DNA of 45,841 nucleotides from Microcaldota archaeon (lineage in GTDB: Archaea; Micrarchaeota; Micrarchaeia; Anstonellales; Bilamarchaeaceae), in contig JAUSHJ010000007.1 of assembly GCA_030648615.1 (NCBI GenBank), forward strand, positions 1 through 45,841, given 5' to 3'. How positions within the stretch are numbered: the stretch's first letter is position 1; each line of letters begins with the position of its first letter. This document shows positions 1-45,841 of this stretch, piece after piece. Both the position numbers and the translations under genes were made by a program. The notes beneath the pieces were generated by a model, which worked only from the letters and a program-made list of their open reading frames with translations, was not told where the DNA came from and ran no database searches.

Positions 1-236
1 TTGTTTTCAACAGAAAACAATGTACAATTATTTTCTAAAGAAAATAATGCACATTAACAACATTTTCTAGGTTGTTAATCGTGCATTGACGCGGTTTCCG
101 CGTCAATTATTGACACGAATCGTCGTGTCAATGCATCAACAACCTTTGTTGTTGATTGTATCTTGTTGCTCAAAGCATTGTCGGCAGGGAATAAAAATGC
201 TGACAATATTTGACGCAGCTGCGTCAAAGCAACAAG
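1..236. repeat. Tandem array of eight non-identical stem-loops
   Basis: Consecutive inverted repeats with little between them: 1-7/14-20, 27-34/41-48, 53-61/71-79, 85-94/98-107, 109-118/123-132 and 135-143/148-156. These are followed by a branched unit whose outer stem 162-170/228-236 encloses 177-186/198-207 (one G-T pair) and the 20-bp perfect palindrome 209-228. Stems are 7-10 bp, loops are mostly 3-11 nt, and centres lie about 25-30 bp apart. Several linkers contain TGCA or TGTACA. The array starts at the window edge and may continue upstream. No two stems are identical, so this is not a CRISPR. An open frame at 86-268 is an artefact of the repeats. Function unknown. Confidence 0.85.
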
Positions 237-256
237 CTTGGTGGTACAAATATCTC

Positions 257-280
257 GAATTCAACTAATGAGGTGAATTC
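257..280 (+). promoter_or_regulatory. Stem-loop around the dtdA ribosome binding site
   Basis: GAATTCA (257-263) and TGAATTC (274-280) form a perfect 7-bp stem. The loop plus the start of the 3' arm hold GAGGTG, the ribosome binding site of the gene starting at 284. If folded in mRNA it would partly hide the site. A regulatory effect is inferred only from position. Confidence 0.4.
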
Positions 281-283
281 TCA

Positions 284-1051
284 ATGACTAAAATACTTTT
301 TACTTCGCATAATATCGCAAGCAAGAATATTGCGGATGCAATTATTGCTAGAAGCTTGAAAGTGAAGAATGAAAGCTATAATTACGAACTGATTGATACT
401 GGAGTTCCAAGTATTCTCGATGTTCCGACTGATTTTAATGATGAATTACTAGTGGTTCTGAGCACGCACAAAAGTAAGAATCCGCAAACGATTTTTACTG
501 CGCACTACCCTGGCAACTGGAACGTTGCTGATTTCGGGGGAGATGACAAGACGCTTAATACTGCTTACGCAAGCAAACTAAAGGCAATTTTAATGAATGT
601 AAATGAGATTAACAAGCGCGAGAACTTTGGGTGGAATGTTTCGCTTGAAGCAGACCACCACGGACCTACTTGTTCTGTTCCAATCATATTTGCAGAGATT
701 GGTAGTGAGGAAGCACAGTGGAAAGACAAGAAAGCTGGTGCGATAATGGCTGAAGCTGTACTTGAAGCGATTAAGAGCGAGAAGAAGTTTGAAACTGTCT
801 TTTGTGTTGGTGAAGGGCATTACCCAAAGACATTTAATAAAATTGAACTTGAGAGCGAGTATGCCATTGGGCATATTTTGCCGAAATATCAAATAGAGAA
901 TCTTGATGAAAAGTTGTTTGAACAGGCGATTAAGAAGAATGTCGAGCCAGTGAAGAAGGTATTTGTGGTGAAAGATAGCCTGAATGTGAAGCAGAAGGAG
1001 AAGATAAAAGACTTTTGTAATATCTTTAGTGTAGAGCATATTGAAGTCTAG
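284..1051 (+). CDS. dtdA: D-aminoacyl-tRNA deacylase (DtdA, archaeal type)
   Basis: 255 aa, usual size for archaeal DtdA/GEK1. The enzyme hydrolyses D-amino acids from mischarged tRNA and is zinc-dependent in studied archaea. Visible family blocks: HYPGN near residue 74, EADHHGPT near 123, VGEGHYP near 176 and GHILPKY near 193, which carry the conserved His/Asp/Glu residues. The start is supported by GAGGTG nine bases upstream. It reads away from a stem-loop array and is followed by an A-rich dispersed repeat and a separate downstream gene with its own ribosome binding site. Cytoplasmic; identification is by motif and is confident. Confidence 0.93.
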   Translation: MTKILFTSHNIASKNIADAIIARSLKVKNESYNYELIDTGVPSILDVPTDFNDELLVVLSTHKSKNPQTIFTAHYPGNWNVADFGGDDKTLNTAYASKLKAILMNVNEINKRENFGWNVSLEADHHGPTCSVPIIFAEIGSEEAQWKDKKAGAIMAEAVLEAIKSEKKFETVFCVGEGHYPKTFNKIELESEYAIGHILPKYQIENLDEKLFEQAIKKNVEPVKKVFVVKDSLNVKQKEKIKDFCNIFSVEHIEV

Positions 1052-1104
1052 TGTTTTTGGTCTAGAGTCCTGAAAACTGGCAACTGAGAACTGGAAACTA
1101 TCTG
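1049..1104. repeat. A-rich dispersed intergenic repeat, copy 1
   Basis: Non-coding spacer after dtdA with the pattern TCTAGAG...CTGAAAACTGGCAACTGAGAACTGGAAACT. Similar CTAGAC/GAAAC-rich tracts occur at 5535-5586, 15620-15676, 22155-22202 and 41461-41516. TCTAG is also inverted and repeated inside it. Copies are only moderately alike, so the family is proposed by eye. Confidence 0.45.
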
Positions 1105-1114
1105 AGGTGGGACT

Positions 1115-1822
1115 ATGATAAACAGAGACAACATGGAAAGAGCTGTTGAAGGCGCAGTTACTATGGGGTATGACAAGTATGTTCAGGCATGCGCAACAAT
1201 TCAAAATCCTACTACTGAAGAAAGAGAATTTAGAGTTGCATTGCAAGAGGTAATGGTATTCAGAAACTCCGGATTAACTGTAATTCCAGAACCAAACCAC
1301 CAGATCATTGCAGCTATGATTGCCAATTATAAAAATGAAGAAAAATTAGAAATGCTAACCGCAACAATAAAAGAAGGCGACATTAAAAAAGTCCTAGAGA
1401 CCGTATTACAAATAGCTCTGGGAGGCGGAACAAAAGAATTCTATACTGTAGAACAAAGGTGCAGGCTTCTTGAGGAAGCAGCTGTCCTGGTTGACAGATT
1501 AGTTGTAAGGGAAATAGACCATAGTGCAAGAGAGTTAGTGATGGAAGTTGACATTCCGATGGATAGAGAACGCACTGAAAGCACAAGAACGAGATTTATA
1601 GAAACTATGGCTGCAGCTTTGCATGATCCAGAATTAAGAAAAGCACTTGAAGGAGATGGAAGAAGAGAAAGATGGACAGCTAGTATGCAGGGAGCTTTCA
1701 AGGTGGAGAAAAAAGAACGCCCGACACATAACAGGCTTATGGCAGCAGCCTCAGCAGGCCGTGCAGTAGCTAAAGATATAATGGCAGCTGAAAGGGAAAA
1801 AATGAGGAAGAGAAGGACATAA
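1115..1822 (+). CDS. Hypothetical helical protein
   Basis: 235 aa. Soluble, charged and predicted mostly helical from its composition, with no signal peptide or membrane segment. The C-terminal third is strongly basic (ends REKMRKRRT). GAGGTGGGA lies just upstream of ATG. No family recognised. It sits between dtdA and a small membrane protein, with independent ribosome binding sites, so a shared transcript is possible but not shown. Confidence 0.7.
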   Translation: MINRDNMERAVEGAVTMGYDKYVQACATIQNPTTEEREFRVALQEVMVFRNSGLTVIPEPNHQIIAAMIANYKNEEKLEMLTATIKEGDIKKVLETVLQIALGGGTKEFYTVEQRCRLLEEAAVLVDRLVVREIDHSARELVMEVDIPMDRERTESTRTRFIETMAAALHDPELRKALEGDGRRERWTASMQGAFKVEKKERPTHNRLMAAASAGRAVAKDIMAAEREKMRKRRT

Positions 1823-1965
1823 TCTTTATAAAGTCTTACTGAATTACTAACAAAGGCGATAGAATATGGAAACCGAATTATCACGAATTGGCAGAATAAC
1901 GGAAATTTCAGCAATATACACTGAACGTGGATCTCTGGAAGAGAAAAAAGAATGAGATTTGGGTG

Positions 1966-2022
1966 AAAATATGAAAGGATTGAAAAATTTGCCAAAAAAT
2001 ATTTTTCAAATTTTCATATTTT
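1966..2022 (+). promoter_or_regulatory. Nested stem-loop abutting the ribosome binding site of the DUF4389 gene
   Basis: Outer arms 1966-1976 and 2012-2022 (AAAATATGAAA/TTTCATATTTT) and inner arms 1980-1988 and 2001-2009 (TTGAAAAAT/ATTTTTCAA) give a 20-bp interrupted hairpin ending one base before GAGGTGA. The 5' arm GGTGAAAATATGAAAGG closely repeats the real ribosome binding site plus start (GGTGACAAAATATGAAAGG), as if the initiation region had been copied and inverted nearby. It could act as a translation switch or as a terminator of the preceding gene. Confidence 0.5.
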
Positions 2023-2035
2023 GAGGTGACAAAAT

Positions 2036-2329
2036 ATGAAAGGTGTAGAAGTAAATCCGATATATAAAGAAGAATCCCCACGCCTGGAGTTACTTTACAG
2101 AGTAGGCTATTTCATAATTTATTATATTATAGGCATGATTCTATCATTTTTACTCTTAATTGCTTGGCCACTTCAGGTAATATGGATATTAATTACTGGC
2201 AAAAGACAGAATTTGTTACATAAAATAATCAGAATGTTTACAGAGTACGTAACTGAATATATTGCGTACTTATATTGTTTGACAGATGAACGACCACGAT
2301 TACTTCCTAATTTTGATTCATTAAAATAA
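2036..2329 (+). CDS. DUF4389-like small membrane protein
   Basis: 97 aa with one long hydrophobic stretch at about residues 23-53, which may form a hairpin of two helices. It resembles DUF4389: a hydrophobic block ending in ITGKRQ, then a conserved-looking FTEYVTEYIAYLYCLTDERP segment. Function of the family is unknown. The start follows a strong GAGGTGA. A nested stem-loop lies immediately upstream. Family call from pattern recognition, moderate confidence. Confidence 0.65.
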   Translation: MKGVEVNPIYKEESPRLELLYRVGYFIIYYIIGMILSFLLLIAWPLQVIWILITGKRQNLLHKIIRMFTEYVTEYIAYLYCLTDERPRLLPNFDSLK

Positions 2330-2421
2330 TAGAATTTCCATAGGAATAAATAGCCTAGTTATCAATAATTTATCTGCAACGATGACGATACCGTCTAATT
2401 TTTAAATATTAATTGAGAGAT

Positions 2422-3432
2422 ATGATTGTGATAACAATGACGACACCGTCCCAGCAGAGCCGCGAGGCCATGACCGTAAGAGTAGCTACTGAGTTATCAC
2501 ATTCTAAAGATCTTCGATACGGCGAGATTTTGGGTCTTATAACTGGAGACGGACACCTCACCAAAAAAGGAAATGGAATAAGTTTCATAAATAGTGAACC
2601 GGTGTGCATAGCAAGAATATTGGAAAATTTCTCAATAGTGTTTGGAGTTAAAAAGAACCAGTTTAGGTATTATATAACTGCACCTACAAACAGCAATGAT
2701 ATAGAAGTTAAAGATTTTTGGAAAAATAGAATAGGAAATTTTAGTTTTAGACTTAATAAATACCATAAAACAAAAAAAAAGTTTGGCTGGATGACCATAG
2801 CAATTCACGATAAATATCTAAAAAATAAACTTGAGTTAGAAATAGAAAGTATAATTAATACAGATACAAATAATCTAGAGGTTTTACGCGGATTTTTAAG
2901 AGGTTTTTTTGCTGCAGAAGGTGCGGTAATTCCTGGAAAGATTCGAAAGGTGATCCCAAATTCAATTCAATTTCCTCAAAAAGGAGATGAACTACCAAAA
3001 CGGATATCTGTGATGCTTAACCATTTCGGAATCGAAAGTAGAGTAGTACTAAAACAAAAAAAAGCAGATTATTATTGTGCAAACGTCACTGGTTTTGAAA
3101 ACTTTGAGAAACTATTTAGATTTGACATAACAAATTTACACCCTGAGAAAAAAGAAAAAGTGGAGATTGGTTTAAACTCATATACCCATTTTACTTCGAG
3201 AAAACTTAAATTTCCTACAAAACTATTGAAAATACTAAAAGAAAAACCAAGGAATAGATTGGAGATATATTCATTACTGAATTCGTACCCTCAAAAAATT
3301 AATGGAATGCTGTATTCTAAGAGTAGTTACTTAGTAAAGAACAAACTAATAGCAAAAGAAATTTCGGAAAATGGTGAGATATTGTGGGGTATAAGTTCCG
3401 AAGGTCGAGAATTTTTAAAACATCAACAATAG
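2422..3432 (+). CDS. Free-standing LAGLIDADG homing endonuclease
   Basis: 337 aa from ATG 2422; a TTG three codons upstream is also possible. Two LAGLIDADG helices are visible: ILGLITGDGHL near residue 37 and LRGFLRGFFAAEGAV near 160, each ending in an acidic residue as in active monomeric enzymes. The C-terminal ~90 residues look like a helical DNA-binding extension. There are no intein splicing motifs, so it is not part of an intein. It lies upstream of PCNA. An imperfect 18-bp repeat (2378-2395 and 2432-2449) overlaps its 5' end. Lower G+C and many AAA/ATA codons suggest acquired DNA. Confidence 0.88.
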   Translation: MIVITMTTPSQQSREAMTVRVATELSHSKDLRYGEILGLITGDGHLTKKGNGISFINSEPVCIARILENFSIVFGVKKNQFRYYITAPTNSNDIEVKDFWKNRIGNFSFRLNKYHKTKKKFGWMTIAIHDKYLKNKLELEIESIINTDTNNLEVLRGFLRGFFAAEGAVIPGKIRKVIPNSIQFPQKGDELPKRISVMLNHFGIESRVVLKQKKADYYCANVTGFENFEKLFRFDITNLHPEKKEKVEIGLNSYTHFTSRKLKFPTKLLKILKEKPRNRLEIYSLLNSYPQKINGMLYSKSSYLVKNKLIAKEISENGEILWGISSEGREFLKHQQ

Positions 3433-3518
3433 AATCTTTTAACGACACTTAAACCCTTAACCATCCGATGGGTATAAAAGATTTAGCCGCAATAGTTATT
3501 TGGGAGTAAAATTAGCTA

Positions 3519-3607
3519 TAGCAAACTGCTAGATATTGTAACTGTTTTCATAGCAGTTTATCTCAGTGCAGTTTGCTAGTAGTGTCGCATTTTTTTCTTA
3601 CGACACT
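3519..3607 (+). promoter_or_regulatory. Structured leader with alternative pairings upstream of PCNA
   Basis: Arm 3519-3529 pairs perfectly with 3568-3578 (11 bp). The overlapping arm 3523-3531 instead pairs perfectly with 3551-3559 (9 bp). The two folds exclude each other, as in attenuator or riboswitch leaders. A third stem 3581-3587/3601-3607 (AGTGTCG/CGACACT) has a T7 loop and ends just before the PCNA ribosome binding site. CGACACT also occurs at 3443-3449. A TATA-like GTATAAAAG lies at 3472-3480. Regulation is inferred from sequence only. Confidence 0.5.
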
Positions 3608-3627
3608 GTAGTTTTTGAGGTGTACTT

Positions 3628-4371
3628 ATGAAACTTGTTGTCCAAGAAGCACCGGCATTAAAAGCAGCCGTTGATACAATTTCGAGCCTTGTAGAAGAAG
3701 GAGTATTTGAAATAAAAAAAGATGGATTGCATCTAAAAGCAATGGATCCTTCTCAAATATCCATGGTTAGTTTTACAATGCTTAAAAGCGCATTCGTTGA
3801 ATTCAATGTAGACGAAGAACGTAAAATAGGAGTAGATATAAATCAGTTAAGCAACGTTCTTGCAAGGGGTAAGCGAGGAGAAAAAGCTGAACTTACCCTT
3901 GAAGAAGGACGATTAGTAGTCAAATTTTATGCAGATAAACGAAAAAGAACATTCAAAATTCCTTTACTAGAAATGGGCGACAGTATACAGAAAGAACCTA
4001 AGATAGAATACCAGAGTTTTGCAAAAATAAGCGCTGATGCACTCAAAGAAGCATTCAAAGATGCTAAACTTATAAGTTCCCATGTGAGATTTGTGTTAGA
4101 GCCAAGTGCACTAATTATAGAGGTAAAAGGAGAAGCTGGAGATGTAAGATCTGAATTCGAGAGTGGTGGTGGCGAAGTTAGCGAAATAAAAGCAGGTGCC
4201 AATGCTAAGGCAACTTTCCCGTTACAGTACCTTGAAGATATCGTTAAAGGTTCCAATGCACAATCTCAGATAACGATAAACCTTGAAACGGACAGACCAC
4301 TAAAGCTAGAGTATGAAATAGAAGGTGCAAGAGTAGTTTACTATTTGGCTCCTAGAATTGAGACTGAATAA
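3628..4371 (+). CDS. pcn: DNA polymerase sliding clamp (PCNA)
   Basis: 247 aa, typical PCNA length. It forms the trimeric ring that tethers polymerase and other replication/repair factors to DNA. N-terminal half includes DGLHLKAMDPSQISMV near residues 33-48 (partner-binding centre), and the C-terminal LAPRIETE matches the usual LAPRIE/D tail. The two-domain fold length is intact. GAGGTG sits eight bases before ATG. The gene is preceded by a structured leader and a homing endonuclease gene. Confidence 0.96.
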   Translation: MKLVVQEAPALKAAVDTISSLVEEGVFEIKKDGLHLKAMDPSQISMVSFTMLKSAFVEFNVDEERKIGVDINQLSNVLARGKRGEKAELTLEEGRLVVKFYADKRKRTFKIPLLEMGDSIQKEPKIEYQSFAKISADALKEAFKDAKLISSHVRFVLEPSALIIEVKGEAGDVRSEFESGGGEVSEIKAGANAKATFPLQYLEDIVKGSNAQSQITINLETDRPLKLEYEIEGARVVYYLAPRIETE

Positions 4372-4376
4372 TTGAT

Positions 4377-4613
4377 TCATCTAGATTGTTCTTCACTTAA
4401 TGTAGTTTGCCGTTTCCATTCCGTAGCAAATACAGAAATTGCACCCCTAAACGTGTTTTCTCTTAGTGATAGATATGCTTGTGGACCATCCAACTCGCGA
4501 TCGTGGAGCGCTCATAAATAACTTGCTCTGAATCTTACTCATTCAACTACAAGAACTGCTCTTTGTAATGCAATTTCTGGTGCATAGACCAAGACTGCTT
4601 TAAGTTTTGACAT
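4377..4613 (-). pseudogene. Possible decayed 79-codon ORF with two in-frame TGA codons
   Basis: One frame runs ATG (4613) to TGA (4377) with coding-like codons but contains two internal TGA codons, after residues 24 and 33. The pieces read MSKLKAVLVYAPEIALQRAV..., then a short segment, then LDGPQAYLSLRENTFRGAIS.... The full length would be 78 residues. TGA is a normal stop elsewhere in the window, so a decayed gene is the simplest reading; recoding is a remote alternative. Length and layout loosely recall KEOPS subunit Pcc1, but I cannot support that. Confidence 0.35.
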
Positions 4614-4622
4614 AATAATAAC

Positions 4623-5270
4623 CTAGAAGGATGGAATTCTACTAAAACGTTGATACATTCTGAAGCGAGCCATTGTTGCCTGATTTTGGACATAAGCAGC
4701 ATCATCGATTGTCATTTCAGCTCGAGTAACTTCTTTTTGTTTAAGGGATATGGAAATTCTTCTAGGTAAAATAGTTTTTAATACTGCAAGTCCTATTGCT
4801 CCACCACCTACTACTACACCAAGAATGGCAGATGTAACACTTCCCATATTTATACCAGTATAGAGAGCAAACGAACCCCAAACGGACAACATGGCCATGG
4901 AAGGAACTCCAAATTTCTGATATTGTAAAACACCAGCATCCCTTAAAAGCAATTTTAACACTGGCTTAACATCATGACCATCTAACGGTCTTATGCGATC
5001 AAGCTCTTGCACTATACTTTCAGCCCGACAGACTTGTCCTGCATTAATGTCGTTTACCAGTATGTCATAGTATCGTCTAGCAAGCGGCATGTAAACTGGA
5101 GGAATATCTTGAGGGGAGGTAATTTCAATATCTGCTCGTTTTATACTACGGATAAGATTTTCAACTACCGGGTCAGTTCTTGGACGCTGTGGATAAAAAA
5201 GATCTCTCCTAGGGCTCAGTGGATCATGACCACGTAAACCTGATTTTAAAACACGAACAAGATAAGCCAT
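4623..5270 (-). CDS. Hypothetical membrane-associated protein
   Basis: 215 aa. The first ~115 residues are soluble and Arg/Asp-rich. Two hydrophobic segments at about 122-140 and 143-165 (with a GVVVGGGAIGLAV stretch) suggest a membrane hairpin, followed by a charged helical tail. No family recognised. No ribosome binding site is evident; an AT-rich TTTAAATA box about 20-27 bases before ATG suggests a leaderless transcript. Confidence 0.65.
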   Translation of the reverse strand: MAYLVRVLKSGLRGHDPLSPRRDLFYPQRPRTDPVVENLIRSIKRADIEITSPQDIPPVYMPLARRYYDILVNDINAGQVCRAESIVQELDRIRPLDGHDVKPVLKLLLRDAGVLQYQKFGVPSMAMLSVWGSFALYTGINMGSVTSAILGVVVGGGAIGLAVLKTILPRRISISLKQKEVTRAEMTIDDAAYVQNQATMARFRMYQRFSRIPSF

Positions 5271-5288
5271 GATAATACTAGACAGTTG

Positions 5289-5297
5289 ATATTTAAA
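5289..5297 (-). promoter_or_regulatory. TATA-like box for the gene starting at 5270
   Basis: TTTAAATATC on the minus strand lies about 20-28 bases upstream of ATG 5270, the spacing expected of an archaeal box A serving a leaderless mRNA. Confidence 0.4.
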
Positions 5298-5427
5298 AAA
5301 CCATGTTTTACGACAAATAGAGTATATAAATGTTACCTCTCCGACGATATATAAAGCTAATCGATAAGCTTTTTATATTAAAAGTGTGCCAATAGATAAG
5401 TAGATAACAGTTACTAAAGGTGGGAAC

Positions 5428-5496
5428 ATGAGTTATCCTGAAAACCGAGACGACGAATATGCAGATATTATCGATGGCTACGAAGAGGATGGGTAG
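5428..5496 (+). CDS. Acidic 22-residue microprotein
   Basis: ATG preceded by AAAGGTGGG, one of the better ribosome binding sites in the window, and by a TATA-like TTTTTATATT at 5369-5378. The peptide starts MSYPENRDDEYADII and ends GYEEDG; it is strongly acidic and Tyr-rich. It stands alone between divergent genes. No homologue recognised. It could also be a leader peptide or chance ORF. Confidence 0.4.
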   Translation: MSYPENRDDEYADIIDGYEEDG

Positions 5497-5534
5497 TTAT
5501 TATAAAATGCTTCCTAGCTCTAAGCAGTCGCGAC

Positions 5535-5586
5535 AGTCTATTATTACTAGAGACTAGAAGATTGAAGCTTGAAAGTAGAAGCAATT
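5535..5586. repeat. A-rich dispersed intergenic repeat, copy 2
   Basis: ACTAGAGACTAGAAGATTGAAGC-type tract like those at 1049, 15620, 22155 and 41461. As at 15620 and 41461, it lies beside stem-loop DNA. Confidence 0.4.
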
Positions 5587-5594
5587 AGGTCTCT

Positions 5595-5665
5595 GTCCAA
5601 TTTTTTGTTTCGAACAAAAAATGGACCATAAATTGTCGTTACAATTTATCGATCTTGAGTATCGA
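5595..5665. repeat. Stem-loop array upstream of the TRAM gene
   Basis: Three adjoining stem-loops. GTCC-A bulge-ATTTTTTGTT (5595-5609) pairs with 5613-5626; 5628-5636 pairs with 5641-5649; 5649-5653 pairs with 5661-5665. The first stem's bulged A, the following GGACC linker and the AAATT-type second stem are shared with the array inside pheS at 9673-9722, although the stem sequences differ. Confidence 0.75.
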
Positions 5666-5728
5666 GTTCTGGAAGCTAACCCTAAACCCAGTAGAAAAGC
5701 TATTAACTATTTATGGTTTAATCTAATT

Positions 5729-5941
5729 ATGACTGACACACCAGGAGCTTATCACACCCCTAAACCCCTAGCAGTAGGTGACGTTTTAGAAGTAACCATA
5801 GAATCCCAAGGAATACATAATGACGGCATAGTCACGAGAGATGGCTTCGTCATATTCGTAAAAGATACGATAAAAGGCAAAAAGTACAAAGTAAAGATAA
5901 TTGAAGTAAAAAGGACGTTTGCTAACGCTGAGAAGGTTTAG
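5729..5941 (+). CDS. Small TRAM-domain protein
   Basis: 70 aa, single TRAM domain: PLAVGDVLEVTIES near residues 13-26, DGIVTRDGFVIFVKDT in the middle, then KYKVKIIEVKRTFANAEKV. TRAM domains are RNA-binding beta barrels; stand-alone archaeal TRAM proteins act as RNA chaperones in studied species. I start at ATG 5729, because the in-frame extension upstream runs through palindromic repeats and has no ribosome binding site. The mRNA may be leaderless, with an AT-rich TATTAACTATTTATGG about 26 bases upstream. Confidence 0.85.
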   Translation: MTDTPGAYHTPKPLAVGDVLEVTIESQGIHNDGIVTRDGFVIFVKDTIKGKKYKVKIIEVKRTFANAEKV

Positions 5942-6080
5942 AATTCAGTTTTATAATTTTGTTCAGATTTCCAACTATTTTAACCTATTTTGGTCAGTCC
6001 TCTGAACATAATGATGAACTCCGATGGAGTCAGCAGAATTATAAAACTTCTTCGACAGCATATTAATCAGGTGAATAATT

Positions 6081-6491
6081 ATGCAAAAACTTTCTTTCAA
6101 ACGGATTGGAATGGCAACTGTAGCAGCAACCTCTGTAGGCGTTCTCCTTGCAGGATATTGTGCACTTGCTCTTAATTCATCTATGGAACGAATGAGACGT
6201 TCTTTTGCAGTAAGAGCAGTTATGGCAGAAGCAATCTGCAACGATGGCAACGCATTAGAATTCAAAGAAGGCAGGAAAATGACCAAACTAACTGAAAATG
6301 ATGTTACGATAGTTAATGGAGTAAAGGTTACATTTAAAATAGGTAAAAGAGAGCAATTCGGAAATAGAAACGTTACATTCACTGCATATGAGCCTATGAC
6401 ACCACATGTAAAATTAGAAAGAAAGTTGCCGGAATGTCAACTACCGAATGACCCGACACCGCAAAGGGTCGGAGAAACAATTACACTTTAA
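6081..6491 (+). CDS. Hypothetical single-pass membrane protein
   Basis: 136 aa. The N-terminus is basic then hydrophobic (about residues 9-31), consistent with a signal anchor and an external C-terminal domain with two cysteines (near 53 and 124). CAGGTGA precedes ATG. No family recognised. It faces a convergent gene ending at 6513. Confidence 0.65.
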   Translation: MQKLSFKRIGMATVAATSVGVLLAGYCALALNSSMERMRRSFAVRAVMAEAICNDGNALEFKEGRKMTKLTENDVTIVNGVKVTFKIGKREQFGNRNVTFTAYEPMTPHVKLERKLPECQLPNDPTPQRVGETITL

Positions 6492-6512
6492 TAGTACTTT
6501 GAGAATCCGAAT

Positions 6513-7703
6513 TCAGTTTCTAAAAATCCTCACTGAATAAAGCACAAAAATAATCAAAATTATAGTACCCAATCCGCCAATCATCTCATAGTCAGAATAA
6601 TAAAATGGCGCACTTTTTCTCACATAACTACTAGCACCAGCATCAGTCAAACTACCGTAGGCACTCACTGCATTACTCCTTATAGTTCGATTTATTTCAA
6701 TAATATTGCCAAAATAATCATAAAGCACCAGTGTAAGGTTATTATCTCCAAGAATAGCGGGATATGTAGAATTAATCGCATAAATATAAGCAAATGAATC
6801 GTTACTTACTTCAATAGAAATTGGAGTTGTTTTCACACTATATTCGCTCACGGTAAAATTACTACTATCGTTGTAATTTAGAGTATAAATAGACTGAAGA
6901 CCATTCGAAGTGTTAATTTCAAATGTTTTTAGTCTCCTGCTATTAATAGGAACGCCATTCAATAGCACATCCGCAAGATAAAACTTCCGTGAAGAAAGCA
7001 CAAGATTGTCGAAATGGTTATTATGATACCATTGCTCACCGGTAACTGGTGCAATCAACAAATTAATGTACTTCCTACCGGAAACAGTAAAATTCTTGGA
7101 ATTATAAAACGGTATTTCATAAATTTTATCGTATTCACTGAACACGGAGCCACATGTAGTACCTTCACTATCTAAAACTGAATTATAATCCTCTCTGGCA
7201 TAAGTAAAATGAAATGAGCCTTGTATAGTAACCGTAAGATTATCAGCACCATCACTATCTTCAAATGAAAATGAATTGGGTACTAAAACGTAATTATTTC
7301 CACCAGAATTTATCGGAATTGTCACAGTATTATTGTGAAATGTCAATATCACACTACCTTCGAATACCTTATCCTTAAATTCTGTCAAAAAACGCCCCTG
7401 ACAGATACCATCTTCGGTATATTCTCCACCTGAAGAGTACCGTGCATTTCTCGAAAATATTACATAATTCTGATTACCGCTTAAAATAGAGCCATCGACC
7501 ATTGAAGATGCTAGTTCCAGAGTCAGGTTGGCATAAGAAACTGGATTTTCGACACTGGATTCTCCGTTTCCAGTAAAACTAGAATAAAATGAAAGAGAAG
7601 ATGCTACACCGACATTATGAGAACTGATATCATTAATTGGAGAATCGAAAAAAATACTGAATGATAACGGAAATAGAAGAATTAGAATTACAATAAGCTT
7701 CAT
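6513..7703 (-). CDS. Secreted/membrane-anchored protein of unknown function
   Basis: 396 aa with an N-terminal signal peptide (about residues 1-16), a large beta-rich external region with many N-x-S/T sequons, and a C-terminal membrane helix (about 375-393) followed by RIFRN. This is the layout of an archaeal cell-surface protein. Its start overlaps the end of the upstream gene by 4 bp, so the two are probably cotranscribed and may act together. Confidence 0.75.
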   Translation of the reverse strand: MKLIVILILLFPLSFSIFFDSPINDISSHNVGVASSLSFYSSFTGNGESSVENPVSYANLTLELASSMVDGSILSGNQNYVIFSRNARYSSGGEYTEDGICQGRFLTEFKDKVFEGSVILTFHNNTVTIPINSGGNNYVLVPNSFSFEDSDGADNLTVTIQGSFHFTYAREDYNSVLDSEGTTCGSVFSEYDKIYEIPFYNSKNFTVSGRKYINLLIAPVTGEQWYHNNHFDNLVLSSRKFYLADVLLNGVPINSRRLKTFEINTSNGLQSIYTLNYNDSSNFTVSEYSVKTTPISIEVSNDSFAYIYAINSTYPAILGDNNLTLVLYDYFGNIIEINRTIRSNAVSAYGSLTDAGASSYVRKSAPFYYSDYEMIGGLGTIILIIFVLYSVRIFRN

Positions 7704-9586
7704 AGTAATTCATCCAGGGAATCAAGAGTTACGATAGAAATAAGGTTATTCCCCTGTTTCAAACGTAGCTGCGCCAACTGACTATTGTTAAGTGATGAAT
7801 AAAAAATCTTTAGTTCCCCATCATCTTCGAATACTACCACTCCTTTGCCGGAGAATTTTGTATTCGGAAAACCTATCTCAAAATTATTAGTTTTTATTTT
7901 GTCCCCCATAACAATAAAGCTAATACCTTGAGATATTAGTTTTTCTTTTATGGCACGCAGCAAATAATTCCTTTTTGCGTTTTGTTTTGATTTCAATTGA
8001 TAATAATTTTTATGATTTTCGATAATTCCCATTTTGTTAAGTTGCTGTAGCAATTCTTCCACATTACCTTCGGTAACTTCAGCTCCTTCGGTTGCAAATT
8101 TCTTTAGAGAAAACGAAAATTCCTTTGAGGTTATAGGTTCAGAAACTCCAAGAAAAATAGGGGTATTTTTAAATGCAGCAACTGCACTTTCTACAGTAAT
8201 TTTTATCTCTTTTCTAATTTCATTTGGAGTATTTCCGATTCTAATCGTATAGCTAGGTTTTCTACTAAATCGCGCAAAAAGAAAGATAATTATAATAAGA
8301 ATTGCACCTGGAAATCCATATTTTATATACACGTCAATTATACTTTCATAATTATTCTCAACTTCAACCGAGTAATAGTGATTTGATAGAAAAAAATTAA
8401 ACAAATTCTTTCCCTTTTTCAACTGTGCTTGAATAGTAATAACTCCATTATTTATAACGTAAGATTGTTTCTCTAGACCATCATTAAGAGAAACTAATAC
8501 TTTCTCGCTTTTTATTGGAACACCATCGATAGTTGCATTGAAAGTATAAAATCTCCCAGAAGCAGATAGAGGAGTTATGATTACTTCTTTAACATGTAGA
8601 ATGCCACCACCAATGACACCAGAATTATCCACTATTTTAAGCATATATGTACCGGATTTAGAAAATAAAATGTCTTTTCTAAATGATTCTTCTTCTGAAA
8701 CACGTTTAAGTTCTTCATTTTGGATAATTAGGTCATCTTTTTCTATCACAAATGATGCACTACCATTGGTCTTTGGTAATGAAAAATAGATTGTTGCAGT
8801 TTCACCTGGAAATATCTGAATTAAGCCTAATGAAATTTGAGAGGTATTTCGATCAGAATAATCAGTTATGTCGTATGAATTATTATTAGTTCGGATAACA
8901 CGAATGAACGATGCGTTGGTATTATTTATTATAATGGTTTTAAGGCCAATACCAGAAAGATAAAAAGATTCCTCATATTTCAAAGTCCAATTACTTTCTG
9001 CAATGTAATCTATAAAAGAAGAATCTAGATTAAGATCGTCTGGCATTACTTCCTTTACCACAAATTTACTCTTATTTTTATCGTCTAGAGTAGAGTACCA
9101 ATCGAATTTTTTTATTCCATCATCTATAATAAGGTCTTTTTTTCCATAATAAATTACAGTGATATTATCTTGATTTTTCACATTTTCAAGAAAAGAAATT
9201 GGCATTGCACCTGTAGGCAATAGATAGGTACCTGAAATTATTGTAGAAAATGGAGAAACTGTATTTATTTTGTAACCATATTTTTCAAGCTGCATGGTAG
9301 CATTTATGAATAAACCTATTTTTTGATTACCTATCCCTTGGTCTTTTACTATAAATATGTTTTGAGATGGTTTCTCAGAATATGCAAGAAATCTTACGAA
9401 TTGATTCCCAGAATAATTAACATTAGCATAACCATAGTCACCAACACGACCCATGGAAATCACTTGAAAATTTATTTTTAATTGTTTCTGAGAAGTATTA
9501 ATTTCAACAGGACTAATGAACACAGCAACTAGAGCTAAAACGATCAATATCCCGAAAACAATAAATGCAATTTCTTTTGTATTCAT
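7700..9586 (-). CDS. Membrane protein with external domain and cytoplasmic winged-helix-like tail
   Basis: 628 aa. Signal-anchor helix at about residues 6-26, an extracellular sequon-rich region to about 418, a second membrane helix (FPGAILIIIIFLFARF) at about 424-440, and a cytoplasmic C-terminal ~190 residues. Part of the tail (TSKEFSF...VEELLQQLNKMGIIE) reads like a winged helix. The architecture suggests sensing outside and regulation inside, but this is inference. It sits between pheS and a 4-bp-overlapping secreted partner. Confidence 0.75.
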   Translation of the reverse strand: MNTKEIAFIVFGILIVLALVAVFISPVEINTSQKQLKINFQVISMGRVGDYGYANVNYSGNQFVRFLAYSEKPSQNIFIVKDQGIGNQKIGLFINATMQLEKYGYKINTVSPFSTIISGTYLLPTGAMPISFLENVKNQDNITVIYYGKKDLIIDDGIKKFDWYSTLDDKNKSKFVVKEVMPDDLNLDSSFIDYIAESNWTLKYEESFYLSGIGLKTIIINNTNASFIRVIRTNNNSYDITDYSDRNTSQISLGLIQIFPGETATIYFSLPKTNGSASFVIEKDDLIIQNEELKRVSEEESFRKDILFSKSGTYMLKIVDNSGVIGGGILHVKEVIITPLSASGRFYTFNATIDGVPIKSEKVLVSLNDGLEKQSYVINNGVITIQAQLKKGKNLFNFFLSNHYYSVEVENNYESIIDVYIKYGFPGAILIIIIFLFARFSRKPSYTIRIGNTPNEIRKEIKITVESAVAAFKNTPIFLGVSEPITSKEFSFSLKKFATEGAEVTEGNVEELLQQLNKMGIIENHKNYYQLKSKQNAKRNYLLRAIKEKLISQGISFIVMGDKIKTNNFEIGFPNTKFSGKGVVVFEDDGELKIFYSSLNNSQLAQLRLKQGNNLISIVTLDSLDELL

Positions 9587-9597
9587 TTTACACCCTA

Positions 9598-11103
9598 TTA
9601 ACCTTTATGATGCCTAGTCACATCCCTTGAATTTTTGAGGAATTCAAGGTCAGTGCGGCTTCGTGCCACATCTCCAATTTTTCCACTCTTGGAAAAATGG
9701 ACCCCAAATTCACTAGAATTTGTAGGTCTTGAATTCTTAAGGAATTCAAGGTCGTTCTTATAAATTGTCCTCATGTCCTTGATATCAAGCTGCATCATTA
9801 GGGGTCTCTCTAGACTAAGACCCCATGCAAGAACCGGATAAGTATTAGCGAGAGGTATGCTAACTTCTGGCCTAAGTATACCAGCACCACCTATTTCCAT
9901 CCACTCCTGTTTAGGTTCATAAAATATTTCTATTTCTAAGCTAGGTTCCGTATAGGGAAAGAAACTTGGCCTGAATCTTATTTTTTCAAAACCCAACTTT
10001 CTGTAAAATTCCTTTAGAATACCTAGTAAGTCCCTAAAACTTGCATCTTTCCATGAGATTATGCCTTCCACCTGATGGAACTCCGCAAGGTGCTTATAAT
10101 CTGTAGCTTCGTTCCTAAAAACTCTGCCTATAGTAAAATATTTTTTTGGTTTATCATTCTTAAGTGCAGCAACATATCTTGCACTAAGAGCAGTAGTGTG
10201 GGTTCTAAGCACAGTTCTTTTCGCTTCCTCTTCACTCCATTGATATTTCCAGCCTTCTTCGTGTGCTTTTTTTACTCGTGCAACTAGTTTAGAATCAAAC
10301 AGTTCTGATTTTTTATTTAAATAAAATGTATCTGCAAGTTCACGAGCAGGATGATCCTGAGGTTGAAATAGTGCATCAAAATTCCAAAAAGTACTTTCTA
10401 CGATGTCTCCTTCCATTTCTTCAAAACCCAGTTCTGCAAATATTTGTTTTATACGGTCAGTCATTTTAGTTACTGGATGATTTTTTCCAACCTGAGCATC
10501 CGAACTTTCAACTGAAACATCAAAACTTTCTTCTGAAACGTGATAAGGTTTCCCAGTGTAATGAACCAATAGATCTTTTGTTATTGATTGCGTAAAAAGT
10601 TTCCTTGTAATAAATTCTTCTTTTAGTTCTAATGAGATGTCTTTTAATTTGTCTTCAGGATTTTCACTAATTTTAGTAGCCAATGCATTACAAAATTCGG
10701 TTCTTTTCTTTTCTACTGCAACTTCAGTATCCCTAGGAATAATATTACCATTTTCTATTGTAATAAAACCTTTTGATTTTGCCCATCTTATTTCTGACAG
10801 TTCGTCTTGAGATAGTTCTCCTGCTGATAATTTTTTTCCCTGTAGTTTTGCATCCATTGCTTTCTTAAAAATTAGAAATTCTGGACCTCCAGAACGATAT
10901 CCATGAGCTTTGGTTGTAACAAATAAATTTTCCTTTCCAGATTGACTCTGCTCCACTGAAACATAGCCATTTTCTTTCAGAGATTCGATTATCCTTCTGA
11001 CGCTATCTATATTTAGCTTCGTTTCTAAAGCGATATATTCTAATGACATTATTGAATTTCTAGATTTAATGAGTTCAATAACTTTGTCTTCCCCTACATA
11101 CAT
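9598..11103 (-). CDS. pheS: Phenylalanyl-tRNA synthetase alpha subunit with an extended tail
   Basis: 501 aa from ATG 11103 (a GTG four codons earlier is possible). Class II synthetase core; charges tRNA-Phe with PheT, which is not in the window. N-terminal winged-helix region to about 75, motif 2 (GRVFRNEATDYKHLAEFHQVEG region) and motif 3 (AWGLSLERPLMM). The native end is probably ...YKNDLEFLKNSR; a further ~42 residues include a second copy TDLEFLKNSR. That tail is encoded by a palindrome array and looks like an in-frame insertion. A tRNA-Phe gene lies elsewhere in the window (22829). Confidence 0.93.
   Translation of the reverse strand: MYVGEDKVIELIKSRNSIMSLEYIALETKLNIDSVRRIIESLKENGYVSVEQSQSGKENLFVTTKAHGYRSGGPEFLIFKKAMDAKLQGKKLSAGELSQDELSEIRWAKSKGFITIENGNIIPRDTEVAVEKKRTEFCNALATKISENPEDKLKDISLELKEEFITRKLFTQSITKDLLVHYTGKPYHVSEESFDVSVESSDAQVGKNHPVTKMTDRIKQIFAELGFEEMEGDIVESTFWNFDALFQPQDHPARELADTFYLNKKSELFDSKLVARVKKAHEEGWKYQWSEEEAKRTVLRTHTTALSARYVAALKNDKPKKYFTIGRVFRNEATDYKHLAEFHQVEGIISWKDASFRDLLGILKEFYRKLGFEKIRFRPSFFPYTEPSLEIEIFYEPKQEWMEIGGAGILRPEVSIPLANTYPVLAWGLSLERPLMMQLDIKDMRTIYKNDLEFLKNSRPTNSSEFGVHFSKSGKIGDVARSRTDLEFLKNSRDVTRHHKG
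9625..9750. repeat. Stem-loop array forming the 3' end of pheS
   Basis: Stems: 9625-9633/9641-9649; 9673-9685/9690-9701 with a bulged A at 9676; 9705-9711/9716-9722; 9728-9736/9742-9750. A weaker stem lies near 9653-9668. The first and last units are diverged copies of the same ~25 bp (CTTGAATTyTTrAGGAATTCAAGGTC), about 102 bp apart, so the insertion keeps the reading frame (34 codons). Confidence 0.8.
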
Positions 11104-11116
11104 AAAATCAACCACT

Positions 11117-11932
11117 TCATTTAAGTTTAAATCTAAGATATATATAGGAACCAGTAAGAATAATTACTATTGCTATCAACGCTAATCCTTGACCACCATT
11201 AAACGATTCCTGAAGACTTCTGAGCAAATCTGAGAAAAACTCAGTGACTTCTTTATCAAGGCTTTCTTCTACCTCGAATTCCATAGCAAACTTGACTAAA
11301 ATTATATTTGACCAGCTAAGATTACGTATGTTGGTTGGAAACTTCAGTTCTGTATCTTCAGGAACTGGATTAAGATTTAAAAGTAAACTATTTTCAGGAA
11401 ACTCTATGTTAAGGAAGGTAATTTCATCTAAGATAAGGTCTGACTGATCAGTAGAATCGAAATATAACGAAGATGGATTAAGAGTATAACGCGTAGTTCT
11501 AGGCTTTTGGTTGCTTATTGAAAATATACCAGTTCCTGGCATACTAAGACCTGTGGACTTATTATAGAATGGCAATGCTGTATATTCTATAATTAGTTCC
11601 CCCCTGCAAGTATCAACAAATGCATTACATTTTTTCAAAGGCTGTGGCTTTAGTCTAAAATTAGTTATATCAGCAGCATTGGGATTAGTGTGAAGCCTTA
11701 ATTCTCTTATGCCAGTAGTAAGAGACCAAGATGATAAATCATTTTTATTAATTATGCTCTCGTAAAGAGACTTTGAATAGGCTGTTTTAACCAGGAATTG
11801 ATATCTTTCTTGTATCAGAACTGAACCATCTTTATTGATATTTTTTATAGTAACATCAACCTGCTGAATCTGAAAATCAGCATAGACGGCAGATACTATA
11901 AGAAAAAATAGTAATAAGTACCTTAGATGCAT
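11117..11932 (-). CDS. Secreted, C-terminally anchored hypothetical protein
   Basis: 271 aa. Signal peptide at about residues 1-18 (ends SAVYA), a beta-rich external domain with a pair of cysteines near 102 and 108, and a C-terminal membrane helix at about 249-266 followed by RFKLK. No family recognised. Directly upstream of pheS on the same strand (1-base gap to pheS's possible GTG), so probably cotranscribed. Confidence 0.7.
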   Translation of the reverse strand: MHLRYLLLFFLIVSAVYADFQIQQVDVTIKNINKDGSVLIQERYQFLVKTAYSKSLYESIINKNDLSSWSLTTGIRELRLHTNPNAADITNFRLKPQPLKKCNAFVDTCRGELIIEYTALPFYNKSTGLSMPGTGIFSISNQKPRTTRYTLNPSSLYFDSTDQSDLILDEITFLNIEFPENSLLLNLNPVPEDTELKFPTNIRNLSWSNIILVKFAMEFEVEESLDKEVTEFFSDLLRSLQESFNGGQGLALIAIVIILTGSYIYLRFKLK

Positions 11933-12017
11933 AAAAAAATTACCTGGTTAAGGTTTAAAATATATATGTATAAATAGAAAATAGGAATATAAATCTAATT
12001 AATGGAGGCGAATAAAA

Positions 12018-12410
12018 ATGATTACTGGTGGACGAATAGACTCAATTGCAGGAAAGAAAACTAGTGAAGATCAGATAAAAGGTCTTAACATAAATATTGC
12101 AATAGACACTGTAAAAATTAATGGTCAAAAAATAGAAGTTGGCTATACTTATATTGCCAGTTACCCAGATAACGTAGGTGAAATGACAATAAAGGGAGTA
12201 CTTTTTGCAGATGAAGACAAAAAAATATCAAAAGAAGTTGAAATTGAATGGCAAAAAAATAAGAAAATACCTCAGGTTTATGCTGAGACAATATTAAATG
12301 CTATAAATTACACTGGTTCTGCAAATGGGACGTTAATAGCTAGGGTGCTTAATCTTTCACCACCATTGGTCCCCCCTAGAATATCGCTTAGTGAAGCTGC
12401 AAAGAAATAG
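12018..12410 (+). CDS. Conserved archaeal small protein of unknown function
   Basis: 130 aa, soluble. The pattern (INGQKIEVGYTYIASYPDNVGEMTIKG..., then a WQKNKKIPQ segment and a C-terminal LSPPLVPPRI) resembles a widespread uncharacterised archaeal protein of this length with a proline-rich end. Strong GGAGG upstream of ATG and a TATA-like TTTAAAATATATA at about 11955-11967. Followed 7 bp later by a lipoprotein gene. Confidence 0.7.
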   Translation: MITGGRIDSIAGKKTSEDQIKGLNINIAIDTVKINGQKIEVGYTYIASYPDNVGEMTIKGVLFADEDKKISKEVEIEWQKNKKIPQVYAETILNAINYTGSANGTLIARVLNLSPPLVPPRISLSEAAKK

Positions 12411-12417
12411 TGAATAC

Positions 12418-12960
12418 ATGAGGCTACTAATTATTTCTTTTTTTATTTTAATTATTCTTTTTGGTTGTACAGGACAACCATCAGCAACTAATGATACAAA
12501 AACTACGGTTTCTTCTGATAACACTACAACTAAAGTAGATGATATTACTCCAGTTATTCCAAAAAATGATAGCGAAATTATTACAAGTGACATACTGAAA
12601 TACAGTCTTCCTTGTGAACCTTCCAAAGATGGAACTATTGAAACAATTGGAATTGAAACCAAAACATTTCTCGGTAAAAAATATGATGTATGCCACACTA
12701 GAACAAGAATGGCAAACCCACCACAGGGAGGTACTGGTACACCTAAATTGATAGGCCAGGATACTTGGGGATATTTGGATATCGGCGGTGCTTCAGAAAT
12801 ACCAATATTTAGTTATGATTACGTACTCTACACCGACAACTATTTTGAAGGTGGAGTTACTTATCAGAAAAAAGATGGATTAACTTGCGTCAGTTATAAT
12901 TACGGACCTGCACCAAAGAACATAGAAGCTTATGTTGAAGCAGATTTCAAATGTCAATAG
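12418..12960 (+). CDS. Lipoprotein of unknown function
   Basis: 180 aa from ATG 12418. MRLLIISFFILIILFGCTG is a lipoprotein signal: hydrophobic core then lipobox LFGC, with Cys17 as the lipid site. A Thr/Ser-rich linker follows, then a ~120-residue domain with several cysteines. I reject the GTG start nine codons upstream because it would place the signal internally. Unknown family; attached to the outer face of the cell membrane. Confidence 0.75.
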   Translation: MRLLIISFFILIILFGCTGQPSATNDTKTTVSSDNTTTKVDDITPVIPKNDSEIITSDILKYSLPCEPSKDGTIETIGIETKTFLGKKYDVCHTRTRMANPPQGGTGTPKLIGQDTWGYLDIGGASEIPIFSYDYVLYTDNYFEGGVTYQKKDGLTCVSYNYGPAPKNIEAYVEADFKCQ

Positions 12961-12969
12961 AAACTGAAC

Positions 12970-13160
12970 TTATTTTATTAGTGGATAATACGAATATGTA
13001 TGCTCTGCAAATACAAGAAGACTATCGTAGTTCTTAATCAATTTACTGAATTCTGTTCTCAATTGAATCATTAATTCGTGAAATGCCTGTGAATTTTCGA
13101 TTTCCACATCAAGTTCAATGTTCCATTCACCCATGCAAAGATCGATATCAATTATGTTCG
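12970..13160 (-). pseudogene. C-terminal remnant of an Lrp/AsnC-like regulator
   Basis: The last ~61 codons read IIDIDLCMGEWNIELDVEI...NYDSLLVFAEHTYSYYPLIK, which has the look of the ligand-sensing C-terminal domain of archaeal Lrp/AsnC-type regulators (strand, GEW/SWD, strand, helix, closing EH...YYP). The open frame extends to 13299, but upstream of about 13160 it is only antisense to the neighbouring gene. The DNA-binding half is missing, so I call it a truncated remnant. Confidence 0.45.
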
Positions 13161-13747
13161 GGTGGCCACAGGATAACGAAAAGAATTTGCAATTAATAAG
13201 AAAAAGAGCGAGAGAAGTAAGAGAAACTATAGATAGAGTAAACTCGAGCTCTTCCAGAGCAGTAAAAACTGGTGTGAATTTAAGCATGTTTTGCCTCATG
13301 CCACTTCCTGGGACACCTGATTATTCGACCATGGGAAGCAGAATAGCTTATGATATAGAGAGAGACCCGGAACTATGGAATGTTTTCACTTCTGTTATTC
13401 AGGGAGATAACTTTAGTCCTGAAAGAATAACTGAACTTAGAAGGGAATTAATAGCTGAATTTTATAGTAATCAGCCTGATGGAAAAGTTAGGTCACAGTG
13501 GAAAGATGCAGGAAATATAACTATAGCGATGGATGACACTAAAAATAGCTTTAATTGGGCTGCTACACGTGTAATTGACATGTACCTTGCAGTTTTTGAT
13601 AATGTAATTTATCATACAAATAGGACGGAGAGAGAAGCGAAAGCTAATAAACTGAAAGAAGAAATGGAATCACTTAGAACAGAATGGAAAACTATTATAA
13701 TAAACATAGTTGAACTGTATCAAAAATTGTTGAGTATTAAAAAATAG
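13154..13747 (+). CDS. Hypothetical helical protein, possibly 5'-truncated
   Basis: About 197 aa if ATG 13154 is used; ATG 13118 is in frame but lies within the opposing regulator remnant. No ribosome binding site or TATA-like box is convincing at either start, so the N-terminus may have been lost at the rearrangement junction near 13155. The product is charged and helical with no signal or membrane segment. No family recognised. Confidence 0.55.
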   Translation: MFGWPQDNEKNLQLIRKRAREVRETIDRVNSSSSRAVKTGVNLSMFCLMPLPGTPDYSTMGSRIAYDIERDPELWNVFTSVIQGDNFSPERITELRRELIAEFYSNQPDGKVRSQWKDAGNITIAMDDTKNSFNWAATRVIDMYLAVFDNVIYHTNRTEREAKANKLKEEMESLRTEWKTIIINIVELYQKLLSIKK

Positions 13748-13755
13748 GATAAGAA

Positions 13756-13780
13756 ATCGATTATCACGGAAGTAATCGAT
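13756..13780. terminator. Stem-loop between convergent genes
   Basis: ATCGATTA (13756-13763) pairs with TAATCGAT (13773-13780), 8 bp perfect, 9-nt loop. It sits at the meeting point of two convergent genes and overlaps the end of the minus-strand gene. A bidirectional end structure is plausible; there is no clear T tract. Confidence 0.35.
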
Positions 13781-14531
13781 AAAGTCCGCCATTAGAAAGC
13801 AATTCTTCCGTAAATAGAACTTCAGAACGCAAATCATCAATTATTTCTTTTCGTCTAGCTTCTGAAATGCCTAAATAGGTAAAAACCTGAACTAGATCGA
13901 ATGTTCCACCTACATAAACTTTTCCTTGTCTGTCAACAATTGCAGCATCGCTACGAAGACCCTCTTCAACATCAGCATTGAAAAAAACTATTTTAGCTCT
14001 TTCTTCCAGAAGAACTCTCAGAACTTTAAGGGCGTTTTCTTTGATACCACTAATAACGTATGCATCAATGGTTGGGGCATTACCTCGCAGTTTGTTAATA
14101 ACACGGTAAAATAGATCATCTCCGCTAACAGCATTATAAAATTCTCGAATGCCAATTTCAGTTACACTATCATCTATATGCGCAAGACCAATAGTTTGTA
14201 TTCGTGAATCTTTCTTTGCTACCAGGATGAGAATGCTACACGTAGTTGCACGATCAGTATATAGTGACCTTGCATCTTCATTCGGATGAATAATTCCTGA
14301 ATGAGCTTGTTTGACTTCCGTACCGCTAAGACCAGTATAGCGAGCAATATTAGGCAACTCATCGAGCTTTGATGTATTTATTCTAGATAATTCTTCTAAA
14401 AATGTGTTGCGACTGATTGTAGTAACCCAGTTTCTTGGTAAAAAATCAGTTAGTTCTGGTTGAATAGCTCCCAAAGTAAGACAAACTCCAGCAGCAATTG
14501 CTAATCTAAGACGATGATGTTTAGTTTTCAT
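13764..14531 (-). CDS. Hypothetical protein with N-terminal signal anchor
   Basis: 255 aa from ATG 14531. The start is chosen because MKTKHHRLRLAIAAGVCLTLGAI forms a basic-then-hydrophobic signal anchor and lies just after the upstream stop. The remainder is a soluble alpha/beta-looking domain (for example TTCSILILVA, IDAYVISGIKENALKVL, AKIVFFNADVEEG). No family recognised. Probably cotranscribed with the membrane protein gene immediately upstream. Confidence 0.65.
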   Translation of the reverse strand: MKTKHHRLRLAIAAGVCLTLGAIQPELTDFLPRNWVTTISRNTFLEELSRINTSKLDELPNIARYTGLSGTEVKQAHSGIIHPNEDARSLYTDRATTCSILILVAKKDSRIQTIGLAHIDDSVTEIGIREFYNAVSGDDLFYRVINKLRGNAPTIDAYVISGIKENALKVLRVLLEERAKIVFFNADVEEGLRSDAAIVDRQGKVYVGGTFDLVQVFTYLGISEARRKEIIDDLRSEVLFTEELLSNGGLYRLLP

Positions 14532-14535
14532 AATA

Positions 14536-15513
14536 TTAACCAGAATTTTGTGCTCCTTCATTTTGAATTTTTTCGAACTCACGGATAATATGTGCAAACG
14601 AACCAACATCTACTTTTGAGTCATTTGAAACAGGAAATTCTCCAGCCATTTTAACTATATCTAACGATGGATCTTTTTCAAGAGAGGAAAGAAGGGCATT
14701 GATTGAACGCAAGGTGATTAAATCAGTTATCCTCTCACTGAATCTATGACCAAGCAGATCAGCATCAGCTTTTTTTAGCCGCTCGCATAGATATAGATAA
14801 TCGCTAATCTTCTTAGTTAATTCTTTATAAAATTCTAGAGATTCTTCAGATGTCCGAATAATCTTATCTTTCAAAACAAATGCTGAAGACTCTCCCTCCC
14901 ATAACGCATCAAATCTCCCCATAATTGAAACTACTGCAGCATTAATCTTTTTTCTTATGCTAATTAGTTCTACAATATCCTTAATTCCAGAAAGAATAAG
15001 AGTAAGTGAAGCAATAGCAGAGAGCACTACATTACGTAAAATAAGATACTTCTTATCTTCCCCTAATGATTGTAGAAATTCTGGATGTAGTTTGATTAGA
15101 TAAAAACCAGCAACGACTGGTAAACCATAATAAGATCCAGCGAGGAATTTCATAGTTTCTATGATATAATCTAGCGTGGAAAAAGGAGAATAGAATAATG
15201 GAGCCGCAATTGCAGTAAGATGCAGTTTTCTATAAATTTTGCGTTTTCCTTCTAGATGACTGAATAATTTTGCTTGTTCTTCTTTAACTGCATCGCCAAA
15301 TCTAACTGGATAAGATCCAACTAGATCAGGCTTATAATTAACATTTATCGCAAATGTCATATCTGAAAGAACGGCAGCTCTTACAACCTCTCGAATCCCT
15401 TCACAATCAGGTTTCAATTTTCTAATTTTATTTAGCCTTAATCGATTTATTGTTAATTCTGAAACGTGTTTTTCTTTAACTACCTGGATAGCACGTAATT
15501 TAATCGGTTCCAT
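14536..15513 (-). CDS. Hypothetical membrane protein
   Basis: 325 aa. Hydrophobic segments at about residues 107-125, 135-155 and 164-184 suggest two to three membrane helices, with a Lys/Arg-rich N-terminal domain and a helical C-terminal domain (about 195-315). No family recognised. The downstream signal-anchored protein gene starts 5 bp after its stop, which suggests a functional pair at the membrane. Confidence 0.65.
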   Translation of the reverse strand: MEPIKLRAIQVVKEKHVSELTINRLRLNKIRKLKPDCEGIREVVRAAVLSDMTFAINVNYKPDLVGSYPVRFGDAVKEEQAKLFSHLEGKRKIYRKLHLTAIAAPLFYSPFSTLDYIIETMKFLAGSYYGLPVVAGFYLIKLHPEFLQSLGEDKKYLILRNVVLSAIASLTLILSGIKDIVELISIRKKINAAVVSIMGRFDALWEGESSAFVLKDKIIRTSEESLEFYKELTKKISDYLYLCERLKKADADLLGHRFSERITDLITLRSINALLSSLEKDPSLDIVKMAGEFPVSNDSKVDVGSFAHIIREFEKIQNEGAQNSG

Positions 15514-15619
15514 GTATTGATAGTTAATAAAAATGTTTTATAATGTATGTATTTCAGAGAATTGAAAATTAAAATAAATAGAATAAGAAATTGAAAGAAG
15601 AAAAAGAAAAAAAAGATAC

Positions 15620-15676
15620 TAGACTCTAAACTCTAGACTAAAAACCCGAAACAGAAGACCCGAAACGATCAGGTGA
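15620..15676. repeat. A-rich dispersed intergenic repeat, copy 3
   Basis: CTAGACTCTAAACTCTAGACTAAAAACCCGAAACAG... style tract between two minus-strand genes. CCCGAAAC occurs twice, followed by the palindrome-rich GATCAGGTGATCAGG and the stem-loop at 15686-15707. Confidence 0.45.
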
Positions 15677-15685
15677 TCAGGTAAC

Positions 15686-15707
15686 GGCTGTCGCGTAGCG
15701 ACCTGCC
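15686..15707 (-). repeat. Stem-loop just after the thermosome stop codon
   Basis: Minus strand: GGC-AG-GTCGC-TAC-GCGAC-A-GCC. It begins 2 bases after the thermosome stop. A related element lies at 38775-38795 with GTCAC-TTC-GTGAC; the changed pair is compensated on the other arm. It could end the thermosome transcript or be a dispersed palindromic element. Confidence 0.65.
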
Positions 15708-15708
15708 A

Positions 15709-17358
15709 TCACTCCATATCTCCGCCCATGCCAGGTGGCATTCCACCTGGAGGCATTCCACCGGACTTACCTCGGCTGGAAATTATGTCGTCTATTCTTA
15801 GAATCAATCGAGCAGTTTCAGTTGCACTTGCAATTGCCTGTCTCTTTACCTTAGTTGGCTCAAGAACACCCAGTGCCTTCATGTCGCTAGTCTTTCCAGC
15901 GTGAACATCTACACCGTAGTTTTTTCCATCAGCATTCTTGTGTTTGGTTTTAAGAGACACCAAAGTATCAATAGGATCCATACCTGCGTTTTCTGCAAGT
16001 ACTCTTGGAATAGTTTCAAGTGCTTCAGCAAATGCTTGTATTGCCAATTGTTCACGTCCACCGATTTCCATGGCATAGCTCATGAGTTCTTTGCTCAATT
16101 CCATATCTACGCTACCGCCACCTACGACGTACTTGCCTTCTTCCAATGCACTTGACACTGCACCGCGTGCATCGACCACTGCGCGTTCAACTTCGCTTAC
16201 TACATGATCTGTACCACCGCGTACGAAAAGAGTTACGCTCTTAGGATCTTTGCACTTCTCTACAAAAACCATTGCTTCACCAGCAATCTTTCTCTCTTCT
16301 ACGTGGCCTGCGTGACCAAGATCAGTTGAGGCAAGATCTTCAAGACTTGATGCAATTTTAGCACCAGTTGCTCTTGCAAGCTTTTCCATGTCGCTCTTCT
16401 TTACTCTGCGAACTGCTGCAATGCCTTCCTTTGATAAATAATGCTGGGCCAAATCATCAATACCTTTCTGGCAGAATACTACATTAGCACCTGTTTTCTT
16501 CACCTTATCTACCATTTCCCTAAGCATCTTTTCCTCTTGTTTTAGGAATGCTTCCATCTGGTCTGGTGAGGTTATTTCGATTTTTGCATCTGTTTCTGTT
16601 TTCTCGATTTCCAATGCTGCATCTAGCAATGCAATCTTAGCATCTTTAATTGATTTAGCCATGCCAGAGTGAACGATTTCTTTGTCAACAAGAACACCAT
16701 TAATTAAAGTAGTATCCATGACTTCGCCGCCGGCTTTCTTCTCGATTTTTATAAGATCCTGATCTACCACATTCTTGCCATCTTTCTTCTCTGCGACTTG
16801 TTTTATCGCACTAACTACTAACTCGGCAATTTTTCTCTTTTCATCATCAGTACCTATACCTTTCGAACTCATGGAAATTGTTGCGATTTTTCTCAATATT
16901 TCCAGATCTTCGGAAGTTACTTTTTCTGATAACGCATCGAGAACAGTTTCTGCCTTTTTTGCTGCTAATTCATAACCCTTAATTATAGTAGTTGGGTGTA
17001 TGTTTTGATCAAGCATATCATTTGCTTTTTTGAGCAAGTTTCCTGCAATTACTACGCTGGTAGTTGTTCCATCACCGACTTCCTTATCCTGTGTTTTTGC
17101 TATTTCTACCATTAGTTTAGCAGCTGGATGATCTACATTCATCTCTTCCAAAATAGTTGCACCGTCGTTGGTAATTACAATGTCGCCTAGATCGCTAACC
17201 ATCATTTTGTCCATACCTTTTGGACCTAGAGTAGTTTTTATGATATTTGCTACTGCGTAGCCAATTGCTAGATTAACCCTCATGGCATCTCTGCCTATGA
17301 CTCTCTGTGCTCCTTCAGGTAACACATAACCTTGATCTCCTGATACTTGTCTTGCCAT
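15709..17358 (-). CDS. ths: Thermosome subunit (group II chaperonin)
   Basis: 549 aa, full length. ATP-driven folding chamber of archaea. Visible motifs: [12 protein letters not shown] near residue 41, ITNDGATIL near 61, GDGTTTSVV near 97 and a Gly/Met-rich C-terminal tail ending [17 protein letters not shown] precedes ATG. The upstream spacer holds an 11-bp palindrome. A stem-loop follows 2 bases after the stop. It stands as a single-gene unit. Confidence 0.97.
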
Positions 17359-17442
17359 ATAATTTCACCTCAATTTTAATATAAAAATTTCAAAAATTAA
17401 TTAGTAGGTAATTATAATTCATTGAAATTCGTTGGTTTTAAT

Positions 17443-17453
17443 CGAAACTTTCG
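17443..17453 (-). promoter_or_regulatory. Palindrome upstream of the thermosome gene
   Basis: CGAAA-C-TTTCG is a perfect 11-bp palindrome about 85 bp upstream of the thermosome start, with AT-rich TATA-like DNA between. It is a candidate operator for a heat-shock regulator, by position only. Confidence 0.3.
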
Positions 17454-17493
17454 CTAAAACATTATAATTAGCTTAAAATTACATACTTACTAT

Positions 17494-17570
17494 GTAGATA
17501 AACGTTTAAAAAAGTAGTTATCTACCTGATTTTTAACTATTTTTGAGCCTTAAACGTAAAAACGTTTAAA
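17494..17570 (+). promoter_or_regulatory. Repeats upstream of VapBC (candidate operator)
   Basis: GTAGATAA (17494-17501) is inverted at 17518-17525. AACGTTTAAA occurs at 17501-17510 and again at 17561-17570, and TTAAACG (17550-17556) is inverted at 17563-17569. ACGTAA motifs continue to 17586. VapBC complexes usually repress their own promoter by binding such palindromes, so this is the likely autoregulatory site. Confidence 0.5.
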
Positions 17571-17603
17571 AACGTAACATACGTAAATAAGTATGGTGAT
17601 CAG

Positions 17604-17825
17604 ATGGTAAGCATAACACTAGCAGTTCCAGAAGAATTAAAGCACGATATGGACCAATTTCCTGATATAAACTGGTCTGCTGTAGCCAGGGAAGCAATAA
17701 AACATAAAGTAGTATTATTAAAAAAATTCAGGGAATTCACAAAGGATAGCACGATGACTGAAGATGATGCATTAAGATTAGGTGCTGAAGTAAGCAGAGC
17801 AGTGGCTAAAAGACATAAGAGTTGA
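17604..17825 (+). CDS. VapB-like antitoxin (first copy)
   Basis: 73 aa. N-terminal ITLAVPEELKHDMDQFPDINWSAVAREAI pattern is a ribbon-helix-helix-type DNA-binding region; the C-terminal half would wrap the toxin. GGTGATC precedes ATG. The toxin gene starts 4 bp after its stop. It is clearly homologous to the antitoxin at 29947-30165. It neutralises the partner nuclease and likely represses the operon. Confidence 0.85.
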   Translation: MVSITLAVPEELKHDMDQFPDINWSAVAREAIKHKVVLLKKFREFTKDSTMTEDDALRLGAEVSRAVAKRHKS

Positions 17826-17829
17826 AATT

Positions 17830-18228
17830 ATGCAGGTTATAATAGATGCAAACGTTCTATTTGCTGCATTAATAAAAGACAGCATTACATTAGAGATAAT
17901 AGTTAATGGAACCGATGAATTCTTTACACCCGAGTATATTTTAGAAGAATTCGATAAACATAAAGAAGAAATTCTTAAAAAAACAAAAAGATCCTCGCAT
18001 GAATTTGAAATTCTTTTTGGATATTTGAAAGAGAGAATATCGATAGTACCAAAAGACGAATATATCGAAAAATTAAACTTTGCGGAGAGTGTTTCTCCTG
18101 ATATAAAAGATGCCCCTTATATTGCCCTTACATTAAAACTAAAAATACCTATTTGGAGCAATGATAAAGACCTTAAGGAAAAACAAAACACTGTAAAAGT
18201 GTTTAGTACAAAGGATATCCTAAGCTGA
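17830..18228 (+). CDS. VapC-like PIN-domain toxin (first copy)
   Basis: 132 aa. PIN-domain ribonuclease: Asp6 (VIIDANVLFAAL), Glu39/40 (ILEEF), Asp94 (IKDAPYIAL) and Asp112 (PIWSNDKDL) form the expected acidic, metal-binding site. VapC toxins cut tRNA or rRNA. The four acids are present, so it looks active. It lies 17 bp upstream of the SRP54 gene, in the same direction, so read-through into srp54 is possible. Confidence 0.88.
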   Translation: MQVIIDANVLFAALIKDSITLEIIVNGTDEFFTPEYILEEFDKHKEEILKKTKRSSHEFEILFGYLKERISIVPKDEYIEKLNFAESVSPDIKDAPYIALTLKLKIPIWSNDKDLKEKQNTVKVFSTKDILS

Positions 18229-18245
18229 TTTTCGGTGAAAAAATT

Positions 18246-21200
18246 ATGGATCTAGGACAAAAACTGCGTGAAGCACTGGCAAAATTAACTAATCGACCTT
18301 ACGTCGACGAAGAGTCAGTTAAAGCACTTATCAAAGATTTGCAGAGAATATTCATTGCAAGCGATGTCAGTGTAAAGCTGGTTTTACAACTTTCAAAAAA
18401 TATAGAAAAACGAGCGTTAGAAAACAAAAAACTCGAGGCATTAAGCCTTCGAGAGCATGTGCTCAAAGTGGTCTACGATGAGCTAGTCAAGCTGATGGGC
18501 GAAACGTACCAGCCGAGAATGGATAAGCACAAAGTTCTTCTTTGTGGACTCTTTGGTTCTGGAAAATGTGTTCATCCGGACACACGAATACCATTAGGAG
18601 ACGGTTCTTCTCCAAAAATATCAGAGCTATATGATTCCTTGAGCAATGAGCAAGAAGATATTGAAGGTGGTCATATCAAAAAAATAGATCGAACCGTTTT
18701 CGCTTTCGATCCGGATACATTAAAAATTAAAAAAACTAAAAGTAGCGTGATATGGAAATTGAAAAAGACCGAAAATCTGTATAAAATTAGTGTTGATAAC
18801 GGAGGTGACGATTCGATAACCGTGACTCCTGAACACCCGTTTTTCGTACTGGAAAAAGGAACGATACTACAAAAAAGGGCAGATGAAATAAATCCTGGAA
18901 ACAGTATCGCATTGCCCAGAATTATCCCAATAGATGAAAAGGAATTTGTCATGTCGGTCATAGATAAACTACCTGCTACGGCAAGAATAATCAATAACGT
19001 ACTTGCAAATAATATTAAAAAGTTTTTAATAAAAAAATTCGGAAGCTTACAAACTGCAATAATACGCTTAGAGGTTAAACGTCCATATTGTCAGATCACG
19101 GCAGAATTAAAACGTGGAGAGGTAGACGCCACCATAATAACAAAATGTATGTATGAAAATTTTGAATACATGCCAGAAGGAAATTTAATGATTGTCGGCT
19201 ACGGAGCCAGACAAATAAGGTTCCCACTAATTTTTAATGAAGAATTTGCAGAACTTCTAGGTTATATCTATGGTGATGGAAACATAGATAAAAACGTAAT
19301 TCACATTACCAACGAAGACGAGGAAATAGTAAATAGAATCACATGTTTATCTCAGCAATTATTCGACATAACTCCAACGCAGATATTGGATAAACGAAGT
19401 AAAATAAGGTTACATCGAATTTCGATAGCATCTAAATTAATAGTTCATTTGATTTGCTCTATTTTTGACATACCACGGGGTAAAAAAAGCAACATAATGA
19501 CATTGACGCCAGAAATCATGAGTTCTCCGAAGCCCGTAACGGCAAAGCTTCTAAGAGCTTATTTTGATTGTGACGGATATGTTGAATCAGGAACAAGGCA
19601 CATAGAATTTTGCACGGCTAGCAAAATTTTTGCATATCAGTTACGCGTATTATTGCTCAAACATCAAATTAGCTCCGGTTATTCTGTTAAATATACCAAT
19701 GAAGTCCCTTATTATCGAGTGTTTTTAAGAGGCAACGAAACGGAGCTCTTTGAAAAAGAAATAGGTTCAATTGTTCCAAAGAAAAAGGATCGACTAAGCA
19801 AACTTAGTGCAATCGGTGAAGGACAAACTGAGGGAAAATTGGAAAACTTAGAAGTAGGTAATTTGCTAAAAAACGTAAGGGAATATTATGGTGGAACTAT
19901 AGGCGAAATGCAGAACTACGTTTCCTCTTATGGTATTTATGAGCAAAGGGGAAAAATTTCCAGAACGTCACTTAGAAAGTTCCTAGAGCACATTAAGAAA
20001 ATCAATAAATCAACAAACAAAGTAATGTTGGATTGTCTAAAACCAGTTTCTAGAAATGAACTTAGACAAAAATGGGGCAATGGATGGTTTAATGCAACAT
20101 CTTCGAGATTAGAGCAAATGGGCTACCTAGCAAGTAATGAAGGTACGATACAAATAACTGAAAATGGCAAACAATTATTAGAATATAACGCTTGCTTTAA
20201 CCCAAACAATATCGCTTCGCTAGAACTACTTGCAGAATCAGATATCAACTGGGGTAAAGTTGCTAAAATAGAACTAGATGAAACGACTGATTATGTATAT
20301 GACTTAACAGTTGATAATTACCACAATTTCGTAGCCAATGGAATAATAGTGCATAATACTACTTCTGTCGCAAAACTAGCTCATTTTTACAAAACCAGAG
20401 GGTTAAGTGTAGGTGTAATAGCAGCAGACATCGACAGACCTGCAGCACAGGAACAGCTAGAGCAACTGGCAAAAAAAGTGAATGCTGCGTTTTATACAAT
20501 TAAAGGAGAAAAAAATGCGCACAAGATTGTTGCGCAGGCACTGAAGCAAACAAAGGAAGACGTGATCATAGTAGATAGCGCAGGAAGAAGCGCATTTGAT
20601 AGTGAACTGGCTAATGAATTAAAAGCAATATGCAATGAACTTAAACCAGATGAAACGTACCTTGTTCTTAATGCAGATATAGGTCAAGTCGCAGGAAAAC
20701 AAGCTGAAGAGTTCAACAAAATAAATCCACTAAGCGGAGTCATTGTAACAAAAATGGATGGTTCTGGTAAAGGTGGTGGGGCACTAAGTGCTGTTGGAGC
20801 CACTGGCACGAAAATCGCATTTATTGGAACAGGGGAAAAGATAGACGATTTTGAGATTTATAATGCTGAAAAATTTGTTGGTAGATTACTAGGAGTACCA
20901 GACATTGCAGCACTGGTAGAAAAAGTACAAAAAATTGCTGAAACCGAAGACCTAAAAAAATTAGAAACTGAAGAATTCACAATACAGACGTTCTATGACC
21001 AATTAAAAGCGGCAAAAAAACTTGGACCTCTCAGCAGCGTGTTGGGCATGCTCGGAGCAGTAGATATGCCTAAGGAAATGGTCCAACAAAGCGAAGGAAA
21101 ACTGAAAAAATTCGAATCGATAATAAATTCCATGACTAAGGCTGAAAAAAAAGATGCTAGCTTATTGAGAAAAAGTAGTTCAAGAATAGAAAGAATTGCA

Positions 21201-21356
21201 AAAGGTTCTGGTACGAGTGATAAAGAAGTACGAGAATTTTTATCTCAATTCGAGAAAATGGAAAAAATGATGGGAATGTTTAAACATAATAGGGGTTTCC
21301 GTTCAAAAATGGAAAAGATGCTGAAAGGCGGTAAGTTGAATCTACCAGGGATGTGA
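18246..21356 (+). CDS. srp54: SRP54 signal recognition particle GTPase carrying an intein
   Basis: 1036 codons. Host parts are residues 1-107 and 705-1036, giving a 439-aa SRP54, the usual archaeal size. SRP54 binds signal peptides and 7S RNA and docks on FtsY. N domain to about 95; P-loop GLFGSGK|TTS is split by the intein; DSAGR and TKMDGSGKGGG follow; the Met-rich M domain ends the protein (MEKMMGMF, KMLKGG). GGTGAA precedes ATG. GTP binding requires splicing. The DUF1460 gene starts at the next base after the stop. Confidence 0.96.
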   Translation: MDLGQKLREALAKLTNRPYVDEESVKALIKDLQRIFIASDVSVKLVLQLSKNIEKRALENKKLEALSLREHVLKVVYDELVKLMGETYQPRMDKHKVLLCGLFGSGKCVHPDTRIPLGDGSSPKISELYDSLSNEQEDIEGGHIKKIDRTVFAFDPDTLKIKKTKSSVIWKLKKTENLYKISVDNGGDDSITVTPEHPFFVLEKGTILQKRADEINPGNSIALPRIIPIDEKEFVMSVIDKLPATARIINNVLANNIKKFLIKKFGSLQTAIIRLEVKRPYCQITAELKRGEVDATIITKCMYENFEYMPEGNLMIVGYGARQIRFPLIFNEEFAELLGYIYGDGNIDKNVIHITNEDEEIVNRITCLSQQLFDITPTQILDKRSKIRLHRISIASKLIVHLICSIFDIPRGKKSNIMTLTPEIMSSPKPVTAKLLRAYFDCDGYVESGTRHIEFCTASKIFAYQLRVLLLKHQISSGYSVKYTNEVPYYRVFLRGNETELFEKEIGSIVPKKKDRLSKLSAIGEGQTEGKLENLEVGNLLKNVREYYGGTIGEMQNYVSSYGIYEQRGKISRTSLRKFLEHIKKINKSTNKVMLDCLKPVSRNELRQKWGNGWFNATSSRLEQMGYLASNEGTIQITENGKQLLEYNACFNPNNIASLELLAESDINWGKVAKIELDETTDYVYDLTVDNYHNFVANGIIVHNTTSVAKLAHFYKTRGLSVGVIAADIDRPAAQEQLEQLAKKVNAAFYTIKGEKNAHKIVAQALKQTKEDVIIVDSAGRSAFDSELANELKAICNELKPDETYLVLNADIGQVAGKQAEEFNKINPLSGVIVTKMDGSGKGGGALSAVGATGTKIAFIGTGEKIDDFEIYNAEKFVGRLLGVPDIAALVEKVQKIAETEDLKKLETEEFTIQTFYDQLKAAKKLGPLSSVLGMLGAVDMPKEMVQQSEGKLKKFESIINSMTKAEKKDASLLRKSSSRIERIAKGSGTSDKEVREFLSQFEKMEKMMGMFKHNRGFRSKMEKMLKGGKLNLPGM
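18567..20357 (+). mobile_element. Intein inside the SRP54 P-loop with LAGLIDADG endonuclease
   Basis: Residues 108-704 (597 aa). Block A starts with Cys108 (CVHPDTRIPL). Block B is VTPEHPFFV near 197. LAGLIDADG motifs are LLGYIYGDGNID near 338 and LLRAYFDCDGYVES near 433. Block F/G is YDLTVDNYHNFVANGIIVHN, ending His703-Asn704, with Thr705 as the +1 residue. All splicing residues are present. A ~110-residue helical region (about 540-650) between endonuclease and block F looks like an extra DNA-binding domain. Insertion at the invariant Gly-Lys/Thr of the GTPase is typical intein target choice. Confidence 0.93.
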
Positions 21357-22127
21357 ATGATCTTATTTCAGATGCAAATCTTATCATTAGAAAAAAGAAT
21401 TCTACCCGGAACTACTCCTGTCAAGGTGGGTTTTGAGACAAAAGAAAATCTAGGCACCAGAACACGACAGGACATTGACAGACTAATAGAACAAGCAAAG
21501 CAGATTGTTGACATGGGCGAACGAGTGGCGTACCTGGCAGAACAATTTATAGGAACCAGATTTGGGGATAAAACACTTGGTGGAGGCCCTGGTAAAAAAG
21601 AAGTGTTCATAGTGAATCTTGAAAGGATGGATTGCGTAACTGCCGTGGAGACATTCGTTGCCATGGCCAATGCCAAAGATTACAATGATTTTCTAAAGAA
21701 ACTGCAAGGGATCAGATACAAAGACGGCAGTGTATCTTGGGAAAGCAGAAACCACTACTCTTCTGCATGGATAAGAGAAAACCAGAGATATGTCAGCAAC
21801 GTAACCGCAATATGGGGCGGCATTCCCTTCGATAAAACACTGGATATCGTGAAAGGAGTTCCCACGGTACGGGTGCACGGGCAGTATATTCCAAGAAACA
21901 ATCTAGACAAGGCATTGAACGAAATGAAAGATGGTGACATAATATTTTTTACAGTGAGCAATTCTAATCTTGATGTTGGCCATAGTGTGATTGTAAAGAT
22001 AAGAGATAATGGAGTAAAGATACTTCATGCATCTAGAGAGAAAGGCAAACTTATCGAAGTGGATCTTGTGGATTATCTCAACAGAGTGCATAGATTCACT
22101 GGCATAATTGTTGTAAGACCTCAATGA
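21357..22127 (+). CDS. DUF1460 family (NlpC/P60-like amidase fold) protein
   Basis: 256 aa. It matches the DUF1460 pattern: FIGTRFGDKTLGGGPGKKE, ERMDCVTAVETFVAMA with candidate nucleophile Cys93, IRYKDG...SRNHY, and DVGHSVIV with His209. Bacterial members are linked to murein peptide or amide hydrolysis. No signal peptide is evident, so it appears cytoplasmic here unless exported otherwise. ATG directly follows the SRP54 stop. An archaeon without murein makes the substrate unclear; gene transfer from bacteria is likely. Confidence 0.8.
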   Translation: MILFQMQILSLEKRILPGTTPVKVGFETKENLGTRTRQDIDRLIEQAKQIVDMGERVAYLAEQFIGTRFGDKTLGGGPGKKEVFIVNLERMDCVTAVETFVAMANAKDYNDFLKKLQGIRYKDGSVSWESRNHYSSAWIRENQRYVSNVTAIWGGIPFDKTLDIVKGVPTVRVHGQYIPRNNLDKALNEMKDGDIIFFTVSNSNLDVGHSVIVKIRDNGVKILHASREKGKLIEVDLVDYLNRVHRFTGIIVVRPQ

Positions 22128-22154
22128 AAGAGAGTAAGCTGAATATTACTAGGA

Positions 22155-22202
22155 TGTTACTAGGATGTAACTAGACCTAAAACTCGAAACTGAAGACAGT
22201 TG
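22155..22202. repeat. A-rich dispersed intergenic repeat, copy 4
   Basis: TTACTAGGATG occurs twice in a row at 22146-22166, then AACTAGACCTAAAACTCGAAACTGAAGACAG, resembling the tracts at 15620 and 41461. It lies between the DUF1460 gene and the 3' end of the RNase P RNA. Confidence 0.4.
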
Positions 22203-22203
22203 G

Positions 22204-22410
22204 AATGAAGGGCATAGTCTGTCTTATGTAGTTAGGAGACATTGGACTTAGCGGCGCAAAGGCCTTGCACGCTCATTAATGCCAGGATGATACGTTTCAA
22301 CTGCAAGCAGTATCGTTTCTATTCCATCCGTTGCCCCTTAGAGGCGTGACACCTATGCGTGGACAGAACTTCCTCACTGGACGAGCCAGCGTGATCTCCT
22401 GCCCCTCATT
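22204..22410 (-). ncRNA. rnpB: RNase P RNA (compact)
   Basis: About 207 nt. P1: the terminal 11 nt at 22400-22410 and 22204-22214 pair fully (one G-U). The conserved 5' core GAGGAAGUUCUGUCCAC is present. P4 forms between AGUUCUGUC and GACAGACU near the 3' end with a single bulged U, the hallmark of RNase P. An internal GAAUAGAAACGAUAC block matches the conserved specificity-domain region. It is shorter than most archaeal RNAs. It is convergent with the DUF1460 gene. It processes 5' leaders of tRNAs such as the pair downstream. Confidence 0.85.
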
Positions 22411-22467
22411 CACAGATATAACTATGTTACAAAAAGAATAAAAATCGATGCTCAGTAAAGATAAATT

Positions 22468-22773
22468 ATGAGTAATGAACCTATTGAGTTTGGAGATTTT
22501 AATAACAAATTTATATCTTGTGATTCGAAAGCATGCAAACTATTTAAATCACTGGACGAAGTACGTAAATCATACGATAAAGGAGAGATAATGCACATCC
22601 GAATCATTGCAAATACTCCACCAAAAGGTGACTGGTTAGTTAACCTAAATGATGCAAAATTTGAGAAAAATCCATTTGGAAAAAACGTACTAAAAGTTCC
22701 TGAAACTGCAGTTCAACAATATCGAGAAGAAAGTGTAAATACCACGAACAAAGGAAAAGTGAAAATTGTATGA
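22468..22773 (+). CDS. Hypothetical small protein
   Basis: 101 aa, soluble. Two cysteines near residues 18 and 23 (SCDSKACK) and a beta-rich middle (IMHIRIIANTPP..GDWLVNL). No clear ribosome binding site; AT-rich DNA just upstream could serve a leaderless mRNA and also the divergent RNase P RNA. No family recognised. It ends just before two tRNA genes. Confidence 0.55.
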   Translation: MSNEPIEFGDFNNKFISCDSKACKLFKSLDEVRKSYDKGEIMHIRIIANTPPKGDWLVNLNDAKFEKNPFGKNVLKVPETAVQQYREESVNTTNKGKVKIV

Positions 22774-22859
22774 AAACTAACTTAATCCGTCAGTTTTATA
22801 TTAACTTCTTCTAAGAAATATCTTATATGCCACGGTAGCTCAGTTGGTAGAGCACACCT

Positions 22860-22899
22860 GTTTCTTTTAGATCTTTTTCTCCTAAAAGAATCTGTGAAG
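22860..22899 (+). other. Proposed tRNA-Phe intron 1
   Basis: 40 nt lying on the 5' side of the anticodon loop. It contains a perfect 9-bp hairpin (TTCTTTTAG/CTAAAAGAA). Placement 5' of the anticodon is non-canonical; the usual archaeal site is 37/38. Confidence 0.5.
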
Positions 22900-22907
22900 C
22901 TGAAGAA

Positions 22908-22924
22908 TTTTCCAACTTAGAGAC
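22908..22924 (+). other. Proposed tRNA-Phe intron 2
   Basis: 17 nt between positions 39 and 40 of the mature tRNA. Removal is needed to pair 31 with 39. Short but within the range reported for archaeal tRNA introns. Confidence 0.45.
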
Positions 22925-23002
22925 GGTGGGGTCGCTTGTTCAAATCAGGCCCGTGGCATTGTGCCGAGGTAGCCCAGCTTGGTTTAGAGCGCCAGACTCA
23001 TA

Positions 23003-23056
23003 TGCGCAGCATTTTGAGTTATGAGACGAAAGTCAATGATAAATTTGCTCTGAGCA
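23003..23056 (+). other. tRNA-Met canonical intron (37/38)
   Basis: 54 nt directly after CAT-A, the normal archaeal intron position, flanked by exons that pair as CCAGA/TCTGG. Confidence 0.75.
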
Positions 23057-23078
23057 ATCTGGAGGCCGCGTGTTCAAA

Positions 23079-23180
23079 GCACCGTTTTTGACTTCTATTA
23101 AACTTATGGGAAAAACGGTTGTCCAAAAACCCTTGAGTATCGACAAATAAACTCGAAACTATGGATTGGGATAATGGAAA
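23079..23180 (+). other. tRNA-Met T-loop intron
   Basis: About 102 nt inside the T-loop. Boundaries slide over AAA on both sides (23076-23177 to 23079-23180). It contains CCGTTTTT...AAAAACGG, an 8-bp hairpin, and an ACTCGAAACT tract like the dispersed repeats. Without its removal there is no 3' T stem or acceptor strand. Confidence 0.7.
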
Positions 23181-23193
23181 TCACGCCCTCGGC

Positions 23194-23300
23194 ATTTTGT
23201 TTACAAAATTAATTGAAATATATAATTTCAAATATCTCGAAATAAGAATTTCTCGATGACGATTCTTGTCGCTGAACGGCAAGATTTCGGCATTTTTTAT
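23194..23300. repeat. Stem-loop array after tRNA-Met
   Basis: Stems: 23194-23200/23203-23209, 23213-23219/23225-23231, 23239-23243/23248-23252 (imperfect outside) and 23264-23271/23277-23284 (one T-G pair). The last, CTTGTCG...CGGCAAG, is followed by a T-rich run at 23292-23298 and could end the tRNA transcript. CGGCATTTT occurs both at 23190 and 23288. The rest of the spacer to 23348 shows nothing else. Confidence 0.65.
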
Positions 23301-23348
23301 TCACAAAATAATGACTATTGAGCTAATTCGATATTTTATTTTTAAAAA

Positions 23349-25082
23349 CTAGACAAACACCTTATCAGGAGTCATCTTCTTTTCAATTGATTTTAGCAAC
23401 ACATCAGTATCAGAATAATAATGATTCATTACTTTCCCGACATCTTCTACCTGATTCAGTTTATTATCAAGCATCCATTTCAAAACCATCTTTTTTTCTA
23501 CCTGATCAGCAAGAATATCCTTTTCAGTCATGCCAGTATGAAGATTGAGATGCTCCATATAACGACGAGGTGGCTTAACAATCTGGAAATCGTCAGTTCT
23601 AGGGCGCCAAAGGTAAAGCTTATTTAATTCCGGACCACTTGGACCTGAAACAACTTCACTTATCTCAAGAGTTCTTCTAAGATTTTTCCTTCTATCTCTA
23701 TATTGAACTAAAACAAGGTGCACGTCTTCTACTTCGCTAGGTGGAAGTTCTATAGGTGGCTCTATAAGACGTTTTATTATCTGAGCACCAGTATCTGCGT
23801 GTAAAGTTGCATAAACGCTATGTCCAGTGTGCATTGCTTCAAATAGCACTTCTGCTTCTTTTTTCCTTCTTATTTCTCCCATGACGATGCGGTCTGGCCT
23901 CATTCTTAATGAATTTACTACCAGATCCAGCATACTTACTTCACCAAGGCCTTCAGGATTTGGAGCTCGAGTAACTAGAGGAACCCAGTTCCATTGATAA
24001 CTTGGTAATAGAAGTTCACGAGTATCTTCTATGGTAACTATTCTCTGATATGGAGGTATTAAAGAAATTATACTATTAAGTGCGGAAGTTTTTCCACTTG
24101 CAGTTCCGCCACCTACTAAAATATTCATTTCGTAGTGTATTGCTTGCCAAAGCAAAGCTGCCATATCAAGTGACATCGCATTCTGTTTTGAATCCAAAAA
24201 GCTTACAATGGTCCATGGATTTTTTGCAAACAACCTTAAGGTTAAAGTATTTCCATTGGTTGAAATTGGAAATATGGTAGCATTTACTCTGTCACCACTT
24301 GCCAAATGAGCATCGAGAATTGGATTAAGAAGACTTATCTGCTTACCTATTTTTCTTGCTACCTGAGAAGAATAATTCTCAATTTCTTCTTCGTTCTTTA
24401 ATTTAATATTAGTTTTTAACCACCCATATTTTCTATGATAAACCAGAATAGGATTATTTGATGAATTTATAACAATTTCTTCAAGCCAGTTGTCTGCCAT
24501 CAAAACATCGATCTCCCCTAGACCATACATTTCACGAAGTAAAATTCCGCAAAGTGCATCTACCATATTCTTATCAGGAGAAAGATCTTTTTCAAGAACC
24601 TGAGCAATCAGTCCATGTCTAGTTTTAAATTCGTTTTCTGCCTCTTCTTTGGCTTTTTCTGAACTGCCCACTGGCATCATTCTTGAAACTTCATTTTTTA
24701 TAAACTCAAAATAGGAACGGGTTTCTGGAGTAACTTCTGGGATATAGATATCGTAGAAAGGTCGCTTCTCGGTTTCTGATAATATTATTGATACGTGTGC
24801 GCTTATATGTCCGCTTAGGCCTTTCACTATATACTGTTCTACTAATTTTCCAGTGACTTCTACTTCTTCCTTGAAAACAGGATGACGTAAAATTTCTACC
24901 GAAGGTTTTTGAAATAAATTTAGTGGATAGTTCAACTTTACTACACCTACTTTGTCTAGTGCACGCAGAACCTTTTCCAATGATTTGTAATTCCATTTAA
25001 ATTCTATTGACGCTTTCTCAAGTGTAATGCGTTTTTGCAACTCTAGAATAGAAATCAAATCATCAATTTTTGTCTTCATCAT
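23349..25082 (-). CDS. Type IV pilus/secretion assembly ATPase (GspE/PilB/TadA family)
   Basis: 577 aa. N-terminal winged-helix-like segment to about 60, a linker domain, then the secretion ATPase core: Walker A GGGTASGKTS near residue 325, an Asp box (IEDTREL) and Walker B-like MGEIRRKKEAEVLFEAMHTGH with the His box. It powers assembly of surface filaments at the membrane. GAGGTATC precedes ATGATG. It is the last gene of a minus-strand run of pilin-like proteins; no TadC/FlaJ membrane partner is in the window. Confidence 0.92.
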   Translation of the reverse strand: MMKTKIDDLISILELQKRITLEKASIEFKWNYKSLEKVLRALDKVGVVKLNYPLNLFQKPSVEILRHPVFKEEVEVTGKLVEQYIVKGLSGHISAHVSIILSETEKRPFYDIYIPEVTPETRSYFEFIKNEVSRMMPVGSSEKAKEEAENEFKTRHGLIAQVLEKDLSPDKNMVDALCGILLREMYGLGEIDVLMADNWLEEIVINSSNNPILVYHRKYGWLKTNIKLKNEEEIENYSSQVARKIGKQISLLNPILDAHLASGDRVNATIFPISTNGNTLTLRLFAKNPWTIVSFLDSKQNAMSLDMAALLWQAIHYEMNILVGGGTASGKTSALNSIISLIPPYQRIVTIEDTRELLLPSYQWNWVPLVTRAPNPEGLGEVSMLDLVVNSLRMRPDRIVMGEIRRKKEAEVLFEAMHTGHSVYATLHADTGAQIIKRLIEPPIELPPSEVEDVHLVLVQYRDRRKNLRRTLEISEVVSGPSGPELNKLYLWRPRTDDFQIVKPPRRYMEHLNLHTGMTEKDILADQVEKKMVLKWMLDNKLNQVEDVGKVMNHYYSDTDVLLKSIEKKMTPDKVFV

Positions 25083-25134
25083 AATGATACCTCAAACTTT
25101 GTTTGATGGTTTTGTGGCACCAGCCACACAAACC

Positions 25135-25983
25135 TTATTTCTCTATCTGTGCATTCTTAAAAATCTTACCTTGTGAGTAGTTCATTGGAATATTATAAAC
25201 CATGGATGCTTTTTTCTCTATATCTTGCAGTGGCAATGAAACATTGATGTCAATTATAGGACTAGCAAGATTATCTGTTATGAATAAAATTCCTTCTCGA
25301 TTACCCGATTTACCTAGTAGTATTGTTACGGTTTCATTATTGACATATTTTATTGAAAAACTATTTGCAACTGTTGAACTAAGATTACCCGTCTGCGTAT
25401 CAGTTCCATTGTAATCAGTATATTTAAGCAAAACTGAAATATCACCTGAAGGATCGAATGAAAACGGAGAAATAGATTGTCGGAATTTTGAAACTGAAAT
25501 TGATATATTGTAAACAGTCACGTTTGTTTTTGAACTACTATTGAGGCCCTGAAAAAGTACCTCGTTGGAACTGGAATTTGTGTAATTAAGAAGATATTGT
25601 AGATTGCCAAAAATAGTTACTGCCACTGCCCCATCAATAACATTAGAAAAGTTCAATGATACGTTTGTGTGTGAAACACCAGTAATATTATTCTGCAAAA
25701 AAGTATTATATGCTGAAAGAGTAGCGGAAAAATTGGATTTGGGTAACTGCTCATTTACTGAGAAAACGATAGTTTGATTATTTTTGACAATGGTAGCATT
25801 TGGACCTATCAGAATATTAACATCGTTACCAACGGAATCGAATAGTGAACTGGCATAACTTAATGGAGTAGTTGATGATATGGATCTTTCAAAATCAACA
25901 GATGCACCTGCAATAGCAGACCAAAATGTGATTAGAATAACGCACATGGTAATTGCCAGGATGGATGCTATGAATGCTTTCAT
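25135..25983 (-). CDS. Pilus-operon membrane-anchored protein
   Basis: 282 aa. N-terminal hydrophobic helix at about residues 3-28, then a Ser/Thr/Asn-rich beta domain with many N-x-S/T sequons. No obvious class III prepilin cleavage motif. It lies between the ATPase gene and small pilin-like genes, all on one strand with gaps of 20-52 bp. Likely a minor structural or assembly component of the filament. Confidence 0.7.
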   Translation of the reverse strand: MKAFIASILAITMCVILITFWSAIAGASVDFERSISSTTPLSYASSLFDSVGNDVNILIGPNATIVKNNQTIVFSVNEQLPKSNFSATLSAYNTFLQNNITGVSHTNVSLNFSNVIDGAVAVTIFGNLQYLLNYTNSSSNEVLFQGLNSSSKTNVTVYNISISVSKFRQSISPFSFDPSGDISVLLKYTDYNGTDTQTGNLSSTVANSFSIKYVNNETVTILLGKSGNREGILFITDNLASPIIDINVSLPLQDIEKKASMVYNIPMNYSQGKIFKNAQIEK

Positions 25984-26003
25984 AATTTATCACCATAAAA
26001 ATT

Positions 26004-26450
26004 TCATTCGAACCAACTCTGTATTTCTGCAGTATAGAAATTCCCAGTATAAATATATGGTTTCCTGATGATCTGAAGCTCTTTCTGATAATTATTACAG
26101 CCAGGCCTGGTAAGAGTCGTGGTATTCCCCGATTGACTTGTGAGGCTTACTTGAGCACACACTGATTGAGGTAATGAATCCAGCACTTGTCTAACCTCAG
26201 TACTATTAGACCCAAGCATTTTTCCTAACATATCAGTCTTTCCTAAAACAGTTATTGTATCCATGGATATTTGCTTTAGATATGTACTCCTCGGAGTAGG
26301 ATCCTGAAATACCTGATGAGAAATCAGCATAAATGTTACTGCAAATATAAGTAATGCAAATGCTGCATCTATAGTAAAAACAAAACCTTTCTTTTGTTTA
26401 AGTAATGAGTCAACTGACTCAACAGAGGTCTTACTCAGGCTCATTTCCAT
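26004..26450 (-). CDS. Pilin-like protein
   Basis: 148 aa. A charged leader (LLKQKKGF) precedes VFTIDAAFALLIFAVTFMLI, a pilin-type helix with G-F at the probable cleavage point. A disulfide-capable Cys pair lies in the C-terminal domain. It overlaps the upstream gene by 10 bp. Confidence 0.7.
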   Translation of the reverse strand: MEMSLSKTSVESVDSLLKQKKGFVFTIDAAFALLIFAVTFMLISHQVFQDPTPRSTYLKQISMDTITVLGKTDMLGKMLGSNSTEVRQVLDSLPQSVCAQVSLTSQSGNTTTLTRPGCNNYQKELQIIRKPYIYTGNFYTAEIQSWFE

Positions 26451-26995
26451 ACCTCCATTCTAAGGTTAACTATGCTACCATTTAAAAGCATCAGACGTTC
26501 AAAAACAACAGCCTCATTTACTGAAGAACCTTTAGAACCAATCTGATAGTAAGAGGTTTCTTTCCCCATACTTGTGACATTAATAAAAAAATCGTATCTA
26601 ACTAATCCTAACTTACTTTTTACAATGGAATAATTTGATTGTGTAAAATCAGCAAACCTTGAAAGTTTATTATTATCAATTACGTTCCTACTATTGGCAA
26701 GACCAAATGTAACTACATTGCTATCATTAAGCATTTGCACATCTTCCCAATTAACAGGTTGACCCGGAGTGATTACAAGCGCATCAGTTGCTGAAAGAGA
26801 TGCCGACCATAGTTCATCATAGGATTGAATATTACTCCATCTTATGGCAAGAAAGTTCCAAGTAATAATAAATAGCATTAGTAGGAGTGCCATGGTAACA
26901 GAAACAGCAAAAAAATCAAGACTCCATACCTGGCCTTTTAGCAATCGTGAGTCCAAGGTTTTGAGTCGCGATTTAGCTGATTTCAATGGAACCAC
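26441..26995 (-). CDS. Pilin-like protein
   Basis: 184 aa. Basic leader ending LLKGQVWSLDFFAV followed by a hydrophobic helix (MALLLMLFIITWNFLAI), matching the KGQ-type class III prepilin pattern with Asp replacing the usual Glu. Start is GTG; it overlaps the upstream gene by 23 bp, so translation may be coupled. Confidence 0.7.
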   Translation of the reverse strand: MVPLKSAKSRLKTLDSRLLKGQVWSLDFFAVSVTMALLLMLFIITWNFLAIRWSNIQSYDELWSASLSATDALVITPGQPVNWEDVQMLNDSNVVTFGLANSRNVIDNNKLSRFADFTQSNYSIVKSKLGLVRYDFFINVTSMGKETSYYQIGSKGSSVNEAVVFERLMLLNGSIVNLRMEVWK

Positions 26996-27371
26996 CGTTA
27001 TTTTTTATTTTCATTTCCCTATTTAAAAAAATTTGAGTTGCATTTATCCTAGTTGTAAGAAGCTTTGCCTGGCTACCTGCATTAGTTGATGACACAGATG
27101 ATGTGAGAATGCCATTGTGTATTGTTACGTTCAAACGAGAGTTTACTAAAGTAAGATTCGTACTTGCTCCGTCCCCCGCCATATATACACTATTAATAGT
27201 ATTAGAAAGAGCATATGTAGTTTTTAGTGCGTCCAAATTATCTGTAGATTGTATCAAATTAACTGATTGACTAGAAAAAATAACTGTAAATATTATATAA
27301 AGCACTAAGAAAGCAGTGAAAACTATGAGAAATTCGTTTGCTGCCTGACCCTTCATGTTCATAGTAACCAA
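26973..27371 (-). CDS. Class III prepilin-like protein
   Basis: 132 aa. MNMKGQAANEFLIVFTAF is a textbook class III signal: KGQ, then Glu at +5 of the mature helix. The remaining ~95 residues form a small external domain. It is the best candidate major pilin of this operon. The archaeal prepilin peptidase would cut just before Q. Confidence 0.8.
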   Translation of the reverse strand: MVTMNMKGQAANEFLIVFTAFLVLYIIFTVIFSSQSVNLIQSTDNLDALKTTYALSNTINSVYMAGDGASTNLTLVNSRLNVTIHNGILTSSVSSTNAGSQAKLLTTRINATQIFLNREMKIKNNGGSIEIS

Positions 27372-29411
27372 CTAATCAACTGTAGAAGACATTATGGCAT
27401 AATCCACAATACGAACAGTGAGACTATTGCCAGCAACATTGAAACGATAAGGTTTTGAAACCCCCCAGTGTATAAAGCGCTGGTATTCACCGATTGCAGC
27501 CCAGGAAGTAGGAAACCAGAATACTGGAATTGCAAGTGAAGTTCCTGAGTACGGGAATATGTAATATACTTTGCTGTTGCTCGTGTATATTACTTTAGTA
27601 CCCAACGAATTGGATTGTGTAATGTAATGCTGATTATTTACTATGTAGATAGAATTTTGGGCAAAATATTCGAAACCCCAGCCAAGACCAAGTGGTTGCG
27701 CAGTATTCTGTACGGCTTTATCAAATATCAACACGTTTCCACCTTCTGAAGTAAAGCTTATGAGTTTAGTAACAAGCTGAGAGCCAGTGCTTCCTTGAGT
27801 AACGTCTTCTGCAAATATAACCACTGCGTAACGTGTAATATCAAAACTACTATCTATGACAACATTTCTGTGATAAATGTCCTTGTTCCAGTTATAGCTC
27901 TCATTTGAAGAATGTGTATTCAACCAGTCCACCCACTCCTGCTCTGAACCACCTACCCCGGAATCTTTAGTAACGAATAATATTTCTTTCATAACCTTAA
28001 ACTGATAGACCCCCTGGGCGCCAACATTATCAAAGAAATCAATGCACCTCAAAGTAGCATTATGCGCACCAAAACCTATAGTGTAATATGTATAGCTTAC
28101 ATTTTCAACCGGAGCATTGTACGAGCCATCAGATGGATTCAATATTGTCCAACCGCCTCCATCTAAACTTATTTCTGCGCTTTTTACCGAGCTGTTTCCT
28201 TTTAATGTATCATCACATGTTGCAGTTATCGTAACAGGATCTCCTAAAAATGGCCTTAATGGAATTTTGTTTAGGTTTAAAGCTGTAGGGCCTTGATTGT
28301 CAGTTATATTTCCTCCAACAGTTATTTGCAGGGCTACCGTGTCCTGAGCATCTAATACCCCTACACCAGTAGCAGTTATTGTTCCGGTATATTGCCCAGG
28401 TATAGTACCTAGAGGTATTGACATGTTGAATACTTTAGTCTGACAACTGTCCGGACCCATTGCTGGCAGTGGTGCTAAATTACCAACCCAGCTGCCTGCA
28501 GCACCAGAAGTAACTAAAAAAGTAACACTGGTTAGCGAAGTTGCAGAATTGGTGCAAACCTGAAATGCTTTTTGTGAAGTTTCGTTTGCCAGAGAAGTCT
28601 GATTCCAAGTACTTGGGGTAATTGTCAGTGGAGGAGCATTATTTGATCCAGGTGGCAAAAGAACTTCTATAGTTATTGGAAATGATATAGATTCGGTAGT
28701 ATTTCCACTTACTGCATCAAATGTAAGTTTTCCATTATATATTCCTACTGCACTACTATCACTTTGGATTGTTAACGTTACTGGCTGTGATTGTGTATCT
28801 GGAAGAGTAAATGAAGATGATGAAAGATCCAAAATAACATTTGTAAATGGCCAGTCTTTAGTTACTGAAACGTTTACTGAAGAACCAAATATATTTTTAA
28901 CTGAAACGCTGTCAATTGCAGTAGCATTGCTGGTCATGACAATATTTGAAGCGGATTTGCTCAGTTCGATCATTGCAGAACCAATCCGCACCTGATTACC
29001 TTCACTAATTACCCAAATCCAATAATTACCTGAAGATCCTGGTAGTGTGCCATGAACATTAAAAGAAGGCAAATAGACGGAATCTTGCCCATTCACGTAT
29101 AATCTTATCGTCTGATTTGAAACATAGGAATTAACTGAATCGTACCCCGGTGGAATTTCTACATACACTAATTTCCTTGCACCTTCTCCCTGTGAATAAA
29201 CTTCATTTGCTGTAGAACCTAGAATTCCGACAGTATTTTTAGCTATGGACTGGACTCTAGTTCTGTTAATATCTGCAAACTGATTTTGACTTAATATAAT
29301 CATGACCGAGATAATCAAGAATGCCACTGCTACAAGAATTAGAAATTCTGCACTTACTTGACCAAAAGAAGTTTTGTGTTTTGAATATTGAATCTTGAGT
29401 TTCTGCACCAT
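27372..29411 (-). CDS. Large protein with prepilin-like N-terminus and surface domains
   Basis: 679 aa. FGQVSAEFLILVAVAFLII near residues 16-34 is a class III prepilin-like helix. Then come Ig-like beta domains with sequons (to about 460), and a C-terminal ~200 residues reading like a GATase-1/ThuA-type flavodoxin fold (EILFVTKDSG, YAVVIFAEDV, GGNVLIFDKA). It abuts the next pilin gene with no gap. A tip adhesin or filament-attached enzyme is a reasonable inference. Confidence 0.75.
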   Translation of the reverse strand: MVQKLKIQYSKHKTSFGQVSAEFLILVAVAFLIISVMIILSQNQFADINRTRVQSIAKNTVGILGSTANEVYSQGEGARKLVYVEIPPGYDSVNSYVSNQTIRLYVNGQDSVYLPSFNVHGTLPGSSGNYWIWVISEGNQVRIGSAMIELSKSASNIVMTSNATAIDSVSVKNIFGSSVNVSVTKDWPFTNVILDLSSSSFTLPDTQSQPVTLTIQSDSSAVGIYNGKLTFDAVSGNTTESISFPITIEVLLPPGSNNAPPLTITPSTWNQTSLANETSQKAFQVCTNSATSLTSVTFLVTSGAAGSWVGNLAPLPAMGPDSCQTKVFNMSIPLGTIPGQYTGTITATGVGVLDAQDTVALQITVGGNITDNQGPTALNLNKIPLRPFLGDPVTITATCDDTLKGNSSVKSAEISLDGGGWTILNPSDGSYNAPVENVSYTYYTIGFGAHNATLRCIDFFDNVGAQGVYQFKVMKEILFVTKDSGVGGSEQEWVDWLNTHSSNESYNWNKDIYHRNVVIDSSFDITRYAVVIFAEDVTQGSTGSQLVTKLISFTSEGGNVLIFDKAVQNTAQPLGLGWGFEYFAQNSIYIVNNQHYITQSNSLGTKVIYTSNSKVYYIFPYSGTSLAIPVFWFPTSWAAIGEYQRFIHWGVSKPYRFNVAGNSLTVRIVDYAIMSSTVD

Positions 29412-29465
29412 GAATAGGAATATACCTGGAGATTTTAAATTGTGATGTTCTACCCCAATATTCGT

Positions 29466-29519
29466 TCAACAATCTTCTCAGCATCGAACTTCTCAATATC
29501 TTCGTACTTCTGTCCTGTA
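29466..29519. repeat. 54-bp exact copy of the ftsY 3' end
   Basis: Identical over 54 bp to 30458-30511, which encodes the QKYEDIEKFDAEKIVE part of FtsY. The two direct copies flank the vapBC pair (29537-30165). The short copy lacks upstream coding sequence, so it is a duplication scar. Confidence 0.85.
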
Positions 29520-29536
29520 AATTGATGATAATACAA

Positions 29537-29938
29537 CTAAACAAAATCCAGAACTTCTTTTATATTATAAACTTTTACGATCTCTTGGTTTTTTAATCTT
29601 AATTCATTTGACCAAATAGGGAGACCTTTGGCAAGAGCTAATGCAAAAAATGGAAAATCTTTATAGTGCGGAGATATCGTCTTTGCCTTTTCTTCTGTAT
29701 GAATATATTGTTCTCTTGGAATAACAGTTACATGAGAAAGTAAAATATTCAGAACTACCGAAAATTCACTTTGACTAATTTTCATTCTTTTTTGCAGATC
29801 CTCTCTGTTACGTTCGATCTCTTCAAGAGTATGCTCTGGAGTTGACAATTCAAGATTACCTAATAGAATAGTATCAAAAGTAATTGCCCTAGCTACCAGT
29901 GCAGAAATCAGAATGTTAGTATCGACAACAAGTTGCAT
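29537..29938 (-). CDS. VapC-like PIN-domain toxin (second copy)
   Basis: 133 aa. Homologous along its length to the toxin at 17830. Asp6 (VVDTNILISAL), Glu39/40 and Asp94 (YKDFPFFAL) are kept, but the last acidic residue is Glu112 (PIWSNEL) rather than Asp. That may weaken activity or be tolerated. Its gene is 8 bp after the antitoxin gene and is bordered by a copy of the ftsY end. Confidence 0.87.
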   Translation of the reverse strand: MQLVVDTNILISALVARAITFDTILLGNLELSTPEHTLEEIERNREDLQKRMKISQSEFSVVLNILLSHVTVIPREQYIHTEEKAKTISPHYKDFPFFALALAKGLPIWSNELRLKNQEIVKVYNIKEVLDFV

Positions 29939-29946
29939 TACACCAT

Positions 29947-30165
29947 CTATTTGTGCCTGTCTGCGATTGCCTTTTTTATCTTATTTCCTATCTCTTCTAC
30001 ATCTGTTTCAGTTAGTTTACTTTTTGAGGTGATAGATTTGAATAATAGTAGCTCCTGGATTTTTTGATTAATTGCTTGTCTAGCTACTTCACTCCAATTA
30101 AGTTCAGGAAACATATCCATATTTTTCTTCAAATCTTCAGGTACTGTAAGTGTTATATTTGTCAT
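29947..30165 (-). CDS. VapB-like antitoxin (second copy)
   Basis: 72 aa. ITLTVPEDLKKNMDMFPELN...ARQAI aligns with the first antitoxin (17604), and both end in (A)xRHK. Ribbon-helix-helix-type N-terminus. Upstream, TATTA-TGTG-TAATA (30181-30194) is a candidate operator for autoregulation. Confidence 0.85.
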   Translation of the reverse strand: MTNITLTVPEDLKKNMDMFPELNWSEVARQAINQKIQELLLFKSITSKSKLTETDVEEIGNKIKKAIADRHK

Positions 30166-30180
30166 ATCGAATCACAAATA

Positions 30181-30194
30181 TATTATGTGTAATA
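30181..30194 (-). promoter_or_regulatory. Candidate VapB operator (second copy)
   Basis: TATTA-TGTG-TAATA inverted repeat 16-29 bp before the antitoxin start. The remaining spacer to 30441 (about 250 bp) has short inverted repeats such as ACTAT/ATAGT but no gene that I can support. Confidence 0.35.
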
Positions 30195-30441
30195 TGTGTT
30201 TATTAAGGTTTCGATCGAAGAAACTACTATCTTAAATAGTTCCAATACCCAGCAAACAACCAAGATTAAAATAACTCGAAAATCGCATTTTTCACTTAGT
30301 CTATTAATTAATTTTTGTTTTCCTACAACGATCATACTTATTAAGAGTATATAACTAACCCTTATTTCCTAAGCGAAAGAATCCGTTGAAACTTAATCTT
30401 GCATAGTAAACATAGTTCTACACCATTATCATAAATTTTAA

Positions 30442-31827
30442 CTAGCCAAGAATCCTCTCAACAATCTTCTCAGCATCGAACTTCTCAATATCTTCGTACT
30501 TCTGTCCTGTACCCAGATATATTATTGGAATTCCTGTAGTCTTGGATATGGAAAGTACAGTTCCGCCTTTCGCATCACAATCTAATTTAGTAAGTATTAC
30601 TCCATCAATACCAATTTCTTTATTAAACTCACTCACTTGCTGAATTATTGCATTACCTGCAATACTTTCACCAATATATACCTTCAATTGAGGCGCAATA
30701 ACTCGATTCATTTTCTTAAGTTCGTTTAGTAAATTAAGATTTGTTTCCTGCCTTCCAGCAGTATCTATGAGAACGACATCTATTGCATTTGCCTTGGCAT
30801 GACTCATCGCATCGTATGCTACCGCCGTTGGATCACTCCCGTAATCCCTCTTAATCATTTTTACCCCTAAACGATCTGCATGCACCTGTAACTGCTCAAT
30901 AGCAGCAGCTCTGAATGTATCGCTTGCTGCAAAAACCACTTTGTAATTGGCAGACAGAAGCATTTTTGTTACCTTAGCGATTGTAGTAGTCTTTCCAGAA
31001 CCGTTTATACCAAGAAACATTATCTTTACTGGCTTCTCCTGCGCTTTGACAAATTCAAGAATATCAAAAATCCTGGAGTTGGTCATGACTTCCAGCAAAC
31101 TTTTTCTTATGGCATCTTTGATAAAAGAATTAAGTTCGGATTTCCTGATTTTACTACCTATCAGTTTTATTTCTAAGTCTTTACGGATTTCTTCTGCAAC
31201 ATCCATGGCAACGTCGCTTTCCAGCATCTCCAGCTCAAGTCCATCGAGTAGGTCTACTATGTCCGTCTTGGAAATTTCTACGTCGCCAGTAAATATGCTT
31301 TTTATCTGTTTGAGTATACCGAATTTTGCTTCTGTTGCTTCAGGTTTCTTTTCAGGAATGTGATGAACTTGAGAAATAGGTTTTGTGATTTGCGGGTCTG
31401 GAATATCTAAAATTTTAGATTCTTTAGATGATTCTTGTATTTTTAATTCTGATTGTACTTCTTTTGGTTGTGGTTTTATGATTGTTTTTTTATGTTCCAC
31501 TTTGACCTGTAATTTTGGAACTTCTTTCTTTTCCTCTTTTACTATTATTTTTTCTGCTTTTTCTTCTTTTATCTTCGGTAATTCTGGTTTTTTCTCTTCT
31601 TTTACTTTAACTGGTTCTGGTACTCTAACTATTTCCTTTGATTTAGATTTTTCTGGTGCTTTGATTACTTCTGGCTTAGGCTGAAGTTCAGGTATATGTT
31701 TTATTTGTTGAATTAGTACAGATTTTTCTTCTGTTTTAGTTTCTATTTTACTCTCTACTTTTGCTTCCTCTTTCTTAGTTAAGTTATCTATAAAACCAGT
31801 AATTTTCTTCTTGAGGATGTCAAACAT
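30442..31827 (-). CDS. ftsY: SRP receptor GTPase FtsY
   Basis: 461 aa from ATG 31827 (TTGGGGAA upstream acts as ribosome binding site, so I reject the TTG start). A ~160-residue Lys/Glu/Pro-rich N-terminal A domain precedes the NG domain: GINGSGKTTTIAK (P-loop) near 285, DTAGRQETN, and TKLDCDAKGG. It docks SRP at the membrane. Last gene of the eS19-prefoldin operon. Its 3' end is duplicated at 29466. Confidence 0.95.
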   Translation of the reverse strand: MFDILKKKITGFIDNLTKKEEAKVESKIETKTEEKSVLIQQIKHIPELQPKPEVIKAPEKSKSKEIVRVPEPVKVKEEKKPELPKIKEEKAEKIIVKEEKKEVPKLQVKVEHKKTIIKPQPKEVQSELKIQESSKESKILDIPDPQITKPISQVHHIPEKKPEATEAKFGILKQIKSIFTGDVEISKTDIVDLLDGLELEMLESDVAMDVAEEIRKDLEIKLIGSKIRKSELNSFIKDAIRKSLLEVMTNSRIFDILEFVKAQEKPVKIMFLGINGSGKTTTIAKVTKMLLSANYKVVFAASDTFRAAAIEQLQVHADRLGVKMIKRDYGSDPTAVAYDAMSHAKANAIDVVLIDTAGRQETNLNLLNELKKMNRVIAPQLKVYIGESIAGNAIIQQVSEFNKEIGIDGVILTKLDCDAKGGTVLSISKTTGIPIIYLGTGQKYEDIEKFDAEKIVERILG

Positions 31828-31844
31828 AAGTTTCCCCAATATAA

Positions 31845-32294
31845 TTAAACGTAATCTTCGCCAATATTATCGTCAACACGCTTGTTTAGGCTTTGTTGCA
31901 TTTGAACATTTCTTAGACGTGAACCGCTTTCCTGGAGCTTTGCAGCAATCTTTTCAAACTCTTCATTGAGTTTTACTATGGCGTTTTTAGTTGCATCTAT
32001 TCTTTTCTTTATCTCAACTGAAGCTTCTTTGCTTTCCATTTCAATTAAATAATTTGCACCAACAGGAACAAGTATTTTAGTAGAATAAACATTTGCACGA
32101 ACGTAGGAACCACCGCCTATCTGTACTAATATATCTTCACTCTTAAGATTCTCAGCAGTGTTTGAAGCGTTACTTAAATCATAAGTAGTGGAATTTATCC
32201 GTTCTACCTCTTTCTGAAGAAGACGTAGTTGCTCTCGATATACGGCAACTTCGTATGAAAGCTGTTGAATACTGTTATTTTCCGCATCGCCCAT
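31845..32294 (-). CDS. pfdA: Prefoldin alpha subunit
   Basis: 149 aa from ATG 32294 (AGGTG upstream; an in-frame GTG three codons earlier is less likely). Two coiled-coil arms flank a central beta segment (ILVQIGGGSYVRANV...ILVPVGANYLIE), the prefoldin alpha pattern. It hands unfolded chains to the thermosome. It sits between LX and ftsY with short gaps. Confidence 0.88.
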   Translation of the reverse strand: MGDAENNSIQQLSYEVAVYREQLRLLQKEVERINSTTYDLSNASNTAENLKSEDILVQIGGGSYVRANVYSTKILVPVGANYLIEMESKEASVEIKKRIDATKNAIVKLNEEFEKIAAKLQESGSRLRNVQMQQSLNKRVDDNIGEDYV

Positions 32295-32303
32295 GTAATA
32301 CAC

Positions 32304-32477
32304 CTAAAGCTTATTTACTGTAATTATTTTTATAGCTGTTCTTTTTAATCGGTTGCTGGAACCAAATAAAGCGTAGACAGTATCCTTTGCCTGCTTCTCG
32401 CTATTCGCTTCAACGGTTTTATCGAACTTTCTTAATTCGCCACTTATTTTTATTTCTCCTGAAATACCAAACTTCAT
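32304..32477 (-). CDS. rplX: Ribosomal protein LX (eL20 family)
   Basis: 57 aa from ATG 32477 with AGGTGA upstream. MKFGISGEIKI..., then a KQAKDTVYALFGSSNRLKR segment, matches archaeal LX, a small 50S protein. It lies in the usual aIF6-LX-prefoldin-FtsY order. Confidence 0.88.
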   Translation of the reverse strand: MKFGISGEIKISGELRKFDKTVEANSEKQAKDTVYALFGSSNRLKRTAIKIITVNKL

Positions 32478-32492
32478 ATTTTCACCTGTCAA

Positions 32493-33158
32493 TTATTCAT
32501 TGAGGAAACCTAGGCTCTCCTCTACCCTTCCCAACTCAAATGCAGTTGTTTTATCTCCTGCAACATAACCTTTAATATTAGCTATTACTCCAACTGAAAC
32601 GAAACCTGTCCCTAGATTAACAGTACCTTTAGAACCAGAAACTTTGAATATGCGTTTAAGTTCTAATAAATCTTCTTCTGTTGTTCCATAATGTGCAAGG
32701 AATCCCTTATTAGTTGCGATGCAAGCACTGCCAACTGCCGAATATCCGGCAATTCTCTTTTCCACAAGTTCTATGCCGAGAAAATCCTCGATTTTCTTTT
32801 TCTCATGTTTATCAGTGTATGGACTTACAATACCACCATGATCATTGACAACAGTATTATTACCATGGGCATTTTGTGTATCGGAAGAAACGTAGACATT
32901 AAGTCCGGTCTTTTTTATAAGTGCAACCTCATTTGCATTTGCAACATTCGGTAATACGATACCTTTGGAATTCATAATAGTATAAAGACCAAGAAGATTT
33001 GAATCTGAGATTGTAGCTCTGGTGACAGTTGTCTTTAAATTTTCTTCGAAAAGCTTAACAGCTGTTTCTTCCATATCTATGGGAACCAAAGTGGTTTCAT
33101 TATTCGTAACCGTGTACAGTCTTATCCACGGATTTCCGAAATATGAGCATAATTTCAT
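32493..33158 (-). CDS. eif6: Translation initiation factor aIF6
   Basis: 221 aa, full length. It binds the 50S subunit and blocks premature joining. The pentein repeats show as NSKGIVLPNVAN, NDHGGIVSP and NKGFLAHYGTTEEDL. Follows eL31 and precedes LX in the conserved archaeal operon. Confidence 0.95.
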   Translation of the reverse strand: MKLCSYFGNPWIRLYTVTNNETTLVPIDMEETAVKLFEENLKTTVTRATISDSNLLGLYTIMNSKGIVLPNVANANEVALIKKTGLNVYVSSDTQNAHGNNTVVNDHGGIVSPYTDKHEKKKIEDFLGIELVEKRIAGYSAVGSACIATNKGFLAHYGTTEEDLLELKRIFKVSGSKGTVNLGTGFVSVGVIANIKGYVAGDKTTAFELGRVEESLGFLNE

Positions 33159-33180
33159 TTTAAAGGAACACCTGCAATAA

Positions 33181-33639
33181 TTATTTCTTAGCAGGAGCTT
33201 CCTGTTTTGGTTCCTTAGTTATTTTTACTGGAACGTCCTTCTTCACTGAAGACTCCGCTTTTACTTCTTTTTTATCTTCTTTCGAAGTTGTTTTTACTTC
33301 AGTCTTAGATTCAACTTTCTGCTCCTCTTTCTTACCTTCCTTCTTTGTTTCTTTCTTTTTATCTTCAATTTTTTCTGTGCTCAAATAAGCATGAACAAGA
33401 TCCTGTTCTTTAATTGCACGAATTTTAACGTTCCTTGGTGGCTTTTGCATACCATGTACCCACATAGAATTATTCAGTGCGATACTAAGCTTTACCAATG
33501 TTTCCTTAACTTTCATATGCCTTGCAAGGAATTTCCTTAGTATCTTCACAGTTCTTCTTGTGCGTTTAGTCCTTATGTGCTCGTAAGCTTTTCCAAGAGG
33601 AACTGTATATAATCTTTCCAATTTTGATGCGTCAACCAT
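33181..33639 (-). CDS. rpl31e: Ribosomal protein eL31 with Lys/Glu-rich tail
   Basis: 152 aa. Residues 1-92 are a complete eL31 (LERLYTVPLGKAYEHIRTKR..., KLSIALNNSMWVHGMQKPPR). The last ~60 residues are a low-complexity Lys/Glu/Val tail not usual in eL31. RpoE' and FtsY here have similar charged extensions. GGTGAAAAT precedes ATG. Confidence 0.92.
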   Translation of the reverse strand: MVDASKLERLYTVPLGKAYEHIRTKRTRRTVKILRKFLARHMKVKETLVKLSIALNNSMWVHGMQKPPRNVKIRAIKEQDLVHAYLSTEKIEDKKKETKKEGKKEEQKVESKTEVKTTSKEDKKEVKAESSVKKDVPVKITKEPKQEAPAKK

Positions 33640-33652
33640 ATTTTCACCATTA

Positions 33653-33811
33653 TTATTCTTTTATTCTAAGCTTATCAGTTCTCCAGGTTCTTCTCTTGGA
33701 GTTTGTAGTTACCTTTCGTTTTGTCCTAATAGTAACAAAAACTGGTAATCTTTTATTCTGTCGTTCAGCTTTTGCAAGCCTTTTCTTTTTATTGAGTGTT
33801 TTTTTACCCAT
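33653..33811 (-). CDS. rpl39e: Ribosomal protein eL39
   Basis: 52 aa, very basic: starts [18 protein letters not shown] and carries [15 protein letters not shown] near the end, the eL39 signature (R-R-x-W-R). It lines the exit tunnel. Located between PDCD5 and eL31, the common archaeal order. Confidence 0.93.
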
Positions 33812-33862
33812 AGTATCACGTTTTATTTCTTTGAATCATCACTTAGTATTTTGATATTTTTG

Positions 33863-34174
33863 TTATTTTCTGTTAAATGTAATTTTTGTTTCTTTTTCTT
33901 CTCCTTCTTTTAATTTTTTCAATATCATTAAAGCTTCTTTATCATTTAATTTTCTTCCAAACCGTTTAAATAGTGCAACAATATGTTGCGATGCACCGAG
34001 AAAAAGCTGTGAATTGGCAAGCTTTACATTCATGAGCCTTTGATAGGCATCATCTTCTAAAACAACTCTCAATGTTGTCTTAAGCTGTTCTTCTACCTTC
34101 TTTCTCTCATCGCCTTGTTGTTTCTGTGCACGACGTCTCTTCAAAGCTTCGAGATCGTCTTCTTCCTCTCCCAT
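33863..34174 (-). CDS. PDCD5/TFAR19-family DNA-binding protein
   Basis: 103 aa from ATG 34174, preceded by GGAGGGG (the 25-codon extension upstream overlaps eS19 and is unlikely). Acidic start, then LEALKRRRAQKQQ and a helical bundle with KEALMILKKLKEGEEKE. Archaeal members bind nucleic acid; role unclear. Part of the eS19 operon. Confidence 0.9.
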   Translation of the reverse strand: MGEEEDDLEALKRRRAQKQQGDERKKVEEQLKTTLRVVLEDDAYQRLMNVKLANSQLFLGASQHIVALFKRFGRKLNDKEALMILKKLKEGEEKETKITFNRK

Positions 34175-34245
34175 TATAATCCCCTCCAACCTTGTCAGTT
34201 GGAGTGATCTATACACAACCATTGACAATAATGTAATTGTGTATA

Positions 34246-34656
34246 TCAACTAGCTTCTTTTGCAGCCCCATCTAAAAGTTTCATACCTTTGGCAGTAATC
34301 TTTCTTCCGCCGGTCTTCAACTTTTCAAGAAGACCATGTTTTTCAAGTTGCTGCATTGCTTTTCTAATGGTAGATCCGCCAGCACGTTTATGGTGCTCTG
34401 GTCTTACTCCGTTACTTTTTCTTCCACCATAGTGAGTTCTCAAACGTTGAGTACCGATCTTTCCATGAACATATGCGTGTCTCAATACCGAAGCACATCG
34501 AATAAACCAAAAGTCATCGCTCTGTGGTGGTCTCTGTGCATGTGGACCTGTCTTTACCATGCCGACAAATGCTGGCTTTTCTAAATTCATATCTTTTAGC
34601 TTTTTTGCTGCTTTTTCTATAACCTTATTCGGGTCTACATCTAATGCAGTTACCAT
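34246..34656 (-). CDS. rps19e: Ribosomal protein eS19
   Basis: 136 aa. Winged-helix eS19: DDFWFIRCASVLRHAYVHG, RTHYGGRKSNGVRPEHH and a C-terminal LEKHGLLEK. First gene of an eight-gene minus-strand operon running to ftsY. GAGGGGGA lies upstream of ATG. Confidence 0.95.
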   Translation of the reverse strand: MVTALDVDPNKVIEKAAKKLKDMNLEKPAFVGMVKTGPHAQRPPQSDDFWFIRCASVLRHAYVHGKIGTQRLRTHYGGRKSNGVRPEHHKRAGGSTIRKAMQQLEKHGLLEKLKTGGRKITAKGMKLLDGAAKEAS

Positions 34657-34746
34657 AAAAATCCCCCTCTATCATCTCTAACTTATTAGTTTTAACCTAT
34701 GTTTAGCCTATTAAGTAGGAATTGGAATAAACTATGTGTTGGTTAT

Positions 34747-34759
34747 GGTATTTAAAGTT
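34747..34759 (-). promoter_or_regulatory. TATA-like box for the eS19 operon
   Basis: AACTTTAAATACC on the minus strand, ~90-100 bp before ATG 34656, fits archaeal box A. The surrounding 16 bp (AAAGTTATCTTTTTAG) recur at 35480-35495 after the next gene cluster. Confidence 0.45.
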
Positions 34760-34795
34760 ATCTTTTTAGTAAATTGTGAGACTAAATTAAAACTT

Positions 34796-34812
34796 ACCTG
34801 TCAGAAACAGGT
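34796..34812 (-). terminator. Stem-loop after the DUF4256 gene
   Basis: ACCTGT (34796-34801) pairs with ACAGGT (34807-34812); on the minus strand it is followed by AAGTTTTAATTT. Likely separates the DUF4256 transcript from the eS19 operon. Confidence 0.4.
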
Positions 34813-34837
34813 TTATACCCATAAATCTATGCAAAAA

Positions 34838-35407
34838 TTAGACACTTAGCAAACCACGAAACGCCCTGGCAGCATAATAAGATTCTGCACCGTTGTGATA
34901 CACAAAAACTTTACCGTAGCGAAAATCAGCAAAAATGGCACCACCGAGTTTTCTAATATCAGAATGTGTTTTGACCCAGCTCGATGTCTTCGTATCGAAA
35001 TTTCCAAATTTCTGCAACTCTCGATATTGTTCTTCTGTTAAAAGTTCAATGCCCATGGCAATAGCCATATCGACAGCGCTATTTTTCGGTTTATGTTCTT
35101 TTCTTGATTCCAACGCTTCGCGATCGTAACAAAGGCTTCTGCGACCACTGGGACTTTCCGCTGAACAATCATAAAAAATGTATTCACCAGTCTTTTTATC
35201 ATAACCAACAATATCCGGTTCACCACCAGTTCTTTCCATTTCATTGAGAGACCATAATTTTTCAGTATTAACTTCCAATTTTGCTTGTACTTTAGCCCAT
35301 TCAAGATATTTGTGGCGGTCCATATTTTTCTCAAAACGAGCTTTCAATATTCTAAGTAGATCTTCACGTTGTTCTGATGATAACATTTTTTCTTTGGAAG
35401 TAACCAT
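34838..35407 (-). CDS. DUF4256 family protein
   Basis: 189 aa, near-complete DUF4256 pattern: EWAKVQAKLEVNTEKLWSLN, MERTGGEPDIVGYD, FYDCSAESPSGRRSLCYDRE and FVYHNGAESYYAARAFRG. Function unknown; the family is mostly bacterial. Very strong motif conservation next to fast-evolving hypotheticals suggests recent horizontal gain. AGGAAATATC precedes ATG. Confidence 0.85.
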   Translation of the reverse strand: MVTSKEKMLSSEQREDLLRILKARFEKNMDRHKYLEWAKVQAKLEVNTEKLWSLNEMERTGGEPDIVGYDKKTGEYIFYDCSAESPSGRRSLCYDREALESRKEHKPKNSAVDMAIAMGIELLTEEQYRELQKFGNFDTKTSSWVKTHSDIRKLGGAIFADFRYGKVFVYHNGAESYYAARAFRGLLSV

Positions 35408-35498
35408 GATATTTCCTATGTTTTTCTTTTATCAATTTTCTATTTAAGTCTTTCTTAAATAGTAATGAGGTTTTACTTTAAAGTTATCTTTTTAGAGC

Positions 35499-35879
35499 TT
35501 ATTTGGGTGAAATCGTCAAACTAACCTCTTTTGCTTCATCCCCTGCAAATAATCTTCTCTTTATTGCAACCGTACTTTCCTTCAACTCTTTGCTTCTACA
35601 TTGTTTTGACTGAACACGCACGCCTTCGATATTCATACATAAACCAGTAATTTCGGTCATTTTTGTCAAGTCATTTTCGGCTCTATCTCTTGCCAAATTT
35701 AATGAATCGTCAGAAAAATTATGAAGATCGTCACGAAGGTAGAGAACACGCCAAGCATCACTGGCTAATTCGTAGCGGTAGAGTGAATCATCTATCTTTT
35801 GTGGTTTTAGATCTGCCAGGACAGAAGTAACAAAAATCAGAAAAATAAACAGTGAGATAGTTGCTTCTAAAGTTTTCAT
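35499..35879 (-). CDS. Pilin-cluster small secreted protein
   Basis: 126 aa. N-terminal helix (MKTLEATISLFIFLIFVTSVLA) has Glu5 as in pilins, then a short charged domain with a Cys pair near 82 and 94. Last of four adjoining minus-strand genes (35499-37203), each with an N-terminal helix. Confidence 0.65.
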   Translation of the reverse strand: MKTLEATISLFIFLIFVTSVLADLKPQKIDDSLYRYELASDAWRVLYLRDDLHNFSDDSLNLARDRAENDLTKMTEITGLCMNIEGVRVQSKQCRSKELKESTVAIKRRLFAGDEAKEVSLTISPK

Positions 35880-35880
35880 G

Positions 35881-36315
35881 TTAATCCCCGCAAACGAAAA
35901 GCTGTTTTATATCCTTTGACTCCCCTACAACTACTAAACGATAGATGCAGGTAGCGTTTTCACGAGCAACAAATCCAATTTGCAAATTATTAATTCCGCT
36001 TCGTGTTTCAAGATCCACAATATTGAGTTCGTTCAACTTCTCTTCGCTTTCGATCCAATTAGGATGCGATAGAGAGCTGAATGGCATGATATCTAAGTCT
36101 TTTTTTACAATTGCTTCTTTTACTACGTATTCACTAATTGAAACAAGCCTATCAAATTTCTCTTGTTGTGCAATCGAGATATCGGTCATAGAATGTATCC
36201 GAGAAATTGCAGTAAGTGTAAATACCACAGTAAGGACTAAAGGTAATAAACTCAATAGAGAATCATAAGAAATATTTCCCTTAGATAGGTTCACTTTCAA
36301 TTTGTTCAACTCCAT
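35881..36315 (-). CDS. Pilin-like protein
   Basis: 144 aa. LSKGNISYDSLLSLLPLVLTVVFTL: KGN followed by a polar turn and a long helix, a relaxed class III pattern. External domain with two cysteines. Its start overlaps the upstream gene by 35 bp. Confidence 0.65.
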   Translation of the reverse strand: MELNKLKVNLSKGNISYDSLLSLLPLVLTVVFTLTAISRIHSMTDISIAQQEKFDRLVSISEYVVKEAIVKKDLDIMPFSSLSHPNWIESEEKLNELNIVDLETRSGINNLQIGFVARENATCIYRLVVVGESKDIKQLFVCGD

Positions 36316-36616
36316 AAATCGTCTTATATGTTAAAACTTTTCCATTAAAATCTTTAGTAATCTCAGTTCCAACATGATAACTTTGATAATCTTTGGATAA
36401 TAGAAATGTTTCTCGATTCTTGTTAAGATAACTATGTTCCAGGACGTTTGTAAATTCATTTAAAGTAATTTTTCCATGGATTACTAAGCCTGCATCATTT
36501 TCTTTTTCTGTGAGAGTTATTAGAGATAGAGTAACCAAGATAAGTGCAAAAAACCAAATAGCAAAATTAAGAAGAAATTCTATAGTGATTTGCCCTCGCG
36601 AAATAATGTAGTTCAT
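36281..36616 (-). CDS. Class III prepilin-like protein
   Basis: 111 aa. MNYIISRGQITIEFLLNFAI is a good class III signal (RGQ, Glu at +5). Short external domain. Overlaps the upstream gene by 4 bp. Probable structural subunit of a second filament or shared with the 23-29 kb operon. Confidence 0.75.
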   Translation of the reverse strand: MNYIISRGQITIEFLLNFAIWFFALILVTLSLITLTEKENDAGLVIHGKITLNEFTNVLEHSYLNKNRETFLLSKDYQSYHVGTEITKDFNGKVLTYKTIYGVEQIESEPI

Positions 36617-37203
36617 TTTATCACCGAAACTGATGCTGATGTAGGAATATAGGAAACTGAAGCTATGCCATATTTCTTATTGTATGTTGAAATTCCGATG
36701 ATGCCAAAATTAACATAATCAAGAGAAGGTGACTGAAAACTAATTGAGAAATCTTTATCTACTGAAATGAACTCGCTGCACACACTATTATCTAGCTTGC
36801 TACAACCATCGCAGATTAGAGCCTTTTTCTCAGTTACTATTCTTTCCTTGAGGTTTTTAATTACTTGATTATTTACATATCCGCACCAGGTAATTACTTG
36901 AATATTGTCGGAATCATAATCTGCTAGTGGCTTGATTTGTTCGTGAACAGATAACTTGATAACTTTCTCTATCACAATAACATCAGTTTCTCCAGTTGCT
37001 ACTGAAATTTCTAATGCATTTCTAATTCCCCTAGAAGTAGCTTCAAAAATTAATTGTTTTTGCTGAAGAGCAGCATCATCAGTTATCTCTACTGCGATAA
37101 CTTTAGACATGTTTCGCTCGTTTACCTGTGTATAAATAGCAAAAGCTGAAAGAACTGCAAGCATGGCTACAAAAATTAGAATAAATGAAAGATACCCCTT
37201 CAA
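36613..37203 (-). CDS. Pilin-cluster membrane-anchored protein
   Basis: 196 aa. N-terminal helix at about residues 4-24 (MKGYLSFILIFVAMLAVLSA), then an external domain with four cysteines at about 106-146 (one CDGC pair). First gene of the four-gene cluster. Confidence 0.65.
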   Translation of the reverse strand: MKGYLSFILIFVAMLAVLSAFAIYTQVNERNMSKVIAVEITDDAALQQKQLIFEATSRGIRNALEISVATGETDVIVIEKVIKLSVHEQIKPLADYDSDNIQVITWCGYVNNQVIKNLKERIVTEKKALICDGCSKLDNSVCSEFISVDKDFSISFQSPSLDYVNFGIIGISTYNKKYGIASVSYIPTSASVSVIK

Positions 37204-37219
37204 TGTTACACCTAAAATC

Positions 37220-37281
37220 TTATTTTAAATAAACTAACGATATCATTGGTTTATTTTAAATGAACTAATAACATCATTAGT
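37220..37281. repeat. Tandem 31-bp repeat at a gene's 3' end
   Basis: 37220-37250 and 37251-37281 match at 26 of 31 positions. The second holds the last codons of the lipoprotein gene (DVISSFKI); the first lies mostly after its stop. Confidence 0.7.
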
Positions 37282-37893
37282 AGCATTGTAATAAGTAAAA
37301 AAACTTTTTGTTTCCGCCGTATAGGTAAATATGTAAACGATATTTCCGTTCGGAACAAATGTCTGTTCTGAAACTATTTCAAGATCGTTAAATTTAGCTG
37401 GTGGATATAGAATGCGATATAGCGTACGATTACCTAGATTCGTATATGCTGATTTCATACTAGCCAAACTTGGACCTCCCTGGGATTTTGAAAGTGCCCG
37501 AACAGCAAATGCTTCAATAGTTTCACCATTGTGCAAAATATCTACACCTAGATTTATGCTTTCCCTTAATTGATCAGTATCATTTTCAAATGGAGCTGCA
37601 AGAATAAAAAAGATATTATCTTTCTCTATTTTAACATTCTGCCAGCTTTTTAGATACACTATTGAAAACTTATCAGTAAAATAAGTTGTAACGTTAGTTT
37701 GATTATCTACTACTTTACTTTCATAATTTATCTTGTTATAATCGTAGGGAACATTATCTGCTGCTTTACTAGGTTCCAGGTTATCACCTTGATTAAGAGT
37801 ACTTGTTGTTCCTGCTTGAGTTGTACCTTGAGTGCATCCAAACAAAACTAGTGTAGAAAGAAAAAATAATAAAAAAAGAATATTTTTTGCCAT
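37243..37893 (-). CDS. Lipoprotein of unknown function
   Basis: 216 aa. MAKNILFLLFFLSTLVLFGCTQ: lipobox LFGC with Cys20, Thr/Gln-rich linker, then a ~165-residue domain with a hydrophobic PsbP-like pattern (FSIVYLKSWQNVKI..., ending SSFKI). Anchored outside the cell membrane, next to the pilin-like cluster. Confidence 0.72.
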   Translation of the reverse strand: MAKNILFLLFFLSTLVLFGCTQGTTQAGTTSTLNQGDNLEPSKAADNVPYDYNKINYESKVVDNQTNVTTYFTDKFSIVYLKSWQNVKIEKDNIFFILAAPFENDTDQLRESINLGVDILHNGETIEAFAVRALSKSQGGPSLASMKSAYTNLGNRTLYRILYPPAKFNDLEIVSEQTFVPNGNIVYIFTYTAETKSFFTYYNATNDVISSFKINQ

Positions 37894-37914
37894 AATATTT
37901 CATCCTGGAAATAA

Positions 37915-38094
37915 TTATTTTACCTTCACTGCATAGCCGCCAGTAGTATTTATACCAGCAATCTTTGCAACTTCTGATCTTTCTGGATCAAGAACCAAAA
38001 TCAGACCTGAATATTTGTCTGAAAGTTCTCCCTGGCATTTCGGACAGGTTTTTTCCGTATGAACTATGTAACGACAATTTTTGCACGCCTTCAT
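37915..38094 (-). CDS. spt4: Transcription elongation factor Spt4 (RpoE'')
   Basis: 59 aa. Zinc ribbon with Cys4, Cys7, Cys18 and Cys21 (ACKNCRY...TCPKCQGE), then SDKYSGLILVLDPERSEVA and GGYAVKV at the end, the archaeal Spt4 pattern. Partner of Spt5. It starts 12 bp after RpoE', as in many archaea. Confidence 0.93.
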   Translation of the reverse strand: MKACKNCRYIVHTEKTCPKCQGELSDKYSGLILVLDPERSEVAKIAGINTTGGYAVKVK

Positions 38095-38106
38095 TGAGTA
38101 TCACCT

Positions 38107-38748
38107 TTACTTTTTATCCTCTTTTTTCTCCTTAGGCTTCTTTTCTGCCTTAACATCTGCTTTCTTTTCTACCTTGACTTCGACCTTTGGCTCTGCCTTG
38201 GCCACCTTCTTGGCTTTCTCGTCCAACCACTCATGTTTACCGAGTCCGTCTGGTCTCATCGTCAAACCAATCTTGGTTTCTGTAGTAGAACCTTTTAGAC
38301 TTACAGTAGAAACTTTTATAATTGCGGTATCGCCCTTCTTTATCGATCGTTTCTCTGCCTTTGAACCAAGAGTTTTAGCTTTCTTATCATAGAAGAACTT
38401 TTCCTTGGAGATTTGCGAAACGTGAAGCAAACCTTGCAACGGACCAATAACTGCAAAGCCACCGAACTCTACGATTTCCTTTATCTCGCACTCATATACT
38501 TCATTAACCTGAGGCAAAAATGTCAATGCGTCAAATTGTACACCGTAATAAGCACCGCTATCCCCTGGGATAACAATACCGTTTCCGAGTACTTTTGGAT
38601 TATCTACTGAAAGAATCAAGCCTATTTCTTTGAACATCCTTCTCTCAAAACGATCACGTAATATATGTAATAATGCATCTTCAACCTTGCTTCCGAACAT
38701 TTCTGGTGGAAGTCTTATTTTATCATTAACTGTTTTTATGTAGTACAT
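38107..38748 (-). CDS. rpoE: RNA polymerase subunit RpoE' (Rpo7)
   Basis: 213 aa. N-terminal Rpo7 domain (MYYIKTVNDKIRLPPEMFG) and an S1 RNA-binding domain (GLLHVSQISKEKFFYD). Residues from about 172 form an extra Lys/Glu/Ala tail. Forms the polymerase stalk with Rpo4. Confidence 0.94.
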   Translation of the reverse strand: MYYIKTVNDKIRLPPEMFGSKVEDALLHILRDRFERRMFKEIGLILSVDNPKVLGNGIVIPGDSGAYYGVQFDALTFLPQVNEVYECEIKEIVEFGGFAVIGPLQGLLHVSQISKEKFFYDKKAKTLGSKAEKRSIKKGDTAIIKVSTVSLKGSTTETKIGLTMRPDGLGKHEWLDEKAKKVAKAEPKVEVKVEKKADVKAEKKPKEKKEDKK

Positions 38749-38774
38749 ATTTTCAACCTTTTTGCGCTGTTGTA

Positions 38775-38865
38775 GCAGGTCACTTCGTGACAGCCATTAG
38801 AGAATTTGAAACTCCGTCGGTCGAACTTGCAATTATTGCAACCCGAATCTAGTTCTCGCGCTAGA
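38775..38865. repeat. Stem-loop array between rpoE and a metalloprotease gene
   Basis: GTCAC-TTC-GTGAC (38779-38791, outer GC/GC), TTGCAAT-T-ATTGCAA (38827-38841) and TCTAG/CTAGA (38848-38852/38861-38865). The first is the compensated relative of 15686-15707. It lies in a divergent promoter region. Confidence 0.65.
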
Positions 38866-38923
38866 AGAACATAATTATTATAGAAGGAAAGCTTTTTATT
38901 CGGTCGCCTTTATTCATTTTCCT

Positions 38924-39511
38924 ATGTTCGAATTGATTAATACTGCCTTGGATGGCACATTTAGATTGATTGCGTTTCTTTTTAAGATTATAAGCTCCCC
39001 TGGAATTGTCCTGCACGAGTATGCACATCTCCGTTGTTGCCATCTTTTTGAAGTAAAGGTTTATGATTACAAATTACTAGACCTTTTCTCGTTTTCCTAT
39101 GTCGGAGGATATGTGGAACATGAACAAGTTAATGATCCGTTCAAACAATTTGTTATTTCGTATGCCCCACTATTAGTAAATAGTGCAGCTACATTACTAT
39201 TTGGTATAGTTTCTGTTTCGATACTTCCGATATCATCTATTGCTGCCAAAATTCTTTTCTGGCTTGCATTTTTCTTTGGTTTTCATGCTCTGCCAAGCTA
39301 TGCTGATGCACGTGCTTTTCTAAATGTTTGTTTAGCGGGATTAAAAACATTTCAAATTTTTTCAATAATACTTTTTCCATTTGCCATAATTTGCGTAATA
39401 TTCGCATTTGTAGGTCAGATACCAAAAATAAATGCTCTGCTAAGAATCAGTTATCCTATGATAATTTTGATTTTTTTCACTAATATTTCACAAGTTACTA
39501 GTATTTTATAA
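38924..39511 (+). CDS. Membrane zinc metalloprotease-like protein (M50/DUF3267 type)
   Basis: 195 aa, about four to five hydrophobic segments. GIVLHEYAHLRCC gives HExxH at residues 31-35 at a membrane border, as in site-2-type proteases. A second Asp/His ligand (for example VGGYVEHE near 65 or SYADAR near 126) is plausible. Could be an inactive relative. No clear ribosome binding site. Confidence 0.65.
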   Translation: MFELINTALDGTFRLIAFLFKIISSPGIVLHEYAHLRCCHLFEVKVYDYKLLDLFSFSYVGGYVEHEQVNDPFKQFVISYAPLLVNSAATLLFGIVSVSILPISSIAAKILFWLAFFFGFHALPSYADARAFLNVCLAGLKTFQIFSIILFPFAIICVIFAFVGQIPKINALLRISYPMIILIFFTNISQVTSIL

Positions 39512-39587
39512 ATTCTATAGAGTTTACAATAGAATTAAGAATTATTCAAGATATATTTAAACAATAATCTCGTTTCTGGTGTTTACT

Positions 39588-41330
39588 ATGCATGTTCGTT
39601 CCCCAATAGTCGCAGTTCTAGGTCATGTTGACCACGGCAAAACGAGCCTTCTTGATTCCATACGAGGTTCCAACGTCGCAAAGAAAGAAGCGGGCGGAAT
39701 AACCCAGATGATTGGTGCCAGTTATATCCTAAAAGAATCCATAGATGAACTTGCCAAAGCACTAAAAGGAAAGCTTAATTTCCCGCTTAAAATACCTGGG
39801 CTACTCTTCATAGATACACCTGGGCATGAAGCGTTTACCAATTTAAGAGAAAGAGGGGGAAGCATCGCAGATATAGCAATTCTAGTGGTAGATATACAGC
39901 AAGGTTTCCAACCGCAAACCATAGAAAGCATAAAAATTCTAAAACAGTTCAAAACACCATTCGTAATCGCTGCGAATAAAATAGATTTAGTAAATGGCTG
40001 GAAAAACCACGGAACTACAAGTTTTCTTGATAGCTTAACACTGCAGCCACCACACGTTATAGAAAAATTTGATGAAAAAATTTACAACCTGGTAGGAAAA
40101 ATAAGCGAGTATGGATTCGACAGCGAAAGATTCGACAGAGTAACAGATTTCAGCAAGAATATTGCAATAATACCTGTGAGTGCAAAAACTAAAGAAGGTC
40201 TAAGCGAACTGCTTATGTTAATTGCTGGATTAAGTCAGAAATTCCTTGAAGGAACTTTGGAAATTGAAGATAGTGGAAAAGGAAAGGGCAGCATAATAGA
40301 GGTAAAAGAAGAGAAAGGAATGGGAACCACCATTGATGTTATTTTATACGATGGCGTGATAAAAAGAAATGATGAAATTGCATTTCTTACAGGAAATGGA
40401 GTAAGGAAAACTACCGTACGTGGATTACTTGAACCTAATTTTAATGGAAAAGATAAATTCAAAAACCTCGATGAAGTTGCTGCTGCTGCAGGTGTTAAAA
40501 TTTATGCACCTGATCTTGAAGACGCTTTACCAGGTTCGCCAATAGTAGTTGTAGGTAATTTTGAAGAGGATAAGAAAGAGATAGAAGCACAATTCAAGAG
40601 CGTGATAATAGAAAATAATGATATGGCTGGAATAGTACTTCGGGCAGATAGTCTTGGCAGTGTTGAAGCAATAGTGAAATTATTAAGAGATGAAGAGATA
40701 CCCATCAAAGAAGCTAGAGTAGGCAAAATAACTAAGAAAGATGTGTTGACTGCTCAAGCGGTTGCTACAGAAAATAGATATTTTGGTGCTGTCCTAGGAT
40801 TCAATGTTAAAATACTCGATGAAGCAAGAGAAACTACTAGTGAAGGTGGAGTGCCAATTGTATGGAGCAACATAATTTACGATCTTGTTGATAAGTACAA
40901 AGCATGGGTAGATGAGGAAAAACAAAAAGAAAAAAAAGAAGCGATTGCAAAATTCCCCTGGCCTGGAAAGATTAAGTTGTTGCCTGGTTTTTGTTTCCGA
41001 GTTAGCAAACCTGCTGTGTTTGGCGTGCAGGTGATTGGCGGCAGAGTGAAAAAAGGATATAGACTAATGAATAGTGATGGCCAGTTTGTCGGTGAAATTC
41101 GTGGCATACAACATGAAAAAGAAGATGTCGATGAAGCAACGAAAGGAATGCAGGTTGCAGTTTCCTGTGATGGGATAACCTATGGAAAAGAAGCTGGTGA
41201 AGGAGACGTACTCTACGTTCACATGCTTGGAAATGATATGAAGAAATGGGAGAAGCAGATGAATCTACTTGATAACGATGAGAAACAACTTCTGGAAGAG
41301 ATTAAGGCGAAGCTGAGGAAGTATTTCTAG
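39588..41330 (+). CDS. infB: Translation initiation factor aIF5B
   Basis: 580 aa from ATG 39588. GTPase motifs [18 protein letters not shown] and NKID, then domains II-IV including [13 protein letters not shown]-like core and [13 protein letters not shown]; ends in a helical tail. Promotes subunit joining. No intein. GGTG precedes ATG. Confidence 0.95.
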
Positions 41331-41354
41331 TTTTGTTGGTAGAAGGTAGACAAG

Positions 41355-41453
41355 CTTGTCGCTCAGAGCGACAAGATGCCCACATTATTGTTGCTTTGCA
41401 ACAATATGCATATTGCCCAACGCTTTGGGCAATCATGTTGTTCTGTAGAACAA
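41355..41453. repeat. Stem-loop array after aIF5B
   Basis: Four stem-loops: 41355-41363/41367-41375, 41386-41394/41398-41406, 41412-41420/41425-41433 and 41438-41444/41447-41453. Centres are 23-31 bp apart; linkers include TGCA. The first stem CTTGTCGCT/AGCGACAAG equals the outer stem at 162/228 except for one compensated pair (C-G against T-A). Confidence 0.85.
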
Positions 41454-41460
41454 TTGGGGG

Positions 41461-41516
41461 CTAGATGGTAGAAAGTAGAACGACTGCTAGACGCAAGACC
41501 CAAGACTGGAAACAGA
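41461..41516. repeat. A-rich dispersed intergenic repeat, copy 5
   Basis: CTAGATGGTAGAAAGTAGAAC... then CTAGACGCAAGACCCAAGACTGGAAACAG. Lies right after a stem-loop array; a shorter TGGTAGAAGGTAGAC piece (41337-41351) lies before it, so the array is bracketed. Confidence 0.45.
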
Positions 41517-41517
41517 G

Positions 41518-42057
41518 TTATGCAATAGCCCGCTTCTTGGCTTCTGTGGGTTCTTTTTTGGTTAAAATAATATATTTGTCAAAACTAACATATCGTTCTT
41601 CGTTGGTCACAGTATTAAGAATGACAGTTTTTATCTCACGACGCAAGTTAGCATATTCTTTATTCCAACGATCGCTGTAACGGTCTGTAGACTTGCTTAA
41701 CACTTCCAGATTCAATGCAGTTTCTCCACTCATTTGAATTTGTAATTGTTCATTTTGTCCAAATTTGTAATTAGGGTAGAATTGGGCTTCGTAAATCTTA
41801 CTAAACTCAGGTAAAATATGGCTGAGCTGGGATAAGTTCACAATTCCAGTCTGTCCCTCGCTCTCCATGAATTTTCTCGTTCTCCCATCATATAGCAATG
41901 CAGAAATTGTAATCTTGAAACTCCAGTTATCGGTGGACGTAATCACAATCCTAAGACTGTCCTTAGAATTAGTCAACTCTTCCATGACTACTTTACGAGC
42001 ATTCGAAAGATCAATCGAACTCCAATTCTTTACCGGTGTAACATCAGTGCCTGCCAT
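41518..42057 (-). CDS. Hypothetical soluble protein
   Basis: 179 aa, mixed alpha/beta, no signal peptide or membrane helix. ATG lies just after an (AT)n tract (42079-42095) that can serve as a TATA region. No family recognised. Confidence 0.65.
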   Translation of the reverse strand: MAGTDVTPVKNWSSIDLSNARKVVMEELTNSKDSLRIVITSTDNWSFKITISALLYDGRTRKFMESEGQTGIVNLSQLSHILPEFSKIYEAQFYPNYKFGQNEQLQIQMSGETALNLEVLSKSTDRYSDRWNKEYANLRREIKTVILNTVTNEERYVSFDKYIILTKKEPTEAKKRAIA

Positions 42058-42148
42058 GAATTGAATGTGTTGGCATGCATATATATATATATATAGTTAA
42101 CGATTTTCATTTAGCGCGTAGTATCTCCTTGAAGTTTTGAAATTCAGA

Positions 42149-42316
42149 ATGAAACGAAAGACTGCCGTTGGTTTCATATTGCCACAAAGATATCTTTGCC
42201 TAATGATTCCTTATGATTAGCCTAATGAAAACTAGCCTTAATCATTAGGTTATTCGTTAATAATCATTAGGTTCGTAAACTTAAAGTTGCCAAGTGTCAA
42301 CTTCAGATAGTTGACA
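42149..42316. repeat. Inverted-repeat-rich spacer upstream of the SNF2 gene's 3' end
   Basis: ATGAAAC/GTTTCAT (42149-42155/42171-42177), palindrome CAAAGATATCTTTG (42185-42198), CCTAATGATT (42199-42208) against AATCATTAGG twice (42240-42249, 42262-42271), and TGTCAAC/GTTGACA (42295-42301/42310-42316). No gene seen in 42058-42340. Confidence 0.6.
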
Positions 42317-42340
42317 GATGTAAACCTCTTACTAATACAT

Positions 42341-44707
42341 TTAGTCAGCATCCCGCAATTCAAACAATTCTCTCAGTTTCCCGGTATCAAGTTTTGCCAG
42401 AATGCTTTCACCAGAACCTATGATGGAATCAGCAAGCTCCTTCTTCCTATTAAGCATATCTTCTATTCGTTCTTCTATGGTTCCTTTAGTAGTTAACTTA
42501 TAGACAAATACATTCTTGTTCTGGCCAATCCGATATGCTCTATCTGTTGCTTGATTTTCAACTGCTGGATTCCACCAGCGGTCAAAGTGGATTACGTTGA
42601 CAGCCTTGGTTAGATTTAAACCTGTCCCCCCTGCTTTAAGCGACAGGAAAAAGATTTTAGGAATATCACTATCTTCCTGGAATTTTCTTACAAGTTCATC
42701 CCTTTGAGTTCGTCCAAGCTTTCCATGCAGATAAGAAAAATGTGCCCGCTCTCTTTCCAAATTGAATTCTTTTTTCATATTCTTATATAAGAGTTCAGCC
42801 ATTTCAGTGTATTGAGAAAATACGAGCGCTGATTCCCCGTTTTCAATCATAGTGTCTAGTAATTCTCGTAATCGTTCTACCTTACCGGAACGTTCTCCTA
42901 GTTCAGCAGAATCCTTAAGGAAATTAGCGGGGTGATTACACACCTGTTTCAGTTTTGTTATGGCAGCGAATATCGCAATTTTACGTTTCGGTCCTTCTTC
43001 CGATTCTATTCTTTCGAGCATCGAATCGACAACTGCTTTATAGAGTGTCGCCTGCTCCGGAGTGAGCAAACACCACTCAGTAAACTCATTTTTATCAGGA
43101 AGGTCTGCAATGATACTCTTATCGCTTTTCAAACGTCGCAAAAGAAACGGACTTATGGCACCGCGCAATGCTTTTCTTCTACTATCATCAAAATCATTTT
43201 CAATAGGTAACGCAAATTTCTCCTTGAATTCTTCCCATGACAAAAGATAACCAGGATTAAGGAATTGCATTATCGACCATAATTCCGAAAGACGATTTTC
43301 AATCGGTGTTCCTGTGAGTGCAATACGTATTTTAGTGCGTATTTTTTTGATATACTGAGACTGCTTTGTGAAAGGATTTTTGATATTCTGTGCTTCATCC
43401 AAAACGACCATTCCCCATTCAAGAGAACCTAATTCTTCAACATCTCTCCAAGCAAGCGAATAGCTTGTTATTAGTATATCTGCCTTCGCAACTTCACGAG
43501 AAAATTCCACGCCGTCATGCCGTTCTGATCCATGGTGAACTAGCACCTGTAGTTTTGGCGCGAATCGTGAGAATTCATCAAGCCAATTACCAATAACCGA
43601 AGTAGGGCAAAGAATCAAAATTGGTCGCTTTCCCTGAGCTACCTGCCTGATACAATGTGCAATCACCTGCACAGTTTTTCCAAGTCCCATATCATCGGCA
43701 AGCAAAGCACCGAATCCTAGTTGTGTTAAAAAATCAAGCCAGCCCAACCCACGTTTCTGATATGGCCTAAGACTACCGCAAAAACCTTCTGGCTCATTGA
43801 GTGTGATAAATTTACTTGCTTCATTTTTGTTTCCATCTAATTGCATAACATCGAGCACTGAATCAAACTGTGAAAGGCCATTTTCATTCTTGGATAAAAA
43901 AACAGTTTCTATTCCGTCTCCTGCAGCCATCAGACTAAATTTGATAAAATCTGCAGGCGAACTAGCTTTTCCATCTTTTACGTTTTCAATCAATTCCATA
44001 ACCCTAAGTGCATCCTCTGGATTTATTTCAACCCATTTATCTTTAACTTGTACAAGATGTGCCTTGCTTTTGGCTATTGCAGCAAATTCCTCAGGACGCA
44101 TCTGAAGCCCACCGAGTGAAATCATAGGATCATATAATAGCATTTTCTGAGAATTGATGCCTCCCCCTTCAGTCATCAACGTATTTTTAAGAATAAAACT
44201 AACTCCGGGTTTTGTTACCCCATTACGTTTAATTTCTAAATTCTTTGGAATCTGCACTGCGAATCCTGCTTTCCTCAAAGTATATGCATCCTGCTTTAGG
44301 AATAGATATACGTCTTCAGTAGTAAGCTCGAGAATTCCATTCCTAAGATCAGAACCTGACGCAGTAAATCCGGAAACTTTTGATACTTCTATAAGTTTTT
44401 TTTCGGTGCAATTCTTAAGAATTGGATTCAACGATGCTGAAGCTTGATCCAGAGGATAAATAAGACTTGGATCTGTTCTTGCCTGCATGAAGAATTCCAG
44501 TTTCCAATTATTATTTTTTATTTCTGATTTCTTCTTCGACCCTAATTTTTTCTCTGTTTCTAACTCGTTATCTTTCTGAGTTTTAGGTGATGGCATACTG
44601 AGCCTAAAAAGTAAATTATAATCATCGGAAGAGTGAAACTGACTACTCACGCTATTAGTAACAGAAATGAAAGTTGAACGTTTTCGATTTGGATGATTAT
44701 TTGACAT
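42341..44707 (-). CDS. SNF2-family helicase with SNF2-associated domain
   Basis: 788 aa. Residues ~75-300 resemble the SNF2-associated (DUF3670-like) region. ATPase: LADDMGLGKTVQ near 340, LDEAQNIKNP near 438, LTGTPIENRLSELWS, helicase C ATDRAYRIGQ near 730. DNA translocase or remodeller. Bacterial relatives often have an N-terminal SWIM zinc finger, absent here; the first ~70 residues are low-complexity. GAGGGTC precedes ATG. Confidence 0.92.
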   Translation of the reverse strand: MSNNHPNRKRSTFISVTNSVSSQFHSSDDYNLLFRLSMPSPKTQKDNELETEKKLGSKKKSEIKNNNWKLEFFMQARTDPSLIYPLDQASASLNPILKNCTEKKLIEVSKVSGFTASGSDLRNGILELTTEDVYLFLKQDAYTLRKAGFAVQIPKNLEIKRNGVTKPGVSFILKNTLMTEGGGINSQKMLLYDPMISLGGLQMRPEEFAAIAKSKAHLVQVKDKWVEINPEDALRVMELIENVKDGKASSPADFIKFSLMAAGDGIETVFLSKNENGLSQFDSVLDVMQLDGNKNEASKFITLNEPEGFCGSLRPYQKRGLGWLDFLTQLGFGALLADDMGLGKTVQVIAHCIRQVAQGKRPILILCPTSVIGNWLDEFSRFAPKLQVLVHHGSERHDGVEFSREVAKADILITSYSLAWRDVEELGSLEWGMVVLDEAQNIKNPFTKQSQYIKKIRTKIRIALTGTPIENRLSELWSIMQFLNPGYLLSWEEFKEKFALPIENDFDDSRRKALRGAISPFLLRRLKSDKSIIADLPDKNEFTEWCLLTPEQATLYKAVVDSMLERIESEEGPKRKIAIFAAITKLKQVCNHPANFLKDSAELGERSGKVERLRELLDTMIENGESALVFSQYTEMAELLYKNMKKEFNLERERAHFSYLHGKLGRTQRDELVRKFQEDSDIPKIFFLSLKAGGTGLNLTKAVNVIHFDRWWNPAVENQATDRAYRIGQNKNVFVYKLTTKGTIEERIEDMLNRKKELADSIIGSGESILAKLDTGKLRELFELRDAD

Positions 44708-44860
44708 TTAATTTGACCCTCTGATTTTATCAGAAATATGTTTCCCCTTATATTATACCAAGAGATATTTAATAGTATAATCAGCAAACGTTTTTTTCAA
44801 TCAATATAATCGAGGATAATGTTAATTCAATAAATTTTGATATTCATATGTGTAATGAGA

Positions 44861-45832
44861 TTATGCAGCCAATTGTGCAATAACACCATCGAAACCTTCT
44901 CCTTCTTTTACCCTTACTGCTGCAATACCTGCTTCCCTTGCAGGATGTATGTCGTGTCGTCTGCTGTCACCAACCATTAATCTAGGCTCTAGATGCTCCC
45001 TGATTAGAGCATAAGTATATTTTTCTTTTGGCATACCTAACCTAACAAGAGGAATAGGTGGATAAGATTCGCTTGCAAGATCATTGGTAACAATCATCGC
45101 ATCAAATAAACTTGATAACTCTTTTTCTCCTTCAGAAGTCTTAACCTTTTTTCTCAGAAGATCCATTGCCTCACTATCGCGCCGGTCGCTGAATAATACT
45201 ACAGAATAACCTGCTTTTTTCATTTCTTCGATGCATGCGATTGCCTGTGGAAAAACCTGTGAATTTTCCAACCTCTGATCCCAGTACTTCTGATATGCTT
45301 CTCTTGCAATGACACGTAGTTGTGCTATCACTTCACCACTCTTAATCTTTTCACGTGCCAATTCCATCAACATAAGATACATTCGCATTTCCATGTCTCT
45401 ATATTGACCAAATTTCCAAAGCTCTTCTCTTGCTTCTCCGCGTGCTTTCTCATATGCAGCATTTATCTCTTCTGAAGTTGCACCAAGACCGAAAGAAGTT
45501 AACCTAAGAGTTACAAGTTCCATTGCTCCTTTCAACGCGTTTTCATGGATTTTATTTCCACCGCCTATTATAGTACCGTCCATATCGAACAGCACATATT
45601 TCCCCTGGTCTTTTGCCCAGCCAAAAGCCTGAGCTTGTGCCAATTTAGTGTACTCACTAGCATAAGCTCTTTTGAATGCAGATGATACGTCAACAGTAGT
45701 AACCTCAAAATTTTCATCCATAAAATTACAGCGCAATTTGGAACTCTCGCGCTTATTATTAGTATCCCACTGTGCACCAACAAACCAGGGCTTATCATCT
45801 GTGGGCAGCCAAAGATTTTTTCTTGCACCCAC
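44861..45832 (-). CDS. HAD-superfamily hydrolase with N-terminal extension
   Basis: At least 323 aa; the frame is open to the window edge, so the 5' end may be missing (GTG 45832 is the first usable start). HAD motifs: FDMDGTII near 82, LFSDRRD near 214, and MVGDSRRHDIHPAREAG near 286. Helical cap between motifs I and II. A phosphatase-type activity is likely; substrate unknown. Confidence 0.88.
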   Translation of the reverse strand: MGARKNLWLPTDDKPWFVGAQWDTNNKRESSKLRCNFMDENFEVTTVDVSSAFKRAYASEYTKLAQAQAFGWAKDQGKYVLFDMDGTIIGGGNKIHENALKGAMELVTLRLTSFGLGATSEEINAAYEKARGEAREELWKFGQYRDMEMRMYLMLMELAREKIKSGEVIAQLRVIAREAYQKYWDQRLENSQVFPQAIACIEEMKKAGYSVVLFSDRRDSEAMDLLRKKVKTSEGEKELSSLFDAMIVTNDLASESYPPIPLVRLGMPKEKYTYALIREHLEPRLMVGDSRRHDIHPAREAGIAAVRVKEGEGFDGVIAQLAA

Positions 45833-45841
45833 AGAGGATTG

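Follow-up and report, generated by a model that had tools for sequence, protein, structure and literature searches.

Hairpin chains in Micrarchaeota genomes: probable lineage-specific palindromic DNA elements, dispersed between genes and in frame within them

The stretch of DNA analysed here (45,841 nucleotides, hereafter the window) opens with a chain of hairpins of a kind that recurs throughout the sampled part of its genome. We consider it probable that these arrays form a family of palindromic DNA elements, dispersed, non-autonomous and specific to a lineage within Micrarchaeota, and that they spread and maintain their arms in the way proposed below. The arrays are dispersed, exchange modules at hairpin boundaries, were inserted after divergence from relatives, reside in frame within proteins and keep Watson-Crick pairing; the elements are probably selfish. 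From this distribution we infer that the arrays are mobile, and recombination between them would account for part of the shuffling. The window corresponds to contig C29; the draft genome to which it belongs (G000) has 1.65 Mb in 76 contigs, and all genomes compared are draft metagenome assemblies.

The hairpin array at the contig edge

Six hairpins with perfect stems of 8-10 bp cover 138 of the first 156 bases, at the places where a preliminary description of this DNA had put them (Table 1). The last part of the array is predicted to fold into the three-way junction that had also been claimed, with an outer helix at 162-170/228-236 and inner helices at 177-186/198-207 and 210-216/221-227; the number claimed, eight stem-loops, was corrected to nine helices. 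In the predicted fold, hairpins 2-6 are enclosed by the 5-bp helix 22-26/157-161. The free energy of bases 1-236 is -99.6 kcal/mol compared to -50.7 +/- 4.7 kcal/mol for 200 dinucleotide shuffles (z = -10.3), none of which folds as well, and no cluster of at least three perfect hairpins was present in ten shuffles of the window. The preliminary description was right that the array is not a chance arrangement. A search of Rfam with the window's array gave no family at the gathering score and no credible family at a relaxed threshold, in agreement with the earlier opinion that it fits no standard repeat class.

The preliminary description took base 1 as the start of the array, which did not hold. 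Contigs C70 and C71 have ends that match bases 1-137 with 100% identity; the copies there carry further hairpins upstream of the shared block, and one more three-hairpin module is present in the left flanks of both. As the window begins at a contig edge within a repeat, the array extends past base 1. Almost the same block is carried by the start of C24, with a different hairpin in place of hairpin 6; rightward of the shared block, the window continues with hairpin ATCAACAACctttGTTGTTGAT and C24 with TCAACACaatcGTGTGTTGA, each of which pairs perfectly or nearly perfectly. Individual parts recur as well: the ATTATTTTC class has 50 matches in the stretches of G000 that were read (both strands counted), the unit of hairpins 4 and 5 is found elsewhere in other contexts and in both orders, and the CTTGTTGCT/AGCAACAAG hairpin has a loop of 3 nt elsewhere.

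The window holds three arrays detected by the scan described below and one two-hairpin array. It also holds, at 22829-22958, what is probably a tRNA gene with an intron: the Rfam match spans 130 nt with the model complete, a hairpin-rich insert lies within it, and the gene was missed by ARAGORN.

Table 1. Coordinates of the hairpin arrays and neighbouring genes in the window
Feature	Position	Strand	Remarks
Hairpin array, left end cut by contig edge	1..236	.	RNA fold z -10.3; 1-137 repeated at the ends of C70 and C71
Hairpin 1, ATTRTTTTC class, one base missing at the edge	1..20	.	
Hairpin 2, ATTATTTTC class	27..48	.	
Hairpin 3, ATTAACAAC	53..79	.	
Hairpins 4 and 5 (ATTGACGCGG, ATTGACACGA), two-hairpin unit	85..132	.	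hairpin 4 at 85-107, hairpin 5 at 109-132
Hairpin 6, ATCAACAAC	135..156	.	
Multibranch domain, closing helix 22-26/157-161	22..161	.	predicted fold
Three-way junction, CTTGTTGCT/AGCAACAAG hairpin with a two-hairpin module in its loop	162..236	.	predicted fold
Archaeal D-aminoacyl-tRNA deacylase gene (PF04414)	284..1051	+	48 bp downstream of the array
Second array type, GTCCA-hairpin-TGGACC-hairpin module	5595..5655	+	upstream of the next reading frame
PheRS alpha-subunit gene, array-encoded C-terminal extension	9598..11115	-	match to Pfam PF01409 stops at residue 461 of 505
TGGACC-type array within the last part of the PheRS alpha gene, between the copies of an imperfect 22-bp direct repeat	9625..9753	-	
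Array of a CCC...GGG four-way module and one CTTGT hairpin	41355..41458	-	between convergent genes

Number, build and distribution of the arrays

Arrays were scanned for as at least three hairpins with perfect stems of at least 7 bp, loops of 3-12 and gaps of at most 20 bases. The hairpin-run search that had been proposed earlier found 25 arrays in 380 kb of G000, a count that rises to 28 in 426 kb when the window is included; shuffles of the 380 kb gave none. Counting two-hairpin arrays, they make up about 0.9% of the 426 kb. The density of about one array per 15 kb sampled may be somewhat high, because the sampled contigs were picked for holding matches; extrapolated from about a quarter of the genome, the whole would carry about 100 arrays.

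The arrays are chains of about 3-12 hairpins, built as concatenated modules in which the stems recur as classes. Two modules are commoner than all others, CCCA-hairpin-CAY(hairpin)RTG-CRY(hairpin)RYG-TGGG, which spans about 84 nt as a four-way junction, and TCCA-hairpin-TGGACC-hairpin-GGTC; the ends of modules pair too, as in CCCA-(three hairpins)-TGGG. When the window's array, together with the C70/C71 flank, was compared with copies on C43, C24, C31 and C35, hairpins lying between conserved neighbours were found to differ, and in the homologous arrays of C70, C53 and C65 whole hairpin pairs are gained or lost precisely. Of 210 ends of homologous blocks, 111 (53%) lie in linkers compared to 22% expected, an excess for which no p-value is given because the blocks are not independent. 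No shared termini are evident among the G000 copies. In another genome, G034, near-identical copies of a related hairpin element occur at the ends of four contigs (C17, C68, C83 and C86; L277, L278, L280 and L281), bounded by the inverted repeat GTGACCGAA...TTCGGTCAC; this terminal repeat was seen in the G034 form only, which may have multiplied recently and seems to have defined termini.

Arrays were present in few related genomes, a distribution that bears out the earlier expectation of arrays in relatives. In small samples, the sister-genus genome G013 and the related G007 have densities like that of G000, fewer arrays were seen in G001, and most other relatives sampled had none. Arrays related by sequence are limited to a few genera of one family: the motif ATTRTTTTCnnnnGAAAAYAATGYRC was found in 4 of 301 genomes of the class; four genera are represented among the 6 of 43 family genomes that carry a second module, GGACCACAAATC...GATTTGT. 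No array match was found in phage and plasmid records, nor any match of one motif in viral contigs. When named genomes were scanned for a motif, the only hits were Micrarchaeota assemblies with arrays (UBA10214, RIFCSPLOWO2_12_FULL_37_11) and one match in Thiomargarita, which lies inside a gene, has no hairpins and was discarded as chance. Two other genera carry GC-rich clusters of three and four hairpins of unrelated sequence (L218:6865-6946 in G015 and L219:28-118 in G016), which are perhaps independent element families of the same style.

Most arrays are intergenic and some lie in frame within protein genes. The intergenic arrays comprise 10 between tandem, 4 between convergent and 2 between divergent genes; given intergenic lengths of 24.6, 6.0 and 11.5 kb, respectively, there is no orientation bias, and a role as terminators was rejected on this ground. 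On C53 of G000 (L287, near 3337), the start of a HisF-like gene is directly adjoined by a TGGACC-type array whose last hairpin extends into the reading frame.

Arrays within protein genes

Three conserved proteins of G000 carry array-encoded segments that are present in none of the aligned relatives. ATP-citrate lyase has a 41-residue insert in its citrate-binding domain, absent in four aligned relatives, one of which has an identity of 78% upstream and 76% downstream of the insert. In phosphomannomutase about 37 residues, absent in seven relatives, are inserted between domains I and II, and PheRS alpha has a C-terminal extension of about 40 residues that is absent in six aligned relatives. 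In AlphaFold models, the ATP-citrate lyase insert (residues 328-369) is a low-confidence loop (pLDDT about 26-39; mean of this model 70, moderate) and so is that of phosphomannomutase (residues 125-166; pLDDT about 28-46), in a model that is otherwise confident. The array-encoded segments would add unstructured loops or tails to essential enzymes.

The C-terminus of the G013 Pop5 protein is formed by an array: PF01900 extends to residue 146 of its 194. The encoded peptides recur: SRPTN..F.VHFS....KIGD is found again in a different gene of another genus, the PheRS tail shares peptide with two G013 paralogues, and the ATP-citrate lyase insert shares it with the Pop5 tail. Peptides shared between unrelated genes indicate that one frame is reused across genes and genera, as in the palindromic elements of Rickettsia (RPEs). 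The two G013 paralogues (L241:2705-3631 and L242:1121-2098) have no Pfam match and have the array-encoded segment in common, so that it was inserted before the duplication or copied between them. Open frames through arrays are in modest excess (2.2 compared to 1.4 in shuffles), for which reason we make no claim of selected frame preservation.

Target-site duplications are not consistent among copies, and a clear direct repeat was seen at the PheRS copy only. This imperfect 22-bp repeat is itself a near-palindrome of the native gene end, and its sequence suggests that the target may have been palindromic. An insert of another kind was noted in the large subunit of archaeal DNA polymerase D of G000 (L059:12359-16357); it is intein-like, starts with CFHPQTRIL and ends with ...NNGIFCIR before the host residues CDGDEDC, instead of the usual HN.

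Stem changes, possible origins and known systems

The preliminary description held that selection is on pairing and not on sequence, and pairing is indeed kept while the stem sequence differs among copies. The four-way module, aligned in 13 copies, has 98.5% paired cells and 28 two-sided changes, and 0 of 500 shuffles reach as high a value. The second module (13 copies, four genera) is 99.2% paired, a level that no shuffle reaches, with 24 two-sided changes compared to one G-U. When partners were slid by one to three columns, pairing fell to 29-49% in both modules. Among copies 96-100% identical, 0 of 623 stem bases are changed compared to 10 of 167 loop bases; among copies 80-90% identical there are 62 compensated pair changes and 10 single ones, with no G-T among the singles, these change counts being taken from related copies in which events are not independent. 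Differences between whole hairpins are confined to the loop in 57 cases, consist of one or two compensated pairs in 42 and include a single change or gap in 30; in the last group, most such changes lie at or beside the loop. At the variable pair of ATT?TTTTC...GAAAA?AAT, A-T was counted 36 times, G-C 24 times and a mismatch never (both strands counted). No excess of G-T over A-C was seen across arrays. RNA selection normally leaves G-U intermediates, and their near-absence is suggestive of a DNA-level process that keeps the stems perfect, either rewriting of arms or movement of perfect hairpins only.

In the mechanism that we propose, copies would spread via an enzyme or a replication process acting on hairpins in single-stranded DNA. 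The arms would stay perfect through template switching at the replication fork, in which one arm repeatedly serves to rewrite the other; alternatively or in addition, only perfect hairpins may move. We infer that arm-to-arm copying, selection or both account for the perfect arms. Most copies would be selfish or neutral, and those borne by genes may survive where the reading frame is open and the position is in a surface loop or at a terminus. A bolder form of this mechanism, put forward tentatively and with less than even chances, is a class of mobile element in which a single hairpin or hairpin pair is the moving unit, inserted and excised at linkers and loops by a hairpin-specific single-stranded-DNA process, with one arm rewritten from the other. 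If true, such elements evolve by whole base-pair changes, and branched arrays also create new protein segments.

Several other origins can be weighed against the same data. The arrays could be cis-acting structured RNAs (3' UTR stabilisers, terminators, leaders or small RNAs) selected on RNA folding; the preliminary description had listed structured RNA among possible roles. The folds are very strong, conserved and branched with covariation, the majority of arrays are intergenic, there is a small G-U excess (module strand, outer closing pair), and selection on a structured RNA likewise keeps stems paired. However, G-U intermediates are nearly lacking in the stems with no G-T excess over A-C, gene orientation is unbiased, copies lie within proteins and the window's array has no Rfam family at the gathering score, and we regard an RNA function as rather unlikely. 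A conventional origin as MITEs of a cut-and-paste insertion sequence, with incidental internal hairpins, would explain short, dispersed elements in many copies, and the G034 form, with its inverted repeat GTGACCGAA...TTCGGTCAC and several near-identical copies, resembles such an element. The inconsistent target duplications, the G000 copies without evident shared termini and the gain or loss of internal hairpins as units make it very improbable.

The suggestion that the hairpins are substrates of an HUH-type or REP-associated enzyme, in the form of a present or past hairpin-specific Y1 transposase in an archaeal counterpart of REP/REPIN-RAYT, fared poorly and is now unlikely. Two-hairpin units do move as blocks and G000 has a single Y1 transposase (L082:9323-9805, at the end of C47), but this copy is IS200-like with its own hairpin ends, and no array lies in its 9.8 kb of sequenced surroundings. 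GTAG/CGTC feet are practically lacking: the motifs occur 7 times around 176 hairpins. A Y1 match is present in several relatives in which no arrays were detected, whereas the array-bearing G001 and G013 have none, which is weak evidence because these genomes are only 75-89% complete. Serine recombinases were not found in nine genomes; G000 has two tyrosine recombinases, one on a contig ending in an array, and XerA-type enzymes are general in archaea. These searches for Y1 transposases and for serine and tyrosine recombinases found neither an autonomous full-length parent nor a mobilising enzyme, and the family of non-autonomous palindromic elements is the reading we retain.

Among known systems, the closest kind by behaviour is the protein-coding palindromic elements of Rickettsia and Wolbachia. 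RPEs are palindromic dispersed repeats, located between genes and in frame in unrelated genes, whose peptide recurs across genes (PMC10969869, PMC2229807). Like these and the Wolbachia elements, the Micrarchaeota arrays are short, palindromic and dispersed, both intergenic and within genes; like RPEs, they are inserted in frame where orthologues have no insert, and the encoded peptide is common to different genes. RPEs differ in that each is a single element, about 105-150 bp long, of a bacterial endosymbiont; their repeat identity reportedly fades with time and their stems reportedly decay (PMC6649704), whereas the Micrarchaeota elements are modular chains of about 3-12 hairpins in a DPANN host, with stems that stay perfect despite sequence change. 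Compared with RPEs as described in the open-access literature, modularity, many stem types and near-wobble-free perfect pairing set the family apart. Since the motif scan of the genome collection hit Micrarchaeota alone, apart from the chance match in Thiomargarita, we do not assign the family to the RPEs. Archaeal palindromic elements with coding potential, fused into protein genes, are cited for M. jannaschii in PMC2229807; as far as that citation describes them, they resemble the arrays as archaeal palindromic repeats in protein genes.

Like REP, BIME and REPIN sequences (PMC3733652), the hairpins are dispersed, extragenic and combined as mosaics; unlike REP/REPIN-RAYT systems (PMC3733652), the arrays have no GTAG/CGTC foot and no linked RAYT, and they show many stem sequences per genome and intragenic copies. 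The repetitive hairpin-forming elements of sponge mitochondria (PMC2800124) share multi-hairpin motifs, perfect stems, a scattered phylogenetic distribution and some copies in genes, but belong to organelle genomes and have a few recurring hairpin types, whereas the arrays are archaeal and built of exchangeable modules of many stems. Maintenance of hairpins by template switching predicts perfect stems, two-sided changes and no G-U intermediates (PMC8794818), and this matches the arrays; yet this is a process of mutation, deduced from RNA genes, and no class of dispersed element. The near-exclusively compensated Watson-Crick stem swaps, in four genera and many copies per genome, provide a data set for setting selection against template switching. 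In-frame palindromic elements were already known from Rickettsia and Wolbachia and reported from one methanogen; their occurrence in DPANN archaea, in a modular multi-hairpin form and in proteins that include a tRNA synthetase, an RNase P component and a subunit of citrate lyase, broadens the view that in reduced genomes selfish palindromes contribute material to protein evolution.
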